A DNA stretch of 64,000 nucleotides from Eubacteriales bacterium (GTDB taxonomy: Bacteria > Bacillota > Clostridia > Lachnospirales > Lachnospiraceae). The stretch is from the NCBI GenBank assembly GCA_030524455.1, contig JAUNGT010000001.1:1-64000 (forward strand), in the 5' to 3' direction. Both the position numbers and the translations under genes were made by a program. A model generated the notes under the pieces. It saw only the letters and a program-made list of their open reading frames with translations, was not told the origin of the DNA and ran no database searches. Numbering within the stretch: position 1 is the stretch's first letter; each line of letters begins with the position of its first letter. Positions 1 to 64,000 of this stretch are shown in pieces.

Positions 1-88
1 CGGATTTTTTCCGGGTTTTTTCCTTGCGCCTTTTTGGGGGATGGTCTATATTAAACGGAAAGCAATGGAAGGTGAAGGGTCAGACATC

Positions 89-649
89 ATGAAATATTTC
101 TGGTTGACAGTCAAAAAGATGGTCCGGTATCTGTTAAAGCCCCTGTCTTTTGTGCCGGCGCTATGTATGATATATGTCATTTTTTCATTCTCCGCCCAGA
201 GCGGGGCGGAATCCGGGCAGCTCAGCCTCACGGTGGCGCAGAAGCTGGTGAGGGCAGCGGGGGAGCTTTTGGATAAGGAGCTGGATCCCGCACAGATTGC
301 CCATTACGCGGAGCTGATTCATTTCTATGTAAGAAAGCTGGCGCATTTTACGGAATACTTCCTTCTGGGGATGTCGGTGGCGCTGCCGCTGTATGTGTAT
401 CGCCTGAGGGGCTTCTGGCTGGTGCTTGCGGCAGGATTTTTCTGCGCCGCCTTTGCGGGGCTGGACGAGTATCATCAGAGCTTTGTGGCCGGAAGGACGC
501 CGTCTTTGCGCGACGTCGCCATCGATACGGCCGGGAGCCTGACCGGCATCTATTTCACCCGTGTTTTCGGCTTCATCGGCCGCAAGACGGTGTTTGCGCC
601 GCTCTCTCTGGAACGCCGCCGTAAGGTACAGCACCGCCCCAGAGGGTAG
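89..649 (+). CDS. VanZ-like membrane protein
   Basis: A 186-residue membrane protein of the VanZ family. Four hydrophobic segments can be read, at about residues 20-38, 80-100, 108-125 and 148-170. The family signature is clear: DEYHQSFVAGR followed by DVAIDTAG. VanZ-like proteins are small membrane proteins of largely unknown role; the founding member gives low-level teicoplanin resistance. The ATG at 89 is preferred over an in-frame ATG at 41 because GGAAGGTGAAGGG lies just upstream of it. No van genes are nearby, so a resistance role is not implied. Confidence 0.8.
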   Translation: MKYFWLTVKKMVRYLLKPLSFVPALCMIYVIFSFSAQSGAESGQLSLTVAQKLVRAAGELLDKELDPAQIAHYAELIHFYVRKLAHFTEYFLLGMSVALPLYVYRLRGFWLVLAAGFFCAAFAGLDEYHQSFVAGRTPSLRDVAIDTAGSLTGIYFTRVFGFIGRKTVFAPLSLERRRKVQHRPRG

Positions 650-678
650 AGCAGCCGGATGAATTCCAAAAGTTCTGG

Positions 679-707
679 TTTACAAACGGGAATCCGTGTG
701 CTATAAT
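679..707 (+). promoter_or_regulatory. Promoter of rpsO
   Basis: TTTACA (679-684) and a perfect TATAAT (702-707) are separated by 17 bases. The predicted transcript starts near 714 and gives a leader of about 120 bases before rpsO. Confidence 0.8.
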
Positions 708-714
708 TTCAAAG

Positions 715-835
715 TATGGATTTTAGCCGGCGCTCGGGCTTGGGACACTCCGACCCATATCTTAGTGCCTGGCGGTCTGACGAAAAGGGCGCTGCCGCAG
801 GCAGACGGCCGAAAGAGAGAAAAGGAGGAATTATC
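715..835 (+). promoter_or_regulatory. Untranslated leader of rpsO, possible S15 autoregulatory RNA
   Basis: About 120 bases of GC-rich, hairpin-forming sequence lie between the promoter and the ribosome site AAAGGAGG (821-828). In several bacteria S15 represses its own mRNA by binding a structured leader, but these leaders differ between lineages. The position and length fit; I cannot match it to a named leader family. Confidence 0.4.
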
Positions 836-1102
836 ATGATTTCCAAAGAGAAGAAGACAGAGATTATCAAGGCTTATGCGCGGACAGAGGGAGACACCGG
901 TTCTCCGGAGGTTCAGGTTGCGGTTCTGACGGCCCGCATCCAGGAGCTGACCGAGCATCTGAAGAGCAATCCCAAGGATCACCATTCCAGACGCGGCCTG
1001 CTGCAGATGGTTGGACAGAGACGCGGCCTGCTGGATTATCTGAAGAGAAACGACATCGAGAGATATCGTTCCCTCATTGAGAAGCTCGGCATTCGGAAAT
1101 AA
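836..1102 (+). CDS. rpsO: 30S ribosomal protein S15
   Basis: An 88-residue protein, the normal length for S15, which binds 16S rRNA early in assembly of the small subunit. The conserved [11 protein letters not shown] stretch, the [14 protein letters not shown] loop and the [12 protein letters not shown] end are all present. The start at 836 follows AAAGGAGG with good spacing. As in many bacteria, pnp follows, but here a 164-bp repeat element and several hairpins separate the two genes. Confidence 0.98.
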
Positions 1103-1103
1103 G

Positions 1104-1267
1104 GAAACAGTTCAGCCAGGCGGAAGTGGACGGCCAAAATCGTGCTCGCACGAATTTTGGGCGGTTGCTTCCGCCTGAGGGAGCGCCCGATTATGAGCAA
1201 AGTTAGCCGCGCAGCGGCGGAAAGCGCGTTAGCGCGGCTTTGCGAATGGCGCGGGCTGAACTGCTAC
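1104..1267 (+). mobile_element. 164-bp MITE-like repeat, copy A
   Basis: The ends form inverted repeats: GAAACAGTTCAGCC (1104-1117) and GGCTGAACTGCTAC (1254-1267). The core CAGTTCAGCC/GGCTGAACTG is perfect. Inside are a stem CAGGCGGAAG/CTTCCGCCTG enclosing CCAAAAT...ATTTTGG, and a second stem AGCCGCGC/GCGCGGCT. The same element, also 164 bp, lies at 54753-54916, and a longer one at 12857-13067. The flanks GAAATAAG (1096-1103) and GAAATTAAG (1268-1276) may be a decayed target duplication. It sits between rpsO and pnp and carries no gene. Confidence 0.75.
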
Positions 1268-1281
1268 GAAATTAAGTACGG

Positions 1282-1319
1282 AACAGGGCGGAGAGCGACC
1301 GGCTTTTTCGCCCTGTTTT
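1282..1319 (+). terminator. Hairpin with short T run, possible rpsO terminator
   Basis: AACAGGGCG (1282-1290) pairs with CGCCCTGTT (1309-1317), followed by TT. The T run is short, so termination may be partial and allow read-through into pnp. Confidence 0.5.
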
Positions 1320-1358
1320 GCTATCGGGGAAAATCGGCGCAAAGCGGCTTCCGAGACC

Positions 1359-1397
1359 ACTGATAAGGGCACCGGCGCGGCGGGCGCGTTTATCAGT
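1359..1397 (+). promoter_or_regulatory. Hairpin in the pnp leader
   Basis: ACTGATAA (1359-1366) pairs with TTATCAGT (1390-1397) around a GC-rich loop. pnp mRNA leaders in other bacteria hold RNase-processed stems used for autoregulation; that role is inferred here from position only. The rest of 1268-1453 shows no ORF I would support. Confidence 0.4.
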
Positions 1398-1453
1398 AGT
1401 TTCGGCAGGCTTTTGCCGGTTTCTCCCGAAAAAGAAAGAAAAGGAGAGATAAG

Positions 1454-3544
1454 ATGTACAAGACATTCAAAATGGAACTGGCCGGACGTACGCTGAGCGT
1501 GGATGTGGGCCGGGTGGCTGCCCAGGCCAACGGAGCGGCCTTCATGCACTACGGCGATACCACCGTGCTGTCCACGGCGACCGCCAGCGAGAAGCCCAGG
1601 GAGGGGATCGACTTTTTCCCGCTTTCCGTGGAGTTTGAGGAGAAGCTTTATGCGGTCGGCAAGATTCCCGGCGGCTTCAACAAGAGAGAGGGCAAGGCAA
1701 GTGAGAATTCCGTGCTGACCAGCCGCGTGATCGACCGCCCCATGCGTCCTCTGTTCCCCAAGGATTACCGCAATGATGTGACGTTAAACAACCTGGTACT
1801 GTCCGTGGATCCCGAGTGCCGCCCTGAGCTGGTGGCGATGCTTGGCTCCGCGATTGCGACCAGCATTTCCGATATTCCCTTTGCAGGCCCCTGCGCGATG
1901 ACCCAGGTGGGCCTGATCGACGGGGAGTTTGTGATCAACCCCTCTCAGGAGCAGTGGAAAAAGGGCGATCTGCAGCTGACCGTGGCTTCCACCAGCGAGA
2001 AGGTGATCATGATCGAGGCCGGCGCCAACGAGGTGCCCGAGGCGACCATGATCGATGCGATCTATAAGGCGCATGACATCAACCAGACAATCATCGCGTT
2101 CATCAACCAGATCGTGGCGGAGGTGGGCAAGCCCAAGCACTCCTACACCAGCTGTGCGGTTCCGCAGGAGCTGTTTGACGCGATCCGGGAGATCGTTCCG
2201 CCCGAGGAGATGGAGGCGGCGGTGTTCACCGACGTCAAGCAGGTGCGGGAGGAGAATATCCGCCAGATCACGGAGCGTCTGGAGCAGGCGTTTGCGGAGA
2301 AGGAGGAGTGGCTGCCCCTGCTGGGAGAGGCGGTTTATCAGTACCAGAAAAAGACCGTCCGCAAGATGATCCTGAAGGATCACAAGCGTCCCGACGGCCG
2401 CGCCATCAATCAGATCCGTCCGCTTGCAGCGGAGATTGACCTGATCCCCAGAGTGCACGGCTCCGGCATGTTCACCCGCGGGCAGACGCAGATCTGCAAC
2501 ATCTGTACGCTGGCGCCTCTGTCCGAGGTACAGAAGCTGGACGGACTGGATGAGAACGAGGTTTCCAAGAGATATATGCACCATTACAATTTCCCCTCCT
2601 ACTCCGTGGGAGAGACCAAGCCCTCCAGAGGGCCCGGACGCCGGGAAATCGGACATGGTGCGCTGGCGGAGAAGGCTCTTTTGCCGGTGATCCCCAGCGA
2701 GGAGGAGTTCCCTTACGCGATTCGTACCGTATCCGAGACCTTTGAGTCCAACGGCTCCACCTCCCAGGCTTCCGTGTGCGCCTCCACCCTGTCTTTGATG
2801 GCGGCGGGCGTGCCGATCAAGAAGCAGGTGGCGGGCATTTCCTGCGGACTTGTGACGGGCGAGACGGATGACGATTACATTGTTTTGACGGATATCCAGG
2901 GGCTGGAGGATTTCTTCGGCGATATGGACTTTAAGGTGGCGGGAACCCATGACGGGATCACCGCGATCCAGATGGACATCAAGATCCACGGCCTGACCCG
3001 CCCCATCGTGGAGGAGGCGATCGCCCGGACGAAGGAGGCGCGCGAGTACATCATCAACGAGGTGCTCACTCCCTGTATCGCGCATCCCCGCGCACAGGTG
3101 GGCCCTTACGCGCCCAAGATTATCTCCATCAAGATTGATCCGGAGAAGATCGGCGACGTGGTGGGCCAGAGAGGAAAGACGATCAATGAGATCATTGCCC
3201 GCACCGGCGTGAAGATCGATATTTCCGACGACGGAACTGTTTCCGTGTGCGGCACCGACAAGGAGATGATGGACAAGGCGGTGGAGATGATCAAGATCAT
3301 CGTGACCGAGTTCCAGGCGGGCCAGATTTTCAAGGGTACCGTGGTGAGCATCAAGGAGTTCGGCGCGTTTGTGGAGTTTGCGCCGGGCAAGGAAGGCATG
3401 GTACACATCTCCAAGATCGCCAAGGAGCGCATCAACCGTGTGGAGGATGTGCTGAGCCTGGGCGACAAGGTGACGGTGGTTTGCCTTGGTAAGGACAAGA
3501 TGGGACGCATGAGCTTCTCCATGAAGGATGTGGCGCAGTTCTGA
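1454..3544 (+). CDS. pnp: Polynucleotide phosphorylase
   Basis: A 696-residue PNPase, the usual length. It degrades RNA from the 3' end using phosphate and yields nucleoside diphosphates. The order is RNase PH domain 1 (about 10-145), an alpha-helical linker, RNase PH domain 2 (about 310-540, with the FESNGSTSQASVC stretch), a KH domain containing VVGQRGKTINEI (about 570-580) and an S1 domain (about 620-690, FKGTVVSIKEFGAFVEF). It is preceded by AAGGAGAG. A strong terminator follows at 3595-3645. Confidence 0.98.
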   Translation: MYKTFKMELAGRTLSVDVGRVAAQANGAAFMHYGDTTVLSTATASEKPREGIDFFPLSVEFEEKLYAVGKIPGGFNKREGKASENSVLTSRVIDRPMRPLFPKDYRNDVTLNNLVLSVDPECRPELVAMLGSAIATSISDIPFAGPCAMTQVGLIDGEFVINPSQEQWKKGDLQLTVASTSEKVIMIEAGANEVPEATMIDAIYKAHDINQTIIAFINQIVAEVGKPKHSYTSCAVPQELFDAIREIVPPEEMEAAVFTDVKQVREENIRQITERLEQAFAEKEEWLPLLGEAVYQYQKKTVRKMILKDHKRPDGRAINQIRPLAAEIDLIPRVHGSGMFTRGQTQICNICTLAPLSEVQKLDGLDENEVSKRYMHHYNFPSYSVGETKPSRGPGRREIGHGALAEKALLPVIPSEEEFPYAIRTVSETFESNGSTSQASVCASTLSLMAAGVPIKKQVAGISCGLVTGETDDDYIVLTDIQGLEDFFGDMDFKVAGTHDGITAIQMDIKIHGLTRPIVEEAIARTKEAREYIINEVLTPCIAHPRAQVGPYAPKIISIKIDPEKIGDVVGQRGKTINEIIARTGVKIDISDDGTVSVCGTDKEMMDKAVEMIKIIVTEFQAGQIFKGTVVSIKEFGAFVEFAPGKEGMVHISKIAKERINRVEDVLSLGDKVTVVCLGKDKMGRMSFSMKDVAQF

Positions 3545-3594
3545 GCGGCATCCGGGCGTTTGCCGGAGCGCTGTGATATGAGATAGAACAGGAG

Positions 3595-3645
3595 AAGGCT
3601 CCTACAGCGGCAGGCGGAAAAACCTGCGCGGTAGGAGCCTTTTTT
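3595..3645 (+). terminator. Intrinsic terminator of pnp
   Basis: AAGGCTCCTAC (3595-3605) pairs with GTAGGAGCCTT (3631-3641), with an inner CAGG/CCTG pairing and a T run to 3645. This is a strong rho-independent terminator. Confidence 0.9.
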
Positions 3646-3763
3646 GTGCGATACGCCCTGCAAATAGCTTTGCTGTGAGCTGGCCGCGGTATCGCGTCGG
3701 ATAGGGGAAGAAGATCTTTCCCTATCCGAGCGATTGTGCTTACTTTCTCCGGTAAAAAACGCC

Positions 3764-4834
3764 TCAGGCGGCCGGAAGGGGACTTTCCAGGACCACCGCA
3801 TGGGCGATGCCGGGGACGGTCTGGCCCTCGTTGAAGCTTGTTTTGGACAGGAGGGCCCCGGTGGGGACAAACAGCACCCGCCGCCACCTTCCTGTAAAAA
3901 GCTGCCGCAGGATAAAGGCGGAGAGCACCACAGCGCTGCAGCCGCAGCCTGAGCCTCCGGCATGGGTGTCCTGCTTTTTACAGTCAAAAATTTCGATGCC
4001 GCAGTCTGTGTGCCGTTCGCCCAGCTCAATGCCGCGCTCCGAAAGCAGATCCAGAAGGACGCGCTGCCCGACCTGCCCCAGATCGCCGGTGATGATGCGG
4101 TCGTAATCGGCCGGGCTGCGTTTGAAATCATCCAGGTGCCGGGCGATGGTATCCGCGGCGGCGGGAGCCATGCAGGCTCCCATGTTCATGGAGTCCCGAA
4201 GTCCGTAATCCACAATTTTCCCCGGGGTGACGCCGGTGATCAGGGCGCGGGGGGAGGAGCCGGCGGAGGAGGAGAGGATAAAGGCCGCGCTGCCGGTGAC
4301 GGTCCAGGTGGCGGAGAGCGGGCGCTGGTTGCCGTAGCCTAAGGGGAAACGGAATTCCTTTTCCGCGCTGGCAAAGTGACTGCTGGTGACACAGGCGGCG
4401 ATGTCCGTAAAGCCGCCGCTGATGGCCATGGAGGCCAGCGTCAGGGACAGGCCGCAGGTGGAGCAGGCCCCGTAGAGGCCAAACAGAGGGCGCTCATACT
4501 GCATCAGCCCGAAGCTGGTGGCGATGCCCTGCCCCAGCAGGTCTCCGGCAAAGAGATACCGGATGTCGGTGGTGTGCAGGCCGGCCTTTTTGACGGCAAG
4601 ATGCAGGCTGTCGCGCTGCAGGCAGCTTTCCGCCTCCTCCCAGGTGGAGCCGCCGAACAGCTCGTCTGAGCCGATCACATCAAAGAACTCGCCCAGCGGC
4701 CCTTCGCCCTCCTTTTTTCCCACAATGGACGCGCTCTCGCGGACAAAAACAGGCACCGGGAAACGGATGCTCTGTGCGCCGCAGGCGAACATAGCCCCTG
4801 TTCCCGATGCCGTTGTTTCAGTGGATTCCATCAT
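3764..4834 (-). CDS. spoVAD: Stage V sporulation protein AD
   Basis: A 356-residue SpoVAD. The protein has a thiolase-like fold and belongs to the SpoVA machinery that moves dipicolinic acid into the forespore. Typical stretches are YLFAGDLLGQ, YGACSTCGLSL, the SGCGCSAV region and RVLFVPTGALLS near the end. The ATG at 4834 follows GGAGGG. SpoVAD normally sits between spoVAC and spoVAE; neither is next to it here, so it is a lone copy in this window. It marks the organism as a spore former. Confidence 0.93.
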   Translation of the reverse strand: MMESTETTASGTGAMFACGAQSIRFPVPVFVRESASIVGKKEGEGPLGEFFDVIGSDELFGGSTWEEAESCLQRDSLHLAVKKAGLHTTDIRYLFAGDLLGQGIATSFGLMQYERPLFGLYGACSTCGLSLTLASMAISGGFTDIAACVTSSHFASAEKEFRFPLGYGNQRPLSATWTVTGSAAFILSSSAGSSPRALITGVTPGKIVDYGLRDSMNMGACMAPAAADTIARHLDDFKRSPADYDRIITGDLGQVGQRVLLDLLSERGIELGERHTDCGIEIFDCKKQDTHAGGSGCGCSAVVLSAFILRQLFTGRWRRVLFVPTGALLSKTSFNEGQTVPGIAHAVVLESPLPAA

Positions 4835-4909
4835 ATCGCTTCCCTCCGTGCCGGGACCGCCTGTCAGTGCGGCCGCCGTTTTGTATAGTATCGGAAGGAA
4901 TCTGCGGGT

Positions 4910-5623
4910 TTATTCTTCTTTTTCGCCTAAGAACTGCAGAAAGGCGGTTTTGGTTTTGGCGTATCTGGGTCTGCTGACGGGGATTGTCCTGCCGTCCGCC
5001 AGCCGTGCGCCCTTTGCGGAAAAAAACTGGATCTGCTTCATGTTGACGAGGTAGCTCTGGTGAACCCTGACAAAATAGGCGGGAAGACGCTTTTCCAGGT
5101 CTCCAAGCTTCATGTTCACGCGGATGTCCTCCTCGGAGCAGTGCACGGTCAGGATGCGGCGCTCACTCTCCACATAGAGGATGTCCTCCGCCCTGACACG
5201 GGCGATAAAGCTTTTGGAGATCAGCGTGACAAAGCTGTCCTCCGTGTCCTGAATCAGCTGCAGCGCCCGCTGCATAGCCTCGCAGAGTTTTTCCGGCTTG
5301 ACCGGCCTTGTCAGCAGACAGACAGGTTCCGTGTCGAAAATATCCTCCGCGCACTCCAGTGCCGCGGTGGAGAAGATCATCTTCACCTCCCCGAAGAGCT
5401 CGCAGATCTGTCTGGCGACCCCGATTCCGCTGTCCGGCTCCGAGTCAATTTCCATGACGATGATGTCCGTCTTTTTCCGTTCGTCCTTTTGCCAGGCCTT
5501 CAGAAGCTTCAATCCCGACGGATAGGTTGAAATCTGCAATTCCTTTTCGTACTGGGCAGCCAATACGCCGGAAATTAAATCCAGCGATTGCGTGCTGCTG
5601 TCGCAAATTGCGATTTTTCTCAT
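4910..5623 (-). CDS. LytTR response regulator with degenerate receiver
   Basis: A 237-residue protein with an N-terminal receiver domain (about 1-120) and a LytTR DNA-binding domain (about 135-233; FVRVHQSYLVNM is typical). Such proteins bind DNA as dimers and usually answer a histidine kinase. Here the phospho-acceptor position reads VMEID instead of LD, so Asp is replaced by Glu58, and the acidic pair near the N terminus is reduced to D8-S9. The Lys of the RPVKP loop remains. No kinase gene is adjacent. The receiver may act without phosphorylation. Confidence 0.85.
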   Translation of the reverse strand: MRKIAICDSSTQSLDLISGVLAAQYEKELQISTYPSGLKLLKAWQKDERKKTDIIVMEIDSEPDSGIGVARQICELFGEVKMIFSTAALECAEDIFDTEPVCLLTRPVKPEKLCEAMQRALQLIQDTEDSFVTLISKSFIARVRAEDILYVESERRILTVHCSEEDIRVNMKLGDLEKRLPAYFVRVHQSYLVNMKQIQFFSAKGARLADGRTIPVSRPRYAKTKTAFLQFLGEKEE

Positions 5624-5890
5624 AGGTATTCACCCCTGTCCATCTGTAAAAAACTGCTGCATACTCACGCAAATTACGCCCGGGTTGCGTTTAAACCATG
5701 CTTTTCTACCAACATCTTAACACATCGCGAGCAAATTGCACTAAAGGAAATACAAAATGTAGAGGAAACGACAAATTTTGACTCAGATCCCCTGAAACGA
5801 CGAAGCTTTCCTCCGAAAAAAAGCTGTACAAACAGGGGATGGCGCTATAAAATGGTTCTGATATAAACGAGATGCAAAGGATGAAAAGCG

Positions 5891-7243
5891 ATGGAGAAAG
5901 AGATGACGAAGGATCTGACCAGGGGCGTTCCCTGGAAGGTGATTGCAAAATTTTCGCTGCCGGTAATCGGCGGGAATCTGTTCCAGCTGTTTTATACGCT
6001 GGCGGACACGATTATCGTGGGGCGGACGCTGGGAGCGCAGGCGCTGGCGGCGGTGGGGGCGACGGCTACCATCGTCTATTTTGTGCTGTGCTTCATCCAG
6101 GGACTGACGGGCGGCTTCGGCATCCTGTTGGGGCAGGCCTTCGGCGCAAAAAACGAGCGGCAGATGAAGGAATCCGTCTCCGCCTCCTATTGGATTTCCG
6201 GCCTGTTTACGGTGTTTTCCACGATTCTGTGCTGCAGCCTGGTAAACGGGATCCTGCGGGCTTTAAACACGCCGGAGGATATTTATGACAGGGCCTATAT
6301 CTATCTGTTCATTATTTTTGCGGGGAACGGGGCGACGGTGTTTTACAACCTGATTTCCAATATTCTGCGGGCGCTGGGGGACTCCAGGACGCCGCTGTAT
6401 TTTCTGATTTTTTCGTCCCTGTTAAACGTGGTGCTGGATATTGTGTTTATCGTGCCCTTCGGCTGGGACGTGGCGGGCGCCGCCTGGGCGACGGTTCTGT
6501 CCCAGCTGATCTCGGCGGTGCTCTGCATTTTGTATGCGAACAAAAAGTTTGCGGTCCTGCATCTGACCGCCCGGGAATGGCGGCTTCAGAGAGGCCCGGT
6601 GTTGCGGCATCTGAAGGTGGGATTTCCCATGGGCTTTCAGATGTCTGTCATGTGCATCGGGCAGCTTGCCATGCAGGCGGCGGTCAACCGGATCGGCACC
6701 AGCGCCATTGCGGGCTATACGGCGGCGGGCAAGGTGGATCAGCTGGCCGTGCTGGTGGACAATGCGGTGGGAATCGGGATCGCCAACTATGTGGCCCAGA
6801 ATTTCGGCGCGGGCAAAATGGAGCGGATCCGGAAGGGCGTGTGGCACTGCTTTTTAATGCTGACGCTGTTGAATTTTGCCATGGGCGCTCTGCTTTTGGC
6901 GGGACAAAGCCAGGTGGTGCCGCTGTTTGTGACGGATCCGACGGCGGAGATTATGGCCTACTCCAGGGACTATCTGTATGTGATTGTGCCCTTTTACCTG
7001 TTTTTGGGGGCCCTGATGGTGTACCGGACGGCGATCCAGAGCGTGGGAAATACCTGGGCGCCCTTTGCGGCCTGTATCATCGAGCTGGCGGCGCGGGTGC
7101 TCTGTGCCGGTGTGATGTCGGTTTCCTTTGGGTATAAGGCGATCTGTTTTGCGACGCCGTTTGCCTGGATGACGGCCCTGTGCCTGCTGATTCCCGTGTA
7201 TATCAGCCTGTGCAGAGGACTGCTGAATCCGGGAAAGGGATGA
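5891..7243 (+). CDS. MATE family efflux transporter
   Basis: A 450-residue inner-membrane antiporter with about 12 hydrophobic segments in two halves, the MATE arrangement. These proteins export cationic drugs or metabolites using Na+ or H+ gradients. Recognisable parts are LPVIGGNLFQLFYTLADT with GRTLGAQALAAVG in the first half and the matching GFPMGFQMSVMCIGQL with NRIGTSAIAGY in the second. A second start at 5903 (MTKDL) has GGAGAAAG upstream, so the exact start is uncertain. The 267 bases upstream (5624-5890) hold no further gene I can support. hflX follows after 7 bases. Confidence 0.92.
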   Translation: MEKEMTKDLTRGVPWKVIAKFSLPVIGGNLFQLFYTLADTIIVGRTLGAQALAAVGATATIVYFVLCFIQGLTGGFGILLGQAFGAKNERQMKESVSASYWISGLFTVFSTILCCSLVNGILRALNTPEDIYDRAYIYLFIIFAGNGATVFYNLISNILRALGDSRTPLYFLIFSSLLNVVLDIVFIVPFGWDVAGAAWATVLSQLISAVLCILYANKKFAVLHLTAREWRLQRGPVLRHLKVGFPMGFQMSVMCIGQLAMQAAVNRIGTSAIAGYTAAGKVDQLAVLVDNAVGIGIANYVAQNFGAGKMERIRKGVWHCFLMLTLLNFAMGALLLAGQSQVVPLFVTDPTAEIMAYSRDYLYVIVPFYLFLGALMVYRTAIQSVGNTWAPFAACIIELAARVLCAGVMSVSFGYKAICFATPFAWMTALCLLIPVYISLCRGLLNPGKG

Positions 7244-7250
7244 AGGAGGT

Positions 7251-8576
7251 ATGGCTGTGGAAGAAAAGAGAATGCAGAAAGCGATTTTGGTGGGGGCAAA
7301 TTTAAACGGGGATAAGGAGTTTGAGCATTCCATGGAGGAGCTTGCCAGCCTGGCAGAGGCCTGCGGGATGGAGCCGGCTGTACAGGTAACCCAGAACCTG
7401 ACGGCGGCCAACAGCGTGTTTTACATCGGCCCCGGAAAGGTGGAGGAGGTGGCGGCTCTGGTGCAGTCTTTGGGCGCAGACTGCGTGGTTTTTGACAATT
7501 CCCTGACGCCCAGCCAGCAGCGCAACCTTCAGCGGGAGCTGGAGGTTATGGTGCTGGACCGGACGAATCTGATCCTGGAGATTTTTGACCGGCGGGCGCG
7601 GACGAGGGAGGCCAGGCTCCAGGTGGAGAGCGCCAGCCTGCAGTATATGCTGCCGCGTCTGGTGGGAATGCGGGAGGCGCTTTCCCGCCAGGGCGGAGGA
7701 GCCGGGGCGGGCGGCGGCGCGGGGGCCGGAGGCGGTCTTTCCAACCGGGGAGCCGGCGAGAAGAAGCTGGAGCTGGACCGCAGAAGGATCGAGAAGCGGA
7801 TCAGCGAGCTCAACCGTGAGCTAAAGGAGCTGGAGAAGGACCGCCAGACCCAGCGCAAGCGCCGCCGGGACAGCGAGCTGCCGGCCGTGGCGCTGGTGGG
7901 CTATACCAACGCCGGGAAATCCACACTGATGAACCGGATGCTGGATGCCTGGACCGGGGACGAGGCTGCGCAGGGGAAAAGGGTGCTGGAAAAGGACATG
8001 CTTTTTGCCACCCTGGACACGACGGTGCGGCGGATCTGCCCCGGAGACAACCGGGACTTTTTGCTGTCGGATACGGTAGGCTTTATCGACAAGCTGCCTC
8101 ACGCGCTGGTGAAAGCCTTTCGCTCTACCCTGGAGGAGGCCTGCAGCGCGGATCTTCTGCTGCAGGTGGTGGATTTTTCCGATCCCCATCACCGGGAGCA
8201 GATGCGGGTGACGCAGGAGACGCTGCGGGAGCTGAACGCCGGCCACATTCCCTGTCTGTATCTGATGAACAAGGCGGAGCTGGTGATGGAGCGGGAGAAG
8301 CTTCCGAAGGTCAGCGGGGACCGGATCTATCTTTCCGCCCGGGAGGGCATTGGGATGGACGAGCTGCTTTTGCTGATCCGGGAAAAGCTTTTTGGCGGCT
8401 ATGTATCCTGCACCCTGAAAATTCCTTACACGGACGGTGCGGCGGTGTCCTGGCTGCAGGACAATGCGGTGATTCAGAGCGTTTCCTATGAGGAGGACGC
8501 AACGGTGCTGACGGCAGAGTGCAGGAGAAGCGACGCCGGGCGTTTTGCACAGTACCGGGTGGAGGACAGACAATGA
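7251..8576 (+). CDS. hflX: GTPase HflX
   Basis: A 441-residue HflX, a ribosome-associated GTPase that splits stalled or hibernating 70S ribosomes. The N-terminal HflX domain (about 1-140, with NSLTPSQQRNLQRELEVMV) is followed by a glycine-rich stretch (147-162), a helical hairpin, and the G domain. G1 is GYTNAGKST (217-225), G3 is DTVGFIDKLPH and G4 is NKAE. AGGAGGT precedes the ATG. Its stop overlaps the next start (ATGA at 8573-8576), so the two are translationally coupled. Confidence 0.95.
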   Translation: MAVEEKRMQKAILVGANLNGDKEFEHSMEELASLAEACGMEPAVQVTQNLTAANSVFYIGPGKVEEVAALVQSLGADCVVFDNSLTPSQQRNLQRELEVMVLDRTNLILEIFDRRARTREARLQVESASLQYMLPRLVGMREALSRQGGGAGAGGGAGAGGGLSNRGAGEKKLELDRRRIEKRISELNRELKELEKDRQTQRKRRRDSELPAVALVGYTNAGKSTLMNRMLDAWTGDEAAQGKRVLEKDMLFATLDTTVRRICPGDNRDFLLSDTVGFIDKLPHALVKAFRSTLEEACSADLLLQVVDFSDPHHREQMRVTQETLRELNAGHIPCLYLMNKAELVMEREKLPKVSGDRIYLSAREGIGMDELLLLIREKLFGGYVSCTLKIPYTDGAAVSWLQDNAVIQSVSYEEDATVLTAECRRSDAGRFAQYRVEDRQ

Positions 8577-8803
8577 GAAGCATGGAATTTAAGATGGAGC
8601 GGCCCGGCCTGTTAAAGGAGGGCGACCGCGTTACGGTGACGGAGGGGCTTTTGCCGAGCAACTACTATTACACCATCGATCCGGCGCTGGCCATGTCCGG
8701 CAATTATCCCTTCCGGGAACGGCTGCTGGCCCGGGAGGGAAAGGTGGTAGGCGTGGTGGAGAACCCACGGGGCTTCTATGTGACGGTGGAGTTCGAGGAT
8801 TGA
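8573..8803 (+). CDS. Small protein coupled to hflX, unknown function
   Basis: A 76-residue protein starting inside the hflX stop codon. I recognise no family. It has no signal or membrane segment. The region LLPSNYYYTIDPAL and the C-terminal beta-rich GKVVGVVENPRGFYVTVEFED (about 56-76) suggest a compact beta fold. The overlap with hflX argues that it is translated and possibly works with it. Confidence 0.65.
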   Translation: MRSMEFKMERPGLLKEGDRVTVTEGLLPSNYYYTIDPALAMSGNYPFRERLLAREGKVVGVVENPRGFYVTVEFED

Positions 8804-8828
8804 ACCGCCCGGGAAAGGGTGGTATACT
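8800..8828 (+). promoter_or_regulatory. Promoter of ridA
   Basis: TTGAAC (8800-8805) and TATACT (8823-8828) are spaced by 17 bases. The -35 box overlaps the stop codon of the preceding small gene. Confidence 0.65.
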
Positions 8829-8881
8829 AAGATGTATTTGAACGGCCGCAGAGCGGCGAAAACAATTCAGGAGGTGTTGAG

Positions 8882-9265
8882 ATGAGTTTGGAAAAGATAT
8901 CCACAGAGAAGGCGCCGGCGGCGATCGGCCCTTATTCCCAGGCGATCCGGGCAGGAGAGTTTTTGTTTGCGTCCGGTCAGATCCCGATCAACCCGGCGAC
9001 GGGCGCGGTTGAGGCGGAGGGCATCGAGGCCCAGGCGGAGCAGGTGATGAAGAACATCGGCGCGATTTTGGAGGCGGCGGGGACGGATTATGCCCATGTG
9101 GTCAAGACGACCTGCTTTTTGGCGGAGATGGGCGATTTTGCCGCGTTCAACGCCGTATATGAGAAGTATTTTACCGGAAAGCCGGCGAGAAGCTGCGTGG
9201 CGGTCAAAAAGCTTCCCAAGGACGTGCTCTGCGAGGTGGAAGTGACCGCTTATCTGGGCGCATAG
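8882..9265 (+). CDS. ridA: RidA family enamine/imine deaminase
   Basis: A 127-residue RidA protein, usual length. RidA proteins hydrolyse reactive enamine and imine intermediates made by PLP enzymes. Family marks are KAPAAIGPYSQAI, FASGQIPINPATG, the ARSCVAV stretch holding the substrate-binding Arg, and EVEVTAYL at the C terminus. CAGGAGGTG precedes the ATG. Confidence 0.95.
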   Translation: MSLEKISTEKAPAAIGPYSQAIRAGEFLFASGQIPINPATGAVEAEGIEAQAEQVMKNIGAILEAAGTDYAHVVKTTCFLAEMGDFAAFNAVYEKYFTGKPARSCVAVKKLPKDVLCEVEVTAYLGA

Positions 9266-9278
9266 GACGGTGGCGCAT

Positions 9279-9776
9279 ATGAGAAATCTTGTGCTGATCG
9301 GGATGCCCGGCGCGGGAAAGAGTACGGTGGGCGTGGTGCTTGCCAAGCAGCAGGGCCTTACCTTTGTGGATTCCGATCTGGTGATTCAGGAACAGACCGG
9401 GCTGCTGCTCCATGAGATCATTGAGCGGGAGGGCGACGACGGCTTCCGTCAGGTGGAAAACCGGATCAATGCCGGGCTGAGCGCAAAGCGGGCGGTGATT
9501 GCCACCGGCGGCAGCGTAATCTACGGCCGGGAAGCCATGCAGCATTTAAAAAAGATCGGTACGGTGATCTATCTTCAGCTTTCCTGCGCGTCCATTGCGG
9601 AGCGGCTGGGTGATCTGAAGGAGAGAGGCGTGACGCTGCGGGAGGGGCAGACCCTGCAGCAGCTCTATGACGAGCGGGTGCCGCTGTATGAGCGGTACGC
9701 GGATTTGACCGTCAACTGCGAGGGCAAGTCCATCCGCGAGGTCGTGGCGGAGATTTCCGCAAGGCTGCCCAAGTAA
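9279..9776 (+). CDS. aroK: Shikimate kinase
   Basis: A 165-residue P-loop kinase of the shikimate kinase family, which phosphorylates shikimate in aromatic amino acid synthesis. The Walker A is GMPGAGKST (residues 7-15), followed by DSDLVIQ, and the lid/substrate region is REGQTLQQLYDERVPLYE. The usual GGG triplet of the substrate loop reads ATGGSV, a small deviation. The ATG at 9279 is preferred to a GTG at 9270 because AGGACGG sits 8 bases upstream. It is isolated from other aro genes here. Confidence 0.85.
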   Translation: MRNLVLIGMPGAGKSTVGVVLAKQQGLTFVDSDLVIQEQTGLLLHEIIEREGDDGFRQVENRINAGLSAKRAVIATGGSVIYGREAMQHLKKIGTVIYLQLSCASIAERLGDLKERGVTLREGQTLQQLYDERVPLYERYADLTVNCEGKSIREVVAEISARLPK

Positions 9777-9795
9777 GCCGGGAAAGACAGGAAAG

Positions 9796-10698
9796 ATGAA
9801 GAAAAACAGGAAATCGGTCAGAAGCAGCTTTCTGTTGTTTCTGGCGGCCGCAATCTGGGGCGTAGCCTTCGTGGCCCAGAGCGTCGGAATGAACTATATG
9901 GGGCCGTGTACGTTCAACGCGGCCCGTTTTTTAATCGGGGCGGCGGTTCTTGCGCCCCTTGTTGTGAGGGAAAAAAGAGCAGGAAATGCAGCTGAGGCAC
10001 AAAAAAAGGAGGGCAGAACCTCCTGGAAGGGCCTGCTTGCCGGAGGGCTCTGCTGCGGGCTGGCGCTCTGTGCGGCCAGCCTTCTGCAGCAGTTCGGCAT
10101 CCGGTATACCTCCGTGGGGAAGGCGGGATTTCTCACCACCCTTTATATTATTATCGTACCGCTCCTTGGAATTTTTCTGGGGAGACGGGCCGGCTGGAGA
10201 GTGTGGTGCAGTGTGGCGGCAGCGGTGGCCGGAATGTATCTTTTGTGTATGGCGGACCGGCTCAGGCTGGGGCTCGGGGACGGGCTGATGCTTGGCTGCG
10301 CCTTTTTGTTTGCCATTCATATTTTGGCGGTGGATCATTTTGCGGAGCGGATGGACGGCGTGCTTTTGTCCTTCCTGCAGTTTCTGACCAGCGGCCTGAT
10401 CTGTCTGGCGCTGGCCCTTCTGACGGAAAACCCGAGCCTGTCCGCGCTTTGGTCGGGGATCGTGCCGGTGCTCTATGCGGGGGTGCTCTCCTGCGGCGTG
10501 GGTTACACCCTGCAGGTGGTGGGCCAGAAAAATGTGGAACCCACAGCGGCCTCCCTGATTTTGAGCCTGGAATCCGTGATCTCCGTGCTGGCAGGCTGGG
10601 TGATCCTGGGACAGCGCCTTTCGCTCCGGGAGCTGGCAGGCTGCGCCCTCGTGTTTGCGGCGGTGGTCTTCGTGCAGCTGCCGGAGCATGGCGCCTGA
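9796..10698 (+). CDS. EamA/DMT family transporter
   Basis: A 300-residue membrane protein with ten hydrophobic segments in two EamA repeats, the drug/metabolite transporter layout. The first repeat begins FLLFLAAAIWGVAFVAQS; the second ends with the typical PTAASLILSLESVISVLAGW. The substrate cannot be told. GACAGGAAAG precedes the ATG. It runs convergently into the oleate hydratase gene with a 16-base gap. Confidence 0.9.
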   Translation: MKKNRKSVRSSFLLFLAAAIWGVAFVAQSVGMNYMGPCTFNAARFLIGAAVLAPLVVREKRAGNAAEAQKKEGRTSWKGLLAGGLCCGLALCAASLLQQFGIRYTSVGKAGFLTTLYIIIVPLLGIFLGRRAGWRVWCSVAAAVAGMYLLCMADRLRLGLGDGLMLGCAFLFAIHILAVDHFAERMDGVLLSFLQFLTSGLICLALALLTENPSLSALWSGIVPVLYAGVLSCGVGYTLQVVGQKNVEPTAASLILSLESVISVLAGWVILGQRLSLRELAGCALVFAAVVFVQLPEHGA

Positions 10699-10714
10699 GC
10701 TTTTTGTTATATCT

Positions 10715-12736
10715 TTACAGCATTCCGTTTTTCAGCACGTTATGGTCGCGCAGAAGCTTTTCGATGACGGTCCCGCGAATGGCCTTAAGCAGAGGCTTTT
10801 TGAGGGCGTTTAAGGGGCCGGGAAGCTCAATCTCCAGAGGAGATACGCCGTCCATCAGCTTTACGCTGCTGTCCAGAAGCTCCCGGATGTCGTATACGCT
10901 GCCCCAGACCTCCGGCACGCCGCGGTCAACGCCAAGCAGGCCGTAGACAGCCTCCATGGCGGTCCGGACGGAATATTCCGTGGTGAAGATCGTGTCGCGG
11001 GGCGTCTCCGCAAACTGTCCCAGGAAAGCGAAGTTGACGCAGCCGTCCGGGATTACGTCAGGCCGGTCGCCCTTGGCTCTGGGCATGAAGAAGGCGGTGA
11101 TATAGGGCAGCAGGGTGGGAACGCAGACCGCGCTGTGCTCCGCCAGCTCCGGGATATCCTCTGTGGGCACACCCAGGTGATAGAGCCATTCCTCTGTGAT
11201 TTCGCGGCCGGTGCAGTCCTTCATGGGCTTTTTCACATAGTTGCCGGGCACATCGGTGAACAGGCCGTACACCCATACGCAGACCTGGTTTTTGTCCTGC
11301 GCCTTGAACTGTCCCTGACGGTTGATGGTCCAGCTTAACAGCCAGTTGGAATCCTTGCAGCTGACGATGCCGCCGGTCACAACCTTGCCGGTGCGGGGAT
11401 CCCGCTGGCAGATCCGCGTGATATAGGGGATAATCTTATCGTCCAGGGTTGTGACGGTGGCGGATTCCCAGGTTGTCTTTCTGGTATCGGAGCAGAATTT
11501 CTCCGGATGCCCAAAGGAGCTGTCCTGCCGGGCAATGTTTTTCCAGAGATTCCAGACGCCGGTGCTGCGCACCTCGGCATCCCCGTTGGGCGCATGGTTC
11601 TGGTCGCCGTAAACGGTACCGTCGGTGCAGCTTCCGTTGGTGACAAAGACCAGATCCTTCTCGGTCAGCGGGATCGTCTTTTCCTTGCCCTTTACCCGGC
11701 ACTCAATGGAGGTGGCAATCTTTTTGCCGTCCTTGTGCGCAAAGACAACGTTGGTTACCTCCGTATTGAACTGGAAGTCCACGCCGGCCTCCTCCAGATA
11801 TTTTTTCATGGGGAGGATCAGGGATTCATACTGGTTGTAGCGGGTGAATTTCAGGGCGCTGAAATCCGGCAGGCCTCCGATATGGTGGATAAACCGCTGG
11901 AAGTACAGCTTCATCTCCAGAGCGCTGTGCCAGTTTTCAAAGGCAAACATTGTGCGCCAGTACAGCCAGAAATTGGACTGGAACACCTCGTCGTCAAACA
12001 CATCTTCGATCGTCTTGTCGTAAAGATCCTCATCCTTTGTCAGGAAAAGCTTCAGGATTTCCATCACGCCCTTCTGGCTTAAGCCGAACTTGCCGTCCGT
12101 GTGGGCGTCCTGCCCCCGGTTGACGGTTGCGCGGCAGAGCGAATAGTTGGGATCGTGCTTGTTGAGCCAGTAAAACTCATCCAGCACGGAAGCGCCGGGC
12201 ATCTCCAGCGAAGGGATGCTGCGGAACAGGTCCCACAGGCACTCGAAATGGTTTTCCATCTCGCGGCCTCCGCGCATCACATAGCCTCTGGTGGCATCGA
12301 AGATGCCGTCGCAGGCGCCGCCCGCCACATCCATCGCCTCCAAAATGTGGATATGGGAGCCATCCATCTGCCCGTCCCGCACCAAAAAGCAGGCCGCCGC
12401 CAGGCTGGCCAGGCCGCTGCCTACCAGATAGGCGCTTTTTTCCTCCACGCCCTCCGGCTTCTCCGGGCGGGCGAAGGCCTCATAGTTGCCGTTGGAATAA
12501 TAGATCCCCTTGCTGTTTTTTAAGTGGGAGCCAAGCTCCGTATTGCGGTAATTGGGATCGGGCGCAGGAAATTTCACTGCTTTTTCGGCGCCTTTTTTGA
12601 CGGCGCTGCCGATCTCCTCCTTTAAAGTAGTGCCGTCGTTTTTACGGTCCATATGACCCTTGACGGCCAGGGCTGCCGCGCCTACGCCTGCGGCTGTGAG
12701 AACGGCCTTTGTCAGGCCGGAATGTTTCTTCGACAT
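10715..12736 (-). CDS. ohyA: Oleate hydratase
   Basis: A 673-residue FAD protein of the oleate hydratase (myosin-cross-reactive antigen) family, which adds water to the C9 double bond of oleate to give 10-hydroxystearate. The nucleotide-binding start reads YLVGSGLASLAAACFLVRDGQ (about 102-122) and continues with HILEAMDVAGGACDG; GYVMRGGREMENHFEC and a TNGSCTDGTVYGD stretch are typical. It carries an N-terminal extension of about 80 residues, including a hydrophobic run near 8-26 that could associate with membrane. AGGAGGACAACAGAT precedes the ATG, and its own promoter lies at 12772-12800. Confidence 0.95.
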   Translation of the reverse strand: MSKKHSGLTKAVLTAAGVGAAALAVKGHMDRKNDGTTLKEEIGSAVKKGAEKAVKFPAPDPNYRNTELGSHLKNSKGIYYSNGNYEAFARPEKPEGVEEKSAYLVGSGLASLAAACFLVRDGQMDGSHIHILEAMDVAGGACDGIFDATRGYVMRGGREMENHFECLWDLFRSIPSLEMPGASVLDEFYWLNKHDPNYSLCRATVNRGQDAHTDGKFGLSQKGVMEILKLFLTKDEDLYDKTIEDVFDDEVFQSNFWLYWRTMFAFENWHSALEMKLYFQRFIHHIGGLPDFSALKFTRYNQYESLILPMKKYLEEAGVDFQFNTEVTNVVFAHKDGKKIATSIECRVKGKEKTIPLTEKDLVFVTNGSCTDGTVYGDQNHAPNGDAEVRSTGVWNLWKNIARQDSSFGHPEKFCSDTRKTTWESATVTTLDDKIIPYITRICQRDPRTGKVVTGGIVSCKDSNWLLSWTINRQGQFKAQDKNQVCVWVYGLFTDVPGNYVKKPMKDCTGREITEEWLYHLGVPTEDIPELAEHSAVCVPTLLPYITAFFMPRAKGDRPDVIPDGCVNFAFLGQFAETPRDTIFTTEYSVRTAMEAVYGLLGVDRGVPEVWGSVYDIRELLDSSVKLMDGVSPLEIELPGPLNALKKPLLKAIRGTVIEKLLRDHNVLKNGML

Positions 12737-12771
12737 ATCTGTTGTCCTCCTTGTCTGTTCTGATGCTCTGC

Positions 12772-12800
12772 ATTATAGTGCGCAGCGGGAGTGGATTCAA
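12772..12800 (-). promoter_or_regulatory. Promoter of oleate hydratase
   Basis: Read on the minus strand, TTGAAT (12795-12800) and TATAAT (12772-12777) are 17 bases apart. Confidence 0.75.
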
Positions 12801-12856
12801 TTTACAAAAAAGGCAGAATGGGAAAAATTTTACCATTCTTCCGGAAGTGTGCAAAA

Positions 12857-13067
12857 GTAACAGTTCAGCCAGCCGGGAGTGAACGGCCAAAATCGTGCTC
12901 GCACGAATTTTGGCCGGTTGCTCCTGGCTGAGGGAGCGCCCGATGATGAGCAGGAAACGGCGTTCCGCCTTATTCCACAGGGAGCCGCGTAGCGGCGGAA
13001 AGCGCGTTATGCGCGCAAGACGAACTTGTTCGTCTGTGCGAATGGCGCGGGCTGAACGGTTGCTTAC
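12857..13067 (+). mobile_element. MITE-like repeat, copy B (longer, 211 bp)
   Basis: It begins GTAACAGTTCAGCC (12857-12870) and has GGCTGAAC at 13050-13057, then an altered end reaching TTAC at 13067. Most of the sequence matches copies A and C, including CCAAAAT...ATTTTGG and AGCGGCGGAAAGCGCG. It differs by two extra blocks: about 30 bases after GATGATGAGC, and a small hairpin GACGAAC/GTTCGTC. The element lies between the divergent oleate hydratase and hydrogenase genes. No clear target duplication is seen. Confidence 0.7.
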
Positions 13068-13103
13068 AAAAGCAACAAGAAAGGACATATTATACAAGAG
13101 CGC

Positions 13104-13131
13104 TTGAAATCCTGAACAAATCTTATATAAT
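13104..13131 (+). promoter_or_regulatory. Promoter of the hydrogenase gene
   Basis: TTGAAA (13104-13109) and TATAAT (13126-13131) are 16 bases apart, about 50 bases before the start codon. Confidence 0.7.
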
Positions 13132-13179
13132 ATTTATAAGATGTCAGCAAACTGACAGGAAGAAACGAGGTAAAATACG

Positions 13180-14628
13180 ATGTATGCAGATGAAAATGTC
13201 ATCAAAATTAAGCATGCTGTCCTCTACGAGGTGGCGAAGCTGGCTTTTGCGGGAAAGCTGGAGGAGGAGCGGGATCATATCGCTTTAAAGCTGATTCCCG
13301 GCCCGGTGGCGAGATTCCGCTGCTGTATTTACAAGGAGCGCGAGATTATCCGGCAGAGGGTCCGTCTGGCGGAGGGGAAGGCTCCCGGGGCAGAGGACGA
13401 CGGCAATGTGGTGCAGGTGATCAGCTCCGCCTGCGAGGACTGCCCGATTTCCAGCTATACGGTGACGGAGAATTGCCAGAACTGTCTGGGGAAGGCCTGT
13501 ATCAACGCCTGTAAATTCGGAGCGATTGAGGCCGGCAGGACCCGCTCCCACATCGACCCCTCCAAATGTAAGGAGTGCGGCAGATGCGCCCAGGCCTGTC
13601 CCTACAACGCGATCGCTCATCTGAAGCGACCCTGCAAGAGCGCCTGTCCCGTGGACGCGATCACCTATAATGAATACGGGATTTCCGTGATCGACAAGGA
13701 CAAGTGTATCCGCTGCGGCAAATGTATCCACAGCTGTCCCTTCGGTGCGATCGGCTCCAGGACAGCCATTGTCCAGGTGATTGAAGCGTTAAAGTCCGGC
13801 CGGCGCGTGTATGCCATGGCGGCGCCCGCCACAGAAGGACAGTTCGGCGCAGACATTACCATGGCGAGCTGGAAGAACGCCATGAAGGAGCTGGGCTTTG
13901 AGGATTTTTATGACGTGGGATTGGGCGGCGATATGACGGCGGCCTACGAGGCGAAGGAGTGGGCGGAGGCCTATCGGGACGGCAAGAAAAAGGTGACCTC
14001 CTGCTGTCCTGCCTTTGTGAATATGGTTCGGATGCATTATCCGGAGCTGGCGGAGTGCGTGTCCACCACGGTTTCCCCCATGTGCGCGGTTTCCCGCCTG
14101 ATCAAGGCCAGGGATCCCGAAGCGGTGACGGTGTTTATCGGCCCCTGTATTGCGAAAAAATCCGAGGTGGCAGATCAGAAAATCGAGGGAAACGCGGATT
14201 ATGTGCTGACCTACAGCGAAATCCGGGCCATGATGAAGGCGAAGGAAATTACGTTAAAGCCCGCGGAGAACACGGATCAGATCGCTTCCGTATTCGGCAA
14301 GCGATTTGCCAACGCCGGCGGCGTGACGGCGGCCGTGCTCCAGAGCTTAAAGGAGTCCAACGACGAGATCGCGGCGACCGTCTGTAAGGCGAACGGCGCG
14401 GCGGAGTGCAAGAAGGCGCTGCTGCTTTTGAAGGTAGCGAGACTGCCCGAGGACTTTATCGAGGGAATGGTCTGCGACGGCGGCTGCGTGGGCGGCCCCA
14501 GCGCGTACAAGGATCAGATGGTTTCAAAGAAAAACCGCGACACGCTGATCGGCCAGGCGGACGGCAGAGGCGTGTGGGAAAACCTGAGCAACTATGAGAT
14601 GGACAGCTTCTCGATGCATCGGGAGTAA
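13180..14628 (+). CDS. [FeFe]-hydrogenase, group B type, single subunit
   Basis: A 482-residue iron-only hydrogenase, probably reducing protons with ferredoxin electrons during fermentation. A cysteine-rich N-terminal half holds ferredoxin-like clusters (CEDC, CQNCLGKAC, CKECGRCAQACP, CIRCGKCIHSCP). The H-cluster motifs are TSCCPAFV (L1), GPCIAKKSE (L2) and GMVCDGGCVGGPS (L3). L1 with PAF in place of PGW and L2 with GPC in place of MPC fit the group B1/B3 monomeric class better than group A. It stands alone, with no maturase genes nearby, and has its own promoter. Confidence 0.88.
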   Translation: MYADENVIKIKHAVLYEVAKLAFAGKLEEERDHIALKLIPGPVARFRCCIYKEREIIRQRVRLAEGKAPGAEDDGNVVQVISSACEDCPISSYTVTENCQNCLGKACINACKFGAIEAGRTRSHIDPSKCKECGRCAQACPYNAIAHLKRPCKSACPVDAITYNEYGISVIDKDKCIRCGKCIHSCPFGAIGSRTAIVQVIEALKSGRRVYAMAAPATEGQFGADITMASWKNAMKELGFEDFYDVGLGGDMTAAYEAKEWAEAYRDGKKKVTSCCPAFVNMVRMHYPELAECVSTTVSPMCAVSRLIKARDPEAVTVFIGPCIAKKSEVADQKIEGNADYVLTYSEIRAMMKAKEITLKPAENTDQIASVFGKRFANAGGVTAAVLQSLKESNDEIAATVCKANGAAECKKALLLLKVARLPEDFIEGMVCDGGCVGGPSAYKDQMVSKKNRDTLIGQADGRGVWENLSNYEMDSFSMHRE

Positions 14629-14646
14629 ACAGGAGCAAAGAATCCT

Positions 14647-14675
14647 TTGACTTTTTAACTTCTTCTGCTTATGAT
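14647..14675 (+). promoter_or_regulatory. Promoter of the LacI-type regulator
   Basis: TTGACT (14647-14652) and TATGAT (14670-14675) are 17 bases apart. Immediately downstream, TGGAACA occurs twice (14683-14689 and 14694-14700), a possible autoregulatory site. Confidence 0.6.
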
Positions 14676-14722
14676 ACAGATATGGAACAAATTTGGAACA
14701 AAAAAGAGCAGAGGGAATGAAT

Positions 14723-15688
14723 ATGGCTAACATGAGAGAGATTGCCAAGAGGGCGGGAGTGGGAGTGGGGACCGTTTCCCGGACCCTCAACGGCACCGGA
14801 TATGTGGCGCTGGAAACCCAGGAAAAAGTGAGGACGGTAGCGCGGAAGATGGGGTACGAGCACGAACCGGCGGGGAAGGGCAGGACGCAGACCGGTATGA
14901 TAGGCGTTGTCGTGCCGGGGCTGGAGCATCCTTTTTTTGCCGGCGTCCTGCACTTTCTGGATCTTGCGCTTGCCGCCAGGGGGCTGAGATGCCTGGTGTG
15001 CGGGGACTGGGGAGATGGAGGGCGGCTGGAGGAATTTCTCGGACTTTTGGAGCAGGGAAGGCTGGACGGCCTGATTGCCTGCGTGGACGCCCCGGAGGGC
15101 TTTAAGAGCCGGGGAAACAGGGCGATTGTCGCGCTGGACAGAAGCTGGCCGAAGGATGTCCCTCTCGTCAGGTCGGACCATGAGCAGGGGGGAAGGATGG
15201 CGGCGGAAGCGCTGCTGGAAGCCGGGTGCCGCAACGTAATACAGTTTTACAGCGGTGAGAAGGACAGGAGTGCCAATCTGCGTCATGCGGTATTTGAGCA
15301 GGTACTCCGCGAGAGCGGCTGCCAGGTAACCTCCGTGGCAAGTATGTGGAACAAAATGAGCTACGGATATGACCGGGATGTGATCCGGAACTACTGGAAC
15401 GTGATCCGCACGATGGACGGATGCTTTGCCAACGACCTGGGCGCGATCAACTGCCTTGCCGTGGCCAGTGAGATGGGCAGGAAGGTTCCGGAGCAATTAA
15501 AGCTGGTCGGTTACGACGGCACGGATATTACCTGCCTGTGCTACCCGCAGGTTTCCGCTGTGGAACAGGACCAGAGAGGGCTGGCGGAGGCCTGCGTGGA
15601 GGAGCTTGAGGCGATGATAAGCGGCAAAAAGCCGGAAAATCTGCTGGTAAAAGTGCCTGTACGGTGGCAGAAACGTGGAACAACATAA
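14723..15688 (+). CDS. LacI family transcriptional regulator
   Basis: A 321-residue repressor-type protein. The N-terminal helix-turn-helix reads MREIAKRAGVGVGTVSRTL, followed by a hinge and a periplasmic-binding-protein-like sensor domain (about 60-320). Proteins of this kind bind sugars and release operator DNA. The ATG at 14723 is favoured by GAGGGA six bases upstream; 14717 is also possible. Its gene sits just before a carbohydrate ABC operon, which it probably controls. The inner HTH shows unusual VGVGT instead of the common VSxxT. Confidence 0.88.
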   Translation: MANMREIAKRAGVGVGTVSRTLNGTGYVALETQEKVRTVARKMGYEHEPAGKGRTQTGMIGVVVPGLEHPFFAGVLHFLDLALAARGLRCLVCGDWGDGGRLEEFLGLLEQGRLDGLIACVDAPEGFKSRGNRAIVALDRSWPKDVPLVRSDHEQGGRMAAEALLEAGCRNVIQFYSGEKDRSANLRHAVFEQVLRESGCQVTSVASMWNKMSYGYDRDVIRNYWNVIRTMDGCFANDLGAINCLAVASEMGRKVPEQLKLVGYDGTDITCLCYPQVSAVEQDQRGLAEACVEELEAMISGKKPENLLVKVPVRWQKRGTT

Positions 15689-15716
15689 AATATTCCATAT
15701 TTTTTGAAAAGAAACA

Positions 15717-15751
15717 AGGACTGTCTGGAAAAACAGGCAGTCCTGTTTTTT
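15717..15751 (+). terminator. Terminator of the LacI-type gene
   Basis: AGGACTG (15717-15723) pairs with CAGTCCT (15738-15744), followed by GTTTTTT. It separates the regulator from the transport operon. Confidence 0.85.
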
Positions 15752-15855
15752 CGCCAAAAATTCAAACAAAAAACACAAAATAGGAAATAATGCACAAAAA
15801 TATGACGATAAATTTTGTAAAATATACAGAATTTAATTGAATAAACATATAGGAG

Positions 15856-15884
15856 TTGACATTTCCGGCAGAATTGTCTATTAT
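15856..15884 (+). promoter_or_regulatory. Promoter of the carbohydrate ABC operon
   Basis: Perfect TTGACA (15856-15861) and TATTAT (15879-15884) with a 17-base spacer. Confidence 0.8.
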
Positions 15885-15895
15885 GCAGGTATAAA

Positions 15896-15908
15896 ACATG
15901 TTCCACAT
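15896..15908 (+). promoter_or_regulatory. Possible operator for the LacI-type regulator
   Basis: ACATGTTCCACAT lies at the expected start of transcription. Its TGTTCCA core is the complement of the TGGAACA pair next to the regulator's own promoter, which suggests one shared binding motif. The assignment is inference from shared words only. Confidence 0.35.
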
Positions 15909-15931
15909 AAAAGAATGAGGAGGAAAACCTT

Positions 15932-16852
15932 ATGAGAGCGTCAAAAAAGGGTGGTTTCAAAAAAGCGCTGAAGTGCTGGCAGCTGTATGTACTTTTGATT
16001 CCGGCACTCTTATGGGCGGCGATTTTTGCGTATTATCCCATGTACGGCGTGATTATCGCCTTCAAGGATTACAAAATCAGGCAGGGGATTTTGGGAAGTC
16101 CCTGGGCGAATCCCTTCTTTAAGTATTTTGAAGAGTTTTTCAGCACCAGCATTGCGGTAAACTCGATTAAAAATACGATTATCATCAGCCTGGCGAGTCT
16201 GGTGATTGCGTTCTGGATACCGGTTGTATTTGCCCTGCTGCTCAACCAGGTGAAAGGAGACAGAAGGCGCAAGACAATTCAGACGATCAGCTACGCGCCT
16301 TACTTTATGTCAAACGTTGTGGTGGTGAGTATTATTACCGTTTTCTTTTCTGCAAACGGTGTGATAAACAGCCTGATTACGGCGGGCGGCGGGCAGGAGG
16401 TTTTGTTTACCTCCCTGCCGGAATGGTTCAGGCCGCTGTTTATCGGTTCCAATATCTGGCAGACGATGGGATTTAACGCCGTGATTTATATCGCAGCGCT
16501 CACGGCGATCAGCCCGGATTTCTATGAGGCGGCGACGATCGACGGGGCGAGCCGGTTTCAGAGGATCCTCTACATCGATATCCCGATGATTATGCCGACG
16601 GTGATCCTGATGCTGATTCTGCAGATCGGAAATATCATGAACGTAGGCTATGAGAAGGCTTATCTGATGCAGAACGGTTCCAATACGATTGTCAGTGAGC
16701 TGATTTCCACCTATGTATATAAAGTAGGACTGCAGACGGCGCAATACAGCTTTGCGACCGCCGTGGGGCTGTTTAATTCGGTGGCGAACTTCATTATACT
16801 GGTGATCGCCAACAAGGTGGCAAAGAAATTCAGCGATATCAGTATTTTCTGA
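15932..16852 (+). CDS. Sugar ABC transporter permease, LplB type
   Basis: A 306-residue permease with six membrane segments. The start WQLYVLLIPALLWAAIFAYYPMYGV is typical of LplB/UgpA-type permeases, and the EAA loop reads EAATIDGASRFQRILYIDIP. It forms the membrane channel of an ABC importer with the next gene product. GAGGAGGA precedes the ATG. No ATP-binding subunit is encoded in the operon, which is normal for this group because a shared MsmX-like ATPase serves many importers. Confidence 0.93.
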   Translation: MRASKKGGFKKALKCWQLYVLLIPALLWAAIFAYYPMYGVIIAFKDYKIRQGILGSPWANPFFKYFEEFFSTSIAVNSIKNTIIISLASLVIAFWIPVVFALLLNQVKGDRRRKTIQTISYAPYFMSNVVVVSIITVFFSANGVINSLITAGGGQEVLFTSLPEWFRPLFIGSNIWQTMGFNAVIYIAALTAISPDFYEAATIDGASRFQRILYIDIPMIMPTVILMLILQIGNIMNVGYEKAYLMQNGSNTIVSELISTYVYKVGLQTAQYSFATAVGLFNSVANFIILVIANKVAKKFSDISIF

Positions 16853-16872
16853 GACAGGAGGGACAGAGAGCT

Positions 16873-17790
16873 ATGAGCAGAAAGAATAAGTCTGTCGTCC
16901 ATAAAACAAGGATGAAGATGTCCATGCCGGACAGAATATTCAGTATTGTCAATGGCCTGATTATGGCGCTGGTCTGTGTGATCATCGTGTATCCTCTTTA
17001 CTATGTGATCATCGCGTCGGTGACGGATCCGGTAATTGTCAATTCCGGAAAGCCGCTCTTTTATCCGGAAAAGCTTTATCTGAAGGGATATGAGACGACG
17101 CTGGCCTATAAGCCGTTGTGGACGGCCTACGCCAACACGATTTTGTATACGGTGGTCGGCACCCTGGTATCCCTGGTGGCGACGATACCGGCCGGCTATG
17201 CGCTTTCCAGAAAGGATCTTGTCGGCAGAAGAGGGCTGATTTTCGTATTTACCTTTACGATGTTCTTTAACGGAGGCATTATTCCTCTTTACTTAACGAT
17301 CCGCAGCCTGAATATTTACAATTCGATCTGGGCGATGGTGCTGCCGGTGGCGGTATCTGCCTACAACCTGATCGTTTGCCGTTCTTTCTTTGAATCCGGG
17401 ATCCCGGATGAGCTGCTGGAAGCGGCAAAGGTGGATGGCTGCAGTGATTTTGGATTTTTCTTTAAGATAGCGATCCCGCTGTCCTCCACGATTATCGCGG
17501 TTATGGCGCTGTTTTACGCGACTGCCATGTGGAATCAGTTCTTTAATGCGCTGATGTATCTGCAGGATGACAGCAAGATGCCTCTGCAGGTGGTGCTGCG
17601 AAATCTGGTCCTGATGAATCAGGCCAACCAGATGGGCTCGTCGGGCGACGCCATGGTGACAAAGCAGAAGCTGGCCGAGCAGCTGAAATACTGTATCGTC
17701 GTAGTGTCTGCCGTTCCGCTGCTTGTGGTATATCCCTTCGTGCAGAAATATTTTGCAAAGGGCGTAACGATCGGGGCGGTCAAGGGCTGA
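16873..17790 (+). CDS. Sugar ABC transporter permease, YtcP type
   Basis: A 305-residue permease, second half of the channel. It has six membrane segments and the EAA loop ELLEAAKVDGCSDFGFFFKI, followed by the FVQKYFAKGVTIGAVKG end that is characteristic of YtcP-type carbohydrate permeases. It begins 20 bases after the first permease gene, with AGGAGGG upstream. Confidence 0.93.
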   Translation: MSRKNKSVVHKTRMKMSMPDRIFSIVNGLIMALVCVIIVYPLYYVIIASVTDPVIVNSGKPLFYPEKLYLKGYETTLAYKPLWTAYANTILYTVVGTLVSLVATIPAGYALSRKDLVGRRGLIFVFTFTMFFNGGIIPLYLTIRSLNIYNSIWAMVLPVAVSAYNLIVCRSFFESGIPDELLEAAKVDGCSDFGFFFKIAIPLSSTIIAVMALFYATAMWNQFFNALMYLQDDSKMPLQVVLRNLVLMNQANQMGSSGDAMVTKQKLAEQLKYCIVVVSAVPLLVVYPFVQKYFAKGVTIGAVKG

Positions 17791-17874
17791 CTGTATTTAC
17801 GGAGAAGGAAGCGTTCCGGCTCCAAGGCAGGGACGTTTCAGATAGAACAGAAAACATTTTCAAGGAGGAATCAC

Positions 17875-19698
17875 ATGAAGAAGAAAATTGTTTCCATTAT
17901 GCTTTCTCTCACAATGGTGTCCGGATTGCTGGCGGGCTGCGGCGGATCCGGTTCCGGCGGCAGCGCGGCGGCGGACAGCCTGGAGACGGTCGGCCACATC
18001 CAGGAGGCGGTGGACGCAGCTACCAGCGCGACGGATGCCGGACTGACGGAGGAAGAGCAGGAGGCGGTGGACGCCGGCCTGATTAATTTGGACGGCACCT
18101 TGCCGATCATCAAGGATCCGGAAGCCTTTGAGGAAAAATACGGAAAAATTTCCGCGCTGATCGTAAATACCGCGGACCGGACCGTCCCTGTAGAGGATCT
18201 GGAGATGTGCAAGGTCTGGTTTGAGGATACGGGAGTCCGGTTTGACTGGCAGTCGATTCCCTCCGAAGGCGCGCAGGAAAAGATCAATCTGATGCTTGCC
18301 TCCGGCGATTCGCTTCCGGATCTGTTCTGGAACTTTGGCGACGGCAAATCCGGCAATATTGTAGTGCAGTATGCGGATCAGGATATTTTCCTTCCCACAG
18401 AGGGGCTGATCAATGAATATATGCCGAATCTGAAGAAGATCCTGGACGAGAGACAGAATTACTGGATGGAAATTACCGCGCCGGACGGGCACACCTACGG
18501 CTTCCCTTACATTGAGGAGATGTACGGACTGGTGCTGACAGGCGGTCCGATTCTGATCAACAAGACATGGCTGGACGAGCTGAATCTTGAAGTGCCGACC
18601 ACGGTGGACGAGTGGGTAGAGTGCCTGAAGGCCTTCCGGGACGGCGGAGACTTAAACGGAAACGGGGAGGCCGACGAGATCCCGATGGCTACCTGGTTTG
18701 GTGCGACGGATTCCTTTGGCTCCTATAATATGTTTTACCGGTTTACGGGAGCCTTCGGCTGCGCGGATTCCTACTGCGGCGGCAATGCCTATGCAGACCA
18801 TCTGCGCCTGGTTGACGGTAAGGTGACCTTTACCGCGATGGATGAGGCCTTCCGCAAAACGGCTGAATTTTTCAATATGCTCTACAATGAGGGACTGATC
18901 TGGAACGGCTCCTTTGAGGCGGATGAGAGCGCTTCCTATAAGACATCCCTGATCAAGGAGGATGTGGCGAGAATTGGCTGCTTTGGCACCTGGACCGATC
19001 AGGAAATCACGAATCTGGATGTGCATGACGAGTATGTGGCGCTGCCCCGTCTGACCGGCGAAGCGGGAGCGATCGGCTTTGAGAATAACTACTCCGAGCT
19101 GCAGGATTCCTCCAACACTGCGATTACCACCACCTGCAAATTCCCTCATGTGGTTGCCCGGTTCGTGGACTACATGGTAGGGGATCCCGCGATTTCCATC
19201 CAGTCCAACTGGGGAGCAGAGGGCTATAACTATGTGAAGGACGATGAGGGGATCCTGAGAACTCCTCTGGACGAGCAGGGCAGATATGTGGCGCAGGTTC
19301 CGGAGTATGACAATTTCGGCAGCGCCCGTGTAAATTCCACCACCTGCCGCGGCTCCATGATCGTTCTGGACGAGTACTACGAGGTATACGCAGGGTACGC
19401 ATATGATGCGGTCCAGCTGCTGGAGAACCAGAAAACCAATGGAAAAGAAGAAGTGATGGCGGAGTATGACACGATTCCCCGCGTGATGATGACGACGGCG
19501 GAGCTGACCAAGCTGGCGCAGATCCAGCCTACCGTGTCGGATATCGTGGACCGCTATATTAACCAGTGGGTGACCGGCGGTGTGACGGATGAGAACTGGA
19601 ACGCATATCTGGGAGAGCTGGATGCGGCAGGCGTCAACGATATCGTGAGCATTTATCAGACTGCTGTGGACAGAAGCTCCGGAAATGCGGTAGAGTAA
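17875..19698 (+). CDS. Carbohydrate-binding lipoprotein of the ABC importer
   Basis: A 607-residue extracellular solute-binding protein. The signal peptide ends in a lipobox LLAGC, giving a lipid-anchored Cys22, followed by a Gly/Ser-rich linker. The mature part (about 80-600) has the two-lobed sugar-binding layout of LplA/LipO-like proteins (WQSIPSEGAQEKINLMLASG and NKTWLDELNLEVPTTVDEW). Neighbouring GH32 and GH88 enzymes suggest a fructose- or uronate-containing oligosaccharide. AAGGAGGAATCAC precedes the ATG. A strong hairpin follows. Confidence 0.9.
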   Translation: MKKKIVSIMLSLTMVSGLLAGCGGSGSGGSAAADSLETVGHIQEAVDAATSATDAGLTEEEQEAVDAGLINLDGTLPIIKDPEAFEEKYGKISALIVNTADRTVPVEDLEMCKVWFEDTGVRFDWQSIPSEGAQEKINLMLASGDSLPDLFWNFGDGKSGNIVVQYADQDIFLPTEGLINEYMPNLKKILDERQNYWMEITAPDGHTYGFPYIEEMYGLVLTGGPILINKTWLDELNLEVPTTVDEWVECLKAFRDGGDLNGNGEADEIPMATWFGATDSFGSYNMFYRFTGAFGCADSYCGGNAYADHLRLVDGKVTFTAMDEAFRKTAEFFNMLYNEGLIWNGSFEADESASYKTSLIKEDVARIGCFGTWTDQEITNLDVHDEYVALPRLTGEAGAIGFENNYSELQDSSNTAITTTCKFPHVVARFVDYMVGDPAISIQSNWGAEGYNYVKDDEGILRTPLDEQGRYVAQVPEYDNFGSARVNSTTCRGSMIVLDEYYEVYAGYAYDAVQLLENQKTNGKEEVMAEYDTIPRVMMTTAELTKLAQIQPTVSDIVDRYINQWVTGGVTDENWNAYLGELDAAGVNDIVSIYQTAVDRSSGNAVE

Positions 19699-19722
19699 AA
19701 GAGAGACAGCTTGAAAATAAGG

Positions 19723-19757
19723 TCCGGGCCGGCTCCGTTGTGGCCGGCCCGGATGTC
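19723..19757 (+). terminator. Hairpin between binding protein and GH32
   Basis: TCCGGGCCGG (19723-19732) pairs perfectly with CCGGCCCGGA (19744-19753), followed by TGTCTTT. With so few Ts it is likely a partial terminator or an mRNA-stabilising stem that keeps the binding-protein transcript abundant relative to the enzyme gene. Confidence 0.6.
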
Positions 19758-19776
19758 TTTACGAGGAGGAAACGGT

Positions 19777-21189
19777 ATGAGCGGATGTCAGCGCGACTAC
19801 AGACCGGCCATTCATTTTGCGCCGGAGGCCAACTGGATCAACGATCCAAACGGCATGGTTTACATTAACGGGACATATCATCTTTTTTATCAGTATTATC
19901 CCCATGCTCCCCACTGGGGACCGATGCACTGGGGGCATGCGGCTTCGGAGGATCTGATTTCCTGGCGCCATCTGCCGACGGCGCTCTATCCGGATGAGCT
20001 CGGCTATATTTTTTCCGGTTCCTGTGTCTATGACAGGGAGAACGTTTCCGGCTTTGGGACAAAGGAAAACCCGCCGCTGATTGCGGTGTTCACCAGCCAC
20101 GCGGCGCAGGGCGGGCTGGAGCAGCAGAGCATCGCCTACAGCACGGACTATGAGCATTTTGAAAAATATTACGGAAATCCGGTGATTCCGAATCCGGGGC
20201 AGAAGGATTTTCGCGATCCCAAGGTATTTTGGAATCCGGTGCGGAAATGCTACAGTCTGGTGCTGGCGGCGGGGGATCATGTTGAGTTCTACGCTTCGGG
20301 AAATCTGAAAGAATGGGAAAAAACCGGAGAATTCAAGCCGGGTGCGCACGGCCTTTCCGGGATTTGTGAATGCCCGGACTGCTTTCCGCTCCAGACGGAG
20401 GAGGGGGAGAAATGGGTGCTCTTTATCAGCATGATCCTGCCGGAGGACTGTGTTGGACAAAGAGGCGACGTTTATGACCGGGTGTCCCATATCACGCAGT
20501 ATTATGTGGGAGATTTTGACGGAAACAGCTTTCGGGATACCCAGCAGTCGGAGCTTCCGCTTCTGGTGGATTTCGGGACGGATAATTACGCGGCCGTCAC
20601 CTTCCAGAATCTGGAGGAAAAGGTGATGATCGGTTGGGCGGATAACTGGGATTATGCGAATGTAACGCCCAGCGGAGAGGGGCCCTGCGGATTCCGGGGC
20701 AAGATGACGCTGGCGAGAAGGATGGCTCTGAAGCGCACGGCGTCCGGCTGGAGGCTTTCCTTTGAAAACTGCGGCCTGGAGGCAAAGCGGGCCTGCTCCT
20801 ATCCCCTTTCCCGGGGAGAAAACCGGCTTTCCTCGCAGTCCTTCGGCCTGAGCGTGGAGGCAGGAGAGAGCGCAATGCTGACGTTACGCAACGCTTCCGG
20901 GGAAAAGCTTGTGATATCGGTCACGCCGGAGGAGCTGGTCGTGGATCGGACCGCTGCGGGACGCTGTGATTTCAGCGAAGCCTATGCGAAGGAGTGCTGC
21001 GGACTGACCAGGGTGCCCAGACCGGCAGGCGGAAATTCCACAATGGAAATCATTATGGACAAGTGTGTGCTGGAGGTTTTGGGGGACGGAGGACGGATCC
21101 CTGTCACTGTGTGCGTGTTCCCGGAGCATCCCTATGAGGTGCTCTGCGTTGACGGGGAAGTGGAGGTGCGCTGCTTTTTGCTGGACTGA
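19777..21189 (+). CDS. Glycoside hydrolase family 32 (fructosidase type)
   Basis: A 470-residue GH32 enzyme without a signal peptide, so it acts in the cytoplasm on imported sugar. The five-bladed catalytic domain shows the nucleophile Asp23 in WINDPNG, the RDP transition-state motif (146-148) and the acid/base Glu198 in ICECPD; a C-terminal beta-sandwich follows. GH32 enzymes cut beta-fructosyl bonds in sucrose, inulin or levan. The ATG at 19777 follows GAGGAGGA. Its 3' end overlaps the convergent AraC gene by 58 bases. Confidence 0.92.
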   Translation: MSGCQRDYRPAIHFAPEANWINDPNGMVYINGTYHLFYQYYPHAPHWGPMHWGHAASEDLISWRHLPTALYPDELGYIFSGSCVYDRENVSGFGTKENPPLIAVFTSHAAQGGLEQQSIAYSTDYEHFEKYYGNPVIPNPGQKDFRDPKVFWNPVRKCYSLVLAAGDHVEFYASGNLKEWEKTGEFKPGAHGLSGICECPDCFPLQTEEGEKWVLFISMILPEDCVGQRGDVYDRVSHITQYYVGDFDGNSFRDTQQSELPLLVDFGTDNYAAVTFQNLEEKVMIGWADNWDYANVTPSGEGPCGFRGKMTLARRMALKRTASGWRLSFENCGLEAKRACSYPLSRGENRLSSQSFGLSVEAGESAMLTLRNASGEKLVISVTPEELVVDRTAAGRCDFSEAYAKECCGLTRVPRPAGGNSTMEIIMDKCVLEVLGDGGRIPVTVCVFPEHPYEVLCVDGEVEVRCFLLD

Positions 21190-21980
21190 GCGCTCTCCCG
21201 ATACTGGCTGGGCGTCATGCCCTCCCACTTTTTGAACTGCCGCATGAAATGCAGTTCGTTTTCGTAGCCGCACAGCGACGCGATGCTGTGCACGGTCATG
21301 TCGCTCTGGCGCAGGTGCATCTGCGCCAGCTCCAGCCGGGCCCGGATGATGTCCCGGCGGCAGGAACAGCCGAAAAATTGCTTGTACAGATGCTGGAAAT
21401 GGGAGAGGCTGACGCCCTCCCCGGCGGCCAGCGTCTCGATGCGCCAGGGATAGGCGGGATCGTTGTAGATCCGGGTGCGCAGGCGGGAAAGACGGGAGTG
21501 ATAGGCGATGGCCTGCTCCGGCTTTCCCGCTTTTTGAATTTCTTCGGCGAGGGTGAGCAGCAGAGCGCGGGTCAGGCAGTCCAGTACCTGTCCGCTGCAC
21601 ACCCCGGGGGAGCGGAATTCCCGGCACAGAAGGAACATGCAGGCGGACAGCCGGGAAAAATCAGACGGATAAAGGGGCAGCCCCAGCGGAAGGGCCGTCC
21701 TTTTTTCGTCCGGGAAAAGGGCTTCCCAGTCCGGCTGCGGCATGGAAAAATGAAGCCAGTCGTCGTTATAGTCCTTTGTCGCACGGCCGTAGTGGACGGG
21801 CATCCCGGGCGCAAACAGGATGGCCATACCGGGCCGGGTGACGCAGCGGTTTTTTTCTGTCCCGAACCAGGCATCGGTTTTGACCAGCAGAAGAAGCCAG
21901 TCAGAGTAGCCGTTTTTCTGGCGGATCTCGCAGGGAAGCGGATGGTGGGAATCGTGGCCGCAGTAGTTGACAGTGATCAT
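21132..21980 (-). CDS. AraC family transcriptional regulator
   Basis: A 282-residue regulator. An N-terminal cupin-like sensor part (about 1-150) precedes two helix-turn-helix units; the second has SIASLCGYENELHFMRQFKKWEGMTPSQYR. Such proteins usually activate sugar genes. GGAGGACTCCT precedes the ATG at 21980. It is transcribed away from the GH88 gene, which it probably regulates. Its stop lies inside the GH32 gene. Confidence 0.9.
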   Translation of the reverse strand: MITVNYCGHDSHHPLPCEIRQKNGYSDWLLLLVKTDAWFGTEKNRCVTRPGMAILFAPGMPVHYGRATKDYNDDWLHFSMPQPDWEALFPDEKRTALPLGLPLYPSDFSRLSACMFLLCREFRSPGVCSGQVLDCLTRALLLTLAEEIQKAGKPEQAIAYHSRLSRLRTRIYNDPAYPWRIETLAAGEGVSLSHFQHLYKQFFGCSCRRDIIRARLELAQMHLRQSDMTVHSIASLCGYENELHFMRQFKKWEGMTPSQYRESAQSSKKQRTSTSPSTQSTS

Positions 21981-22158
21981 AGGAGTCCTCCGTGTGAGCG
22001 TGCGTCCGGCAGGGCGCATACGAATTTTACAGAAAAGATCAGTATGTTTACAGCTTACTCCATAGCGCCCTTTGTGTCAAATCGTTATATTCATTATATC
22101 CGAAGGATAATTGTTTTATGTGTGGCAGCGGCTTTGCGAAAGCGGAAAGGAAAAGGAT

Positions 22159-23319
22159 ATGAGCGATACGATCAATTACACGGACTGGGCCGGTGAGGTG
22201 CTGGACAAAATCCGTACCAAGCTGGAGTGGGTGAGCGAGAAGAACCGGCACAGGATTCCCTATACGACGGATGAAAGCGGCAGCTATGACGACCGCTCGG
22301 ATCTGACAAGGCGCTGGGGAGAGGCGGATGGTCTGGACTGGTGGACCAACGGCTTCTGGGGAGGCCTGATGTGGCTTTTATATCAGGATACGAAGGAGGA
22401 GAAATACGCGCAGATCGCGCGGATCAGCGAGGAGAAGCTGTCTTGCTGCTTTGACGGTTTTTACGGCTTGCACCACGATGTCGGCTTTATGTTTCTGCCC
22501 ACGGCGGTGTACGATTACCGGCTGACCGGGCGGGAACAGTCCCGAAGGCTGGGGCTGCATGCGGCGAATCTTCTGGCGGGACGGTTCAATCCGGCGGGAG
22601 GTTTTATTCGGGCATGGAATGATCTGCCGGGGGAGGACAGCAGAGGATGGGCGATTATCGACTGTATGCTGAATATTGCCCTGCTGTACTGGGCGTCGGA
22701 GGAGACGAAGGATCCCCGCTTCCGGCAGATCGCCATGCGCCATGCGGACACGGTGATGGAGGCCTTCGTGCGGCCGGACGGCTCGGTGTGCCATATTGTG
22801 GAGTTTGATCCGGAGACGGGGGAGCGCCTGAAAAGCCACGGCGGTCAGGGCTTTTGCCATGGCTCTGCCTGGACCAGGGGCCAGGGCTGGGCGCTCTACG
22901 GCTTTATGACAAGCTACCGGCACACAGGTCGGGAGGAATATCTGCAGACGGCCAAGCGGGTGGCCCATTACTGCATGGCGAACCTGACGCCGGAGGGGAT
23001 TATCCCGGTGGATTTCAGGCAGCCAAAGGAGCCTGCCTGGGAGGATTCCTGCGGGGCGGCGGTGATCGCCGGGGGCCTGCTGGACCTGGCGGCCCATGTG
23101 CCGGAGGCAGAGCAGGACATGTACCGCCGGGCGGCTTTTCGGATCCTGGACGCCCTGTACCGGACGCGCTGCGATTTCGGCCCGGGCTGTGACGCCATCG
23201 TGCAGAACTGCTCGGCGGCCTACCACGCGGACCGGCACCATATGACGATGGTGTACGCGGATTATTTTTTCGCGGAAGCGCTGTACCGTCTGCGGGGCGG
23301 CCTGACGGATTGTTTTTAG
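22159..23319 (+). CDS. GH88 unsaturated glucuronyl hydrolase
   Basis: A 386-residue alpha/alpha-barrel hydrolase of family GH88, which removes the unsaturated uronate left by polysaccharide lyases. The two key Asp residues of the family are visible: Asp107 in HHDVGF and Asp168 in IIDCMLNIALLYWA. WWTNGFWGG, RGQGWALYGF and DSCGAAVIAGG are further marks. There is no signal peptide, so the substrate must be imported. The ATG at 22159 follows GGAAAAGGA. GH105 is the closest alternative. Confidence 0.83.
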   Translation: MSDTINYTDWAGEVLDKIRTKLEWVSEKNRHRIPYTTDESGSYDDRSDLTRRWGEADGLDWWTNGFWGGLMWLLYQDTKEEKYAQIARISEEKLSCCFDGFYGLHHDVGFMFLPTAVYDYRLTGREQSRRLGLHAANLLAGRFNPAGGFIRAWNDLPGEDSRGWAIIDCMLNIALLYWASEETKDPRFRQIAMRHADTVMEAFVRPDGSVCHIVEFDPETGERLKSHGGQGFCHGSAWTRGQGWALYGFMTSYRHTGREEYLQTAKRVAHYCMANLTPEGIIPVDFRQPKEPAWEDSCGAAVIAGGLLDLAAHVPEAEQDMYRRAAFRILDALYRTRCDFGPGCDAIVQNCSAAYHADRHHMTMVYADYFFAEALYRLRGGLTDCF

Positions 23320-23331
23320 AGCGTCCCTGCC

Positions 23332-25110
23332 TTACACGACATTTTTAAACTGACTCATATACAGCTCGTAATAAAAGCCCTGCTTCGCGATCAGCTGCTG
23401 CGCGTTGCCCTCCTCCGCGATATGGCCGTCCGCGATCACAAAGATCCGGTCGGCCTTCTGGATGGTGGAGAGCCGGTGGGCGATCACGAAGGAGGTGCGC
23501 CCCTTTAAAAGCTGCTCGATACCCTGCTGCACCAGAAGCTCGGTGTTGGTGTCGATGCTGCTGGTGGCCTCGTCCAAAATCAGGATGCGGGGATCGGATA
23601 CCATGGTGCGGGCAAAGGCCAGAAGCTGCTTCTGGCCGATGGACAGCCCGCCTCCCCGCTCGGAAAGCTCCGTGTCGTAGCCCTTTTCCAGCTTCATAAT
23701 AAAATCGTGGGCGTTGACCGCCTTGGCCGCCGCAATAATCTCCTCGTCGGTGGCGTCCAGGCGTCCGTAGCGGATATTGTCGCGGATCGTGCCGGAGAAG
23801 AGGAAATTGTCCTGGGTCATGATGCCCATCTGCTCCCGCAGGCTCTCGATGGACACCTTTTTGACGTCGTAATCGTCGATCAGGATCGTGCCCTCCTGGA
23901 TGTCGTAAAACCGGCTGATCAGGTTCACAATGGTGGTTTTGCCCGCGCCCGTGGGGCCGACAAGCGCGATCGTCTCCCCGGGCTTGATGTGGAAGCTGAC
24001 GTCGTTTAACACCCGGGTCTGGCCGTCATAGGAGAAGGACACATGTTGGAAGGTGACGCTTCCCTGAATGGGGGGCAGCGTCTGCACATCCCCGCCGTCG
24101 GTGACCCCGGGGCGGGTGTCCAGGATCTCAAAAATCCGCTCCGCCCCGGCGATGTTGGTGATGATCTGATTGTAAAAGTTGCTCAGGTTCATGATCGGCC
24201 GCCAGAACATGGAAATGTAGGAGCCGAAGGCGAGCAAAATACCGACGGAAATTTTGTCCGTTCCCAGGATCAGGATGCCCGTAAAGTACAGGGCCACGGT
24301 GCCGATGCCCCAGCACAGGTCGATGACCGGGCCGAAGGCGTCGTTTAAACGGACCGCGCTGATGAAGGAATCCCGGTGCTCTGCGGTGAGCTGATGAAAG
24401 GTGTCGCGGGTTTCCTCCTCGGCGGTAAAGCTCTGGATGATGCGGATGCCGGACAGGTCCTCATGCACGAAGGCATTCAGGTTGGAGGACTTTTTGCGGT
24501 GCAGCTGCCAGCGCTTGTGGGAATAGATCTGGATGAACCACATGCCGAAAATCATCAGCGGCAGGCTGCTCAGGGAGGCCGCCGCCAGAGCCGGGTTTTT
24601 GACGAACATGATGGCCGCCACGGCGCAGATGGTGAAAAAATCCGGAATCAGCGTGGTCACGCAGTTTCCCAGCACGTCCTTTAGGGAATTGATGTCCCCG
24701 ATGATGCGGGCCAGGATCTTTCCGGTGGGGCGGCTGTCGAAAAAGGCAAAATCCAGCGTCTGGATATGGGTGTAAAGCTCCTGGCGGATCGTCACCAGAA
24801 TGTTGTTGCACAGCTTGGCCATGATCCACATGCGCAGCCTGACGCCGAGGATCATGAGGACGTTCAGGATGACGGCGACGCCGATGAGCCGCATCAGGCC
24901 GTTAAAGTTGTGGGGCGTGATGTAGCCGTCGATCGCCTCCTCCATGATCAGCGGGTTGATCAGGCTGACAAAAATGCAGAAGGCCATGATGGCGAGTACC
25001 CCGAATATCTGTTTTTTGTAGGCGAGAAGATAGGAGAACAGGCGCATCAGCGTCTGCAGCTTGCCGACCTCTACGCTTTTCTCATCATCCTTATAGGAAT
25101 TAAAGGCCAT
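23332..25110 (-). CDS. ABC exporter half, BmrD-like (canonical ATPase site)
   Basis: A 592-residue fused membrane/ATPase half-transporter. Six membrane segments (about 30-330) precede the ATPase domain: Walker A GPTGAGKTT, Walker B ILILDEATSSID with the catalytic Glu, and a signature that reads LSIGQ instead of LSGGQ. With its partner's altered Walker B this makes one degenerate and one active ATP site, the pattern of heterodimeric multidrug exporters such as BmrCD and TM287/288. AAGGAGGT precedes the ATG. It begins one base after the partner's stop. Confidence 0.92.
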   Translation of the reverse strand: MAFNSYKDDEKSVEVGKLQTLMRLFSYLLAYKKQIFGVLAIMAFCIFVSLINPLIMEEAIDGYITPHNFNGLMRLIGVAVILNVLMILGVRLRMWIMAKLCNNILVTIRQELYTHIQTLDFAFFDSRPTGKILARIIGDINSLKDVLGNCVTTLIPDFFTICAVAAIMFVKNPALAAASLSSLPLMIFGMWFIQIYSHKRWQLHRKKSSNLNAFVHEDLSGIRIIQSFTAEEETRDTFHQLTAEHRDSFISAVRLNDAFGPVIDLCWGIGTVALYFTGILILGTDKISVGILLAFGSYISMFWRPIMNLSNFYNQIITNIAGAERIFEILDTRPGVTDGGDVQTLPPIQGSVTFQHVSFSYDGQTRVLNDVSFHIKPGETIALVGPTGAGKTTIVNLISRFYDIQEGTILIDDYDVKKVSIESLREQMGIMTQDNFLFSGTIRDNIRYGRLDATDEEIIAAAKAVNAHDFIMKLEKGYDTELSERGGGLSIGQKQLLAFARTMVSDPRILILDEATSSIDTNTELLVQQGIEQLLKGRTSFVIAHRLSTIQKADRIFVIADGHIAEEGNAQQLIAKQGFYYELYMSQFKNVV

Positions 25111-25111
25111 G

Positions 25112-26848
25112 TCAGCCCACCTCCTTTTCCGGTTCCAGGCTGCCGTACTGGGCAAGCCAGGTTTTGTGATAAAGCCCCTTTTTCTGAAGGAGCTGTTCGT
25201 GGGTGCCGCGCTCCGCCACCCGTCCGTCCTCCAGCACCAGAATCTCGTCGGCATGGCGCACGGCGCTGATGCGGTGGGCGATGATGAGCTTTGTGGTGTT
25301 GGGGAGCTCCTGCAGGGACTGCTGGATGGCAAATTCCGTCTCCATATCCAGCGCGCTCGTGGAATCGTCCAGCACCAGCACCGGCGTGTGCTTTGCCAGC
25401 GCCCGGGCGATGGAGATCCGCTGCTTCTGACCGCCGGAGAGGCCGACGCCTCGCTCGCCGATCACCGTATCGTACTGTTCGTCCAGCCGGTTGATAAATT
25501 CCGCCGCCTGGGCCGCCTGGGAGGCCTGCTCCACGTCGGAGAGGCTCACCTGCCCCTTTTTGCCGAGCATGACGTTTTCCTGGATGGTGTCGGAGAACAG
25601 GAAAACATCCTGCATCACCATGGAGATGCTGCCGCGCAGCTGCCGCAGGGACAGGTCGCGGATGTCTGTGCCGTCGAGATAGATGGCGCCGCCGGTGGCG
25701 TCGTAGAGCCGCTGCAGAAGCTGGATGATGGACGTCTTGCCGCTGCCGGTGGCGCCCATGATGCCGACGGTTTTCCCGGCTTCCACATGGAAGCTGATGT
25801 CGTGCAGGATTTCGTGCCCGTCGGCCTTGTGGAAGCTCACATGGTCAAAGCGGATATCCCCGGAAACGGAGGGCAGCACCACGGGATCCTTTTTCTCGGT
25901 GATGGTGGGTCTGGCCGCGTAGACGCGCCGGATTTTCCGATAGCTTCCCACCGCGGAGGAAAAATCGTTGGACAGCCAGCCCAGCATTTCCATGGGCCAG
26001 ACAATGTTGGTGGAGTATTCCACAAAGGCCGTCAGCGTGCCCAGCGTCAGTTCTCCCTGCATAAGCTGCCAGCCGCCGATCAGCAAAATCAGCAGGGGCA
26101 GCAGCTTGCCCACCAGGGAAAAGTAGGGCGAGTAGCGCACAAATACCTTGGACTGGGTCATGTTCAGCTCGTAATAGCGCTGATTGTGGGAGAGGAACTT
26201 GCGGATCTCGAATTTCTCGCGGGCGAAGGCCTTGACCGTCCGCACGCCCGTCAGGTTTTCCTCCGCCACCGTATTCAGGGCGGCGTTCTCCTCGCTGATC
26301 TCCTCGTAAATCTGGCCCAGTCTTTTTTCCATGGAGAGAGCCAGCACCGCGCAGAAAATCATGCAGAGCGTGGGCAGGATCGCCAGCCGCCAGCTGAGGC
26401 TGTACATACAAAACAGGATGACGGTCACATGGAAAATGACCTCCAGGATCAGCATCCCGACATAGCCGAGCGCATTCCAGATCCGGTCGATATCGTCCTT
26501 GACCCGTGCCATCAGCTCGCCTGTGTTCGTCCGGTCAAAAAAATCCGCCGACAGCGACTGGATGTGCGCAAACAGGTCCCGCCGCATATCCGTGGAGATG
26601 GTGGCGGAGATCCGGTCGAAGGTAAACTCCTTTGCGTAGCCGAAAACGCAGCGGCCCACGCCGATTGCCAGGATCCCCAAAAGCAGGACGGAAAGCTCCT
26701 GCAGCTGCCCGCCTACGATCACATCGTCTATGATGCGGCGGGTAAGCTGTGGGGAGAGCAGGTCCAGGCTCACCGCGATGACCATGGAAAGGATGGCGAA
26801 GACGTAGCCCGGAATGTGCTGTTTGAGATAGTAGGACAGCTTTTTCAT
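25112..26848 (-). CDS. ABC exporter half, BmrC-like (degenerate ATPase site)
   Basis: A 578-residue half-transporter, six membrane segments then an ATPase domain: Walker A GATGSGKTS, signature GLSGGQKQRIS, Walker B VLVLDDSTSALD, where Asp replaces the catalytic Glu. This substitution marks the non-hydrolysing subunit of heterodimeric exporters. The ATG at 26848 follows AAGGGGGT. Upstream lie two terminator-like hairpins and a 33-codon leader ORF, so expression is probably controlled by attenuation. Confidence 0.92.
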   Translation of the reverse strand: MKKLSYYLKQHIPGYVFAILSMVIAVSLDLLSPQLTRRIIDDVIVGGQLQELSVLLLGILAIGVGRCVFGYAKEFTFDRISATISTDMRRDLFAHIQSLSADFFDRTNTGELMARVKDDIDRIWNALGYVGMLILEVIFHVTVILFCMYSLSWRLAILPTLCMIFCAVLALSMEKRLGQIYEEISEENAALNTVAEENLTGVRTVKAFAREKFEIRKFLSHNQRYYELNMTQSKVFVRYSPYFSLVGKLLPLLILLIGGWQLMQGELTLGTLTAFVEYSTNIVWPMEMLGWLSNDFSSAVGSYRKIRRVYAARPTITEKKDPVVLPSVSGDIRFDHVSFHKADGHEILHDISFHVEAGKTVGIMGATGSGKTSIIQLLQRLYDATGGAIYLDGTDIRDLSLRQLRGSISMVMQDVFLFSDTIQENVMLGKKGQVSLSDVEQASQAAQAAEFINRLDEQYDTVIGERGVGLSGGQKQRISIARALAKHTPVLVLDDSTSALDMETEFAIQQSLQELPNTTKLIIAHRISAVRHADEILVLEDGRVAERGTHEQLLQKKGLYHKTWLAQYGSLEPEKEVG

Positions 26849-26888
26849 AAAAATAGTACCCCCTTGTGTGAATGTATAATATGAAAGG

Positions 26889-26918
26889 AAAACGCCGCAG
26901 AGAAAAATCCCTGCGGCG
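26889..26918 (-). terminator. Attenuator hairpin 2 before the ABC exporter
   Basis: On the minus strand CGCCGCAG (26911-26918) pairs with CTGCGGCG (26893-26900) and is followed by TTTT. Its CCGCAG arm could instead pair with the CTGCGG arm of hairpin 1, so the two structures exclude each other in part. Confidence 0.65.
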
Positions 26919-26934
26919 CAGCATACAAGCCGGA

Positions 26935-26966
26935 AATAATAAAACCGCAGCCAAAGATCGCTGCGG
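26935..26966 (-). terminator. Attenuator hairpin 1 before the ABC exporter
   Basis: On the minus strand CCGCAGC (26960-26966) pairs with GCTGCGG (26945-26951), followed by TTTTATTATTT. This is a credible intrinsic terminator between the leader ORF and the exporter genes. Confidence 0.7.
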
Positions 26967-27020
26967 CCAATGTGATATCTCAAAAGCAGGAGCGCGGACC
27001 GGGCGGAAAAACGGCGCCGG

Positions 27021-27122
27021 TCAGCCCCTTGGGCCGGAGGCAATCTCTGTGTTATGGGCAGCGCCGGTATACGGCGCGGAAGCCTTGTTGATTCCCTGAA
27101 AAGCAGCTGCGAACCACAACAT
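27021..27122 (-). CDS. Leader peptide of the ABC exporter operon
   Basis: A 33-codon ORF, MLWFAAAFQG at its start and EIASGPRG at its end, preceded by a very strong AAGGAGG site 8 bases before the ATG. Its stop at 27021-27023 lies about 55 bases before terminator-like hairpin 1. The coding part itself folds (GCGCCG/CGGCGC). In Bacillus subtilis the bmrB leader peptide controls the heterodimeric exporter BmrCD through ribosome position; the same layout is seen here. The peptide sequence is not similar enough for me to name it bmrB. Confidence 0.6.
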   Translation of the reverse strand: MLWFAAAFQGINKASAPYTGAAHNTEIASGPRG

Positions 27123-27169
27123 ATGAGATACCTCCTTTCCTTTTTTATTTGTCTGTTTCGCTTACAACC

Positions 27170-27199
27170 ACCTTACCACGCGCCCGCGCGTGTTGTCAA
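27170..27199 (-). promoter_or_regulatory. Promoter of the leader-exporter operon with central palindrome
   Basis: On the minus strand TTGACA (27194-27199) and TAAGGT (27170-27175) are 18 bases apart. The spacer holds a perfect inverted repeat CACGCGC-2-GCGCGTG (27177-27192), the place where MerR-type or repressor proteins bind. Confidence 0.55.
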
Positions 27200-27205
27200 T
27201 CCCTT

Positions 27206-27766
27206 TTACAGCGAAAAAATGCCCAGGTGCTCCAGCAAAATTTTGCAGCCCATCAGCACCAAAACCACGCCGCCCAGAAGCTCGGCCAGGGCGCGGTTTT
27301 TCTCGCCGATTACGTTGCCGGCCTTTAAGCCCACGGCGGAGAGAAGGAAGGTGATAATGCCGATGAAGCTCACCGCAGGTACGATGTCCACCTGTAAAAA
27401 GGCGAAGGTGATTCCCAGCGCCAGCGCGTCGATGCTGGTGGCGACAGCCAGCGGCAGCATGGTTTTTGCGTCGAAGCAATCGCTGACCGTCTCGCAGCTC
27501 CTGGACTCCCGGATCATGTTGATGCCGATCAGGCACAGCAGGACAAAGGCGATCCAGTGGTCGATGCTGGTGATCAGGGAGGAGAAGGTGATGCCCAGCA
27601 GATAGCCTGCCAGGGGCATCAGCGCCTGGAAGCCGCCGAACCAGAGGCCGACGGTGACAGCCTGCCGCACGCTGGCGCGCCGTACGGACAGGCCCTTACA
27701 GACAGAGACGGCGAAGGCATCCATGGACAGCCCCACCGCAATGATAAACAGTTCCCATAAGCTCAT
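27206..27766 (-). CDS. mntP: Manganese efflux pump MntP
   Basis: A 186-residue membrane protein with six hydrophobic segments and the two MntP half-repeats: [15 protein letters not shown] near the N terminus and [15 protein letters not shown] in the middle, each with the membrane Asp needed for Mn2+ export. Length matches the family. It follows the CDF gene by 27 bases, so both are probably one operon. Only that short gap exists upstream, which leaves no room for the manganese riboswitch often found before mntP. Confidence 0.93.
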
Positions 27767-27793
27767 GATAAAAAGCCTCCTTAAAAAGTGTGA

Positions 27794-28954
27794 TTAGTTT
27801 TTATCGATGGTAACGACGGCGCAGTAGGTTGGATTGAGCCGGCGGATGCGGCCGGTCAGGTATTCCCGGATCTGGCTGTCGCTCATCTTAAAACGGAAAG
27901 GAACCACCACATCGAAAATCACGTTGGTGTGGGTCGGGCCCTTCACCGCGCGGAAATCGTGGAGCGTGATGGACGGATCCAGCTCCCGCACAAGGCTGGT
28001 CACCTGCTTTTTGAGCTCCAGCACCTGAGGGTCGTCCGTGACCACCGGATCCATGTGGATCACCGCGCTGCAGGACAGTTCCCGCTGGAGCTGCTTTTCG
28101 ATGTTGTCGATCAGGTCGTGGAGTTCCACAAAGTTGCCGTTTGCGGGTACCTCCGCGTGCAGGGAGATCATCATCCGTCCCGGCCCGTAATCGTGGACCA
28201 AAAGATCGTGGAGTCCCAGGACCTGGGGATGGGAGAGGACGATGGAGCGGATCCGCCGGACAAAGGCCGGATCCGGGGGTTGGCCCAGCAGCGGGTTTAT
28301 CGTGTCCCGCGCCGAGCCGATCCCGGATTTTAAAACAAACAGCCCGACGAGAAGACCGCACCAGCCGTCGATCATAAGGCCGGAAAGCGCTCCTGCGACG
28401 GAGGCCAAAAGAACCACAAGGGTGGAAATTGCGTCGTTGCGGGAATCCAGGGCCGTGGCCTGCATGGCAGAGCTGCCGATCCTTTTGGCGATTTGGTGGT
28501 TGTAGAGGTACATGTAAAGCTTGACCAGGACAGAGCAGGCCAGGATCAGCAGGATGACCGGATTGAATTCCGGCGCCTGGGGATGCAGGATTTTGGAGAA
28601 GGAGGAGCGGATCAGCTCGATTGCCATCAGCAGGATCAGCACGGACACCACCAGGCCGGAAAGGTACTCGATCCGTCCGTGACCGTAGGGGTGGCCTGAA
28701 TCCGCCTCCTGGCCGCTCATCTTAAAGCCGATCAGGGTGATGAGGGAGGAGCCGGCGTCGGACAGGTTGTTGAAGGCGTCCGCCGTGATGGCGATGGAGC
28801 CGCTGAAATAGCCGGCCAGCGCCTTGAAGCCAAACAGCAGGAAGTTCAAAAAAATGCCTACCGCACCGGTGAGGATGCCGTAGGCCTGACGGACTTTGGG
28901 CGCTGTATCATTGTCGTGACCGGGAATAAAGAGACGGGAAAGCAACGTTATCAT
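27794..28954 (-). CDS. Cation diffusion facilitator, probable Mn2+ exporter
   Basis: A 386-residue CDF protein: six membrane segments (about 20-220) and a cytoplasmic metal-sensing domain (about 220-386). The transport site motifs are DAFNNLSD in helix 2 and ALDSRNDA in helix 5, that is D-x3-D in helix 5, the pattern linked to Mn/Fe rather than the HxxxD of zinc CDFs. HPYGHGRIEY follows helix 2. Adjacent mntP supports manganese. GGAGGATTTTGCATCT precedes the ATG. Confidence 0.85.
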   Translation of the reverse strand: MITLLSRLFIPGHDNDTAPKVRQAYGILTGAVGIFLNFLLFGFKALAGYFSGSIAITADAFNNLSDAGSSLITLIGFKMSGQEADSGHPYGHGRIEYLSGLVVSVLILLMAIELIRSSFSKILHPQAPEFNPVILLILACSVLVKLYMYLYNHQIAKRIGSSAMQATALDSRNDAISTLVVLLASVAGALSGLMIDGWCGLLVGLFVLKSGIGSARDTINPLLGQPPDPAFVRRIRSIVLSHPQVLGLHDLLVHDYGPGRMMISLHAEVPANGNFVELHDLIDNIEKQLQRELSCSAVIHMDPVVTDDPQVLELKKQVTSLVRELDPSITLHDFRAVKGPTHTNVIFDVVVPFRFKMSDSQIREYLTGRIRRLNPTYCAVVTIDKN

Positions 28955-28992
28955 AGATGCAAAATCCTCCGGATTGTTAAGGGTGTTTTTTC

Positions 28993-29020
28993 ATTGTAGC
29001 ATCCTTTTTGACAAATGCAA
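28993..29020 (-). promoter_or_regulatory. Promoter of the CDF-mntP operon
   Basis: On the minus strand TTGCAT (29015-29020) and TACAAT (28993-28998) are 16 bases apart. The leader of about 30 bases is too short for a riboswitch. Confidence 0.6.
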
Positions 29021-29062
29021 GCGAAAGTTGAAACGAACCTTATAAAAAGTGCGTCATAGCTA

Positions 29063-29091
29063 TTGACAGTCCCTGCCCGGACATACATAAT
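29063..29091 (+). promoter_or_regulatory. Promoter of the GntR-ABC operon
   Basis: TTGACA (29063-29068) and CATAAT (29086-29091) with a 17-base spacer. Confidence 0.75.
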
Positions 29092-29095
29092 AATT

Positions 29096-29123
29096 GTATT
29101 AATATACCTGATACACTTAATAC
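29096..29123 (+). promoter_or_regulatory. Probable operator of the GntR/YtrA-type regulator
   Basis: GTATTAA (29096-29102) and TTAATAC (29117-29123) form a perfect inverted repeat just after the -10 box, in the right place for autorepression by the product of the next gene. Confidence 0.5.
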
Positions 29124-29161
29124 AGATCATACACTTGCCCAGGGAGGAAGGAAAGAAAGGC

Positions 29162-29527
29162 ATGATTATACTGGATTACCGGGATACCAGACCGCTGTAT
29201 GAGCAGATTGTGGACAAGTTCCAGACGCTGATTCTGAGCGGGGCGCTGGAGCCCAACAGCCGGATGCCGTCGGTGCGCAGCCTGGCGGTGGAGCTTGCCA
29301 TCAACCCGAACACCATTCAGCGGGCCTACAGCGAGCTGGAGCGGCAGGGCTTTTTATACACGGTCAAGGGACGGGGCAATTTTGTGGCCTACAACAGCGG
29401 TCTGCTGGATGTCCGCCGCCGGGAGATCTTTGAGCGGCTCGACAATCTGAAAAGGGAAGCGCTGGCGGTGGGGCTGACGGCACAGGAGCTGGCCGGACGG
29501 CTTCTGCAAGGAGGGAAGGATGATTGA
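29162..29527 (+). CDS. GntR family regulator, YtrA subfamily
   Basis: A 121-residue regulator with an N-terminal winged helix (about 10-75; GALEPNSRMPSVRSLAVEL and NPNTIQRAYSELERQGF) and only a short C-terminal helical tail, the YtrA type. These small repressors sit in front of ABC operons and control them. The stop overlaps the ATPase gene start by 8 bases. The ATG at 29162 is preceded by an AGGGAGGAAGG purine run. Confidence 0.93.
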   Translation: MIILDYRDTRPLYEQIVDKFQTLILSGALEPNSRMPSVRSLAVELAINPNTIQRAYSELERQGFLYTVKGRGNFVAYNSGLLDVRRREIFERLDNLKREALAVGLTAQELAGRLLQGGKDD

Positions 29528-30425
29528 ATTAAAGGAGCTGACCAAGACCTTCGGGGAGACGGAGGCGGTCAGGAGGGTGAGCGTAACGATACGGGAGGGC
29601 GCGGTGTTCGGCCTGATCGGTACCAACGGGGCGGGAAAGAGCACGCTGCTTCGGCTGACGGCGGGGATTTTAAAGCCCGACGCAGGGCTGGCCCTGGTGG
29701 ACAATATGCCGGTCTACGACAACGTGCATGCCAAGGCGAGGCTGTTTTTTATTGCGGACGAGCCCTACTTTTTTGCGGCGGCCGCGCCGAGGGATATGGA
29801 GCGCTACTACAGCAGCGTGTACCGGGAGTTTGACCGGGAGCGGTTCTATCTGTACCTGGCGAGCTTCGGTCTGGACGGAAGGCGAAGGATTTCGACCTTT
29901 TCCAAGGGGATGAAAAAGCAGCTTTCCATCATTGCCGGGCTGTGCGCCCGCACCAGATACCTGCTGTGCGACGAGACCTTCGACGGACTGGACCCGGTGA
30001 TGCGCCAGGGCGTCAAGAGCATTTTTGCAAGGGAGATGCAGGAGCGGGAGTTTACGCCGGTGATTGCCTCCCACAATCTGCGGGAGCTGGAGGATATCTG
30101 CGATCATGTGGGCCTTTTGCACCAGGGCGGCGTGCTTTTGTCCAGGGATCTGGAGGAGATGAAGTGCAACATTCAGAAGGTGCAGTGCGTGTTCGCCGAC
30201 CGGGAGGAGGAGACGCGTCTTTTAAAGCGGCTCCGTATCGTCAAGAGCGAACGGAGGGGCTCCCTTCTGACGCTGACTCTGCGGGGGCAGCGGGAGGAAA
30301 TCATCGCGATGTTTGCGGCGGCGGACTGCCTGTTTTACGAGGTGCTTCCGCTTTCCCTGGAAGAAATCTTTATCAGCGAGACGGAGGTGGAGGGCTATGA
30401 CGTCAAGAAAATTATACTGGGCTAA
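29520..30425 (+). CDS. ABC transporter ATP-binding protein, YtrB-like
   Basis: A 301-residue ATPase with Walker A GTNGAGKST (about 36-44), a signature STFSKGMKKQ in place of LSGGQ, and Walker B YLLCDETFDGLDP. The C-terminal 80 residues form an accessory domain. It drives the ABC-2 type membrane protein encoded next. The deviant signature is common in this exporter group. It overlaps both neighbours, a sign of tight coupling. Confidence 0.92.
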   Translation: MIELKELTKTFGETEAVRRVSVTIREGAVFGLIGTNGAGKSTLLRLTAGILKPDAGLALVDNMPVYDNVHAKARLFFIADEPYFFAAAAPRDMERYYSSVYREFDRERFYLYLASFGLDGRRRISTFSKGMKKQLSIIAGLCARTRYLLCDETFDGLDPVMRQGVKSIFAREMQEREFTPVIASHNLRELEDICDHVGLLHQGGVLLSRDLEEMKCNIQKVQCVFADREEETRLLKRLRIVKSERRGSLLTLTLRGQREEIIAMFAAADCLFYEVLPLSLEEIFISETEVEGYDVKKIILG

Positions 30426-32619
30426 GTGGCGGGAAAACTGCAGGCGGCGGGAGTGGACCTTTTTGCTGTGCGGTTTTGTCCTTTTGGTTGCGGGCCCTCT
30501 GGCGCTGATGGTGAACCTGACCGGGAGCCGGAACGGGTTTGCGGATACCCTCGCTTATTATGGAGGGGATGCGCAGCTGGCGCAGCAGGAGCTGCGGGAG
30601 GGGATGCTGCGGCTGTTTGGGGAAAGCGTGGGATTTTCGACGCTGCAGGCGGGGCTGGCGGCCTTCTTTGCGGTGCTGTTTGCGGTGCAGGGCTTTTGCT
30701 GGCTCTACAGCAGGCAAAAGACGGATCTGTATATGAGTGTGCCCGTATCTTTGCCGAAGCGATATGTGCTTTTGTGGGCCAACGGGATCTTTGTCTACGG
30801 GATCGCCTCCTTTGTGAGCCTTCTGCTGAGCTGGGCGGTGGGCGCCGGCTTTAGCCTGCTGTCCTCCTGGACGGCGGCCTATTCCCTGGTGGTGTGGGGG
30901 ATGAATCTGCTGGCCTTTACGGCGATGTACCATGTGGCTCTGATCGCGGCGATGCTCACCGGAAATGTGCTGACGGCGATCCTGGGCTGCAGCGTATTGT
31001 TTTTGTATGAGTCCGCGGCGCGCCTGCTTCTGGACGCTTTAAAATCCATGTTTTATTACAGCTATTGCCGGGCGGACTCCGACCGCCTGCGGGAAAGCCC
31101 GTGGCTGACGCCCTTTATCGGGTATCTGGATTTTTCCGGAGAGATCTGGTATCAGGGCGGCGGACCTGCCGTGCGGGACGGGAGCGGATGGCTGGGCCCC
31201 CTTGCCCGGGAGGCGGCGTTGCTTGCGTTTGCGGCGATTCTGGCGGGACTGGCGGCCTATTGGCTGTTTCGCCGGCGGAAAACGGAGAGCTACCAGCAGT
31301 CCGTGGTCTTTGCGCCCCTGCGGGTTGCGGCAGAGCTCTTTTTGGTGATCCCGGCCTCCGTGGCGGTGGGGATCACGGCAGGGAAGCTGGCAAACGACAG
31401 GGGAGTGTTCCTCTTCGGGGGCTGTCTGCTGGGCGCTCTTGCGGGCCATGGCCTGATCCGTCTGGTTTACAAGCGGGAGCTTACGGCTATGCTGGGCGGG
31501 AAGCTGACGGCCCTTGTCTGCCTGGCGGGCTCGCTGCTTTGCCTGTGCTTTTTTCGGTTCGACTGGGCAGGCTATGACGCTTATCTGCCGGAGCTTACGG
31601 AGCTTGCGTCCGTTTCCGTCGCCCAGGAGATGACGCCGGACAGCTTCGGCTACTATACGGAGCCGTTTTTTGGAAACGGGGTCTATCAGTCTTTGGAGGA
31701 CCGGATCCTGGAGCGGATGAATTCCGCGGAGGAGGAGACCATGGAGACGGTCCTTTCCCTGGCAAAAAAATGGAGGGAGGAGGGGATGCCGGGGGCAAAG
31801 CCCGGCACAGAGCTGTCAGATGATTCCGGCTGCTGGGTGGCGCGCTTTTCCCTCAAAAACGGGAGGCAGGTGTACCGGCGTTTCTATATGAATTATGAAG
31901 AAAACGCGGACCGGCTGGATATTTTGCTGCGGGATCCCAACTACCGGCGGGAGCGCTATCAGCTTTTCGATGAGGCCTTTCTGGAGGCGCTTGGCACAAT
32001 GCGGATCTTCTACACCGACGGCCGGGAAAGGACGCTGTTTACCGGGGAGAAGCAGAAGCTGCTGGACGCGCTGAGAAAGGACTTTGAGGGCTATGATTAT
32101 TCCCTGATCACCGGGAGCCTTCCGGTGGGAGGAGTCGAGTTTGTGCTGCAGGAATCGGAGGAGCCAAACGCTGCCAGCCTGATCTGGACCTATCCGGTTT
32201 ACGGGGACTTTGCGGACACGGCGGCAGAGCTTGCGGAGAACGGAATTTATGCGGACGGCCCCGGCGAATATGAGCCGGAGGATATTTCCGGGCTCAGCCT
32301 GTATTATTATCATTACGAAGGCATGGAGGACAGCATTTTGGGGGACGGGCAATATCCGGAGCAGGATATCACTGTCGTCTTTCGAAATGAGCAGGAGACC
32401 GGAGAGCTTCTGCGGGCCATGTATCCTTACGCGCTGAGCTATCTGGCGGGAGGAGAGTTTTGGGACATCGGGACGGACGCAAGGTTTTCCGTCTCCGCAG
32501 TCTTAAGCCAGGAGGGGCAGGAAAAGCGTTATCTGGAGCCGGACCTGCTTTTGCTGCGGGAAAAGGAGCCGGATTTTGTGGAGGAACGGGTCCGGGAGGC
32601 GGCCCAGAAACAGGACTGA
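30397..32619 (+). CDS. Large ABC-2 type membrane protein with outside domain
   Basis: A 740-residue protein. The first 400 residues hold several strong hydrophobic segments, among them FLLCGFVLLVAGPLALMV and AGLAAFFAVLFAVQGFCWLY. From about residue 400 to the end it is soluble and acidic, probably outside the cell. It is the permease partner of the preceding ATPase; the substrate is unknown. The ATG at 30397 lies inside the ATPase gene after GGAGGTGGAGG, a 29-base overlap. Confidence 0.8.
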   Translation: MTSRKLYWAKWRENCRRREWTFLLCGFVLLVAGPLALMVNLTGSRNGFADTLAYYGGDAQLAQQELREGMLRLFGESVGFSTLQAGLAAFFAVLFAVQGFCWLYSRQKTDLYMSVPVSLPKRYVLLWANGIFVYGIASFVSLLLSWAVGAGFSLLSSWTAAYSLVVWGMNLLAFTAMYHVALIAAMLTGNVLTAILGCSVLFLYESAARLLLDALKSMFYYSYCRADSDRLRESPWLTPFIGYLDFSGEIWYQGGGPAVRDGSGWLGPLAREAALLAFAAILAGLAAYWLFRRRKTESYQQSVVFAPLRVAAELFLVIPASVAVGITAGKLANDRGVFLFGGCLLGALAGHGLIRLVYKRELTAMLGGKLTALVCLAGSLLCLCFFRFDWAGYDAYLPELTELASVSVAQEMTPDSFGYYTEPFFGNGVYQSLEDRILERMNSAEEETMETVLSLAKKWREEGMPGAKPGTELSDDSGCWVARFSLKNGRQVYRRFYMNYEENADRLDILLRDPNYRRERYQLFDEAFLEALGTMRIFYTDGRERTLFTGEKQKLLDALRKDFEGYDYSLITGSLPVGGVEFVLQESEEPNAASLIWTYPVYGDFADTAAELAENGIYADGPGEYEPEDISGLSLYYYHYEGMEDSILGDGQYPEQDITVVFRNEQETGELLRAMYPYALSYLAGGEFWDIGTDARFSVSAVLSQEGQEKRYLEPDLLLLREKEPDFVEERVREAAQKQD

Positions 32620-32636
32620 TTTGGACAGGATTACCG

Positions 32637-32665
32637 AAAAACGGACGCGCTGCGTCCGTTTTTTT
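32637..32665 (+). terminator. Terminator of the GntR-ABC operon
   Basis: ACGGACGC (32641-32648) pairs with GCGTCCGT (32652-32659) and a run of seven Ts follows. Confidence 0.92.
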
Positions 32666-32686
32666 GACGCATTTTTAAAACAAAAT

Positions 32687-32739
32687 GCTTGCGCAAGCTA
32701 ATAAAACGTGGTATAGTTTATCGCAGTGATTAGCTAATC
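32687..32739 (+). promoter_or_regulatory. Promoter of Opp operon 1 flanked by two palindromes
   Basis: TTGCGC (32689-32694) and TATAGT (32712-32717) are 17 bases apart. A perfect palindrome GCTTGCGCAAGC (32687-32698) covers the -35 box and another, GATTAGCTAATC (32728-32739), lies just after the start point. Both could be regulator sites. The remaining leader to 32863 has no clear gene. Confidence 0.6.
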
Positions 32740-32863
32740 CCATGACGCATCGCTTCAAGGATGAGGTGGATGCCTGGGATTTTTATTTAGGCAAGATGTC
32801 CGCAGCAGAATGATAGGCGTATTCCACAGACGGACACGGCCGAGGAAAAGGAGTGTTGAGATT

Positions 32864-33775
32864 TTGGCAAAGTACATTGTGAAGAGAGTGCTGCTTGCGA
32901 TTCTGACCATACTGATTGTCTGTGCAATCACGTTTTTTGCGATGAATGCGATCCCGGGCGGCCCTTTCGACGGCGAGAAAGCGATTTCAGACGAGGTGCG
33001 CCGCGTGCTGGAGCAGCGGTTCAACCTGGATAAGCCGGTGTGGGAGCAGTTTATCCTGTACATGAATAACCTGCTGCACGGCGATTTCGGCGTTTCGGCC
33101 AAGACCGGACGGGAGATTCAGGTGACAATCTTTTCCTCTTTCAGCGTGTCCGCACGTCTGGGAGGCATGGCGATTGTGGTGGCGCTGATCGTCGGCGTGG
33201 TGCTGGGGAGCGTTGCCGCTTTGACGAGGAATAAGCTGCCGGACCGGCTGATTATTTTCTTCTCCACCCTGTTTACCTCCCTGCCCAGCTTCGTGCTGGG
33301 AACCCTGCTTTTGCTGGTGTTCTGTATCCAGTTAAAATGGGTGCCGGTGTGGAGCCCTACCGAACAGAATTATGTGCTGCCGGTGATCGCGCTGGCGGCT
33401 TATCCCATGGCCTACATTACCCGTCTGACCAAGACGAGCATGCTGGACGCGCTGGGACAGGATTATGTCCGCACGGCGAGGGCAAAGGGAGTGGCGCAGT
33501 GGAAGGTGATTTTTAAGCATACCCTGCGCAACGCCCTGATTCCGGTGGTGACCTATGTGGGCCCGATGACGGCCTCCATCCTGACCGGTTCCCTTGTGGT
33601 GGAGTCCATCTTTACCATCGGCGGCCTGGGCGCCAAGTTCGTGGACGGCATCACCAACCGCGACTATCCGATGATTATGGGCACCACAATTTTCCTGGCG
33701 GTGCTGATGACGACCATGATGCTGGTCACCGATATCGTTTACAAGCTGATCGACCCCAGAATTACCCTGGAATAA
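32864..33775 (+). CDS. oppB: Peptide ABC transporter permease, OppB type (operon 1)
   Basis: A 303-residue permease with six membrane segments. The AKYIVKRVLLAILTILIVC start, PGGPFDGEK, DKPVWEQFILYMNNLLHGDFG and the EAA-like loop RTARAKGVAQWKVIFKHTLRNALIP are typical of OppB/DppB. A TTG start at 32864 is inferred because AAAAGGAG precedes it and no ATG fits. It heads a complete oppBCDF-A operon. Confidence 0.92.
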   Translation: MAKYIVKRVLLAILTILIVCAITFFAMNAIPGGPFDGEKAISDEVRRVLEQRFNLDKPVWEQFILYMNNLLHGDFGVSAKTGREIQVTIFSSFSVSARLGGMAIVVALIVGVVLGSVAALTRNKLPDRLIIFFSTLFTSLPSFVLGTLLLLVFCIQLKWVPVWSPTEQNYVLPVIALAAYPMAYITRLTKTSMLDALGQDYVRTARAKGVAQWKVIFKHTLRNALIPVVTYVGPMTASILTGSLVVESIFTIGGLGAKFVDGITNRDYPMIMGTTIFLAVLMTTMMLVTDIVYKLIDPRITLE

Positions 33776-33790
33776 AGAAAGGAGGCAGAC

Positions 33791-34873
33791 ATGAGCAGCG
33801 AAATGAATACAAACGACAAGATGCCCAAAAAGTCTCCTTTGAGCTTCCAGATCGACTTAAAGAAGTTTGAGAAGGCGACGGACGAGGAGAAGAGGCAGCA
33901 GGATGTGATGAGCGAATCCGTTTCCTTTTTCAAGGACGGTATGCGCAAGCTGATGAAGAACCCCCTGGCGATGGGAAGCATCGTCGTGCTGATCCTGATT
34001 ATCGCGACGATCCTGATCGTCCCCCATGTGGTACCCTATAAATATTCCCAGATTATCACGGTCAACGGCTCCCGCGACAAGACGGCGGCCAACATGGCGC
34101 CCTTTCAGTACTCCGAGAAGGAGCAGGCCTATATCGACGAGGGCGGCGAGGTGTTCCCCCATATCATGGGAACCGACAGCATGGGCCGCGACTATTTTAT
34201 CCGCGTGATTTACGGAACCCGGGTGTCCCTGACGGTGGGCCTGTTCGCAGCCATCATCGTGCTGGTGATCGGCGTGGTTTACGGCAGCGTTTCCGGTTAT
34301 TTCGGCGGAAAGGTGGATCTGGTGATGATGCGTATCGTGGATATCATCTATTCCCTGCCGGACATGCTGATGGTGGTGCTTTTGTCCGTGGTGCTGCGGG
34401 AGGCGCTGAGTGTGGACGCGTTCCCGTTTCTGCAGAAGGTGGGCACGAACATGATTTCCATGTTTATCGTGTTCGCACTGCTGTACTGGACCGGCATGGC
34501 CCGCATGGTGCGCGGTCAGATTCTGACGGTCAAGCAAAATGAGTATGTGCTGGCGGCGAGAGTCAGCGGCGCGAAGGCGGGACGGATCATCCGCCGTCAC
34601 ATCCTGCCCAACATCGTCAGCGTGATCATCATCGCGGCGGCGCTGCAGATTCCCTCCGCGATCTTTACCGAGAGCTTTCTGAGCTTTATCGGCCTGGGCG
34701 TACAGGCGCCCATGCCTTCCCTGGGTTCTCTGGCCAACGAGGCGAGAGCCGGCCTGACCCAGTATCCCTACAAGCTGCTGTTCCCTGCCGGCATGATCGG
34801 ACTGATCACACTGGCGTTTAATCTGCTGGGCGACGGCCTGCGGGATGCGTTTGATCCGAAGCTGAGGAGGTAA
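33791..34873 (+). CDS. oppC: Peptide ABC transporter permease, OppC type (operon 1)
   Basis: A 360-residue permease. A cytoplasmic N terminus of about 55 residues leads to helix 1, then an outside loop of about 70 residues ending in the family motif MGTDSMGRD, then the five-helix core with the loop AARVSGAKAGRIIRRHILPN. AAAGGAGG precedes the ATG. It serves as an ordinary-length comparison for the OppC of operon 2, whose loop is far longer. Confidence 0.94.
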   Translation: MSSEMNTNDKMPKKSPLSFQIDLKKFEKATDEEKRQQDVMSESVSFFKDGMRKLMKNPLAMGSIVVLILIIATILIVPHVVPYKYSQIITVNGSRDKTAANMAPFQYSEKEQAYIDEGGEVFPHIMGTDSMGRDYFIRVIYGTRVSLTVGLFAAIIVLVIGVVYGSVSGYFGGKVDLVMMRIVDIIYSLPDMLMVVLLSVVLREALSVDAFPFLQKVGTNMISMFIVFALLYWTGMARMVRGQILTVKQNEYVLAARVSGAKAGRIIRRHILPNIVSVIIIAAALQIPSAIFTESFLSFIGLGVQAPMPSLGSLANEARAGLTQYPYKLLFPAGMIGLITLAFNLLGDGLRDAFDPKLRR

Positions 34874-34877
34874 TGAC

Positions 34878-35875
<998 letters not shown>

Positions 35876-35879
<4 letters not shown>

Positions 35880-36856
35880 GTACGGAAGAGACAAAGAAAA
35901 GCGAATATCTGGTGGAGGTGAAGGATCTAAAGCAGTATTTCCCCATCAAAACCGGTTTTATGAAAACGACGCCCTTAAAGGCGGTGGACGGCGTGTCCTT
36001 TGCCATTAAGCCCGGCGAGACGCTGGGGCTTGTGGGAGAGTCCGGCTGCGGCAAGACCACCGTGGGACGCTCTCTGATGCGCCTGTATACGCCCACCGGC
36101 GGAGACGTGTTCTTCGACGGGGAGCGCGTGGATGCAAAGAGCATCACCCATATGCGCAGGCAGATGCAGATGGTATTCCAGGATCCCTACTCCTCCTTAA
36201 ATCCCCGCATGACGGTGGAGGATATCATCGGAGAGCCTCTGGACGTGCATAAGCTGTATTCCTCCAGAGTAGAGAGAAGGGACAGGATCCTGCACCTGAT
36301 GGAGCTGGTCGGCCTGAACGCAGAGCATGCGACCCGCTATGCGCACGAGTTTTCCGGCGGTCAGCGTCAGAGAATCGGTATTGCCCGGGCGCTTGCGACC
36401 AATCCCCGCTTTATCGTCTGCGACGAGGCGGTCAGCGCGCTGGATGTTTCCATCCAGGCCCAGGTAATCAATATGTTTGAGGAGCTGCAGGCAAAGCTGG
36501 GCGTGGCCTATCTGTTTATCGCCCACGATTTGCTGGTGGTGCACCATATATCCGACCGTATTGCGGTGATGTATCTGGGAAGGATCGTGGAGATTGCGGA
36601 CTCCAATGAGTTAAATGACAATCCGATTCATCCCTACACCCAGTCTTTGCTGAGCGCGGTTCCCTACCCGGATCCGAAGATGGCAAAGGAGCGCCATCGG
36701 ATCGTGCTGCAGGGCGATGTTCCCAGTCCGCTGCATATGCCGAGCGGCTGTGCCTTCCGCACCCGCTGCCGCTACGCCACCGAGCGCTGCGCGCAGGAGT
36801 GTCCGTCCCTGACGGACCGCGGCAACGGCCATCAGGTTGCGTGCTGGAACAAATAA
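35876..36856 (+). CDS. oppF: Peptide ABC transporter ATPase, OppF type (operon 1)
   Basis: A 326-residue ATPase: Walker [10 protein letters not shown], signature [15 protein letters not shown], Walker [13 protein letters not shown], and the C-terminal [14 protein letters not shown] motif. It starts with GTG at 35876, four bases inside oppD and after GAGAGGAGG. It pairs with OppD. Confidence 0.94.
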
Positions 36857-36863
36857 TACCGAT

Positions 36864-36886
36864 CAAAACATGTCATCCATGTTTTG
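36864..36886 (+). other. Hairpin between oppF and the binding-protein gene
   Basis: CAAAACATG (36864-36872) pairs with CATGTTTTG (36878-36886) around a five-base loop. There is no T run. It may stabilise or separate the messages for the ATPase and the binding protein. Confidence 0.5.
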
Positions 36887-36943
36887 TGACCGGACTTTTG
36901 AAGCCCGGCCGATAGATAACATATCATAAAGGAGGAACGAATT

Positions 36944-38734
36944 ATGAAGAAGAAGTATCTGGCCCTTTTGCTGGCTGCTTCCATGACGGCAAGCGCCCTT
37001 GCCGGCTGCGGTTCCGCTGCGGCTGACACAAGCGCTCCGGCAGCGGAGAGCACGGCGGCCGCTTCCGAGGAGGCTTCCACCGAGGCAGCAACCGGGGAGG
37101 CAGCGGCATCCACCGAGCACGGCCCCAGCAGTGAGGCAGCTCCGGCCTGGGAGGATTACGACGCGAGAATCGCGGCAATCCGCACCGAGACCGACCTGGC
37201 AAAGCGTGAGGCGCTGATGCACGAGGCGGAGGACGAGCTGATGAGCACCTGGGCGGTTGTGCCTCTGTACTACTACAACGACGTATATCTGCAGAAGACG
37301 GATGTGGACGGCATTTACGCGAACCTGTTCGGGTTTAAGTATTTTGCTTTTGCAACCACTCCTACCAATACCCTGGCGCTGCAGATCGCTTCCGAGCCCG
37401 ATAAGCTGGATCCGGCGCTGAACACCACCGTTGACGGCGCTTGCCTGGCGATCCTGGCATTCTCCGGCCTGTACGCGTACGATGCGGAGGGCAAGCTGGT
37501 TCCCGAGCTGGCAGAGAACTGCGACCAGAGCGAGGACGGCATGACCTACACCTTCACCATGAGGGACGGCTTAAAGTGGTCCGACGGCGAGGCGCTTGAC
37601 GCTTCCGATGTGGTTTACAGCTGGAACCGTCTGGCAGATCCCACCACGGCGGCTGACTATTCCTACCTGACCAGCGTGATCGCAACCAACGATGACGGCA
37701 CGCTGCAGATCGAGGCGAGCGAGGACGGCAAGACTTTCACCGTACATTTGGTTGCACCCTGCGCATACTTCCTTGACCTGTGCGCGTTCCCTGCATTTTA
37801 TCCCGTACCTCAGCAGGCGGTAGAGGCGGCTGACGGCGCGGACACCAACCCCGGCGCATGGGCGCTTGAGGCAGGCTTTGTGACCAGCGGTCCTTTCACC
37901 CTTTCCGAGTGGAAGCACAACGAGTCCATGACCTACGTTCCCAACCCCAACTACTGGGCGGCGGACAAGGTATCCCTGACAGAGATCAACTTCATGTTAA
38001 GCGCTGACGATACCGCGATCTACAATGCGTTCCAGGACGGCTCCCTGCAGTTCTCCGACACCATCTCCACTGATATGATGTCTACGGTAGAGTCCACCCC
38101 TGAGTTCCACAAGATCCCTACCCTGGGAACCTACTATGCGGGCTTCAACGTAAACAGCGAGCTGTTTGCAGGCAAGACCGTTGAGCAGGCGGCGGCGATG
38201 AGAAAGGCGTTCACCCTGCTGATCGACCGTCAATACATCGTTGACACCATCGCACAGGCGGATCAGGAGATCGCAAATACCTTCATCCCGACCGGCATGA
38301 GCGACGGCAACGGCGGCGAGTTCAGAGTAAACGACGACGCTTACACCTATCCCGATGAGGAGAACGTGGGTTACTTTAATCCTTCCGACATGGAGGGCAA
38401 CACCGCGGAGGCGATCGAGCTGTTAAAGAGCGCGGGCTATGAGTTTGACGAGAGCGGCATGCTTTCCGCAAACACTCCCATCAGCATGACCTACCTGACC
38501 AACGATTCCGAGGGTAACGTAAAGATCGGCGAGGCAATCCAGCAGGATTTCGCAATGATCGGCATCAACGTAACCGTTGAGACCCGTGAGTGGTCCGTAT
38601 TCCTGAACGAGAGAAAGGACGGCCAGTTCGACTTCTGCCGTGAGGGATGGCTTGCAGACTACAACGATCCGATCAACATGCTTGAGATGTGGGAGACCAA
38701 CTCCGGCAACAACGACATGCAGTTCGGCAGATAA
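36944..38734 (+). CDS. Circularly permuted peptide-binding lipoprotein (OppA type)
   Basis: A 596-residue binding lipoprotein of family SBP_bac_5 (lipobox ALAGC, Cys22; Ala/Ser/Glu-rich linker to about 66). The domain order is unusual. Residues 69-138 (DYDARIAAIR, HEAEDELMSTWAVVPLYYY, GIYANLFGFKYF) match the block that normally ends OppA/DppA proteins. The usual N-terminal part follows (LALQIASEPDKLDPALN, TYTFTMRDGLKWSDG), and the protein stops at GNNDMQFGR, exactly where the missing block should begin. So the C-terminal 70 residues appear moved to the front. A strong terminator follows directly. AAGGAGG precedes the ATG. Confidence 0.88.
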   Translation: MKKKYLALLLAASMTASALAGCGSAAADTSAPAAESTAAASEEASTEAATGEAAASTEHGPSSEAAPAWEDYDARIAAIRTETDLAKREALMHEAEDELMSTWAVVPLYYYNDVYLQKTDVDGIYANLFGFKYFAFATTPTNTLALQIASEPDKLDPALNTTVDGACLAILAFSGLYAYDAEGKLVPELAENCDQSEDGMTYTFTMRDGLKWSDGEALDASDVVYSWNRLADPTTAADYSYLTSVIATNDDGTLQIEASEDGKTFTVHLVAPCAYFLDLCAFPAFYPVPQQAVEAADGADTNPGAWALEAGFVTSGPFTLSEWKHNESMTYVPNPNYWAADKVSLTEINFMLSADDTAIYNAFQDGSLQFSDTISTDMMSTVESTPEFHKIPTLGTYYAGFNVNSELFAGKTVEQAAAMRKAFTLLIDRQYIVDTIAQADQEIANTFIPTGMSDGNGGEFRVNDDAYTYPDEENVGYFNPSDMEGNTAEAIELLKSAGYEFDESGMLSANTPISMTYLTNDSEGNVKIGEAIQQDFAMIGINVTVETREWSVFLNERKDGQFDFCREGWLADYNDPINMLEMWETNSGNNDMQFGR

Positions 38735-38750
38735 TATTTTTTGTGAATAT

Positions 38751-38797
38751 TGACGAAAAAGACAGTACAGCCTGGTCTGTACTGTCTTTTTTCGTCA
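38751..38797 (+). terminator. Terminator of Opp operon 1
   Basis: TGACGAAAAAGACAGTACAG (38751-38770) pairs almost perfectly with the segment 38777-38797, whose core is CTGTACTGTC followed by TTTTTT. This is a strong, possibly bidirectional terminator. Confidence 0.93.
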
Positions 38798-38826
38798 TTC
38801 TGTGACAGTACCTAACAAAATTGATG

Positions 38827-38855
38827 TTTACATAAGGAAAAAGATATGCTAGAAT
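38827..38855 (+). promoter_or_regulatory. Promoter of Opp operon 2
   Basis: TTTACA (38827-38832) and TAGAAT (38850-38855) with a 17-base spacer, about 100 bases before the first gene. Confidence 0.7.
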
Positions 38856-38953
38856 CGCTACTGTATCTGTGCCCGGGAGGGGGCAGACATGTGTATTTGT
38901 ATGGCAGACAGCCCTGTCATATGAGAAAAGAAGAAGGAGGAAAAGAGTTTCTT

Positions 38954-40876
38954 ATGAAAATGAAGAAAGTTCTGTCAGCACTGCTCACCGTGGCGATGGT
39001 TGCGACCATGACTGCCTGCGGCGGACAGGATCAGGTGACGAACAACGAGACCGCAGCTCCGGCAGAGAGCTCCGCTGCGCAGGAGAGCGCGACGGAGGAG
39101 ACCGCCGCAGCGGCGACGGAGCGGCCCACAGAGCCTGAGGGCCAGCTGATTATCGGTTCCATCACCGACCTGGAGGGTGAGTTTTACGATCCTTCCTTTA
39201 ACAATACGGCGACGAACTACAAGATGTACAGCCTGATTCACGGCTATTCCACCATTGCTTACACCAAGGAGGGCAAGTTTGAGGTGGATCCCACCGTGGT
39301 GAAGGATATGCAGGCGACGGACAATGAGGACGGCTCCAAGACCTACACCTTTACCTTAAACGAGGGTCTTGTCTGGTCTGACAACAGCCCCGTCACCGCA
39401 AAGGACTATGTGTTTGCCCTGCTGCTGGAGTCCAGCCCGGAGATGATGGGTGTGGACGGCTATCCGGCAAACAGCTATGTTCAGTTTGCCGGCTACGATG
39501 AGTTTAATGCCGGCGAGACCAAGAACTTTTCCGGTGTGCGCCTGATCGACGATTACACGTTCTCCGTGACCGTCAAGGCGGAGGAGCTGCCTTATCACTA
39601 TGATCTGGCTTATGCCACCGTGTCTCCCAGACCGATTGCGGTGATCGCTCCCGAATGCGATATTGTGGATTCCGAGGAAGGCGCTTCCATCAGCGGCGAC
39701 TTTACCACGGATCTGCTGATGGAGACCATCAACGATCCCGACACCGGCTACCGCTACAATCCGCAGGTGGTCTGTGGCCCCTACAAGCTGGTAAGCTACG
39801 ATACCTCCAGCCGTCAGGGAACCTTTGAGGTGAATCCTCTGTTTGCAGGCGATTACCGCGGCGTAAAGCCCGTGATCCAGAAGCTGATCATCAAGACCGT
39901 AAAGAACGAGACGCAGATGAACGAGCTGGAGAGCGGCTCCGTGGATCTTCTGTTCAGCATTTCCGGCGGCGATTCCATCGAGTCCGGCCTGGATCTGGTG
40001 GATGCAGGAAAGGCGCAGAAGCTGACCTACTTCCGGAACGGCTACGGCAAGATTCAGTTTGACTGCTCCCAGTTCCCCACCGATTCCGAGAAGGTGCGTC
40101 AGGCGATCGCCCTGTGCCTGGACAGAAACGAGTTTGCACGCCAGTATTCCGGCGGCTACGCTTCCATCGTCCATGCGGCTTACGGCCTGGCTCAGTGGGA
40201 GTACCAGGAATCCAAGGACTGGATCGACGAAAATCTGGACACCTATGAGATGGATCTGGACCGCGCAAAGCAGCTCCTTGTAGAGGACGGCTGGACCCTG
40301 AACAAGGACGGCGGCGAGTACAAGGACGGCGACGGCCTGCGCTATAAGGATGTGGACGGCGAGTTAAAGCCTCTGTCCATCGAGTGGTGCAACACGGACA
40401 ACAATCCGGTTTCCGAGCTGCTGGCAACCATGCTGCCCTCCAATATGGAGCAGATCGGCATGGAGCTTCTGCCCACCACCACCGACTTCCCTACCCTGTC
40501 TGCCGCAATCGGACATCAGGGCGAGAAGATCTACAACATGTACAATCTGGCAACCGGCTTTGCAAGCGCGAACTCTCCCTGGTACTACTACAGCATGGAT
40601 GAGAAGTTCATGAGCAACGGCTACAACTCCAACTGGATCAAGGATCAGGAGCTGGCTGACGCGGCGGGCGCGCTCAAGAACATCCCTTACGATGACGACG
40701 AGGCGTGGCTGGAGGCGTGGAGAAACTACATCAAGGTGTGGAACGAGAAGCTGCCTGATATCCCGCTGTACTCTGACGAGTACCACGATTTCTTCAGCAA
40801 CAAGCTGCAGGGCTGGGACGCTACCGCGATCTGGGAGTGGTCCAGCGCAGTCCTGGATGCCTGGGTGACGGAGTAA
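38954..40876 (+). CDS. oppA: Peptide-binding lipoprotein (OppA type, operon 2)
   Basis: A 640-residue SBP_bac_5 lipoprotein with the usual domain order. The lipobox is TMTACGG (Cys22), followed by an acidic Ala/Glu linker. The family stretch YTFTLNEGLVWSDNSPVTAKDYVFAL lies near 140 and the C-terminal block (WRNYIKVWNEKLPDIPLYSDEYHDF) is at the end, in contrast to the permuted protein of operon 1. GGAGG lies 13 bases before the ATG, a rather long spacing. A weak terminator-like hairpin separates it from the permease genes. Confidence 0.92.
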   Translation: MKMKKVLSALLTVAMVATMTACGGQDQVTNNETAAPAESSAAQESATEETAAAATERPTEPEGQLIIGSITDLEGEFYDPSFNNTATNYKMYSLIHGYSTIAYTKEGKFEVDPTVVKDMQATDNEDGSKTYTFTLNEGLVWSDNSPVTAKDYVFALLLESSPEMMGVDGYPANSYVQFAGYDEFNAGETKNFSGVRLIDDYTFSVTVKAEELPYHYDLAYATVSPRPIAVIAPECDIVDSEEGASISGDFTTDLLMETINDPDTGYRYNPQVVCGPYKLVSYDTSSRQGTFEVNPLFAGDYRGVKPVIQKLIIKTVKNETQMNELESGSVDLLFSISGGDSIESGLDLVDAGKAQKLTYFRNGYGKIQFDCSQFPTDSEKVRQAIALCLDRNEFARQYSGGYASIVHAAYGLAQWEYQESKDWIDENLDTYEMDLDRAKQLLVEDGWTLNKDGGEYKDGDGLRYKDVDGELKPLSIEWCNTDNNPVSELLATMLPSNMEQIGMELLPTTTDFPTLSAAIGHQGEKIYNMYNLATGFASANSPWYYYSMDEKFMSNGYNSNWIKDQELADAAGALKNIPYDDDEAWLEAWRNYIKVWNEKLPDIPLYSDEYHDFFSNKLQGWDATAIWEWSSAVLDAWVTE

Positions 40877-40902
40877 CCGTAACACAGAATCTTCAATAAT
40901 CG

Positions 40903-40950
40903 GCAGGGGCGTCGAAGGGGGCTGGTATCCCACGGCGCGCCCTGCTTTTT
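40903..40950 (+). terminator. Terminator-like hairpin after oppA of operon 2
   Basis: GCAGGGGCG (40903-40911) pairs, with one bulge, with CGCGCCCTGC (40936-40945), followed by TTTTT. It probably limits read-through so that more binding protein than permease is made. Confidence 0.7.
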
Positions 40951-41006
40951 GAGAGAAGGGAAGGTACACTTCCTTTTTGAGCATAATGACAGGAGGTCCT
41001 GAAAGA

Positions 41007-41996
41007 ATGGGAAAGGGAAGATACCTGATAAAGAGACTGATTTACATTATTTTCGTCTTTTTTATCATTTCCATTATTATGTTTTTTATCTATAAGCTTC
41101 TGCCCGGCGATCCGGTCCGCATGATGATCGGCGATACGGGAAATATCAAGCCGGAGCGCTACGAGGCGATGTATGCCCAGTACGAGGAGCTGCTGGGGCT
41201 GGACAAGCCGCTGCCGGTGCAGTATGTGGTGTGGATCAGCAATATGTTAAAGGGCGATTTCGGTTATTCGGTTCAGTACAAGCGCCCGGTCATCCAGATT
41301 CTGGGGACGCCCATGAAAAATACGCTGATGCTGAACTTTGTTTCGATGATTGTGGTGTTCGCAATCTCCGTGCCGCTGGGCATTGCGACCGCCGTGAGGA
41401 AAAACTCACTTTTTGATAAAGCGGTGCAGGTGCTTACGATTTTAGGATACAGTCTGCCGAGCTTTGTCATAGCGCTTCTGGCGATCTATTTCTTTTCCGT
41501 CCGGCTGGGATGGTTCCCGATCAGCGGGGTGAAAACCGCGGGTCTTGAGGGAAACGCCTTTGTCCAGGCGGCAGATATGGCCAGGCATATGATACTGCCG
41601 GTGTTAGTCATGTCCGTGGGGGGACTGGGAAGCATCACCCGATATGTGCGGGCTTCCATGATTGAAGCGCTCCGTATGGACTATATAAAAACGGCCCGGG
41701 CAAAGGGACTGCGGGAAAAGACCGTCATTTATGTGCACGCGTTCCGGAACGCCCTGATCCCGGTGGTCACGGTCACCACCTGGTGGATCATCGGCCTGTT
41801 CGGCGGTTCCATCGTCATCGAGTCCATTTTCCTCTGGAGGGGCCTTGGTATGCTGATGCTGGACGGCCTGTTCCAGCGCGATTTCTCCGTTGTGCTGGCA
41901 ATGCAGATGTTTTACGTCGTATTGTCCCTGGCGGGAAATGTCCTGATGGATATCGCGTACTCGCTGGTGGATCCCAGAGTACGTCTGGAGAATTAG
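41007..41996 (+). CDS. oppB: Peptide ABC transporter permease, OppB type (operon 2)
   Basis: A 329-residue permease with six membrane segments. LIKRLIYIIFVFFIISIIMFFIYK is helix 1, PGDPVRMMIGD follows, and the coupling loop reads KTARAKGLREKTVIYVHAFRNALIP. AGGAGGT stands before the ATG at 41007. It is the partner of the propeller-bearing OppC encoded 15 bases downstream. Confidence 0.93.
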   Translation: MGKGRYLIKRLIYIIFVFFIISIIMFFIYKLLPGDPVRMMIGDTGNIKPERYEAMYAQYEELLGLDKPLPVQYVVWISNMLKGDFGYSVQYKRPVIQILGTPMKNTLMLNFVSMIVVFAISVPLGIATAVRKNSLFDKAVQVLTILGYSLPSFVIALLAIYFFSVRLGWFPISGVKTAGLEGNAFVQAADMARHMILPVLVMSVGGLGSITRYVRASMIEALRMDYIKTARAKGLREKTVIYVHAFRNALIPVVTVTTWWIIGLFGGSIVIESIFLWRGLGMLMLDGLFQRDFSVVLAMQMFYVVLSLAGNVLMDIAYSLVDPRVRLEN

Positions 41997-42011
41997 GAAG
42001 GAGAGACGAAG

Positions 42012-43817
42012 ATGGCAGGAAAGTTCCGAAAAAAGAAATCGACAATGGCTGTTGTCGGACAGCGGATGATGATGGGCGGAAACGATGCCGTAAAGGAGCA
42101 GGAGGAGCTGCAGAGCCCCGCGCAGATGGTGGCGGAGAGCTTTGTGCACAACAAAATCGCCATGGCAGGCGTAGTCTGTTTCCTGATTATTTTTGCGTGC
42201 TGCGTGATCCTTCCCTTCTTTTTCCCGATTGACAAGTATTATCAGGATGTGACCCAGGCAAATGTGGCGCCGGGCTTCGGGATGCTGAAGGCGCCTGCCG
42301 CGCTGGCAGGCGACGCCCTGGATATTTCCGTGGGAAGCACCTATTCCGCCGGCATTGACCGGGAGGGTCGGGTGTACGAGTGGGGCACCTTCCCCAACGA
42401 AAAGCTGAAGAAGCTCCCCTCCTCCGAAGAAATGGGGAAGCTGACCATGATTTCCGCCGGGCTGGATCATATTGTGGCGGTCAACGATCAGGGCAGCGTG
42501 CTGACCTGGGGAAATGACCGGATGGGTCTGTCCTCCATCCCGATGGAGCTGCGGATGGGAGAGAAGATCAAACAGATTTACGCCGGCTATCAGGTGTCCT
42601 TTGCCCTGACCGAGGACGGCGAGCTCTACAACTGGGGCAACAGCTATCTGCTGGATGTGCGCGTGCCTTCAGAGCTTCAGGGAACCATCGAAAAGTTTGT
42701 GGCAAATACGAATATTGTGCTCGTTCTGACGCAGGACGGCAGGGTAGTGCCCTTAAGCTCCAAGGCTTCCGCCTATACCAGGATCCCGGAGGAAATCCAG
42801 GGCCATGTGGTGGATCTGGCGCTGACCGACGAGAGCGCGGCGGCGGTGACGGACGACGGAAAGGTCCATGTGTGGGGCAACAATGTCAAAAAGACGATGG
42901 AGGTGCCGGAGCTGAACGGCAGCGTAGCCTCCATCGTGGGCGGCCGCTATCACTATGCGGCGCTTTTGGAGGACGGCAGCGTGCAGGCCTGGGGAGACGA
43001 CACCTTCGGCCAGGGCAATGTTCCCTCCATCAAAGAAAAAGTGACGAAGCTTTCCGCAGGCTACTATGGCACCTACGCCATCGGTGAGAGCGGTAAGGTG
43101 TACAGCTGGGGCTTAAAGGGCTATGTGATGGGAACGGACGCCTTTGGACGCGACGTGTTCCGGAGGCTTTTGGTGGGCGGACGGATGTCCATGACCGTGG
43201 GCGCGATCGCCGTCATTATTTCCACGCTGATCGGCGTGATGGTGGGCGGGATTTCCGGCTATAAGGGCGGCAGGATCGACAATGTGATGATGCGTCTGAC
43301 CGAGATCGTTTCCTCCATTCCGTTCCTTCCCTTCGCCATCATCCTGTCCGCAATCCTGGGCAACAGTGTGTCGGAGATGGAGAGAATTGTCATTATCATG
43401 CTGATTTTGGGCCTTTTGTCCTGGCCCGGCATCGCCCGTCTGGTCCGCGGCAGCGTGCTGGCCGAGCGGGAGCAGGAGTTTGTGACGGCGGCCAAGGCGC
43501 TGGGCGTGCGGGAGATGGGCATCGTGTTCCGACATATCATCCCCAATGTGATCACGGTCATCATCGTGAACGCGACGCTGGATTTCGCGACCTGTATGCT
43601 GACGGAGTCCTCCCTTTCCTTCATCGGCTTCGGCGTGCAGGAGCCGAGCGCAACCTGGGGAAATATGCTGAACGGTTCCCAGGCGGCGAAGGTGATCCAG
43701 GATTACTGGTGGCGCTGGCTGTTCCCGGCGATTGCGCTGGGCCTGTGCACGATCAGCATCAACTGTGTGGGCGACGGCCTGCGGGATGCCATTGATCCCA
43801 AATCCAAGGAAAGGTAA
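42012..43817 (+). CDS. OppC-type permease with inserted seven-repeat RCC1/BLIP-II-like propeller
   Basis: A 601-residue permease, about 240 longer than normal OppC. Residues 1-72 are the cytoplasmic tail and helix 1 (MAGVVCFLIIFACCVILPFF). From 373 on it is an ordinary OppC core, starting MGTDAFGRD and with the loop AAKALGVREMGIVFRHIIPN. Between them are seven repeats of about 40 residues at 105-126, 147-169, 189-210, 229-250, 268-290, 308-329 and 347-367, of the form G-x-x-(Y/H)-x-x-A-x-x-x-x-G-x-V-x-x-WG. Repeat 4 is the most degenerate. By OppC topology the insert lies outside the membrane. RCC1-like repeats of this length build seven-bladed propellers in BLIP-II. Confidence 0.92.
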   Translation: MAGKFRKKKSTMAVVGQRMMMGGNDAVKEQEELQSPAQMVAESFVHNKIAMAGVVCFLIIFACCVILPFFFPIDKYYQDVTQANVAPGFGMLKAPAALAGDALDISVGSTYSAGIDREGRVYEWGTFPNEKLKKLPSSEEMGKLTMISAGLDHIVAVNDQGSVLTWGNDRMGLSSIPMELRMGEKIKQIYAGYQVSFALTEDGELYNWGNSYLLDVRVPSELQGTIEKFVANTNIVLVLTQDGRVVPLSSKASAYTRIPEEIQGHVVDLALTDESAAAVTDDGKVHVWGNNVKKTMEVPELNGSVASIVGGRYHYAALLEDGSVQAWGDDTFGQGNVPSIKEKVTKLSAGYYGTYAIGESGKVYSWGLKGYVMGTDAFGRDVFRRLLVGGRMSMTVGAIAVIISTLIGVMVGGISGYKGGRIDNVMMRLTEIVSSIPFLPFAIILSAILGNSVSEMERIVIIMLILGLLSWPGIARLVRGSVLAEREQEFVTAAKALGVREMGIVFRHIIPNVITVIIVNATLDFATCMLTESSLSFIGFGVQEPSATWGNMLNGSQAAKVIQDYWWRWLFPAIALGLCTISINCVGDGLRDAIDPKSKER

Positions 43818-43826
43818 GGTGGCAAA

Positions 43827-44817
<991 letters not shown>

Positions 44818-44828
<11 letters not shown>

Positions 44829-45831
44829 GGAACAAAACGTGCTTTTGCATGTGGAGAACGTGAAGCAGTATTTCCCGGTGAAAAAGAGCCGCCTGGGAGA
44901 GAAGCAGAAATATGTGAAGGCCAACGACGGTATCAGCTTGGATATCTACGAGGGCGAGACCTTCGGCCTGGTGGGAGAATCCGGCTGCGGCAAATCCACC
45001 TTCGGGCGGACCCTGCTGCAGCTCTATCCGCAGACAGAGGGAGTGATCGAGTACCGGGATAAGGAAGGGCAGCTTCTTCCTTTAAAGGAGCTTTCCCGGG
45101 AGAAGATGCGGGAGCTCAGAAAGGAGCTTCAGATCATCTTTCAGGATCCTTATTCCTCATTGAATCCCCGCATGACGCTGGGGCAGATCATCGGCGAGGG
45201 CCTGGTCTCCCACGGGATTTTCAAAAAGGGCGATCCCGCCATGCAGGAATATATCATGAATATTATGGAGGAGTGCGGCCTGTCGGGATATTTTTTCAGC
45301 CGCTATCCCCATCAGTTTTCCGGCGGACAGCGCCAGCGGATCGGCATTGCCAGAAGTCTGGCGCTGCATCCCAGATTCGTGGTCTGTGACGAGGCGGTCA
45401 GCGCGCTGGACGTTTCCATCCAGTCCCAGATCCTGAACCTTTTGCAGGACTTAAAGGAGAAGGAGAATCTGACGTATCTCTTCATCACCCACGACCTGAG
45501 CGTGGTCAAATATATCAGCGACCGCATCGGCGTGATGTATCTGGGCAACATGGTGGAGCTTGCCCCCACGGACGAGCTGTTTTCCAACACCCTGCATCCT
45601 TACACGGAGGCGCTCCTGTCCGCCATTCCGACGGTGGACCAGGAGGGCAGGCGGGAGCGGATCCTGCTGGAGGGCGATATCCCCAGCCCCGTCAATCCGC
45701 CCAGCGGCTGCAAGTTCCACACCCGCTGCCGCTATTGCCAGGAAAAATGCAGGCAGGAAATCCCGGCTTTCGAGGATAAGGGCAACGGCCATTTCGTGGC
45801 CTGCCATTACCCGCTCAAAGGAGAGGCATGA
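44818..45831 (+). CDS. oppF: Peptide ABC transporter ATPase, OppF type (operon 2)
   Basis: A 337-residue ATPase: Walker A GESGCGKST, signature [15 protein letters not shown], Walker [13 protein letters not shown] and a C-terminal CKFHTRCRYCQEKC motif. AGAGGAGGTGAG precedes its ATG inside oppD. Its stop overlaps the following small gene (ATGA, 45828-45831). Confidence 0.94.
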
Positions 45832-46037
45832 TGCTGTTTCAGAAAAAAATCAACCGCGTGATCGACGTGGAGAAGGCGGAGAAGGAGTTCGATGAGCGCA
45901 TGGAGGGGCAGGAGCTGGAAAAGGGTGACCGCCTCGCCATGGTGCTGGCCGGCCTGATCGTGTTTGTGCCGGCGGTGCTTCTGGTGATCGGCTTTTTCCT
46001 GCTGGTGATCTGGTTCTTTTTTGGGAGATTTGTGTGA
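45828..46037 (+). CDS. Small membrane protein at the end of Opp operon 2
   Basis: A 69-residue protein coupled to oppF by an ATGA overlap and preceded by AAAGGAGAGG. Residues 1-35 are charged and helical (VEKAEKEFDERMEGQELEKGD), and 37-66 are one or two hydrophobic segments (MVLAGLIVFVPAVLLVIGFF). I know no family for it. No OppF gene of operon 1 has such a follower, so it may belong specifically to the propeller-bearing transporter. Confidence 0.7.
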   Translation: MMLFQKKINRVIDVEKAEKEFDERMEGQELEKGDRLAMVLAGLIVFVPAVLLVIGFFLLVIWFFFGRFV

Positions 46038-46043
46038 AAGTGT

Positions 46044-46081
46044 GAGGGGCAGCATGACTTGATAAGAGTCATGCTGCCCTC
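46044..46081 (+). terminator. Hairpin ending Opp operon 2
   Basis: GAGGGGCAGCATGACT (46044-46059) pairs with AGTCATGCTGCCCTC (46067-46081). The stem is long, but the T run is poor (TGATTATT). Confidence 0.7.
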
Positions 46082-46176
46082 TGATTATTCCACAGTATTG
46101 CTTGCCAAACAGGCAGTCGGATGGTATTGTAGGCTTATAACAGGGGAAGGGAATGGAAGAAAAAGGAGCGTTTTGA

Positions 46177-46551
46177 ATGAAGAAATATAATCATTACGAT
46201 CTGCATTTCCGGTTTGAAATAAAAAATGATACGATCCATTTCCAGAATGCACAGTATATTCATCCGCTGAAGCAGGAGCTGGTGCAGGAATTGCAGCGTG
46301 ATTTTGCGCAGGATGAAAATGTCAAAGCTGCGGTAATATTTGGCAGTGGTGTGGAGTTTCGGTGTAATAGCTTTAGTGATTTGGATGTGTGTATAGAGAG
46401 ATATGACACAGCGAAGCCCTTTCACTATGAGGCAGCGGCAGACGGAGAGGCGATAGATTTGTTGTATGCAGATCAGCTTGGAGAGAAGCTTCGTCGGGAA
46501 ATAGAGGAAAAGGGAATTGTCGTGTATGACAGGGAGGCTGTATATGTGTGA
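46177..46551 (+). CDS. MNT-type nucleotidyltransferase (probable antitoxin)
   Basis: A 124-residue minimal nucleotidyltransferase with the fold's motif GSGVEFRCNSFSDLDV (about 57-72) and a later Asp in AIDLLYAD. Proteins of this type, paired with HEPN partners, form toxin-antitoxin modules in which the MNT enzyme adds nucleotides to the HEPN toxin. The first 45 residues are an extra N-terminal part. The stretch is visibly richer in A and T than its neighbours. It overlaps the HEPN gene by 8 bases. Confidence 0.82.
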   Translation: MKKYNHYDLHFRFEIKNDTIHFQNAQYIHPLKQELVQELQRDFAQDENVKAAVIFGSGVEFRCNSFSDLDVCIERYDTAKPFHYEAAADGEAIDLLYADQLGEKLRREIEEKGIVVYDREAVYV

Positions 46552-47062
46552 TATCAGACTGTTTCAAAGGGCATATTTAGATTATCAGGCAGCAGAGACG
46601 TTGCTGAAAATGCCAACGAATGATGAAGCATATATGAATTTGGTAGCCTATCATCTGCAGCAGTCAGTAGAAAAAACACTGAAGGGGTTTTTGGAATGTG
46701 CAGGCGTGACGGTGCCGAACACGCATGATATTGACAAGCTGGTGCGCATGTCCAGAGATAACGGATCCCGCGCAACGATTACAGAGTGGATTGCAGACCG
46801 GACAGATATGCTTACCAGATGGGAAGTGGATACCCGTTACAACATAGATTATTGTGTGGAAAAGGAAAAGGTACTGAAAGGTCTGGCGGGAGTAAAGGAA
46901 TTTCTGGATGCCAACGGGCTTAAGGAGGAACTCAGAGAAGAATTAAAGGCTCCCGGGATCCGGGAAAAGCTGAAAGGTTTTTTACCGAAGTCGTATTCCC
47001 CGCGGGATGATTTTGAGTGGAACTGTCTGTATCAGATTTACCGCAGGCAAATGCAAAAATAA
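46544..47062 (+). CDS. HEPN domain protein partner of the MNT enzyme
   Basis: A 172-residue protein with an N-terminal HEPN helix bundle (about 1-120): AYHLQQSVEKTLKGFLECAG and THDIDKLVRM are typical. The C-terminal 50 residues are charged and not assigned. The RNase motif R-x4-6-H of toxic HEPN proteins is not evident; the corresponding stretch reads TRYNIDYCVE. It may therefore be a non-catalytic HEPN, or use other residues. Start at 46544, inside the MNT gene. A perfect palindromic terminator begins at its stop codon. Confidence 0.8.
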   Translation: MCDIRLFQRAYLDYQAAETLLKMPTNDEAYMNLVAYHLQQSVEKTLKGFLECAGVTVPNTHDIDKLVRMSRDNGSRATITEWIADRTDMLTRWEVDTRYNIDYCVEKEKVLKGLAGVKEFLDANGLKEELREELKAPGIREKLKGFLPKSYSPRDDFEWNCLYQIYRRQMQK

Positions 47063-47099
47063 AGCCGGAGTGCACAGCATATGCTGTGCACTCCGGCTT
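47062..47099 (+). terminator. Perfect palindromic bidirectional terminator
   Basis: A 38-base perfect palindrome: arm 47062-47080 and its exact complement 47081-47099, centred on CATATG. It separates the convergent HEPN and amt genes and probably ends transcription from both sides, although T runs are short. Confidence 0.8.
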
Positions 47100-47127
47100 C
47101 TCCGGTATACAGAGCTGTCGGTTATGA

Positions 47128-48837
47128 TTATTCCGGCGTATCCTGCAGGGCTGCGTAGCCCTCCTCGCCGGTGCGCACCTTCACGACGTTTTCGATATCG
47201 TAGAGGAACAGCTTGCCGTCGCCGATGTGGCCGGTGAAGAGAACTTTGCGGGCCGTCTCCACAACCAGAGCGACAGGCACCTTGCTGACGACGATTTCGA
47301 CCTTGATCTTGGGCAGCAGGTTCATCTCCATTTCCACGCCGCGGTAGTAGTGCAGCGCGCCCTTCTGCGTGCCGCAGCCGAGAACGTTGGTGACGGTGAT
47401 GCCGGTGACGCCGATGGCGTTTAAGGCCTGCATCAGATCGCCGAGCTTATTCTGACGGGTGACAATGGTGATCTTTGTCAGCTTCGGCAGAGGGCTGTCG
47501 GAAGCGTCTGTGGGAGCAGCTGCGGGAGCCTTTTCGGCGGGCGCCTGTGCCGCGCCGGAGGCGGAAACGGCGACGCTCCGGTCAGAGGTCATAAAGTCCG
47601 CATAGCTGCTGACCAGTCCGTGCTCCTTGATATCCAGCCCGGCGATTTCCTCCTCCTCGGAGACGCGCAGGCCGATGGTGTGCTTGATTGCCAAAAACAC
47701 GATGGTGACGGTGACGGCAACCCAGGCGATCACGGCGAACATGCCGAGAAGCTGCACGCCCAGCAGGGCGAAGCCGCCGCCGGTAAAGAACCCCCTGGAA
47801 AAGGTGCTTGCTCCGTCGGAGAACAAACCGACGCAGACGGTTCCCAGCATACCGTTCAGGCAGTGAACGCCTACCGCGCCTACCGGATCGTCCACCTTCA
47901 GCTTCTGATCGATAAACTCAATGCCGAACACAACCACAAAGCCGGAGAGGATGCCGATGATGGCGGCCGAGACGGGGGAAACCGTGTCACAGCCCGCTGT
48001 GATGGCCACGAGGCCGGCCAGCGTGCCGTTTAAGGTCATGGAAACGTCGGGCCTTTTGTAGCGGATCCAGGTGATAGCCATTACGGTGCAGGTTGCCACC
48101 GCGGCAGCCAGGTTGGTGTTGACAAAAATCTTTCCGGCGGAGACGATGGCGTCGCCCTCCATGGAAACGGTGGAGCCGCCGTTGAAGCCAAACCAGCAGA
48201 ACCAGAGGATGAACACACCCAGCGCGCCCAGCGTCAGGGAGTGTCCGGGGATCGCCTGCGCCCTGCCGTTTTTATATTTGCCGATACGGGGGCCGAGGAT
48301 CGCTGCGCCGATGAAGGCTGCGACGCCGCCCACCATGTGCACGGCGGTGGAACCGGCAAAATCATGGAAGCCCATCCGGGCAAGCCAGCCGCCGCCCCAG
48401 ATCCAGTGGCCGGAGATTGGATAGATGACCAGGCTGATCATCAGGCTGTAAAGGCAATAGGCGGAAAATTTGGTGCGCTCCGCCATGGAGCCGGAAACGA
48501 TGGTGGCCGCCGTGGCGCAGAATACGGTCTGGAAGATCAGGAAGGTATAAAAGGGTACGCCGGCGGGAAGCATGGACGAGCCGTAGTTTGCCTCCTCCGC
48601 AAGTCCGCCGATCCGGCCGACCAGCGCGCCCGAGCCGCCGAACATCAGGCCGAAGCCGACGATCCAGAAGGCGGGAGTGCCGATACAGAAGTCCATCAGG
48701 TTCTTCATGATGATGTTGCCGGCGTTTTTGGCCCGGGTAAAGCCGGTTTCCACCATGGCAAAGCCGGCCTGCATGAAAAAGACCAGGGCTGCGGCGACGA
48801 GCACCCAGATTGTGTTTACCGCGGAAAATTCACTCAT
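47128..48837 (-). CDS. amt: Ammonium transporter fused to a P-II domain
   Basis: A 569-residue protein. Residues 1-405 are an Amt channel with about 11 membrane segments (FFMQAGFAMVETGFTRAKN, WIWGGGWLARMGFHDFAGS and HTIGLRVSEEEE are standard). A Ser/Ala/Pro-rich linker (about 425-451) joins it to a full P-II regulator domain (454-562): GCGTQKGALHYYRGVEM and LPKIKVEIVV are the T-loop and following strand. The uridylylation Tyr51 of P-II is Met here (about residue 503), whereas Tyr46 is kept. In other bacteria GlnK plugs Amt; here plug and channel are one chain. GAGGAGGAACTATT precedes the ATG. Confidence 0.93.
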   Translation of the reverse strand: MSEFSAVNTIWVLVAAALVFFMQAGFAMVETGFTRAKNAGNIIMKNLMDFCIGTPAFWIVGFGLMFGGSGALVGRIGGLAEEANYGSSMLPAGVPFYTFLIFQTVFCATAATIVSGSMAERTKFSAYCLYSLMISLVIYPISGHWIWGGGWLARMGFHDFAGSTAVHMVGGVAAFIGAAILGPRIGKYKNGRAQAIPGHSLTLGALGVFILWFCWFGFNGGSTVSMEGDAIVSAGKIFVNTNLAAAVATCTVMAITWIRYKRPDVSMTLNGTLAGLVAITAGCDTVSPVSAAIIGILSGFVVVFGIEFIDQKLKVDDPVGAVGVHCLNGMLGTVCVGLFSDGASTFSRGFFTGGGFALLGVQLLGMFAVIAWVAVTVTIVFLAIKHTIGLRVSEEEEIAGLDIKEHGLVSSYADFMTSDRSVAVSASGAAQAPAEKAPAAAPTDASDSPLPKLTKITIVTRQNKLGDLMQALNAIGVTGITVTNVLGCGTQKGALHYYRGVEMEMNLLPKIKVEIVVSKVPVALVVETARKVLFTGHIGDGKLFLYDIENVVKVRTGEEGYAALQDTPE

Positions 48838-48867
48838 AATAGTTCCTCCTCACATTTTTTTGAAAAC

Positions 48868-48907
48868 AAAGGGCGCGCCCCGGATTCTGGGATCCGGAAC
48901 GCGCCTT
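48868..48907 (-). promoter_or_regulatory. Long hairpin in the amt leader
   Basis: On the minus strand AAAGGCGCG-TT-CCGGAT pairs with ATCCGG-GG-CGCGCC-CTTT (48868-48907), followed by GTTTTC. A smaller stem CGGCAG/CTGCCG (48915-48932) stands just before it. It could be an attenuator of amt or a terminator for upstream transcription. Confidence 0.55.
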
Positions 48908-48942
48908 TGCGTTTCGGCAGAAATGACTGCCGTGATTTATTT

Positions 48943-49095
48943 GTAACTGTTCAGGACGGCGGGAAAATAAGGCCCAAAGTGGGCGTCAAGCTCGCTTGTA
49001 AGACCATTTTGGGCCTTATTTTCACATCGGATGAACCTCCGATGCTTCTTGTCCGGCTTTGCCGGGCAAGAAGATGCGCCGTCCTGAACAGTTAC
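48943..49095. mobile_element. 153-bp MITE with perfect 18-bp ends and target duplication
   Basis: GTAACTGTTCAGGACGGC (48943-48960) and its exact complement (49078-49095) form the ends. ATTTATTT stands directly outside on both sides (48935-48942 and 49096-49103), an 8-bp target duplication. Inside are three more stems: GAAAATAAGGCCCAAA with TTTGGGCCTTATTTTC, CATCGGA/TCCGATG, and CTTCTTG-CCGGC with GCCGG-CAAGAAG, so the single strand can fold into a cloverleaf. No gene is inside. The end motif resembles those of repeats A to C. Confidence 0.88.
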
Positions 49096-49133
49096 ATTTA
49101 TTTAAAGAATGCCGTGACAGCAGGGGGAGAGTG

Positions 49134-50516
49134 TCATACAGGATAATTGCTGTCAAAGCATGCTTTACAGAGCGGAAGCTCCCCTGTCATCTGCTTTAAA
49201 TCCTCCAGCTTCATGTAGCCCAGGGAGTCTGCACCGATCCGGGCGCAGATCTGTTCCGGCGTGTGGCCGGAGGCGATGAGCTGGTCGTTGCTGGGGACGT
49301 CCGTCCCGTAATAGCAGGGATAGAGAAAGGGAGGGGAGCAGATACGGACATGCACCTCCAGGGCCCCGGCCTTTTTGAGCATGCCGATCAGGTTGGCGAT
49401 GGTGGTGCCCCGGACGATGGAATCGTCGATCAGCACCAGACGTTTGTTCCGGACGACGCTGGCCAGCACATTCAGCTTCAGATGGACGGCGGATTCCCGT
49501 TCCTTCTGGGTGGGCTTGATAAAGGTGCGTCCCACATAGCTGTTTTTGTGAAAGGCGAGAGAAAAGGGCAGGCCGCTGGCCTGGGCGTAGCCCATGGCGG
49601 CCGCAAGTCCCGAATCGGGAACACCGGTCACAAGATCCGCCTCCACGGGATAGGAGGCGGCCAGCGCCCTTCCGGCCCGGATCCTGGCGTCGTAGATATT
49701 GACGCCGTCCAGCGTGGAATCCAGCCGGGCAAAATAAATGTATTCAAAAATACAGTGGGCTTTTTTTTTCTGGATCAGCCGCGTGTCGGATTTGATCCCG
49801 TCTCCGGAAATGGTGAGAATCTCGCCGGGAAGGATATCCCGGACAAAATCGGCGCCCACCGCGTCCAGCGCGCAGCTCTCGGAGGCGAGAATGTAGCTGT
49901 CGCTGCGCCGTCCCAGACAGAGAGGCTTTAACCCCAAAGGATCGCGCACCCCGATCAGCTTCCGGGGGCTCATCACCACCAGGGCATAGCCGCCTTTGAG
50001 CTTTTTTGCCGTCCGCAGGATGGCATCCTCCGCGCAGGAGGTGCAGAGCCGTTCCCGGGCGATATCGCAGGCGATCACCTCCGAGTCCGTGGTGGAACGG
50101 AAAAAGGTTCCGCTCTCCTCCAGGCTGCGCCGCAAAGCAGCGGCATTTGTAATATTGCCGTTGTGCGCCAGCGCCAGCGTGCCCTTCAGGTAATTCAGCA
50201 CCATGGGCTGCGCGTTTTCCGGCGTGCTTGCTCCCGTGGTGGAGTAGCGCACATGGCCGATGCCCAGGTTGCCGGGCAGGCCCTTTAGGGTATCGGCGTC
50301 AAACACCTCGCCCACCAGCCCCATGTCCTTGTGCCAGGTGATATTGCCTCTGGGCCCGAAGGCATCGCAGACTGCGATGCCGCAGGCCTCCTGGCCCCGG
50401 TGCTGCAGGGCGCAGAGCCCGTAGTAGACGTCCGGGGCAGCGGCTGTTTTGTCCGGATTGTAAATTCCGAATACGCCGCATTCCTCTTTTGGCTTGTCGT
50501 CCTCAGATGGGTACAT
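49134..50516 (-). CDS. purF: Amidophosphoribosyltransferase
   Basis: A 460-residue PurF, first enzyme of purine synthesis, which uses glutamine and PRPP. A short propeptide MYPSEDDKPKEE precedes Cys13 in ECGVFGIY, the glutaminase nucleophile set free by self-cleavage in the Bacillus type. The glutaminase domain (about 13-240) is followed by the phosphoribosyltransferase domain with the PRPP loop LVLIDDSIVRGTT. The start at 50516 follows AAAGAGGAG, and the gene begins 19 bases after glnN ends, so the two probably share a transcript. No purine riboswitch can fit in that gap. Confidence 0.96.
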   Translation of the reverse strand: MYPSEDDKPKEECGVFGIYNPDKTAAAPDVYYGLCALQHRGQEACGIAVCDAFGPRGNITWHKDMGLVGEVFDADTLKGLPGNLGIGHVRYSTTGASTPENAQPMVLNYLKGTLALAHNGNITNAAALRRSLEESGTFFRSTTDSEVIACDIARERLCTSCAEDAILRTAKKLKGGYALVVMSPRKLIGVRDPLGLKPLCLGRRSDSYILASESCALDAVGADFVRDILPGEILTISGDGIKSDTRLIQKKKAHCIFEYIYFARLDSTLDGVNIYDARIRAGRALAASYPVEADLVTGVPDSGLAAAMGYAQASGLPFSLAFHKNSYVGRTFIKPTQKERESAVHLKLNVLASVVRNKRLVLIDDSIVRGTTIANLIGMLKKAGALEVHVRICSPPFLYPCYYGTDVPSNDQLIASGHTPEQICARIGADSLGYMKLEDLKQMTGELPLCKACFDSNYPV

Positions 50517-50535
50517 TTTGCAGGCTCCTCTTTGC

Positions 50536-52635
50536 TCAGACGGAGAACAGCAGCTTTTCGTAGTTCGGATAAGGAAGGATGCTGTCCGGAATGTAGGTCT
50601 CGGCGACATCGGCCGCGCTGCGCAGGGCCTCCATATCCGCCAGGATGGTGTCGTGATAAAATCTTGCCGTTTCCAGCGCGTCCTCCATATGCTCCGCGGA
50701 AGCGGTATCCGCCGCCAGCTTTTCCTCCGCCGCGTAAATGTCCTCGTAGTAGCCGGACAGTTTGGAGAGCAGCTTTTCCTGGGAAGGGCAGAGCAGGTCG
50801 GGCAGCACCGCTTTCTTGGATGCAACCGCATCGGAAACCTGACCGGTGTAGGTCATCAGAGCCGGCAAAAAGTCGCGCAGCACCATGTCCTCCATGGTCT
50901 TTGCCTCGATGTGGATGCTCTTGCTGTAAGCCTCCAGCAGGATCTCGTATCTGGAGTGGATTTCCTCCTTGGAGAAAATGTGATGGCTGGTAAACAGCTC
51001 TACATTCTTTTCCTTAATAAAGTAGGGCAGGGCGTCGGGGGTGGACTTTAAGTTCAGCAGTCCGCGCCGCTCGGCCTCATTCACCCACTCGTCGGAGTAA
51101 CCGTTGCCGTTGAAGATTACCTTCTTGTGCTTCAGGATTGCGCGCTTTACCAGAGCGCGGACCGCTTCTTCCATCTGGTCTGCGGGGTATTCCTTCAGCT
51201 CTCCGTAAAACTGACGCAGCGCCTCGGCCACGGCAGTGTTTAAGACCACGTTGGGGCCGGCTACGGAGACGGCGGAGCCCAGGCTTCTGAACTCGAACTT
51301 GTTGCCCGTAAACGCGAAGGGTGAGGTCCGGTTGCGGTCGGTGTTGTCCTTGAAGAAATGGGGCAGCACGGTAGCTCCCGTGTCCATCTGTACCAGAGGC
51401 TGCTTGCCGAAGAAGGTGTCGTTTTCGATGGAGTCCAACACCGCCGTCAGCTCGTCGCCCAAAAAGACGGAGATGATAGCCGGGGGAGCCTCGTTGGCGC
51501 CCAGCCGGTGGTCGTTTCCGGCGCTCGCCACGGAGATCCGGAGAAGATCCGCATAGTCGTCAACCGCCTTGATGACCGCCATCAAAAAGATCAGAAACTG
51601 CGCGTTCTCAGCGGGGGTGCGTCCGGGCTCCAGAAGGTTTACGCCGGTGTTGGTGACCATGGACCAGTTGTTGTGCTTGCCGGAGCCGTTGATGCCCTCG
51701 AAGGGCTTCTCATGCAGCAGGCAGACCAGTCCGTGCTTGTCGGCCACTTTTTTCATGATCTCCATGGTGAGCTGGTTGTGATCCACCGCGATGTTGGCGG
51801 TGTCGAAGATCGGTGCCAGCTCATGCTGGGAGGGGGCGACCTCGTTGTGCTTGGTCTTGGCGGGAATGCCCAGCTTCCACAGCTCCTCGTCCAGATCGTG
51901 CATGTAGGCGGAAACGCGGGGCTTCAATGCGCCGAAGTAGTGATCCTCCATCTCCTGTCCCTTGGGAGGCAGGGCGCCCAGCAGGGTCCGTCCGGTAAAG
52001 ATCAGGTCCCGTCTCTGCTCATAGAGCGCTTTGTCTACCAGGAAATATTCCTGCTCGGGCCCGATGGTGGTGGAAACGCGGGTCACATCGGTTTTGCCGA
52101 GAAGCTGCATGATCTTGACCGCCTCCGTGCTCAGCGAATCCATGGAGCGCAGCAGGGGAGTCTTTTTGTCCAGCGCCTCGCCGCTGTAGGAGCAGAACGC
52201 GGTGGGGATGCAGAGGGTGCGGTCCTTGATGAAGGCGGGGGAGGTAGGATCCCAGGCTGTGTAGCCTCTCGCCTCGAAGGTCGCCCGCAGGCCGCCGGAG
52301 GGGAAGCTCGACGCGTCGGGCTCGCCCTTGATCAGCTCCTTGCCGGAAAAGTCCATGATGACCTGTCCGTCCCCCACGGGGGTGATGAAGCTGTCGTGCT
52401 TTTCTGCGGTGAAGCCGGTCATGGGCTGGAACCAGTGGGTGTAATGGGTCGCCCCGTTTTCCACCGCCCACTCCTTCATGGCCACCGCCACGGAGTTGGC
52501 CACATCCAGCTCCAGATGCGTGCCGTTTTCAATGGTTTTCTTTAATGCCTTGTAGATATCCTTGGGCAGCTTCTCGCGCATCACTCTGTCGTTAAACACC
52601 AGACTGCCGTAGATTTCAGGAATTCCTTTTGCCAT
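50536..52635 (-). CDS. glnN: Glutamine synthetase type III
   Basis: A 699-residue GSIII, the large form found in Bacteroides, cyanobacteria and many Clostridia, which makes glutamine from glutamate and ammonia. Marks are SYSGEALDKKTPLLRSMD, TIGPEQEYFLVD with metal-binding Glu, NGSGKHNNWSM, and the GANEAPPAIISVF stretch. AAGGAGAGAAAGCT precedes the ATG at 52635. It is followed at once by purF and lies downstream of glmS; both are users of glutamine. Confidence 0.96.
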   Translation of the reverse strand: MAKGIPEIYGSLVFNDRVMREKLPKDIYKALKKTIENGTHLELDVANSVAVAMKEWAVENGATHYTHWFQPMTGFTAEKHDSFITPVGDGQVIMDFSGKELIKGEPDASSFPSGGLRATFEARGYTAWDPTSPAFIKDRTLCIPTAFCSYSGEALDKKTPLLRSMDSLSTEAVKIMQLLGKTDVTRVSTTIGPEQEYFLVDKALYEQRRDLIFTGRTLLGALPPKGQEMEDHYFGALKPRVSAYMHDLDEELWKLGIPAKTKHNEVAPSQHELAPIFDTANIAVDHNQLTMEIMKKVADKHGLVCLLHEKPFEGINGSGKHNNWSMVTNTGVNLLEPGRTPAENAQFLIFLMAVIKAVDDYADLLRISVASAGNDHRLGANEAPPAIISVFLGDELTAVLDSIENDTFFGKQPLVQMDTGATVLPHFFKDNTDRNRTSPFAFTGNKFEFRSLGSAVSVAGPNVVLNTAVAEALRQFYGELKEYPADQMEEAVRALVKRAILKHKKVIFNGNGYSDEWVNEAERRGLLNLKSTPDALPYFIKEKNVELFTSHHIFSKEEIHSRYEILLEAYSKSIHIEAKTMEDMVLRDFLPALMTYTGQVSDAVASKKAVLPDLLCPSQEKLLSKLSGYYEDIYAAEEKLAADTASAEHMEDALETARFYHDTILADMEALRSAADVAETYIPDSILPYPNYEKLLFSV

Positions 52636-52680
52636 AGCTTTCTCTCCTTCCCATCCTGTCTCCGCACAATGCGGAAACGA

Positions 52681-52719
52681 AAAACGGCACTTCGGAAAAT
52701 GATTTTCCAAAGCGCCGTT
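52681..52719 (-). terminator. Hairpin between glmS and glnN
   Basis: On the minus strand AACGGCGCTTTGGAAAAT pairs, with a few mismatches, with ATTTTCCGAAGTGCCGTT, followed by TTTCG. It is likely the glmS terminator. A small perfect stem TCCGCA/TGCGGA (52661-52675) lies just before the glnN ribosome site. Confidence 0.65.
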
Positions 52720-52778
52720 GCTTTATGGTTTGCATCATACGCGCAATTTTTTGCGCTGTCAAGAGTTTTTTTGAAAAA

Positions 52779-54605
<1,827 letters not shown>

Positions 54606-54685
54606 AATTTTCCTCCCTTGACCACATAAAAAAGGGCACAGTTATCCGCTCTCATGGGATAAAAGCGCCGTTGCTAATAGATTTA

Positions 54686-54713
54686 AGTATACACAGACGC
54701 GCAGAAATGTCAA
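54686..54713 (-). promoter_or_regulatory. Promoter of glmS
   Basis: On the minus strand TTGACA (54708-54713) and TATACT (54686-54691) with a 16-base spacer. Confidence 0.8.
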
Positions 54714-54752
54714 GGGCAGCGTGACTTTTCTTTTGGAGTGTGATATGCTGAA

Positions 54753-54916
54753 GCAACAGTTCAGCCAGCCGGGAGTGAACGGCCAAAATCGTGCTTGCAC
54801 GAAGTTTGGCCGGTTGCTCCCGGCTGAGGGAGCGCCCGATTATGAGCAAAGGCAGCCGCGAAGCGGCGGAGAGCGCGTTAGCGCGGCTTTGCGAATGGCG
54901 CGGGCTGAACTGTTAC
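54753..54916 (+). mobile_element. 164-bp MITE-like repeat, copy C
   Basis: The ends GCAACAGTTCAGCC (54753-54766) and GGCTGAACTGTTAC (54903-54916) are inverted repeats with one mismatch. The inner layout equals copy A: an outer arm GCCGGGAG/CTCCCGGC around CCAAAAT and its partner, then a second GC-rich stem. Length equals copy A exactly. It lies between the divergent glmS and HD-hydrolase genes, in the same orientation as copies A and B. No clear target duplication remains. Confidence 0.75.
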
Positions 54917-54944
54917 TGCCAAACGCCAGCCGGGAGGATTTATC

Positions 54945-55493
54945 ATGAGTTATATTACAACATATACGGGGAAGCATTTTAATCCGGTGGAGCCGCAGGA
55001 GGAGCTGCTGGATATCCGGGACATCGCGCATTCGCTGTCTCTTGTCTGCCGCGCCAACGGGCATGTGTCCCATTTTTATTCGGTGGGGCAGCATTCCGTG
55101 GCCTGTGCCCGGGAGGCGGCACAGAGAGGGCTGTCTGTGCGGGTCTGCATGGGCTGTCTTTTGCACGACGCCAGCGAGGCCTATCTGTCGGATGTGACCA
55201 GACCGATCAAGGGGGAGATGACCCGGTATCTGGAGGTGGAGGAGAGGCTGCAGGAGCTGATCTGGAGGCATTTTGTGCCGGGGGAGGCTTTTTCGGAGGA
55301 GGAGAGGCGGCAGATTTTTGCCATCGACGACGAGATGCTTTCCTGGGAGTTTGCCCGGCTGATGCCGGAGGGCTGCGGGACGGGCGGCGGGCGCATCAGC
55401 GCGCCCCTGTCCGCGGATTTCCGGGAGATGAGTCTGGTGGAGGAGGATTTTCTGGCGCTGTATAAGGCGCTGCGCAGCAAGCTGCAGGTTTAA
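54945..55493 (+). CDS. HD domain phosphohydrolase
   Basis: A 182-residue protein with the HD fold of YfbR/YedJ-like 5'-nucleotidases: HSLSLVCRANGH, YSVGQHSVACA, and the paired LLHDASEAYLSDV that supplies the HD metal ligands. Its substrate is probably a nucleotide. GGAGGATTTATC precedes the ATG. It starts just downstream of repeat C, which may supply or disturb its promoter. Confidence 0.85.
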   Translation: MSYITTYTGKHFNPVEPQEELLDIRDIAHSLSLVCRANGHVSHFYSVGQHSVACAREAAQRGLSVRVCMGCLLHDASEAYLSDVTRPIKGEMTRYLEVEERLQELIWRHFVPGEAFSEEERRQIFAIDDEMLSWEFARLMPEGCGTGGGRISAPLSADFREMSLVEEDFLALYKALRSKLQV

Positions 55494-55554
55494 CAGGCAT
55501 AGCGCCGTCTCTTTTGCATATACATAAACCAGATCAACGATTGGGATCAACGCG

Positions 55555-56910
55555 ATGGGACGGATCAATGAACTGGTAAAAATGCTGTGCAGCTGGCTTT
55601 GGGACTGGCCGATGCTTTTTCTGCTGGCCGGCACGCATCTGTACTTCACCCTCCGGCTGGGGCTGATCCAGCGCAGGCTGCCGCTTGGCCTGCGGCTGAG
55701 CGTCGCCAAAAAAGAGGGCGAGCAGGGGCTTTCGCCCTACGCGGCGCTGTCTACGGCGCTGGCGGCCACCATCGGCACCGGGAATATTCTCGGGATATCG
55801 GCGGCCATCGCGGTGGGAGGGCCGGGAGCCGTGTTCTGGTGCTGGATCAGCGGCTTTTTCGGGATGGCGACCTGCTATGCGGAAAGCCTTTTGTCCGCCA
55901 AATACCGGGTGAGGAGCTTAGACGGCGGGAGTCTGGGCGGGCCCATGTATGTGATGGAGCGTGTCCTGGGCAAAAAATGGCTCGCCGCAGTGTTTTCCTT
56001 TTTTGCGGTGGCGGCGGCTCTCTGTGTGGGCAGCGGCGTCCAGGCCCACTCCCTGACGGCGGCGGTGACAAAGGGGATCCATGTTTCACCACATCTGGTG
56101 GGGATCGCAGCGGCGCTGCTTGCGGGAAGCGTTTTGGTGGGAGGGGCTGCAAAGACGGCAAAGGTATGTACCTGTCTGGTGCCGGTGATGAGCGTGCTGT
56201 ATCTGGGGGGATGTTTTTTTGTGATCTGGAAAAATGTGGGCTGGGTGCCGCAGACGATCCGGATTATTTTTTTGTCCGCTTTTTCCTCCCGCTCCTTTCT
56301 TGGCGGCGTAACGGGAGCAGCGGTGATGACTGCTATACGCACCGGTATGGCGAAGGGGCTGTTCACCAATGAGGCGGGAATGGGCTCCATGCCGATGACG
56401 GCGGCCGCGGCGGAGGAACCCTCCCCGGTGCGTCAGGGACTGGTCTCCATGACCGGCGTGTTCTGGGATACTCTGGTGATGTGCGCGGTCACGGCGGTGG
56501 CGGTGGTCAGCGATATGCTCAGAAATGCGGAGCCTTACCGGCAGGCGGGGCAGGAGGATTACTGCTTTGTGGCCTTTGACCGGCTTTCCCTGACCGGCTT
56601 ACCCTTTGGCGGCGGGGAAATCCTCTCCGCCTGCCTGGTGCTGTTTGCCTTTGCGACCATCATCGGCTGGAGCTTTTACGGAGAGTGCGCCGCCCGCTAC
56701 CTGTGGGGGGAGCGGGGCGTAAAGCGGTTCCAGATAGCCTATATCGTCTTTGTGTATCTGGGCTCGGTGCTCTCTGTGGAGCTTGTCTGGAACCTGTCGG
56801 ATCTGTGCAACGCCTGCATGGCAATCCCGAACCTGCTCTGCCTGTGGCTGCTGCGAAAAACGATCCTGCGCCAGACAAGGGAGGAGCTTGGGGGTTGCTG
56901 TTCAAGGTAG
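55555..56910 (+). CDS. Sodium:alanine symporter family protein (AGCS)
   Basis: A 451-residue membrane protein with about 11 hydrophobic segments. AGCS marks are LSTALAATIGTGNILG, the GGPGAVFWCWISGFFGMAT stretch and TNEAGMGSMPMTAAAAE. These proteins import alanine or glycine with sodium. The ribosome site is weak, and the start at 55555 is taken as the only fitting ATG at the N-terminal helix. It is convergent with yitT-like 56941-57822. Confidence 0.92.
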   Translation: MGRINELVKMLCSWLWDWPMLFLLAGTHLYFTLRLGLIQRRLPLGLRLSVAKKEGEQGLSPYAALSTALAATIGTGNILGISAAIAVGGPGAVFWCWISGFFGMATCYAESLLSAKYRVRSLDGGSLGGPMYVMERVLGKKWLAAVFSFFAVAAALCVGSGVQAHSLTAAVTKGIHVSPHLVGIAAALLAGSVLVGGAAKTAKVCTCLVPVMSVLYLGGCFFVIWKNVGWVPQTIRIIFLSAFSSRSFLGGVTGAAVMTAIRTGMAKGLFTNEAGMGSMPMTAAAAEEPSPVRQGLVSMTGVFWDTLVMCAVTAVAVVSDMLRNAEPYRQAGQEDYCFVAFDRLSLTGLPFGGGEILSACLVLFAFATIIGWSFYGECAARYLWGERGVKRFQIAYIVFVYLGSVLSVELVWNLSDLCNACMAIPNLLCLWLLRKTILRQTREELGGCCSR

Positions 56911-56940
56911 GCTCAGGCTAGTTATTTAAGAAACGATGTA

Positions 56941-57822
56941 CTAGGGCCGTTGCCGGTGGATTTTCTGTTGGGTAAAGCCCGGTCCCCGCACTTCGTTGGC
57001 GTCGCTGATGATCAAAAACGCACCCGGGTCGATATCCATGACAAGCTTGTTGAGGGCGACCATCTCCCGGCGGGAGACAACGGTCATCAGCACGGGCTGC
57101 TCTGTCTGCAGATAGCCGGTGGTGGCCTCCAGAAGGGTGCAGCCCCGGTCCAGACGGAGCAGGATGGCCTGTCGGATCTGTTCCCAGTGGCTGCTTACGA
57201 TGTCCACCCGCGCCTGGTGCTGCCCGATCACGAGCACCTTATCCAGAACGAAGGTGTAGATGAGCACCAGGAGCAGGCCGTAGAGGATTTCCTCGGTGTC
57301 GGTAAAAAACATCTGCAGAAGCAGGATGCAGAAATCAAAGACATAAAGGGTCGCGGAAACCGGCAGATTCCACTTTTTTTTCAGGATGAGAGGAGGAATG
57401 TCCATCCCTCCCGTGGAGGCTCCCGCGCGGATCACGATACCGATGCCTGCGCCGATCATCATGCCGCCCAGGACAGTGCAGAGCATGGAATCCTCCGTCA
57501 GGGACGACAGTGCGGGAAAACGCTGCCAGAAGGCCAGGGCAATCGGATAAAAAAAGGTGCTCAGAAGGGTCGTCAGGGCGAAGGCTTTTCCAAGCACGAC
57601 GGCCCCCAGGACAAACATGGCAAGGTTGAAGGCGAGCACAAAGCTGCTGATGGGGATGTGCAGCGCCCGGTGGGCGGCCAGCGCCAGGCCGGTGGTGCCC
57701 CCGGTGATGATGCCGGAGGGCAGCAGGAAGCAGACGACCGCCAGGGCATAGAGGGCATTGCCGAAAAGGATCATGCAGACGCTCAGGACGGTTTTTTTGG
57801 TTGGATGGCTGAAAAGGGACAT
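56941..57822 (-). CDS. YitT family membrane protein
   Basis: A 293-residue protein with five or six membrane segments (about 10-200) and a C-terminal DUF2179 domain (about 215-285, CTLLEATTGYLQTEQPVLMTVVSRREM). The membrane part shows LPSGIITGGTTGLALAAH and RAGASTGGMDIPPLILKK, both typical of the YitT/DUF161 family. Function is not established. GAATGGAGAAATAAAA precedes the ATG; a promoter lies at 57923-57951. Confidence 0.92.
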   Translation of the reverse strand: MSLFSHPTKKTVLSVCMILFGNALYALAVVCFLLPSGIITGGTTGLALAAHRALHIPISSFVLAFNLAMFVLGAVVLGKAFALTTLLSTFFYPIALAFWQRFPALSSLTEDSMLCTVLGGMMIGAGIGIVIRAGASTGGMDIPPLILKKKWNLPVSATLYVFDFCILLLQMFFTDTEEILYGLLLVLIYTFVLDKVLVIGQHQARVDIVSSHWEQIRQAILLRLDRGCTLLEATTGYLQTEQPVLMTVVSRREMVALNKLVMDIDPGAFLIISDANEVRGPGFTQQKIHRQRP

Positions 57823-57922
57823 TTTTATTTCTCCATTCTTTTCTTTTATGATAATGTGCTAAAGCGCGAAAAAAAGGGACACACGGCATTCCCGCGCGTC
57901 CCACTTCCCCAAATCCTGTCAC

Positions 57923-57951
57923 AGTATAAGGCAGATTTCAAAAAAAGTAAA
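57923..57951 (-). promoter_or_regulatory. Promoter of the yitT-like gene
   Basis: On the minus strand TTTACT (57946-57951) and TATACT (57923-57928) are 17 bases apart. Confidence 0.65.
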
Positions 57952-58040
57952 GGGTTTGTGACTTTGTTACAGAAAAACAGGAGCCGAAGCGGGTATACTA
58001 TGCCTGTAAATAAAGGAAACAAAGACAGGAGGAATAGAAG

Positions 58041-58349
58041 ATGGCAAAGAAATTTACGGCACAGAATTTTGAAAACGAGGTATTGAAGGCTTCCGGGCCG
58101 GTCCTGGTGGACTTCTGGGCATCCTGGTGCGGCCCCTGCCGGATGCAGGGCCCTGCGGTGGAGAAGCTTGCGGAGGAGGGCTACAATGCCGGCAAGCTGA
58201 ACGTGGACGAGGAGGAAGAGCTGGCTGCCAGATACCATGTGATGAACATCCCCACGCTGATTCTTTTTAAGGACGGCAAGGAGCAGGAGCGCATGGTGGG
58301 CGTTCAGTCCAAGGAGCTTCTGGAGAGCAAATTAAAGAGCCTGCAGTAA
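58041..58349 (+). CDS. trxA: Thioredoxin
   Basis: A 102-residue thioredoxin with the active site WASWCGPC (about residues 28-35) and the cis-proline loop MNIPTLILF. It reduces protein disulfides in the cytoplasm. ACAGGAGG precedes the ATG. A TATACT box stands near 57996, but no good -35 is seen. No thioredoxin reductase gene is adjacent. It ends 19 bases before the convergent Crp/Fnr-type gene. Confidence 0.93.
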   Translation: MAKKFTAQNFENEVLKASGPVLVDFWASWCGPCRMQGPAVEKLAEEGYNAGKLNVDEEEELAARYHVMNIPTLILFKDGKEQERMVGVQSKELLESKLKSLQ

Positions 58350-58368
58350 TGCTTTCCCGAGACAGGCT

Positions 58369-59046
58369 CTAAAGCGACAGCTTTCCGTACAGCCGGTTTT
58401 TGTCCAGGATACGGATACAGCCCCGGGAGAGGGAGACACAGCCTTCCCGCGCCAGCTGGTTTAGGGTGCGGCTGACCGCCTCCCGGGCGCTGCCGATGGC
58501 CATGGCCAGCTTTTCCTGGGTAAACGGGACGAGGGCAGAGCCAAGCTCGGCGGACTCGTCGATCAGAAAGGCGGCCACCCGCTGCTCCAGCGTCATGAAA
58601 AAGATCCGTTCCATGGCTCCCATCACGTTGGAGAAATGCTCCGTGGTCAGCCGGTAGGCAAAGGCCTCCACATAAATATTTTCTTTCATCAGCCGGGCAA
58701 AAAAGGCGGAGGGCAAAAGCAAAAGCTCACAGTCCGTCTCCGCGTCGATGAGTACGTCGAAGGTGATGGCCGACAGGGCACAGGATGCCGCCAGCACGCA
58801 GGGTTCGCCCCCGTGCAGCCGGTAGATTGTGATCTGTCGGCCGTCCTGCGCCTGCAGATAAATCCGCAGCGTCCCCGACAGGATGAAAAGCATCCCCAGA
58901 CAGTCGCTTGTCTCGGAAATCACCGGCCGGCCGCTCTCATAGCGCACCTGCCGCACCTGACGGAGCAGCTCGTCCTGCCATTTGGGAGCCAGATGCGGCC
59001 AGAAAGGCTGCCTTTCCAAAAAATGGTTGAGTTCTTCTATCGTCAT
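58369..59046 (-). CDS. Crp/Fnr family transcriptional regulator
   Basis: A 225-residue regulator: an N-terminal cyclic-nucleotide-type sensor domain (about 20-125) and a C-terminal winged helix (about 150-220) with MAIGSAREAVSRTLNQLAREG as its recognition part. No cysteine cluster for an iron-sulfur centre is present near the N terminus, so it is not an FNR-type oxygen sensor. The ligand is unknown. A 268-bp palindrome lies directly upstream, in the space shared with the divergent CbiG-like gene. Confidence 0.9.
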   Translation of the reverse strand: MTIEELNHFLERQPFWPHLAPKWQDELLRQVRQVRYESGRPVISETSDCLGMLFILSGTLRIYLQAQDGRQITIYRLHGGEPCVLAASCALSAITFDVLIDAETDCELLLLPSAFFARLMKENIYVEAFAYRLTTEHFSNVMGAMERIFFMTLEQRVAAFLIDESAELGSALVPFTQEKLAMAIGSAREAVSRTLNQLAREGCVSLSRGCIRILDKNRLYGKLSL

Positions 59047-59075
59047 GCGGATTTCTCCTTATTTTCATTATTCTT

Positions 59076-59343
59076 CCGGGAAAAGCCAAAGGCGGGCGGC
59101 GCAGCGGGCGGGCCAGCGAGACTGCAGCGACTGTGCGAGAGGGGGAATTTTTTGAAAACCAAAGCCGCTTCCGTCCCTGCGCCGCGCACTGTTTGAGCAA
59201 ACGGTTTATCCGTTTGCGAGTTTGCACGGCGCAAGGACGCCCGGAGGCGGCTTTGGTTTTCGAAAAAAATTCCCGGCGAGCGCACTTGGAGCAGCAGTCT
59301 CGCTGGCCCGCCCGCTGCGCCGCCCGCCTTTGGCTTTTCCCGG
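59076..59343. repeat. 268-bp palindrome with perfect 50-bp stem
   Basis: The segment 59076-59125 is the exact reverse complement of 59294-59343, all 50 bases. Further in, 59143-59168 pairs with the segment ending near 59274 (GGGAATTTTTTGAAAACC against GGTTTTCGAAAAAAATTCCC), then TGCGCCG (59178-59184) with CGGCGCA (59227-59233), and at the tip GCAAACGG/CCGTTTGC around TTTAT. The whole forms one long hairpin with a few internal loops. It carries no gene. No target duplication is evident, and its ends do not match the other repeats here. Confidence 0.9.
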
Positions 59344-59477
59344 AGGGTGCGTCTGAACCGTTATCATTGTACCTGATCCGCAAATTTCTGTCAAAGATGT
59401 TTGTCCTGTCTTCCCATCCATGAAAATCGGTGATAGAATACAAAAGAAATGTTGAAAGCATACAGTGGGGACGATAC

Positions 59478-60572
59478 ATGAAGATCAGTGTGATATCCTT
59501 CAGCAGGACGGGCGCGGAGAAAAATCTGGAGCTGGCCGGGCTGCTGCAGGACAAGCATCATCAGGCGGCCAGCTTCAGCTGGCATACCTATACGGGAAGG
59601 CGGCTGATTCCCTTCCAGTCGCTTGGGCGGCTGCTGACCGATCTGTGGACAGAGCAGGAGCTTTTGCTTTTTGTGACGGATCTGGAGCGGGTCATGAGAG
59701 AGGTCGGTCCTCTGGCCTTTCAGTGCGGGCAGGCCGCCGGGGAGGCGGGCGGACCGGCGCTTATCGCGGTGGACGAGGAGGGGCAGTTTGTGATCCCTCT
59801 GCAGACCGGACGGCTGGCAGGGCTTCGGGACTGGTGCGCCTGGCTGGCGGCCCTGACGGGCGCTGCCCATGTGTGGACGCTGGGACAGCGCAGGGAGAAA
59901 GCCTTCTCTCTGGAGGATTTTGTACACAAAAACGGCCTGTGCGTTCAGGACCCCTTCCGGATCCGGACGGTTCTTGACGGTCTGGAGAAAGGGGAGCCGG
60001 TGGGGATTTACAGCGATTATCCGATTGAGGGCGTTTTGCCGGAGGGATTTGTCTGGGCCGGCGGCGTGGGAGCGTGCCAGAGAGTGTACCGGCTGTCCTG
60101 TCCTGTGCCGCGCCCGGAGGATTGCCGGGAGGCGGGACAGGCATCGGAGGATGGCTGTCGGACGGGAATGGACGGCTTCTGGGAGCAGGCGGGGCAGAAG
60201 CCGCGGACGGGAATTTCCCTGACCGACGATTGGGAAGCGCCGCATTTTGAGCGGGAGTGCAGGATGTTCCCGCACAACCTGACCGCCGGAATATGCGCCG
60301 GGACAGCGGACCGGGCGGAGGAGCTGGAGCGGCGTCTTACGCGGCTTTTGACGCAAAACCATCTTTCCCGGGACAGGCTCTGCGCCCTGTACGGGCCGCC
60401 GGGCCAGGACGGACAGGCCGCCGTTTGCCTGGCGGAAAAGCTGAAGCTGCCGCTGTATCGGAGGGGGGAGGAGCCTCACATTCCGAAGGAGGGCCGCGTG
60501 CTGGCCTGCGAGAGCGGGCGGGAGCAAGCGGGCCTTATGATTTGCGAGCGGGAAATCAGACTTCATTTTTAG
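59478..60572 (+). CDS. CbiG-like protein, orphan and divergent
   Basis: A 364-residue protein laid out like cobalamin protein CbiG (cobalt-precorrin 5A hydrolase). The N-terminal part has LIPFQSLGRLLTDLW and ALIAVDEEGQFVIPLQTGR, where CbiG has a conserved GH that reads GR here. A middle part (SDYPIEGVLPEGF) follows, and a C-terminal CbiG_C-like domain (NLTAGICAGTADRAEELE and LAEKLKLPLY). No other cobalamin gene is near. The changed residues leave activity in doubt. The ATG at 59478 has no strong ribosome site. Confidence 0.7.
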   Translation: MKISVISFSRTGAEKNLELAGLLQDKHHQAASFSWHTYTGRRLIPFQSLGRLLTDLWTEQELLLFVTDLERVMREVGPLAFQCGQAAGEAGGPALIAVDEEGQFVIPLQTGRLAGLRDWCAWLAALTGAAHVWTLGQRREKAFSLEDFVHKNGLCVQDPFRIRTVLDGLEKGEPVGIYSDYPIEGVLPEGFVWAGGVGACQRVYRLSCPVPRPEDCREAGQASEDGCRTGMDGFWEQAGQKPRTGISLTDDWEAPHFERECRMFPHNLTAGICAGTADRAEELERRLTRLLTQNHLSRDRLCALYGPPGQDGQAAVCLAEKLKLPLYRRGEEPHIPKEGRVLACESGREQAGLMICEREIRLHF

Positions 60573-60613
60573 AAAAAAGCGCCGTAAAAAGATACGGCAG
60601 GAAGGAAAAGGAT

Positions 60614-61516
60614 ATGAAACTGGAATTGGGAATCAATACGGATTTTCAGGGAGAATTTGACCAGAATGAGCAGATGGAGGAGAAGCTTGCGCAGATTGCG
60701 GCGGCGGGCTTTACTCACATCCACTGGTGCTGGGAGTGGGACGGGGATTATCAGTATGCCCGGGCCGAGATGGAACAGATCCGCGGCTGGATGGATCGCT
60801 ACGGCTTAAAGGCCAAGTCCCTGCACGCCAGCAAGGGCAGCCGCCGGGCGGTGAAAACCTACGGGGAGGTGCATTATCGAAAGGATTATACCTCCGACTC
60901 CGAGCCCAACCGGATCGCGGGCGTGGAGCTGATCAAAAACCGTGTGGAGCTGTCCCATGTGCTGGGAGGGTCGGAAATTGTGCTGCACATGTATCTGCCC
61001 TATCAGAGCTTTGAGCAGGATCCGGAGACGAAGGAGCGTTTTTATGCGCAGACCTTCAAATCGCTGGATGAGCTCCAGCCTTTCTGCAGGGAACAGAAGG
61101 TGCGTATCTGCATTGAAAATCTGTTCGAGGCGCCGGCAGAGCTGCAGATCGAGCAGTTCGACCGCCTGTTTGAGCGCTATCCCGCCGATTTTCTGGGATT
61201 GTGCCTGGATACGGGACACGCCAACCTGGTGGGCGGCAACGAATTTGCGCAGAAGCTGGCGTCCCGCTATTCGGACCGGCTTTATTCCCTGCACTTAAAT
61301 GACAACAGGGGCTGGGGCAAGGAGCCGGGCTGCGGGGACGCCCATCAGTTGCCGGGCGAGTGCGCCCTGGACTGGGCGCCGCTGATGTCCATTCTCAAAA
61401 AGTCCGCCTATGAGCAGCCTTTTGTGATGGAGGTGATGAAGCCCGGGCCGGAGGATACGGAGCACTATTTAAAGAGGGCCTACGAGGCCGGCGTGTGGAT
61501 GGTAAATCAGGGCTGA
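60614..61516 (+). CDS. Sugar phosphate isomerase/epimerase family protein
   Basis: A 300-residue TIM-barrel protein of the xylose isomerase-like (AP endonuclease 2) superfamily. Metal-ligand stretches are IENLFE, CLDTGHANL, LHLNDNRG and a terminal VMEVMKPG, with His and Glu/Asp residues placed as in the family. The exact sugar cannot be told. GAAGGAAAAGG precedes the ATG. It lies between the CbiG-like and uridine phosphorylase genes on the same strand. Confidence 0.85.
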   Translation: MKLELGINTDFQGEFDQNEQMEEKLAQIAAAGFTHIHWCWEWDGDYQYARAEMEQIRGWMDRYGLKAKSLHASKGSRRAVKTYGEVHYRKDYTSDSEPNRIAGVELIKNRVELSHVLGGSEIVLHMYLPYQSFEQDPETKERFYAQTFKSLDELQPFCREQKVRICIENLFEAPAELQIEQFDRLFERYPADFLGLCLDTGHANLVGGNEFAQKLASRYSDRLYSLHLNDNRGWGKEPGCGDAHQLPGECALDWAPLMSILKKSAYEQPFVMEVMKPGPEDTEHYLKRAYEAGVWMVNQG

Positions 61517-61555
61517 CAGGCCGGAGTATTTTGGATAAGAAGGAGGGCTGAGAGG

Positions 61556-62326
61556 ATGAAGTATGCGGAAGAGGGGCTGCAGTATCATCTGCAGATCAGA
61601 AACGGGGAGGTTGGAAAATATGTTCTGCTTCCCGGGGATCCCAAACGCTGTGAGCGGATCGCCCGCTATTTTGACCGGGCGGAGCTGGTGGCGGACAGCA
61701 GGGAGTTTGTGACCTGGAACGGCTATCTGGAGGGGGAGAAGGTGTCCGTTACCTCCACGGGCATCGGCGGCCCCTCCGCTGCCATCGCCATGGAGGAGCT
61801 GACGAAGGCGGGAGCGCACACTTTTTTGCGGGTGGGTACCTGCGGCGGGATGGATTTATCTGTCAAGAGCGGAGATCTGGTGATCGCCACCGGAGCGATC
61901 CGGGCGGAGGGAACCAGCCGGGAGTATGCGCCCATCGAGTTTCCGGCTGTCCCCAGTTTTGATGTCGTATGCGCGCTGCGGGAGGCGGCAGGGACGCTGG
62001 GGCTGCCCTGTCATCTGGGCGTGGTGCAGTGTAAGGATTCCTTTTACGGACAGCACGAGCCGGAGCTGATGCCGGTGGACTATGATCTGCGGCAGAAATG
62101 GGGCGCCTGGCTGAAGCTGGGCTGCCTTGCCTCGGAGATGGAATCGGCCGCATTGTTTGTGGCAGCGAGCTATCTGCGGGTGCGCTGCGGCTCCGTTTTT
62201 CTGACGGTGGCCAACCAGGAGCGGGAGCGCGCCGGACTCTCCAATCCGGTGGTGCACGACACGGAGGGCGCGATCCGCGTGGGCGTGGAGGCGCTGCGGC
62301 GGATGATCCGGGCGGACAGGAGCTGA
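61556..62326 (+). CDS. udp: Uridine phosphorylase
   Basis: A 256-residue nucleoside phosphorylase, which splits uridine into uracil and ribose-1-phosphate. The family marks are [36 protein letters not shown] and the nucleoside-binding [26 protein letters not shown] precedes the ATG. It ends four bases before the following lipoprotein gene. Confidence 0.9.
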
Positions 62327-62330
62327 TTTT

Positions 62331-63428
62331 ATGAGGGGAATAATCATCCTGCTTTTAACGCTGTGTCTGAGCGCCTGTGCCAGGACAGATTACGATCCGG
62401 GGCAAACCGCTGCAGGATTGGAAAAGGTGCCGTTTTCCGTAGAAGTCCGGCAAAATCAGTTTGTCACGGTTTGCGATATTTTCCATTCCCGTATCCTGGG
62501 ATACATATGGCATTGGAACGACAGCGGCTCATTTGCTTTGATGGATCAGATGTTTATATGGAATATGGAAAAGCAGGAGCTTGAAAAAAAGATTGCGATG
62601 AATCAGGAATATCTTTTTTCAGCGGTTCTCGATGGTGACGGGGGAATTTATGTCGGATGCGCGGACGTGGAGGACTGCGAGGGCGAAAGGTGGAGTCTGC
62701 TGTACTGCGGAACCAGGGAAAATAAATTCGCAGGCTTAAAGGATGGAACCAGCTCGCTTCTTGCCGGCTGGGGAAGTCCATGGCTGGCCCATGTGGGAAA
62801 CAATATCGTTGGCGTGTATGAAGAAAGAAACGAAAGCGGGAAAACCGGGATTGGCTGTATTGCGGTAGACGGCGGAAATATCCGGAAATTAACAGAGATA
62901 AAATGGGATGAGAATGTCAAATACCTGTCCGGAAAAGTGGCAGCCTCGGAGGAAAAATTTGCATATTTAGTGGAAAAAGAGGACGGCTCCTTTCTCCGGG
63001 TTGTGAATCCCGGCAACGGTGAAGTTCTGGAATTTCCGTGGAAAAAGAAAGGATATGATTTCGCGATCGCGGGGGAGCAGTTGCTCCAGAGCGGCCAGGG
63101 AGAACAGGAAGGGCAATATGTATTGCATCGGTACGATCTTGGGACAGGAGCGGAAGAAAGCGACCGCGTCAAAGGGCCCGGCTTTCGCATGACGCCGGTT
63201 GGGGAAAATGCAATTCTCTCGGTGGACAGCTTTTTTAACGTCTGTTACACCCGAATCGGGAATGGAGGGATTGAGGAGAGCTATATGGACCTTCCGGAAA
63301 ATCTGAAAGAAAGAAGCGTTCGGTTTTTGACGGATGAGAAGGGGCAGGTATTTTTTGTCTATGAAGACATGCCTCAGGGGGAAGCTGCGGCAGAGATCTA
63401 CAGATGCAGGATGCAAACGGAAAAATGA
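62331..63428 (+). CDS. Lipoprotein of unknown function
   Basis: A 365-residue predicted lipoprotein: an N-terminal hydrophobic stretch with lipobox LSACA (Cys16). The rest is rich in beta-strand-like runs with recurring G-x-G and acidic turns (LDGDGGIYVGCAD, ERNESGKTGIGCIAVDGGNI), which suggests a beta-propeller. I know no family for it. Base composition is more AT-rich than in the genes before it. A terminator follows at 63438-63472. Confidence 0.75.
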   Translation: MRGIIILLLTLCLSACARTDYDPGQTAAGLEKVPFSVEVRQNQFVTVCDIFHSRILGYIWHWNDSGSFALMDQMFIWNMEKQELEKKIAMNQEYLFSAVLDGDGGIYVGCADVEDCEGERWSLLYCGTRENKFAGLKDGTSSLLAGWGSPWLAHVGNNIVGVYEERNESGKTGIGCIAVDGGNIRKLTEIKWDENVKYLSGKVAASEEKFAYLVEKEDGSFLRVVNPGNGEVLEFPWKKKGYDFAIAGEQLLQSGQGEQEGQYVLHRYDLGTGAEESDRVKGPGFRMTPVGENAILSVDSFFNVCYTRIGNGGIEESYMDLPENLKERSVRFLTDEKGQVFFVYEDMPQGEAAAEIYRCRMQTEK

Positions 63429-63437
63429 GCGCAAAAA

Positions 63438-63472
63438 AAACAGTTCCCGTGACGGTGGGAACTGTTTTTATA
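63438..63472 (+). terminator. Bidirectional terminator between the lipoprotein gene and rpsT
   Basis: AAAACAGTTCCC pairs with GGGAACTGTTTT (63457-63468), with an A run before and a T run after, so it can serve both convergent genes. Confidence 0.9.
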
Positions 63473-63493
63473 TTCTGTATGAACAAAACCGGC

Positions 63494-63757
63494 TTATGCC
63501 ATCTCGTTGACAGCCTTGGACAGACGGGAAACCTTGCGGGAAGCGGTGTTCTTATGATAAACGCCCTTGGAAGCAGCCTTGTTGATGGCAGAGGTTGCGG
63601 AAAGCAGAGCAGCCTTTGCAGCTTCCTTGTCCTGTGCATCGATTGCCACGCGCACCTTCTTGATTGCAGTCTTGACAGCGGACTTGATCGCCTTGTTTCT
63701 GTCAGCCTTGGTCTGGTTTACTAAAATTCTCTTCTTCGCAGATTTAATGTTTGCCAC
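63494..63757 (-). CDS. rpsT: 30S ribosomal protein S20
   Basis: An 87-residue S20 (MANIKSAKKRILVNQTK at the start, KGVYHKNTASRKVSRL near the end), a primary 16S rRNA binder. It starts with GTG at 63757 after TGGAGGTAATATC; a non-ATG start is common for rpsT and helps autoregulation in other bacteria. The neighbouring gpr is the usual partner in spore formers. Confidence 0.97.
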   Translation of the reverse strand: MANIKSAKKRILVNQTKADRNKAIKSAVKTAIKKVRVAIDAQDKEAAKAALLSATSAINKAASKGVYHKNTASRKVSRLSKAVNEMA

Positions 63758-63847
63758 GATATTACCTCCATATGATGAACCATAAAATTGGTGTGCAATG
63801 TTTGATTAAAGCCGGACACGGACGTTCTAATGCAAACATACAAATGT

Positions 63848-63876
63848 ATTCTAGGGGATGGGAAGTATTCTGTCAA
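63848..63876 (-). promoter_or_regulatory. Promoter of rpsT
   Basis: On the minus strand TTGACA (63871-63876) and TAGAAT (63848-63853) with a 17-base spacer. Confidence 0.85.
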
Positions 63877-63942
63877 TACATATTTTGTTTATTTTTGAAA
63901 AGAATAGATATGAAAGAAATACTGCCAGAAGGAGAAGAAAGG

Positions 63943-64000
63943 ATGAGCTGTTTTGCGGTGAGGACGGATCTTGCCCTGGAGGAGGGGGAACGGGTGCGGG
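63943..64000 (+). CDS. gpr: Spore protease Gpr, N-terminal fragment
   Basis: Only the first 19 codons are inside the window (MSCFAVRTDLALEEGERVR). The RTDLALE stretch is the start of the germination protease that degrades small acid-soluble spore proteins. AGAAGGAGAAGAAAGG precedes the ATG, and gpr next to rpsT is a common arrangement in Clostridia. The gene is cut by the window edge. Confidence 0.8.
   Translation, partial: MSCFAVRTDLALEEGERVR

Follow-up and report, generated by a model that had tools for sequence, protein, structure and literature searches.

What does a seven-bladed propeller do in the middle of an Opp-type permease? The window, by which we mean the whole stretch of 64,000 nucleotides analysed here, holds an OppC gene (42012–43817; 601 aa, ORF intact; all operon features given below lie on the plus strand) into which a propeller of the RCC1/BLIP-II type is inserted. 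Opp/Dpp importers are textbook systems, and our analysis points to the propeller importer as an undescribed variant of this well-studied transporter. A published description of the OppC–propeller combination was not found in the open-licence literature, which is weak evidence, and no ABC importer permease so built was found there either; the preliminary description likewise knew of none. Domain databases would record such an architecture mechanically.

Architecture and predicted structure of the propeller OppC

Pfam and motif assignments place the parts of OppC in the order OppC_N, propeller, GTD–GRD motif and BPD_transp_1. OppC_N (residues 35–87, 3.3e-10, above the Pfam cut-off) covers transmembrane helix 1 (residues 48–70 in the model; 42153–42221), the propeller takes up about residues 97–368 (42300–43115), the GTDAFGRD motif (43131–43154) follows directly after blade 7 as a conserved junction, and the BPD_transp_1 permease domain spans residues 408–598 (43233–43805; 6.2e-34, above the Pfam cut-off). 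The preliminary description had read the insert as an in-frame propeller between helix 1 and the GTD motif with both permease flanks kept. Pfam order and predicted structure agree on this position, the uninterrupted 601-aa ORF retains OppC_N and BPD_transp_1, and the Pfam profiles for RCC1 and BPD_transp_1 occur in this one protein in the same order. The RCC1/BLIP-II nature of the insert, also proposed there, is borne out by RCC1_2 matches in five stretches (1.2e-37 in total, 127 bits vs a cut-off of 22), by the best sequence match of the middle of OppC, BLIP-II (3qhy_B, 5.1e-27), with UVR8, HERC and RCC1 ranking behind, and by Foldseek, which aligns the propeller part with BLIP-II at TM 0.80–0.85 over the target. 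As a sequence match, the BLIP-II hit (5e-27) is far above chance level, and sequence and predicted fold alike assign the propeller to the RCC1/BLIP-II superfamily. The permease part is closest by sequence to E. coli OppC (8z21_B, 1.5e-55), and Foldseek matches it to solved OppC/DppC chains (8z21_B, TM 0.73, 43% identity). An EAA-like coupling motif, EFVTAAKALGVREMGIVFRHIIPN, was read by eye at residues 489–512, of which E489, A493, A494, G498, P511 and N512 are invariant in alignment A2.

A first AlphaFold run on a nine-sequence alignment gave seven three-stranded blades (pLDDT mostly 80–93) and a poor membrane part. A second run on 78 sequences, of which 57 were propeller OppCs and the other 21 permease segments taken from ordinary OppCs, gave a single-chain prediction with a mean pLDDT of 90.8 and a pTM of 0.83, in which values are about 90–98 per block for the propeller and mostly 80–97 for the membrane helices. 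In the model of the 601 residues alone, the propeller lies between helices 1 and 2 and its seven-bladed ring is predicted to be closed. The blades, predicted to be three-stranded, comprise residues 102–125, 144–167, 186–209 and 226–247 (blades 1–4, blade 4 being degenerate) and 266–289, 305–328 and 344–367 (blades 5–7). The seven repeats of nearly 40 residues noticed earlier hold, with a spacing of 39–42 residues, whereas the WG ascribed to every one of them is present in six of seven and missing from blade 4. Blade 4 lacks WG in the window's protein and likewise in the 58 relatives aligned with it, whose common residue pairs at this blade do not include WG; the asymmetry of the ring is thus conserved.

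The manner of attachment can be read from the two linkers. The GTD–GRD motif starts seven residues past the last strand of blade 7. At the C-terminal end of the insert, WGLKGY resembles the opening half of an inter-blade linker, and the N-terminal linker (APAALAGD...) resembles the closing half. Since the two linkers resemble halves of one inter-blade linker, the ring is probably attached via the seam between blades 7 and 1. In both DppB and DppC, the TM1–TM2 region lies in the periplasm (PMC12136057), which argues that the OppC propeller lies outside the membrane.

Our comparison with BLIP-II (1jtd, 3qhy, 3qi0) reveals seven short blades in both, with 27–29% identity and TM 0.80–0.85. BLIP-II is free and secreted, whereas the OppC ring is anchored in the permease, apparently by the blade 7/blade 1 seam, and its degenerate blade 4 is a further difference from BLIP-II. 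BLIP-II proper inhibits class A beta-lactamases, and there is no ground to expect this of the OppC propeller.

Distribution and origin of the fusion

The preliminary description had left room for a misassembly, and an accidental joining of two genes might be imagined from the state of the window genome, a draft of 88 contigs. Against this, the fusion recurs in the 59 distinct fusion proteins that we extracted, and the same design is found in single-contig genomes, among them G260, G293, G372, G699 and G716; misassembly is thereby ruled out, and we hold the fusion to be an artefact with practically no probability. The closest relatives are encoded by a Roseburia MAG (72% identity), an uncultured Lachnospiraceae MAG (71%) and genomes of the same genus. 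Searched against 397 genomes of the own family, the propeller profile detects the fusion in 16, and fusion matches of at least 159 bits are separated in this sample by a clear gap from unrelated RCC1 proteins of at most 66 bits. The fusion also occurs in further families at the level of the order, the class and the phylum. The propeller OppC family is therefore patchy within its own family, yet spread across the phylum. Common to the fusion proteins is the junction of blade 7 followed by GTD, mostly in the form WGLKGYxxG(T/S)DxxGRD.

We built a maximum-likelihood tree of the permease domain under LG+C20 from 131 rows, in which a branch with 100/100 support sets the 58 propeller OppCs apart from all others. 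This single clade is most simply explained if the propeller was acquired once. Some members are larger, at about 700 aa in L155–L157 and 876 aa in L165. Their enlarged propeller regions, of about 540 residues in L165 (L165:1-2628) and 360–380 residues in L155, L156 and L157, are perhaps double or extended rings.

The nearest relatives without a propeller are the clostridial OppC ORFs L199, L200, L201, L202 and L203 (47–51% identity), placed beside the propeller clade with weak support (86/58). Between OppC_N and the GTD motif they carry unrelated inserts of about 150–330 residues, for which Pfam gave no match. The OppC TM1–TM2 loop is clearly a site where large domains are gained, and those that it accepts in these relatives are various. 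It might then be supposed that the loop tolerates bulky inserts and that the role of the propeller is merely structural or one of spacing, as the unrelated inserts at the same place, the variable inter-blade loops and the members with larger propellers would allow. We consider this very unlikely, given that the blade framework, the degenerate blade 4 and the junction are kept across the families of the phylum and that no propeller-less member was seen inside the clade among the 131 rows of the permease tree.

The six-gene operon and its co-inherited partners

In the window, the propeller OppC is encoded in an operon with the order OppA, OppB, OppC, OppD, OppF and a 69-aa membrane protein. The OppA-like lipoprotein binding protein belongs to a distinctive SBP family (OppA2; 38957–40876; SBP_bac_5, 1.9e-45), and OppB is a permease of ordinary size with an N-terminal domain (41007–41996; BPD_transp_1, 6.2e-39; BPD_transp_1_N, 4.2e-12); the start codons of the two are most likely at 38957 and 41007. 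OppD (43827–44828) and OppF (44818–45831) are ATPases with oligo_HPY C-termini, and the small membrane protein (45828–46037), characterised by its family alignment, its position next to OppF in relatives and its co-occurrence, is the last gene. A promoter-like site, TTTACA-17-TAGAAT with a TG before the -10 (38827–38855), and a terminator-like hairpin of 15 pairs with a weak T tail just after the small gene (46046–46080), both of them consensus matches only, bracket exactly these six genes. An Rfam search of the region gave no match. The preliminary description had reported a full operon, and on this Pfam, with one SBP_bac_5 protein, two BPD permeases and two oligo_HPY ATPases, and our locus comparison agree. 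On all the features examined, the propeller OppC belongs to a six-gene importer of the Opp/Dpp type (type I ABC importers).

Opp/Dpp importers (OppABCDF, DppABCDF; 8z21, 8z1v, 8j5q) have the same five-subunit set, with an SBP family 5 protein and oligo_HPY ATPases, and their permeases share with ours OppC_N and BPD_transp_1, the GTD–GRD motif and about 43% identity to E. coli OppC. The importer described here differs from them in the propeller of ~270 residues in the OppC TM1–TM2 loop, the distinctive OppA and the sixth, small membrane protein. The best NCBIfam matches for the permease and the binding protein are those of Opp4 (Opp4C, NF045476; Opp4A, NF045467); at 318 bits vs a cut-off of 350 and 145 bits vs a cut-off of 650, respectively, both fall below the curated cut-offs, and membership of the Opp4 equivalogs was ruled out.

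The A-B-C(propeller)-D-F order and the distinctive OppA are kept in every complete locus examined, the incomplete loci being L147 (OppB and OppD not recovered), L090 (same contig, masked there) and L132 (contig end). In all loci that extend far enough except L010, OppF is followed by a small-protein homologue of about 70 aa, some of the scores being weak; its N-terminus is charged, and a single long hydrophobic stretch surrounds the motif LEKxDxxAMxxAAFxVFxPA. The co-occurrence of this gene, suggested earlier as a matter for survey, proved near-strict. The small-protein profile, searched against 394 genomes of the family, nearly the same sample as for the propeller profile, found it in 16 of 16 propeller genomes, and the sole match stronger than 1e-10 without a propeller came from G083, where the contig breaks off inside an OppF bearing a helical insert as in propeller-operon relatives. 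The OppA profile, searched against 196 genomes of the class at a threshold of 1e-60 or better, found the distinctive OppA in 8 of 8 propeller genomes and elsewhere only in G774, where the match stops at the contig end. Co-occurrence in the family and class samples indicates that propeller, OppA and small protein travel together, and the distinctive OppA and the small protein occur almost only alongside the propeller permease. The small membrane protein, which has no name, is a candidate sixth subunit of the importer and, in that capacity, an addition to the Opp subunits.

Four genomes were considered as carrying a partner gene without the propeller and were rejected: in G083 and G774 the contigs are cut inside the operon or at its edge, in G274 OppF is followed by unrelated genes, and in G189 the match is weak and such an operon absent.

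Further features were noted in and around these loci. The OppF of many relatives, although not that of the window, has ~150 extra residues, apparently helical or coiled-coil, that split the ABC domain between Walker A and the signature motif (for example L129:10032-11507, L131:11199-12830 and L140:5394-6995). Two copies of the distinctive OppA stand in tandem before the operon in some genomes (L133:13584-15560 with L133:10982-12985; L232 with L236 in G699), which suggests that one permease may serve two binding proteins. Directly upstream of the six-gene operon, at 32765–38734, lies another Opp operon, ordinary in make-up (B, C, D, F, A), whose OppA has only distant similarity to the OppA of the propeller operon. 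Directly downstream (46177–47062) is a pair of nucleotidyltransferase (Polbeta) and HEPN genes, resembling MNT-HEPN toxin-antitoxin modules.

Possible roles of the propeller

For the propeller, the preliminary description had suggested three roles: docking of the binding protein, capture of peptides or sensing of an outside partner. We favour the first and propose, with about even confidence, that the propeller serves the cognate OppA as an integral outer domain for docking and gating. The propeller would sit in the extracytoplasmic OppC loop between helices 1 and 2 as a permanent platform, one face of which would hold the lipid-anchored OppA above the OppB/OppC gate and next to the scoop of OppB; this would position OppA once loaded and prevent substrate escape. 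Less confidently, the small membrane protein may stabilise or regulate the complex. A comparable arrangement is seen in MalF-P2 of the maltose importer, likewise a large folded outer insert of a permease that contacts the binding protein. MalF-P2 has a different fold, occupies a different loop (MalF residues 91–271) and belongs to a Gram-negative sugar importer; its likeness to the OppC propeller would be one of functional analogy, not homology.

Docking is favoured by the precedent of MalF-P2, in which a large outer loop domain is in direct contact with MalE (PMC3150292), and by the co-inheritance of the distinctive OppA together with the nature of the equivalent DppB loop: in E. coli DppABCDF, the DppB TM1–TM2 scoop enters the DppA cleft and seals the outer cavity (PMC12136057), and the OppC TM1–TM2 loop, which holds the propeller here, is the pseudo-symmetric counterpart of this scoop region. 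On the other side, the N-terminal (scoop) domain of OppB is still present, and the importer therefore has no need of the propeller as a scoop replacement. Recent cryo-EM ascribes binding-protein engagement to the short DppB scoop, and the propeller clade offers a natural experiment on how permeases recognise their binding proteins, or on whether they recruit other partners.

Conservation was compared by loop classes, and the loops between strands 1 and 2 average 2.23 bits vs 1.61 bits for the inter-blade loops. Blade-specific residues are D152 and H153 in blade 2, Q194 and S196 in blade 3, R312, H314 and Y315 in blade 6, and Q/N at 353–354 and Y355 in blade 7. Conservation of the strand 1–2 loops suggests one working face, the GxxH being partly generic RCC1 consensus. 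A mirror-tree test by partial correlation over 20 loci gave no specific co-evolution signal between propeller and OppA (0.09), and the propeller–OppF and propeller–OppD pairs score above propeller–OppA. As this signal is not specific, the test is uninformative or mildly negative for docking, and we do not count it as support. Median distances (propeller 1.09, OppA 1.21) indicate a similar divergence rate.

The extracytoplasmic position, a divergence about as fast as that of OppA and the conserved face, to which blades 2, 3, 6 and 7 contribute aromatic and His/Gln residues, would also suit a receptor that catches a substrate or a polymer, be it a peptide, a glycan or a wall fragment, and hands it to OppA or the gate. 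We regard this as unlikely, given the dedicated binding protein already present in the operon and the fact that BLIP-II/RCC1 propellers are chiefly known for binding proteins (PMC9218822). The protein bound could also be other than OppA: the small membrane protein, a partner at the cell surface or a secreted peptidase might bring the importer a signal or a source of substrate. BLIP-II, the closest solved relative, binds beta-lactamases at picomolar affinity according to the title of PDB entry 3qi0, and the small membrane protein nearly always co-occurs; nevertheless, the operon shows only six genes in the loci compared, with none seen beyond them, and the small protein has little outer surface for binding, which makes such a partner improbable.

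A further reading may be considered, namely that this family forms a distinct subclass of ABC importers, whose permease itself bears a propeller that binds proteins with high affinity and whose subunits include a small membrane protein as the sixth. We put this forward tentatively, as rather less than probable. If true, the translocator, and not the binding protein alone, would have a built-in means of recruiting partners or substrates. The family is spread among anaerobic Firmicutes of the gut and elsewhere, and how these take up peptides is poorly known. LPxTG surface proteins of Bifido strains from the honeybee gut also have RCC1 domains, with about seven repeats (PMC4449606); these are separate, wall-anchored proteins, whereas the OppC propeller is part of a transporter subunit.
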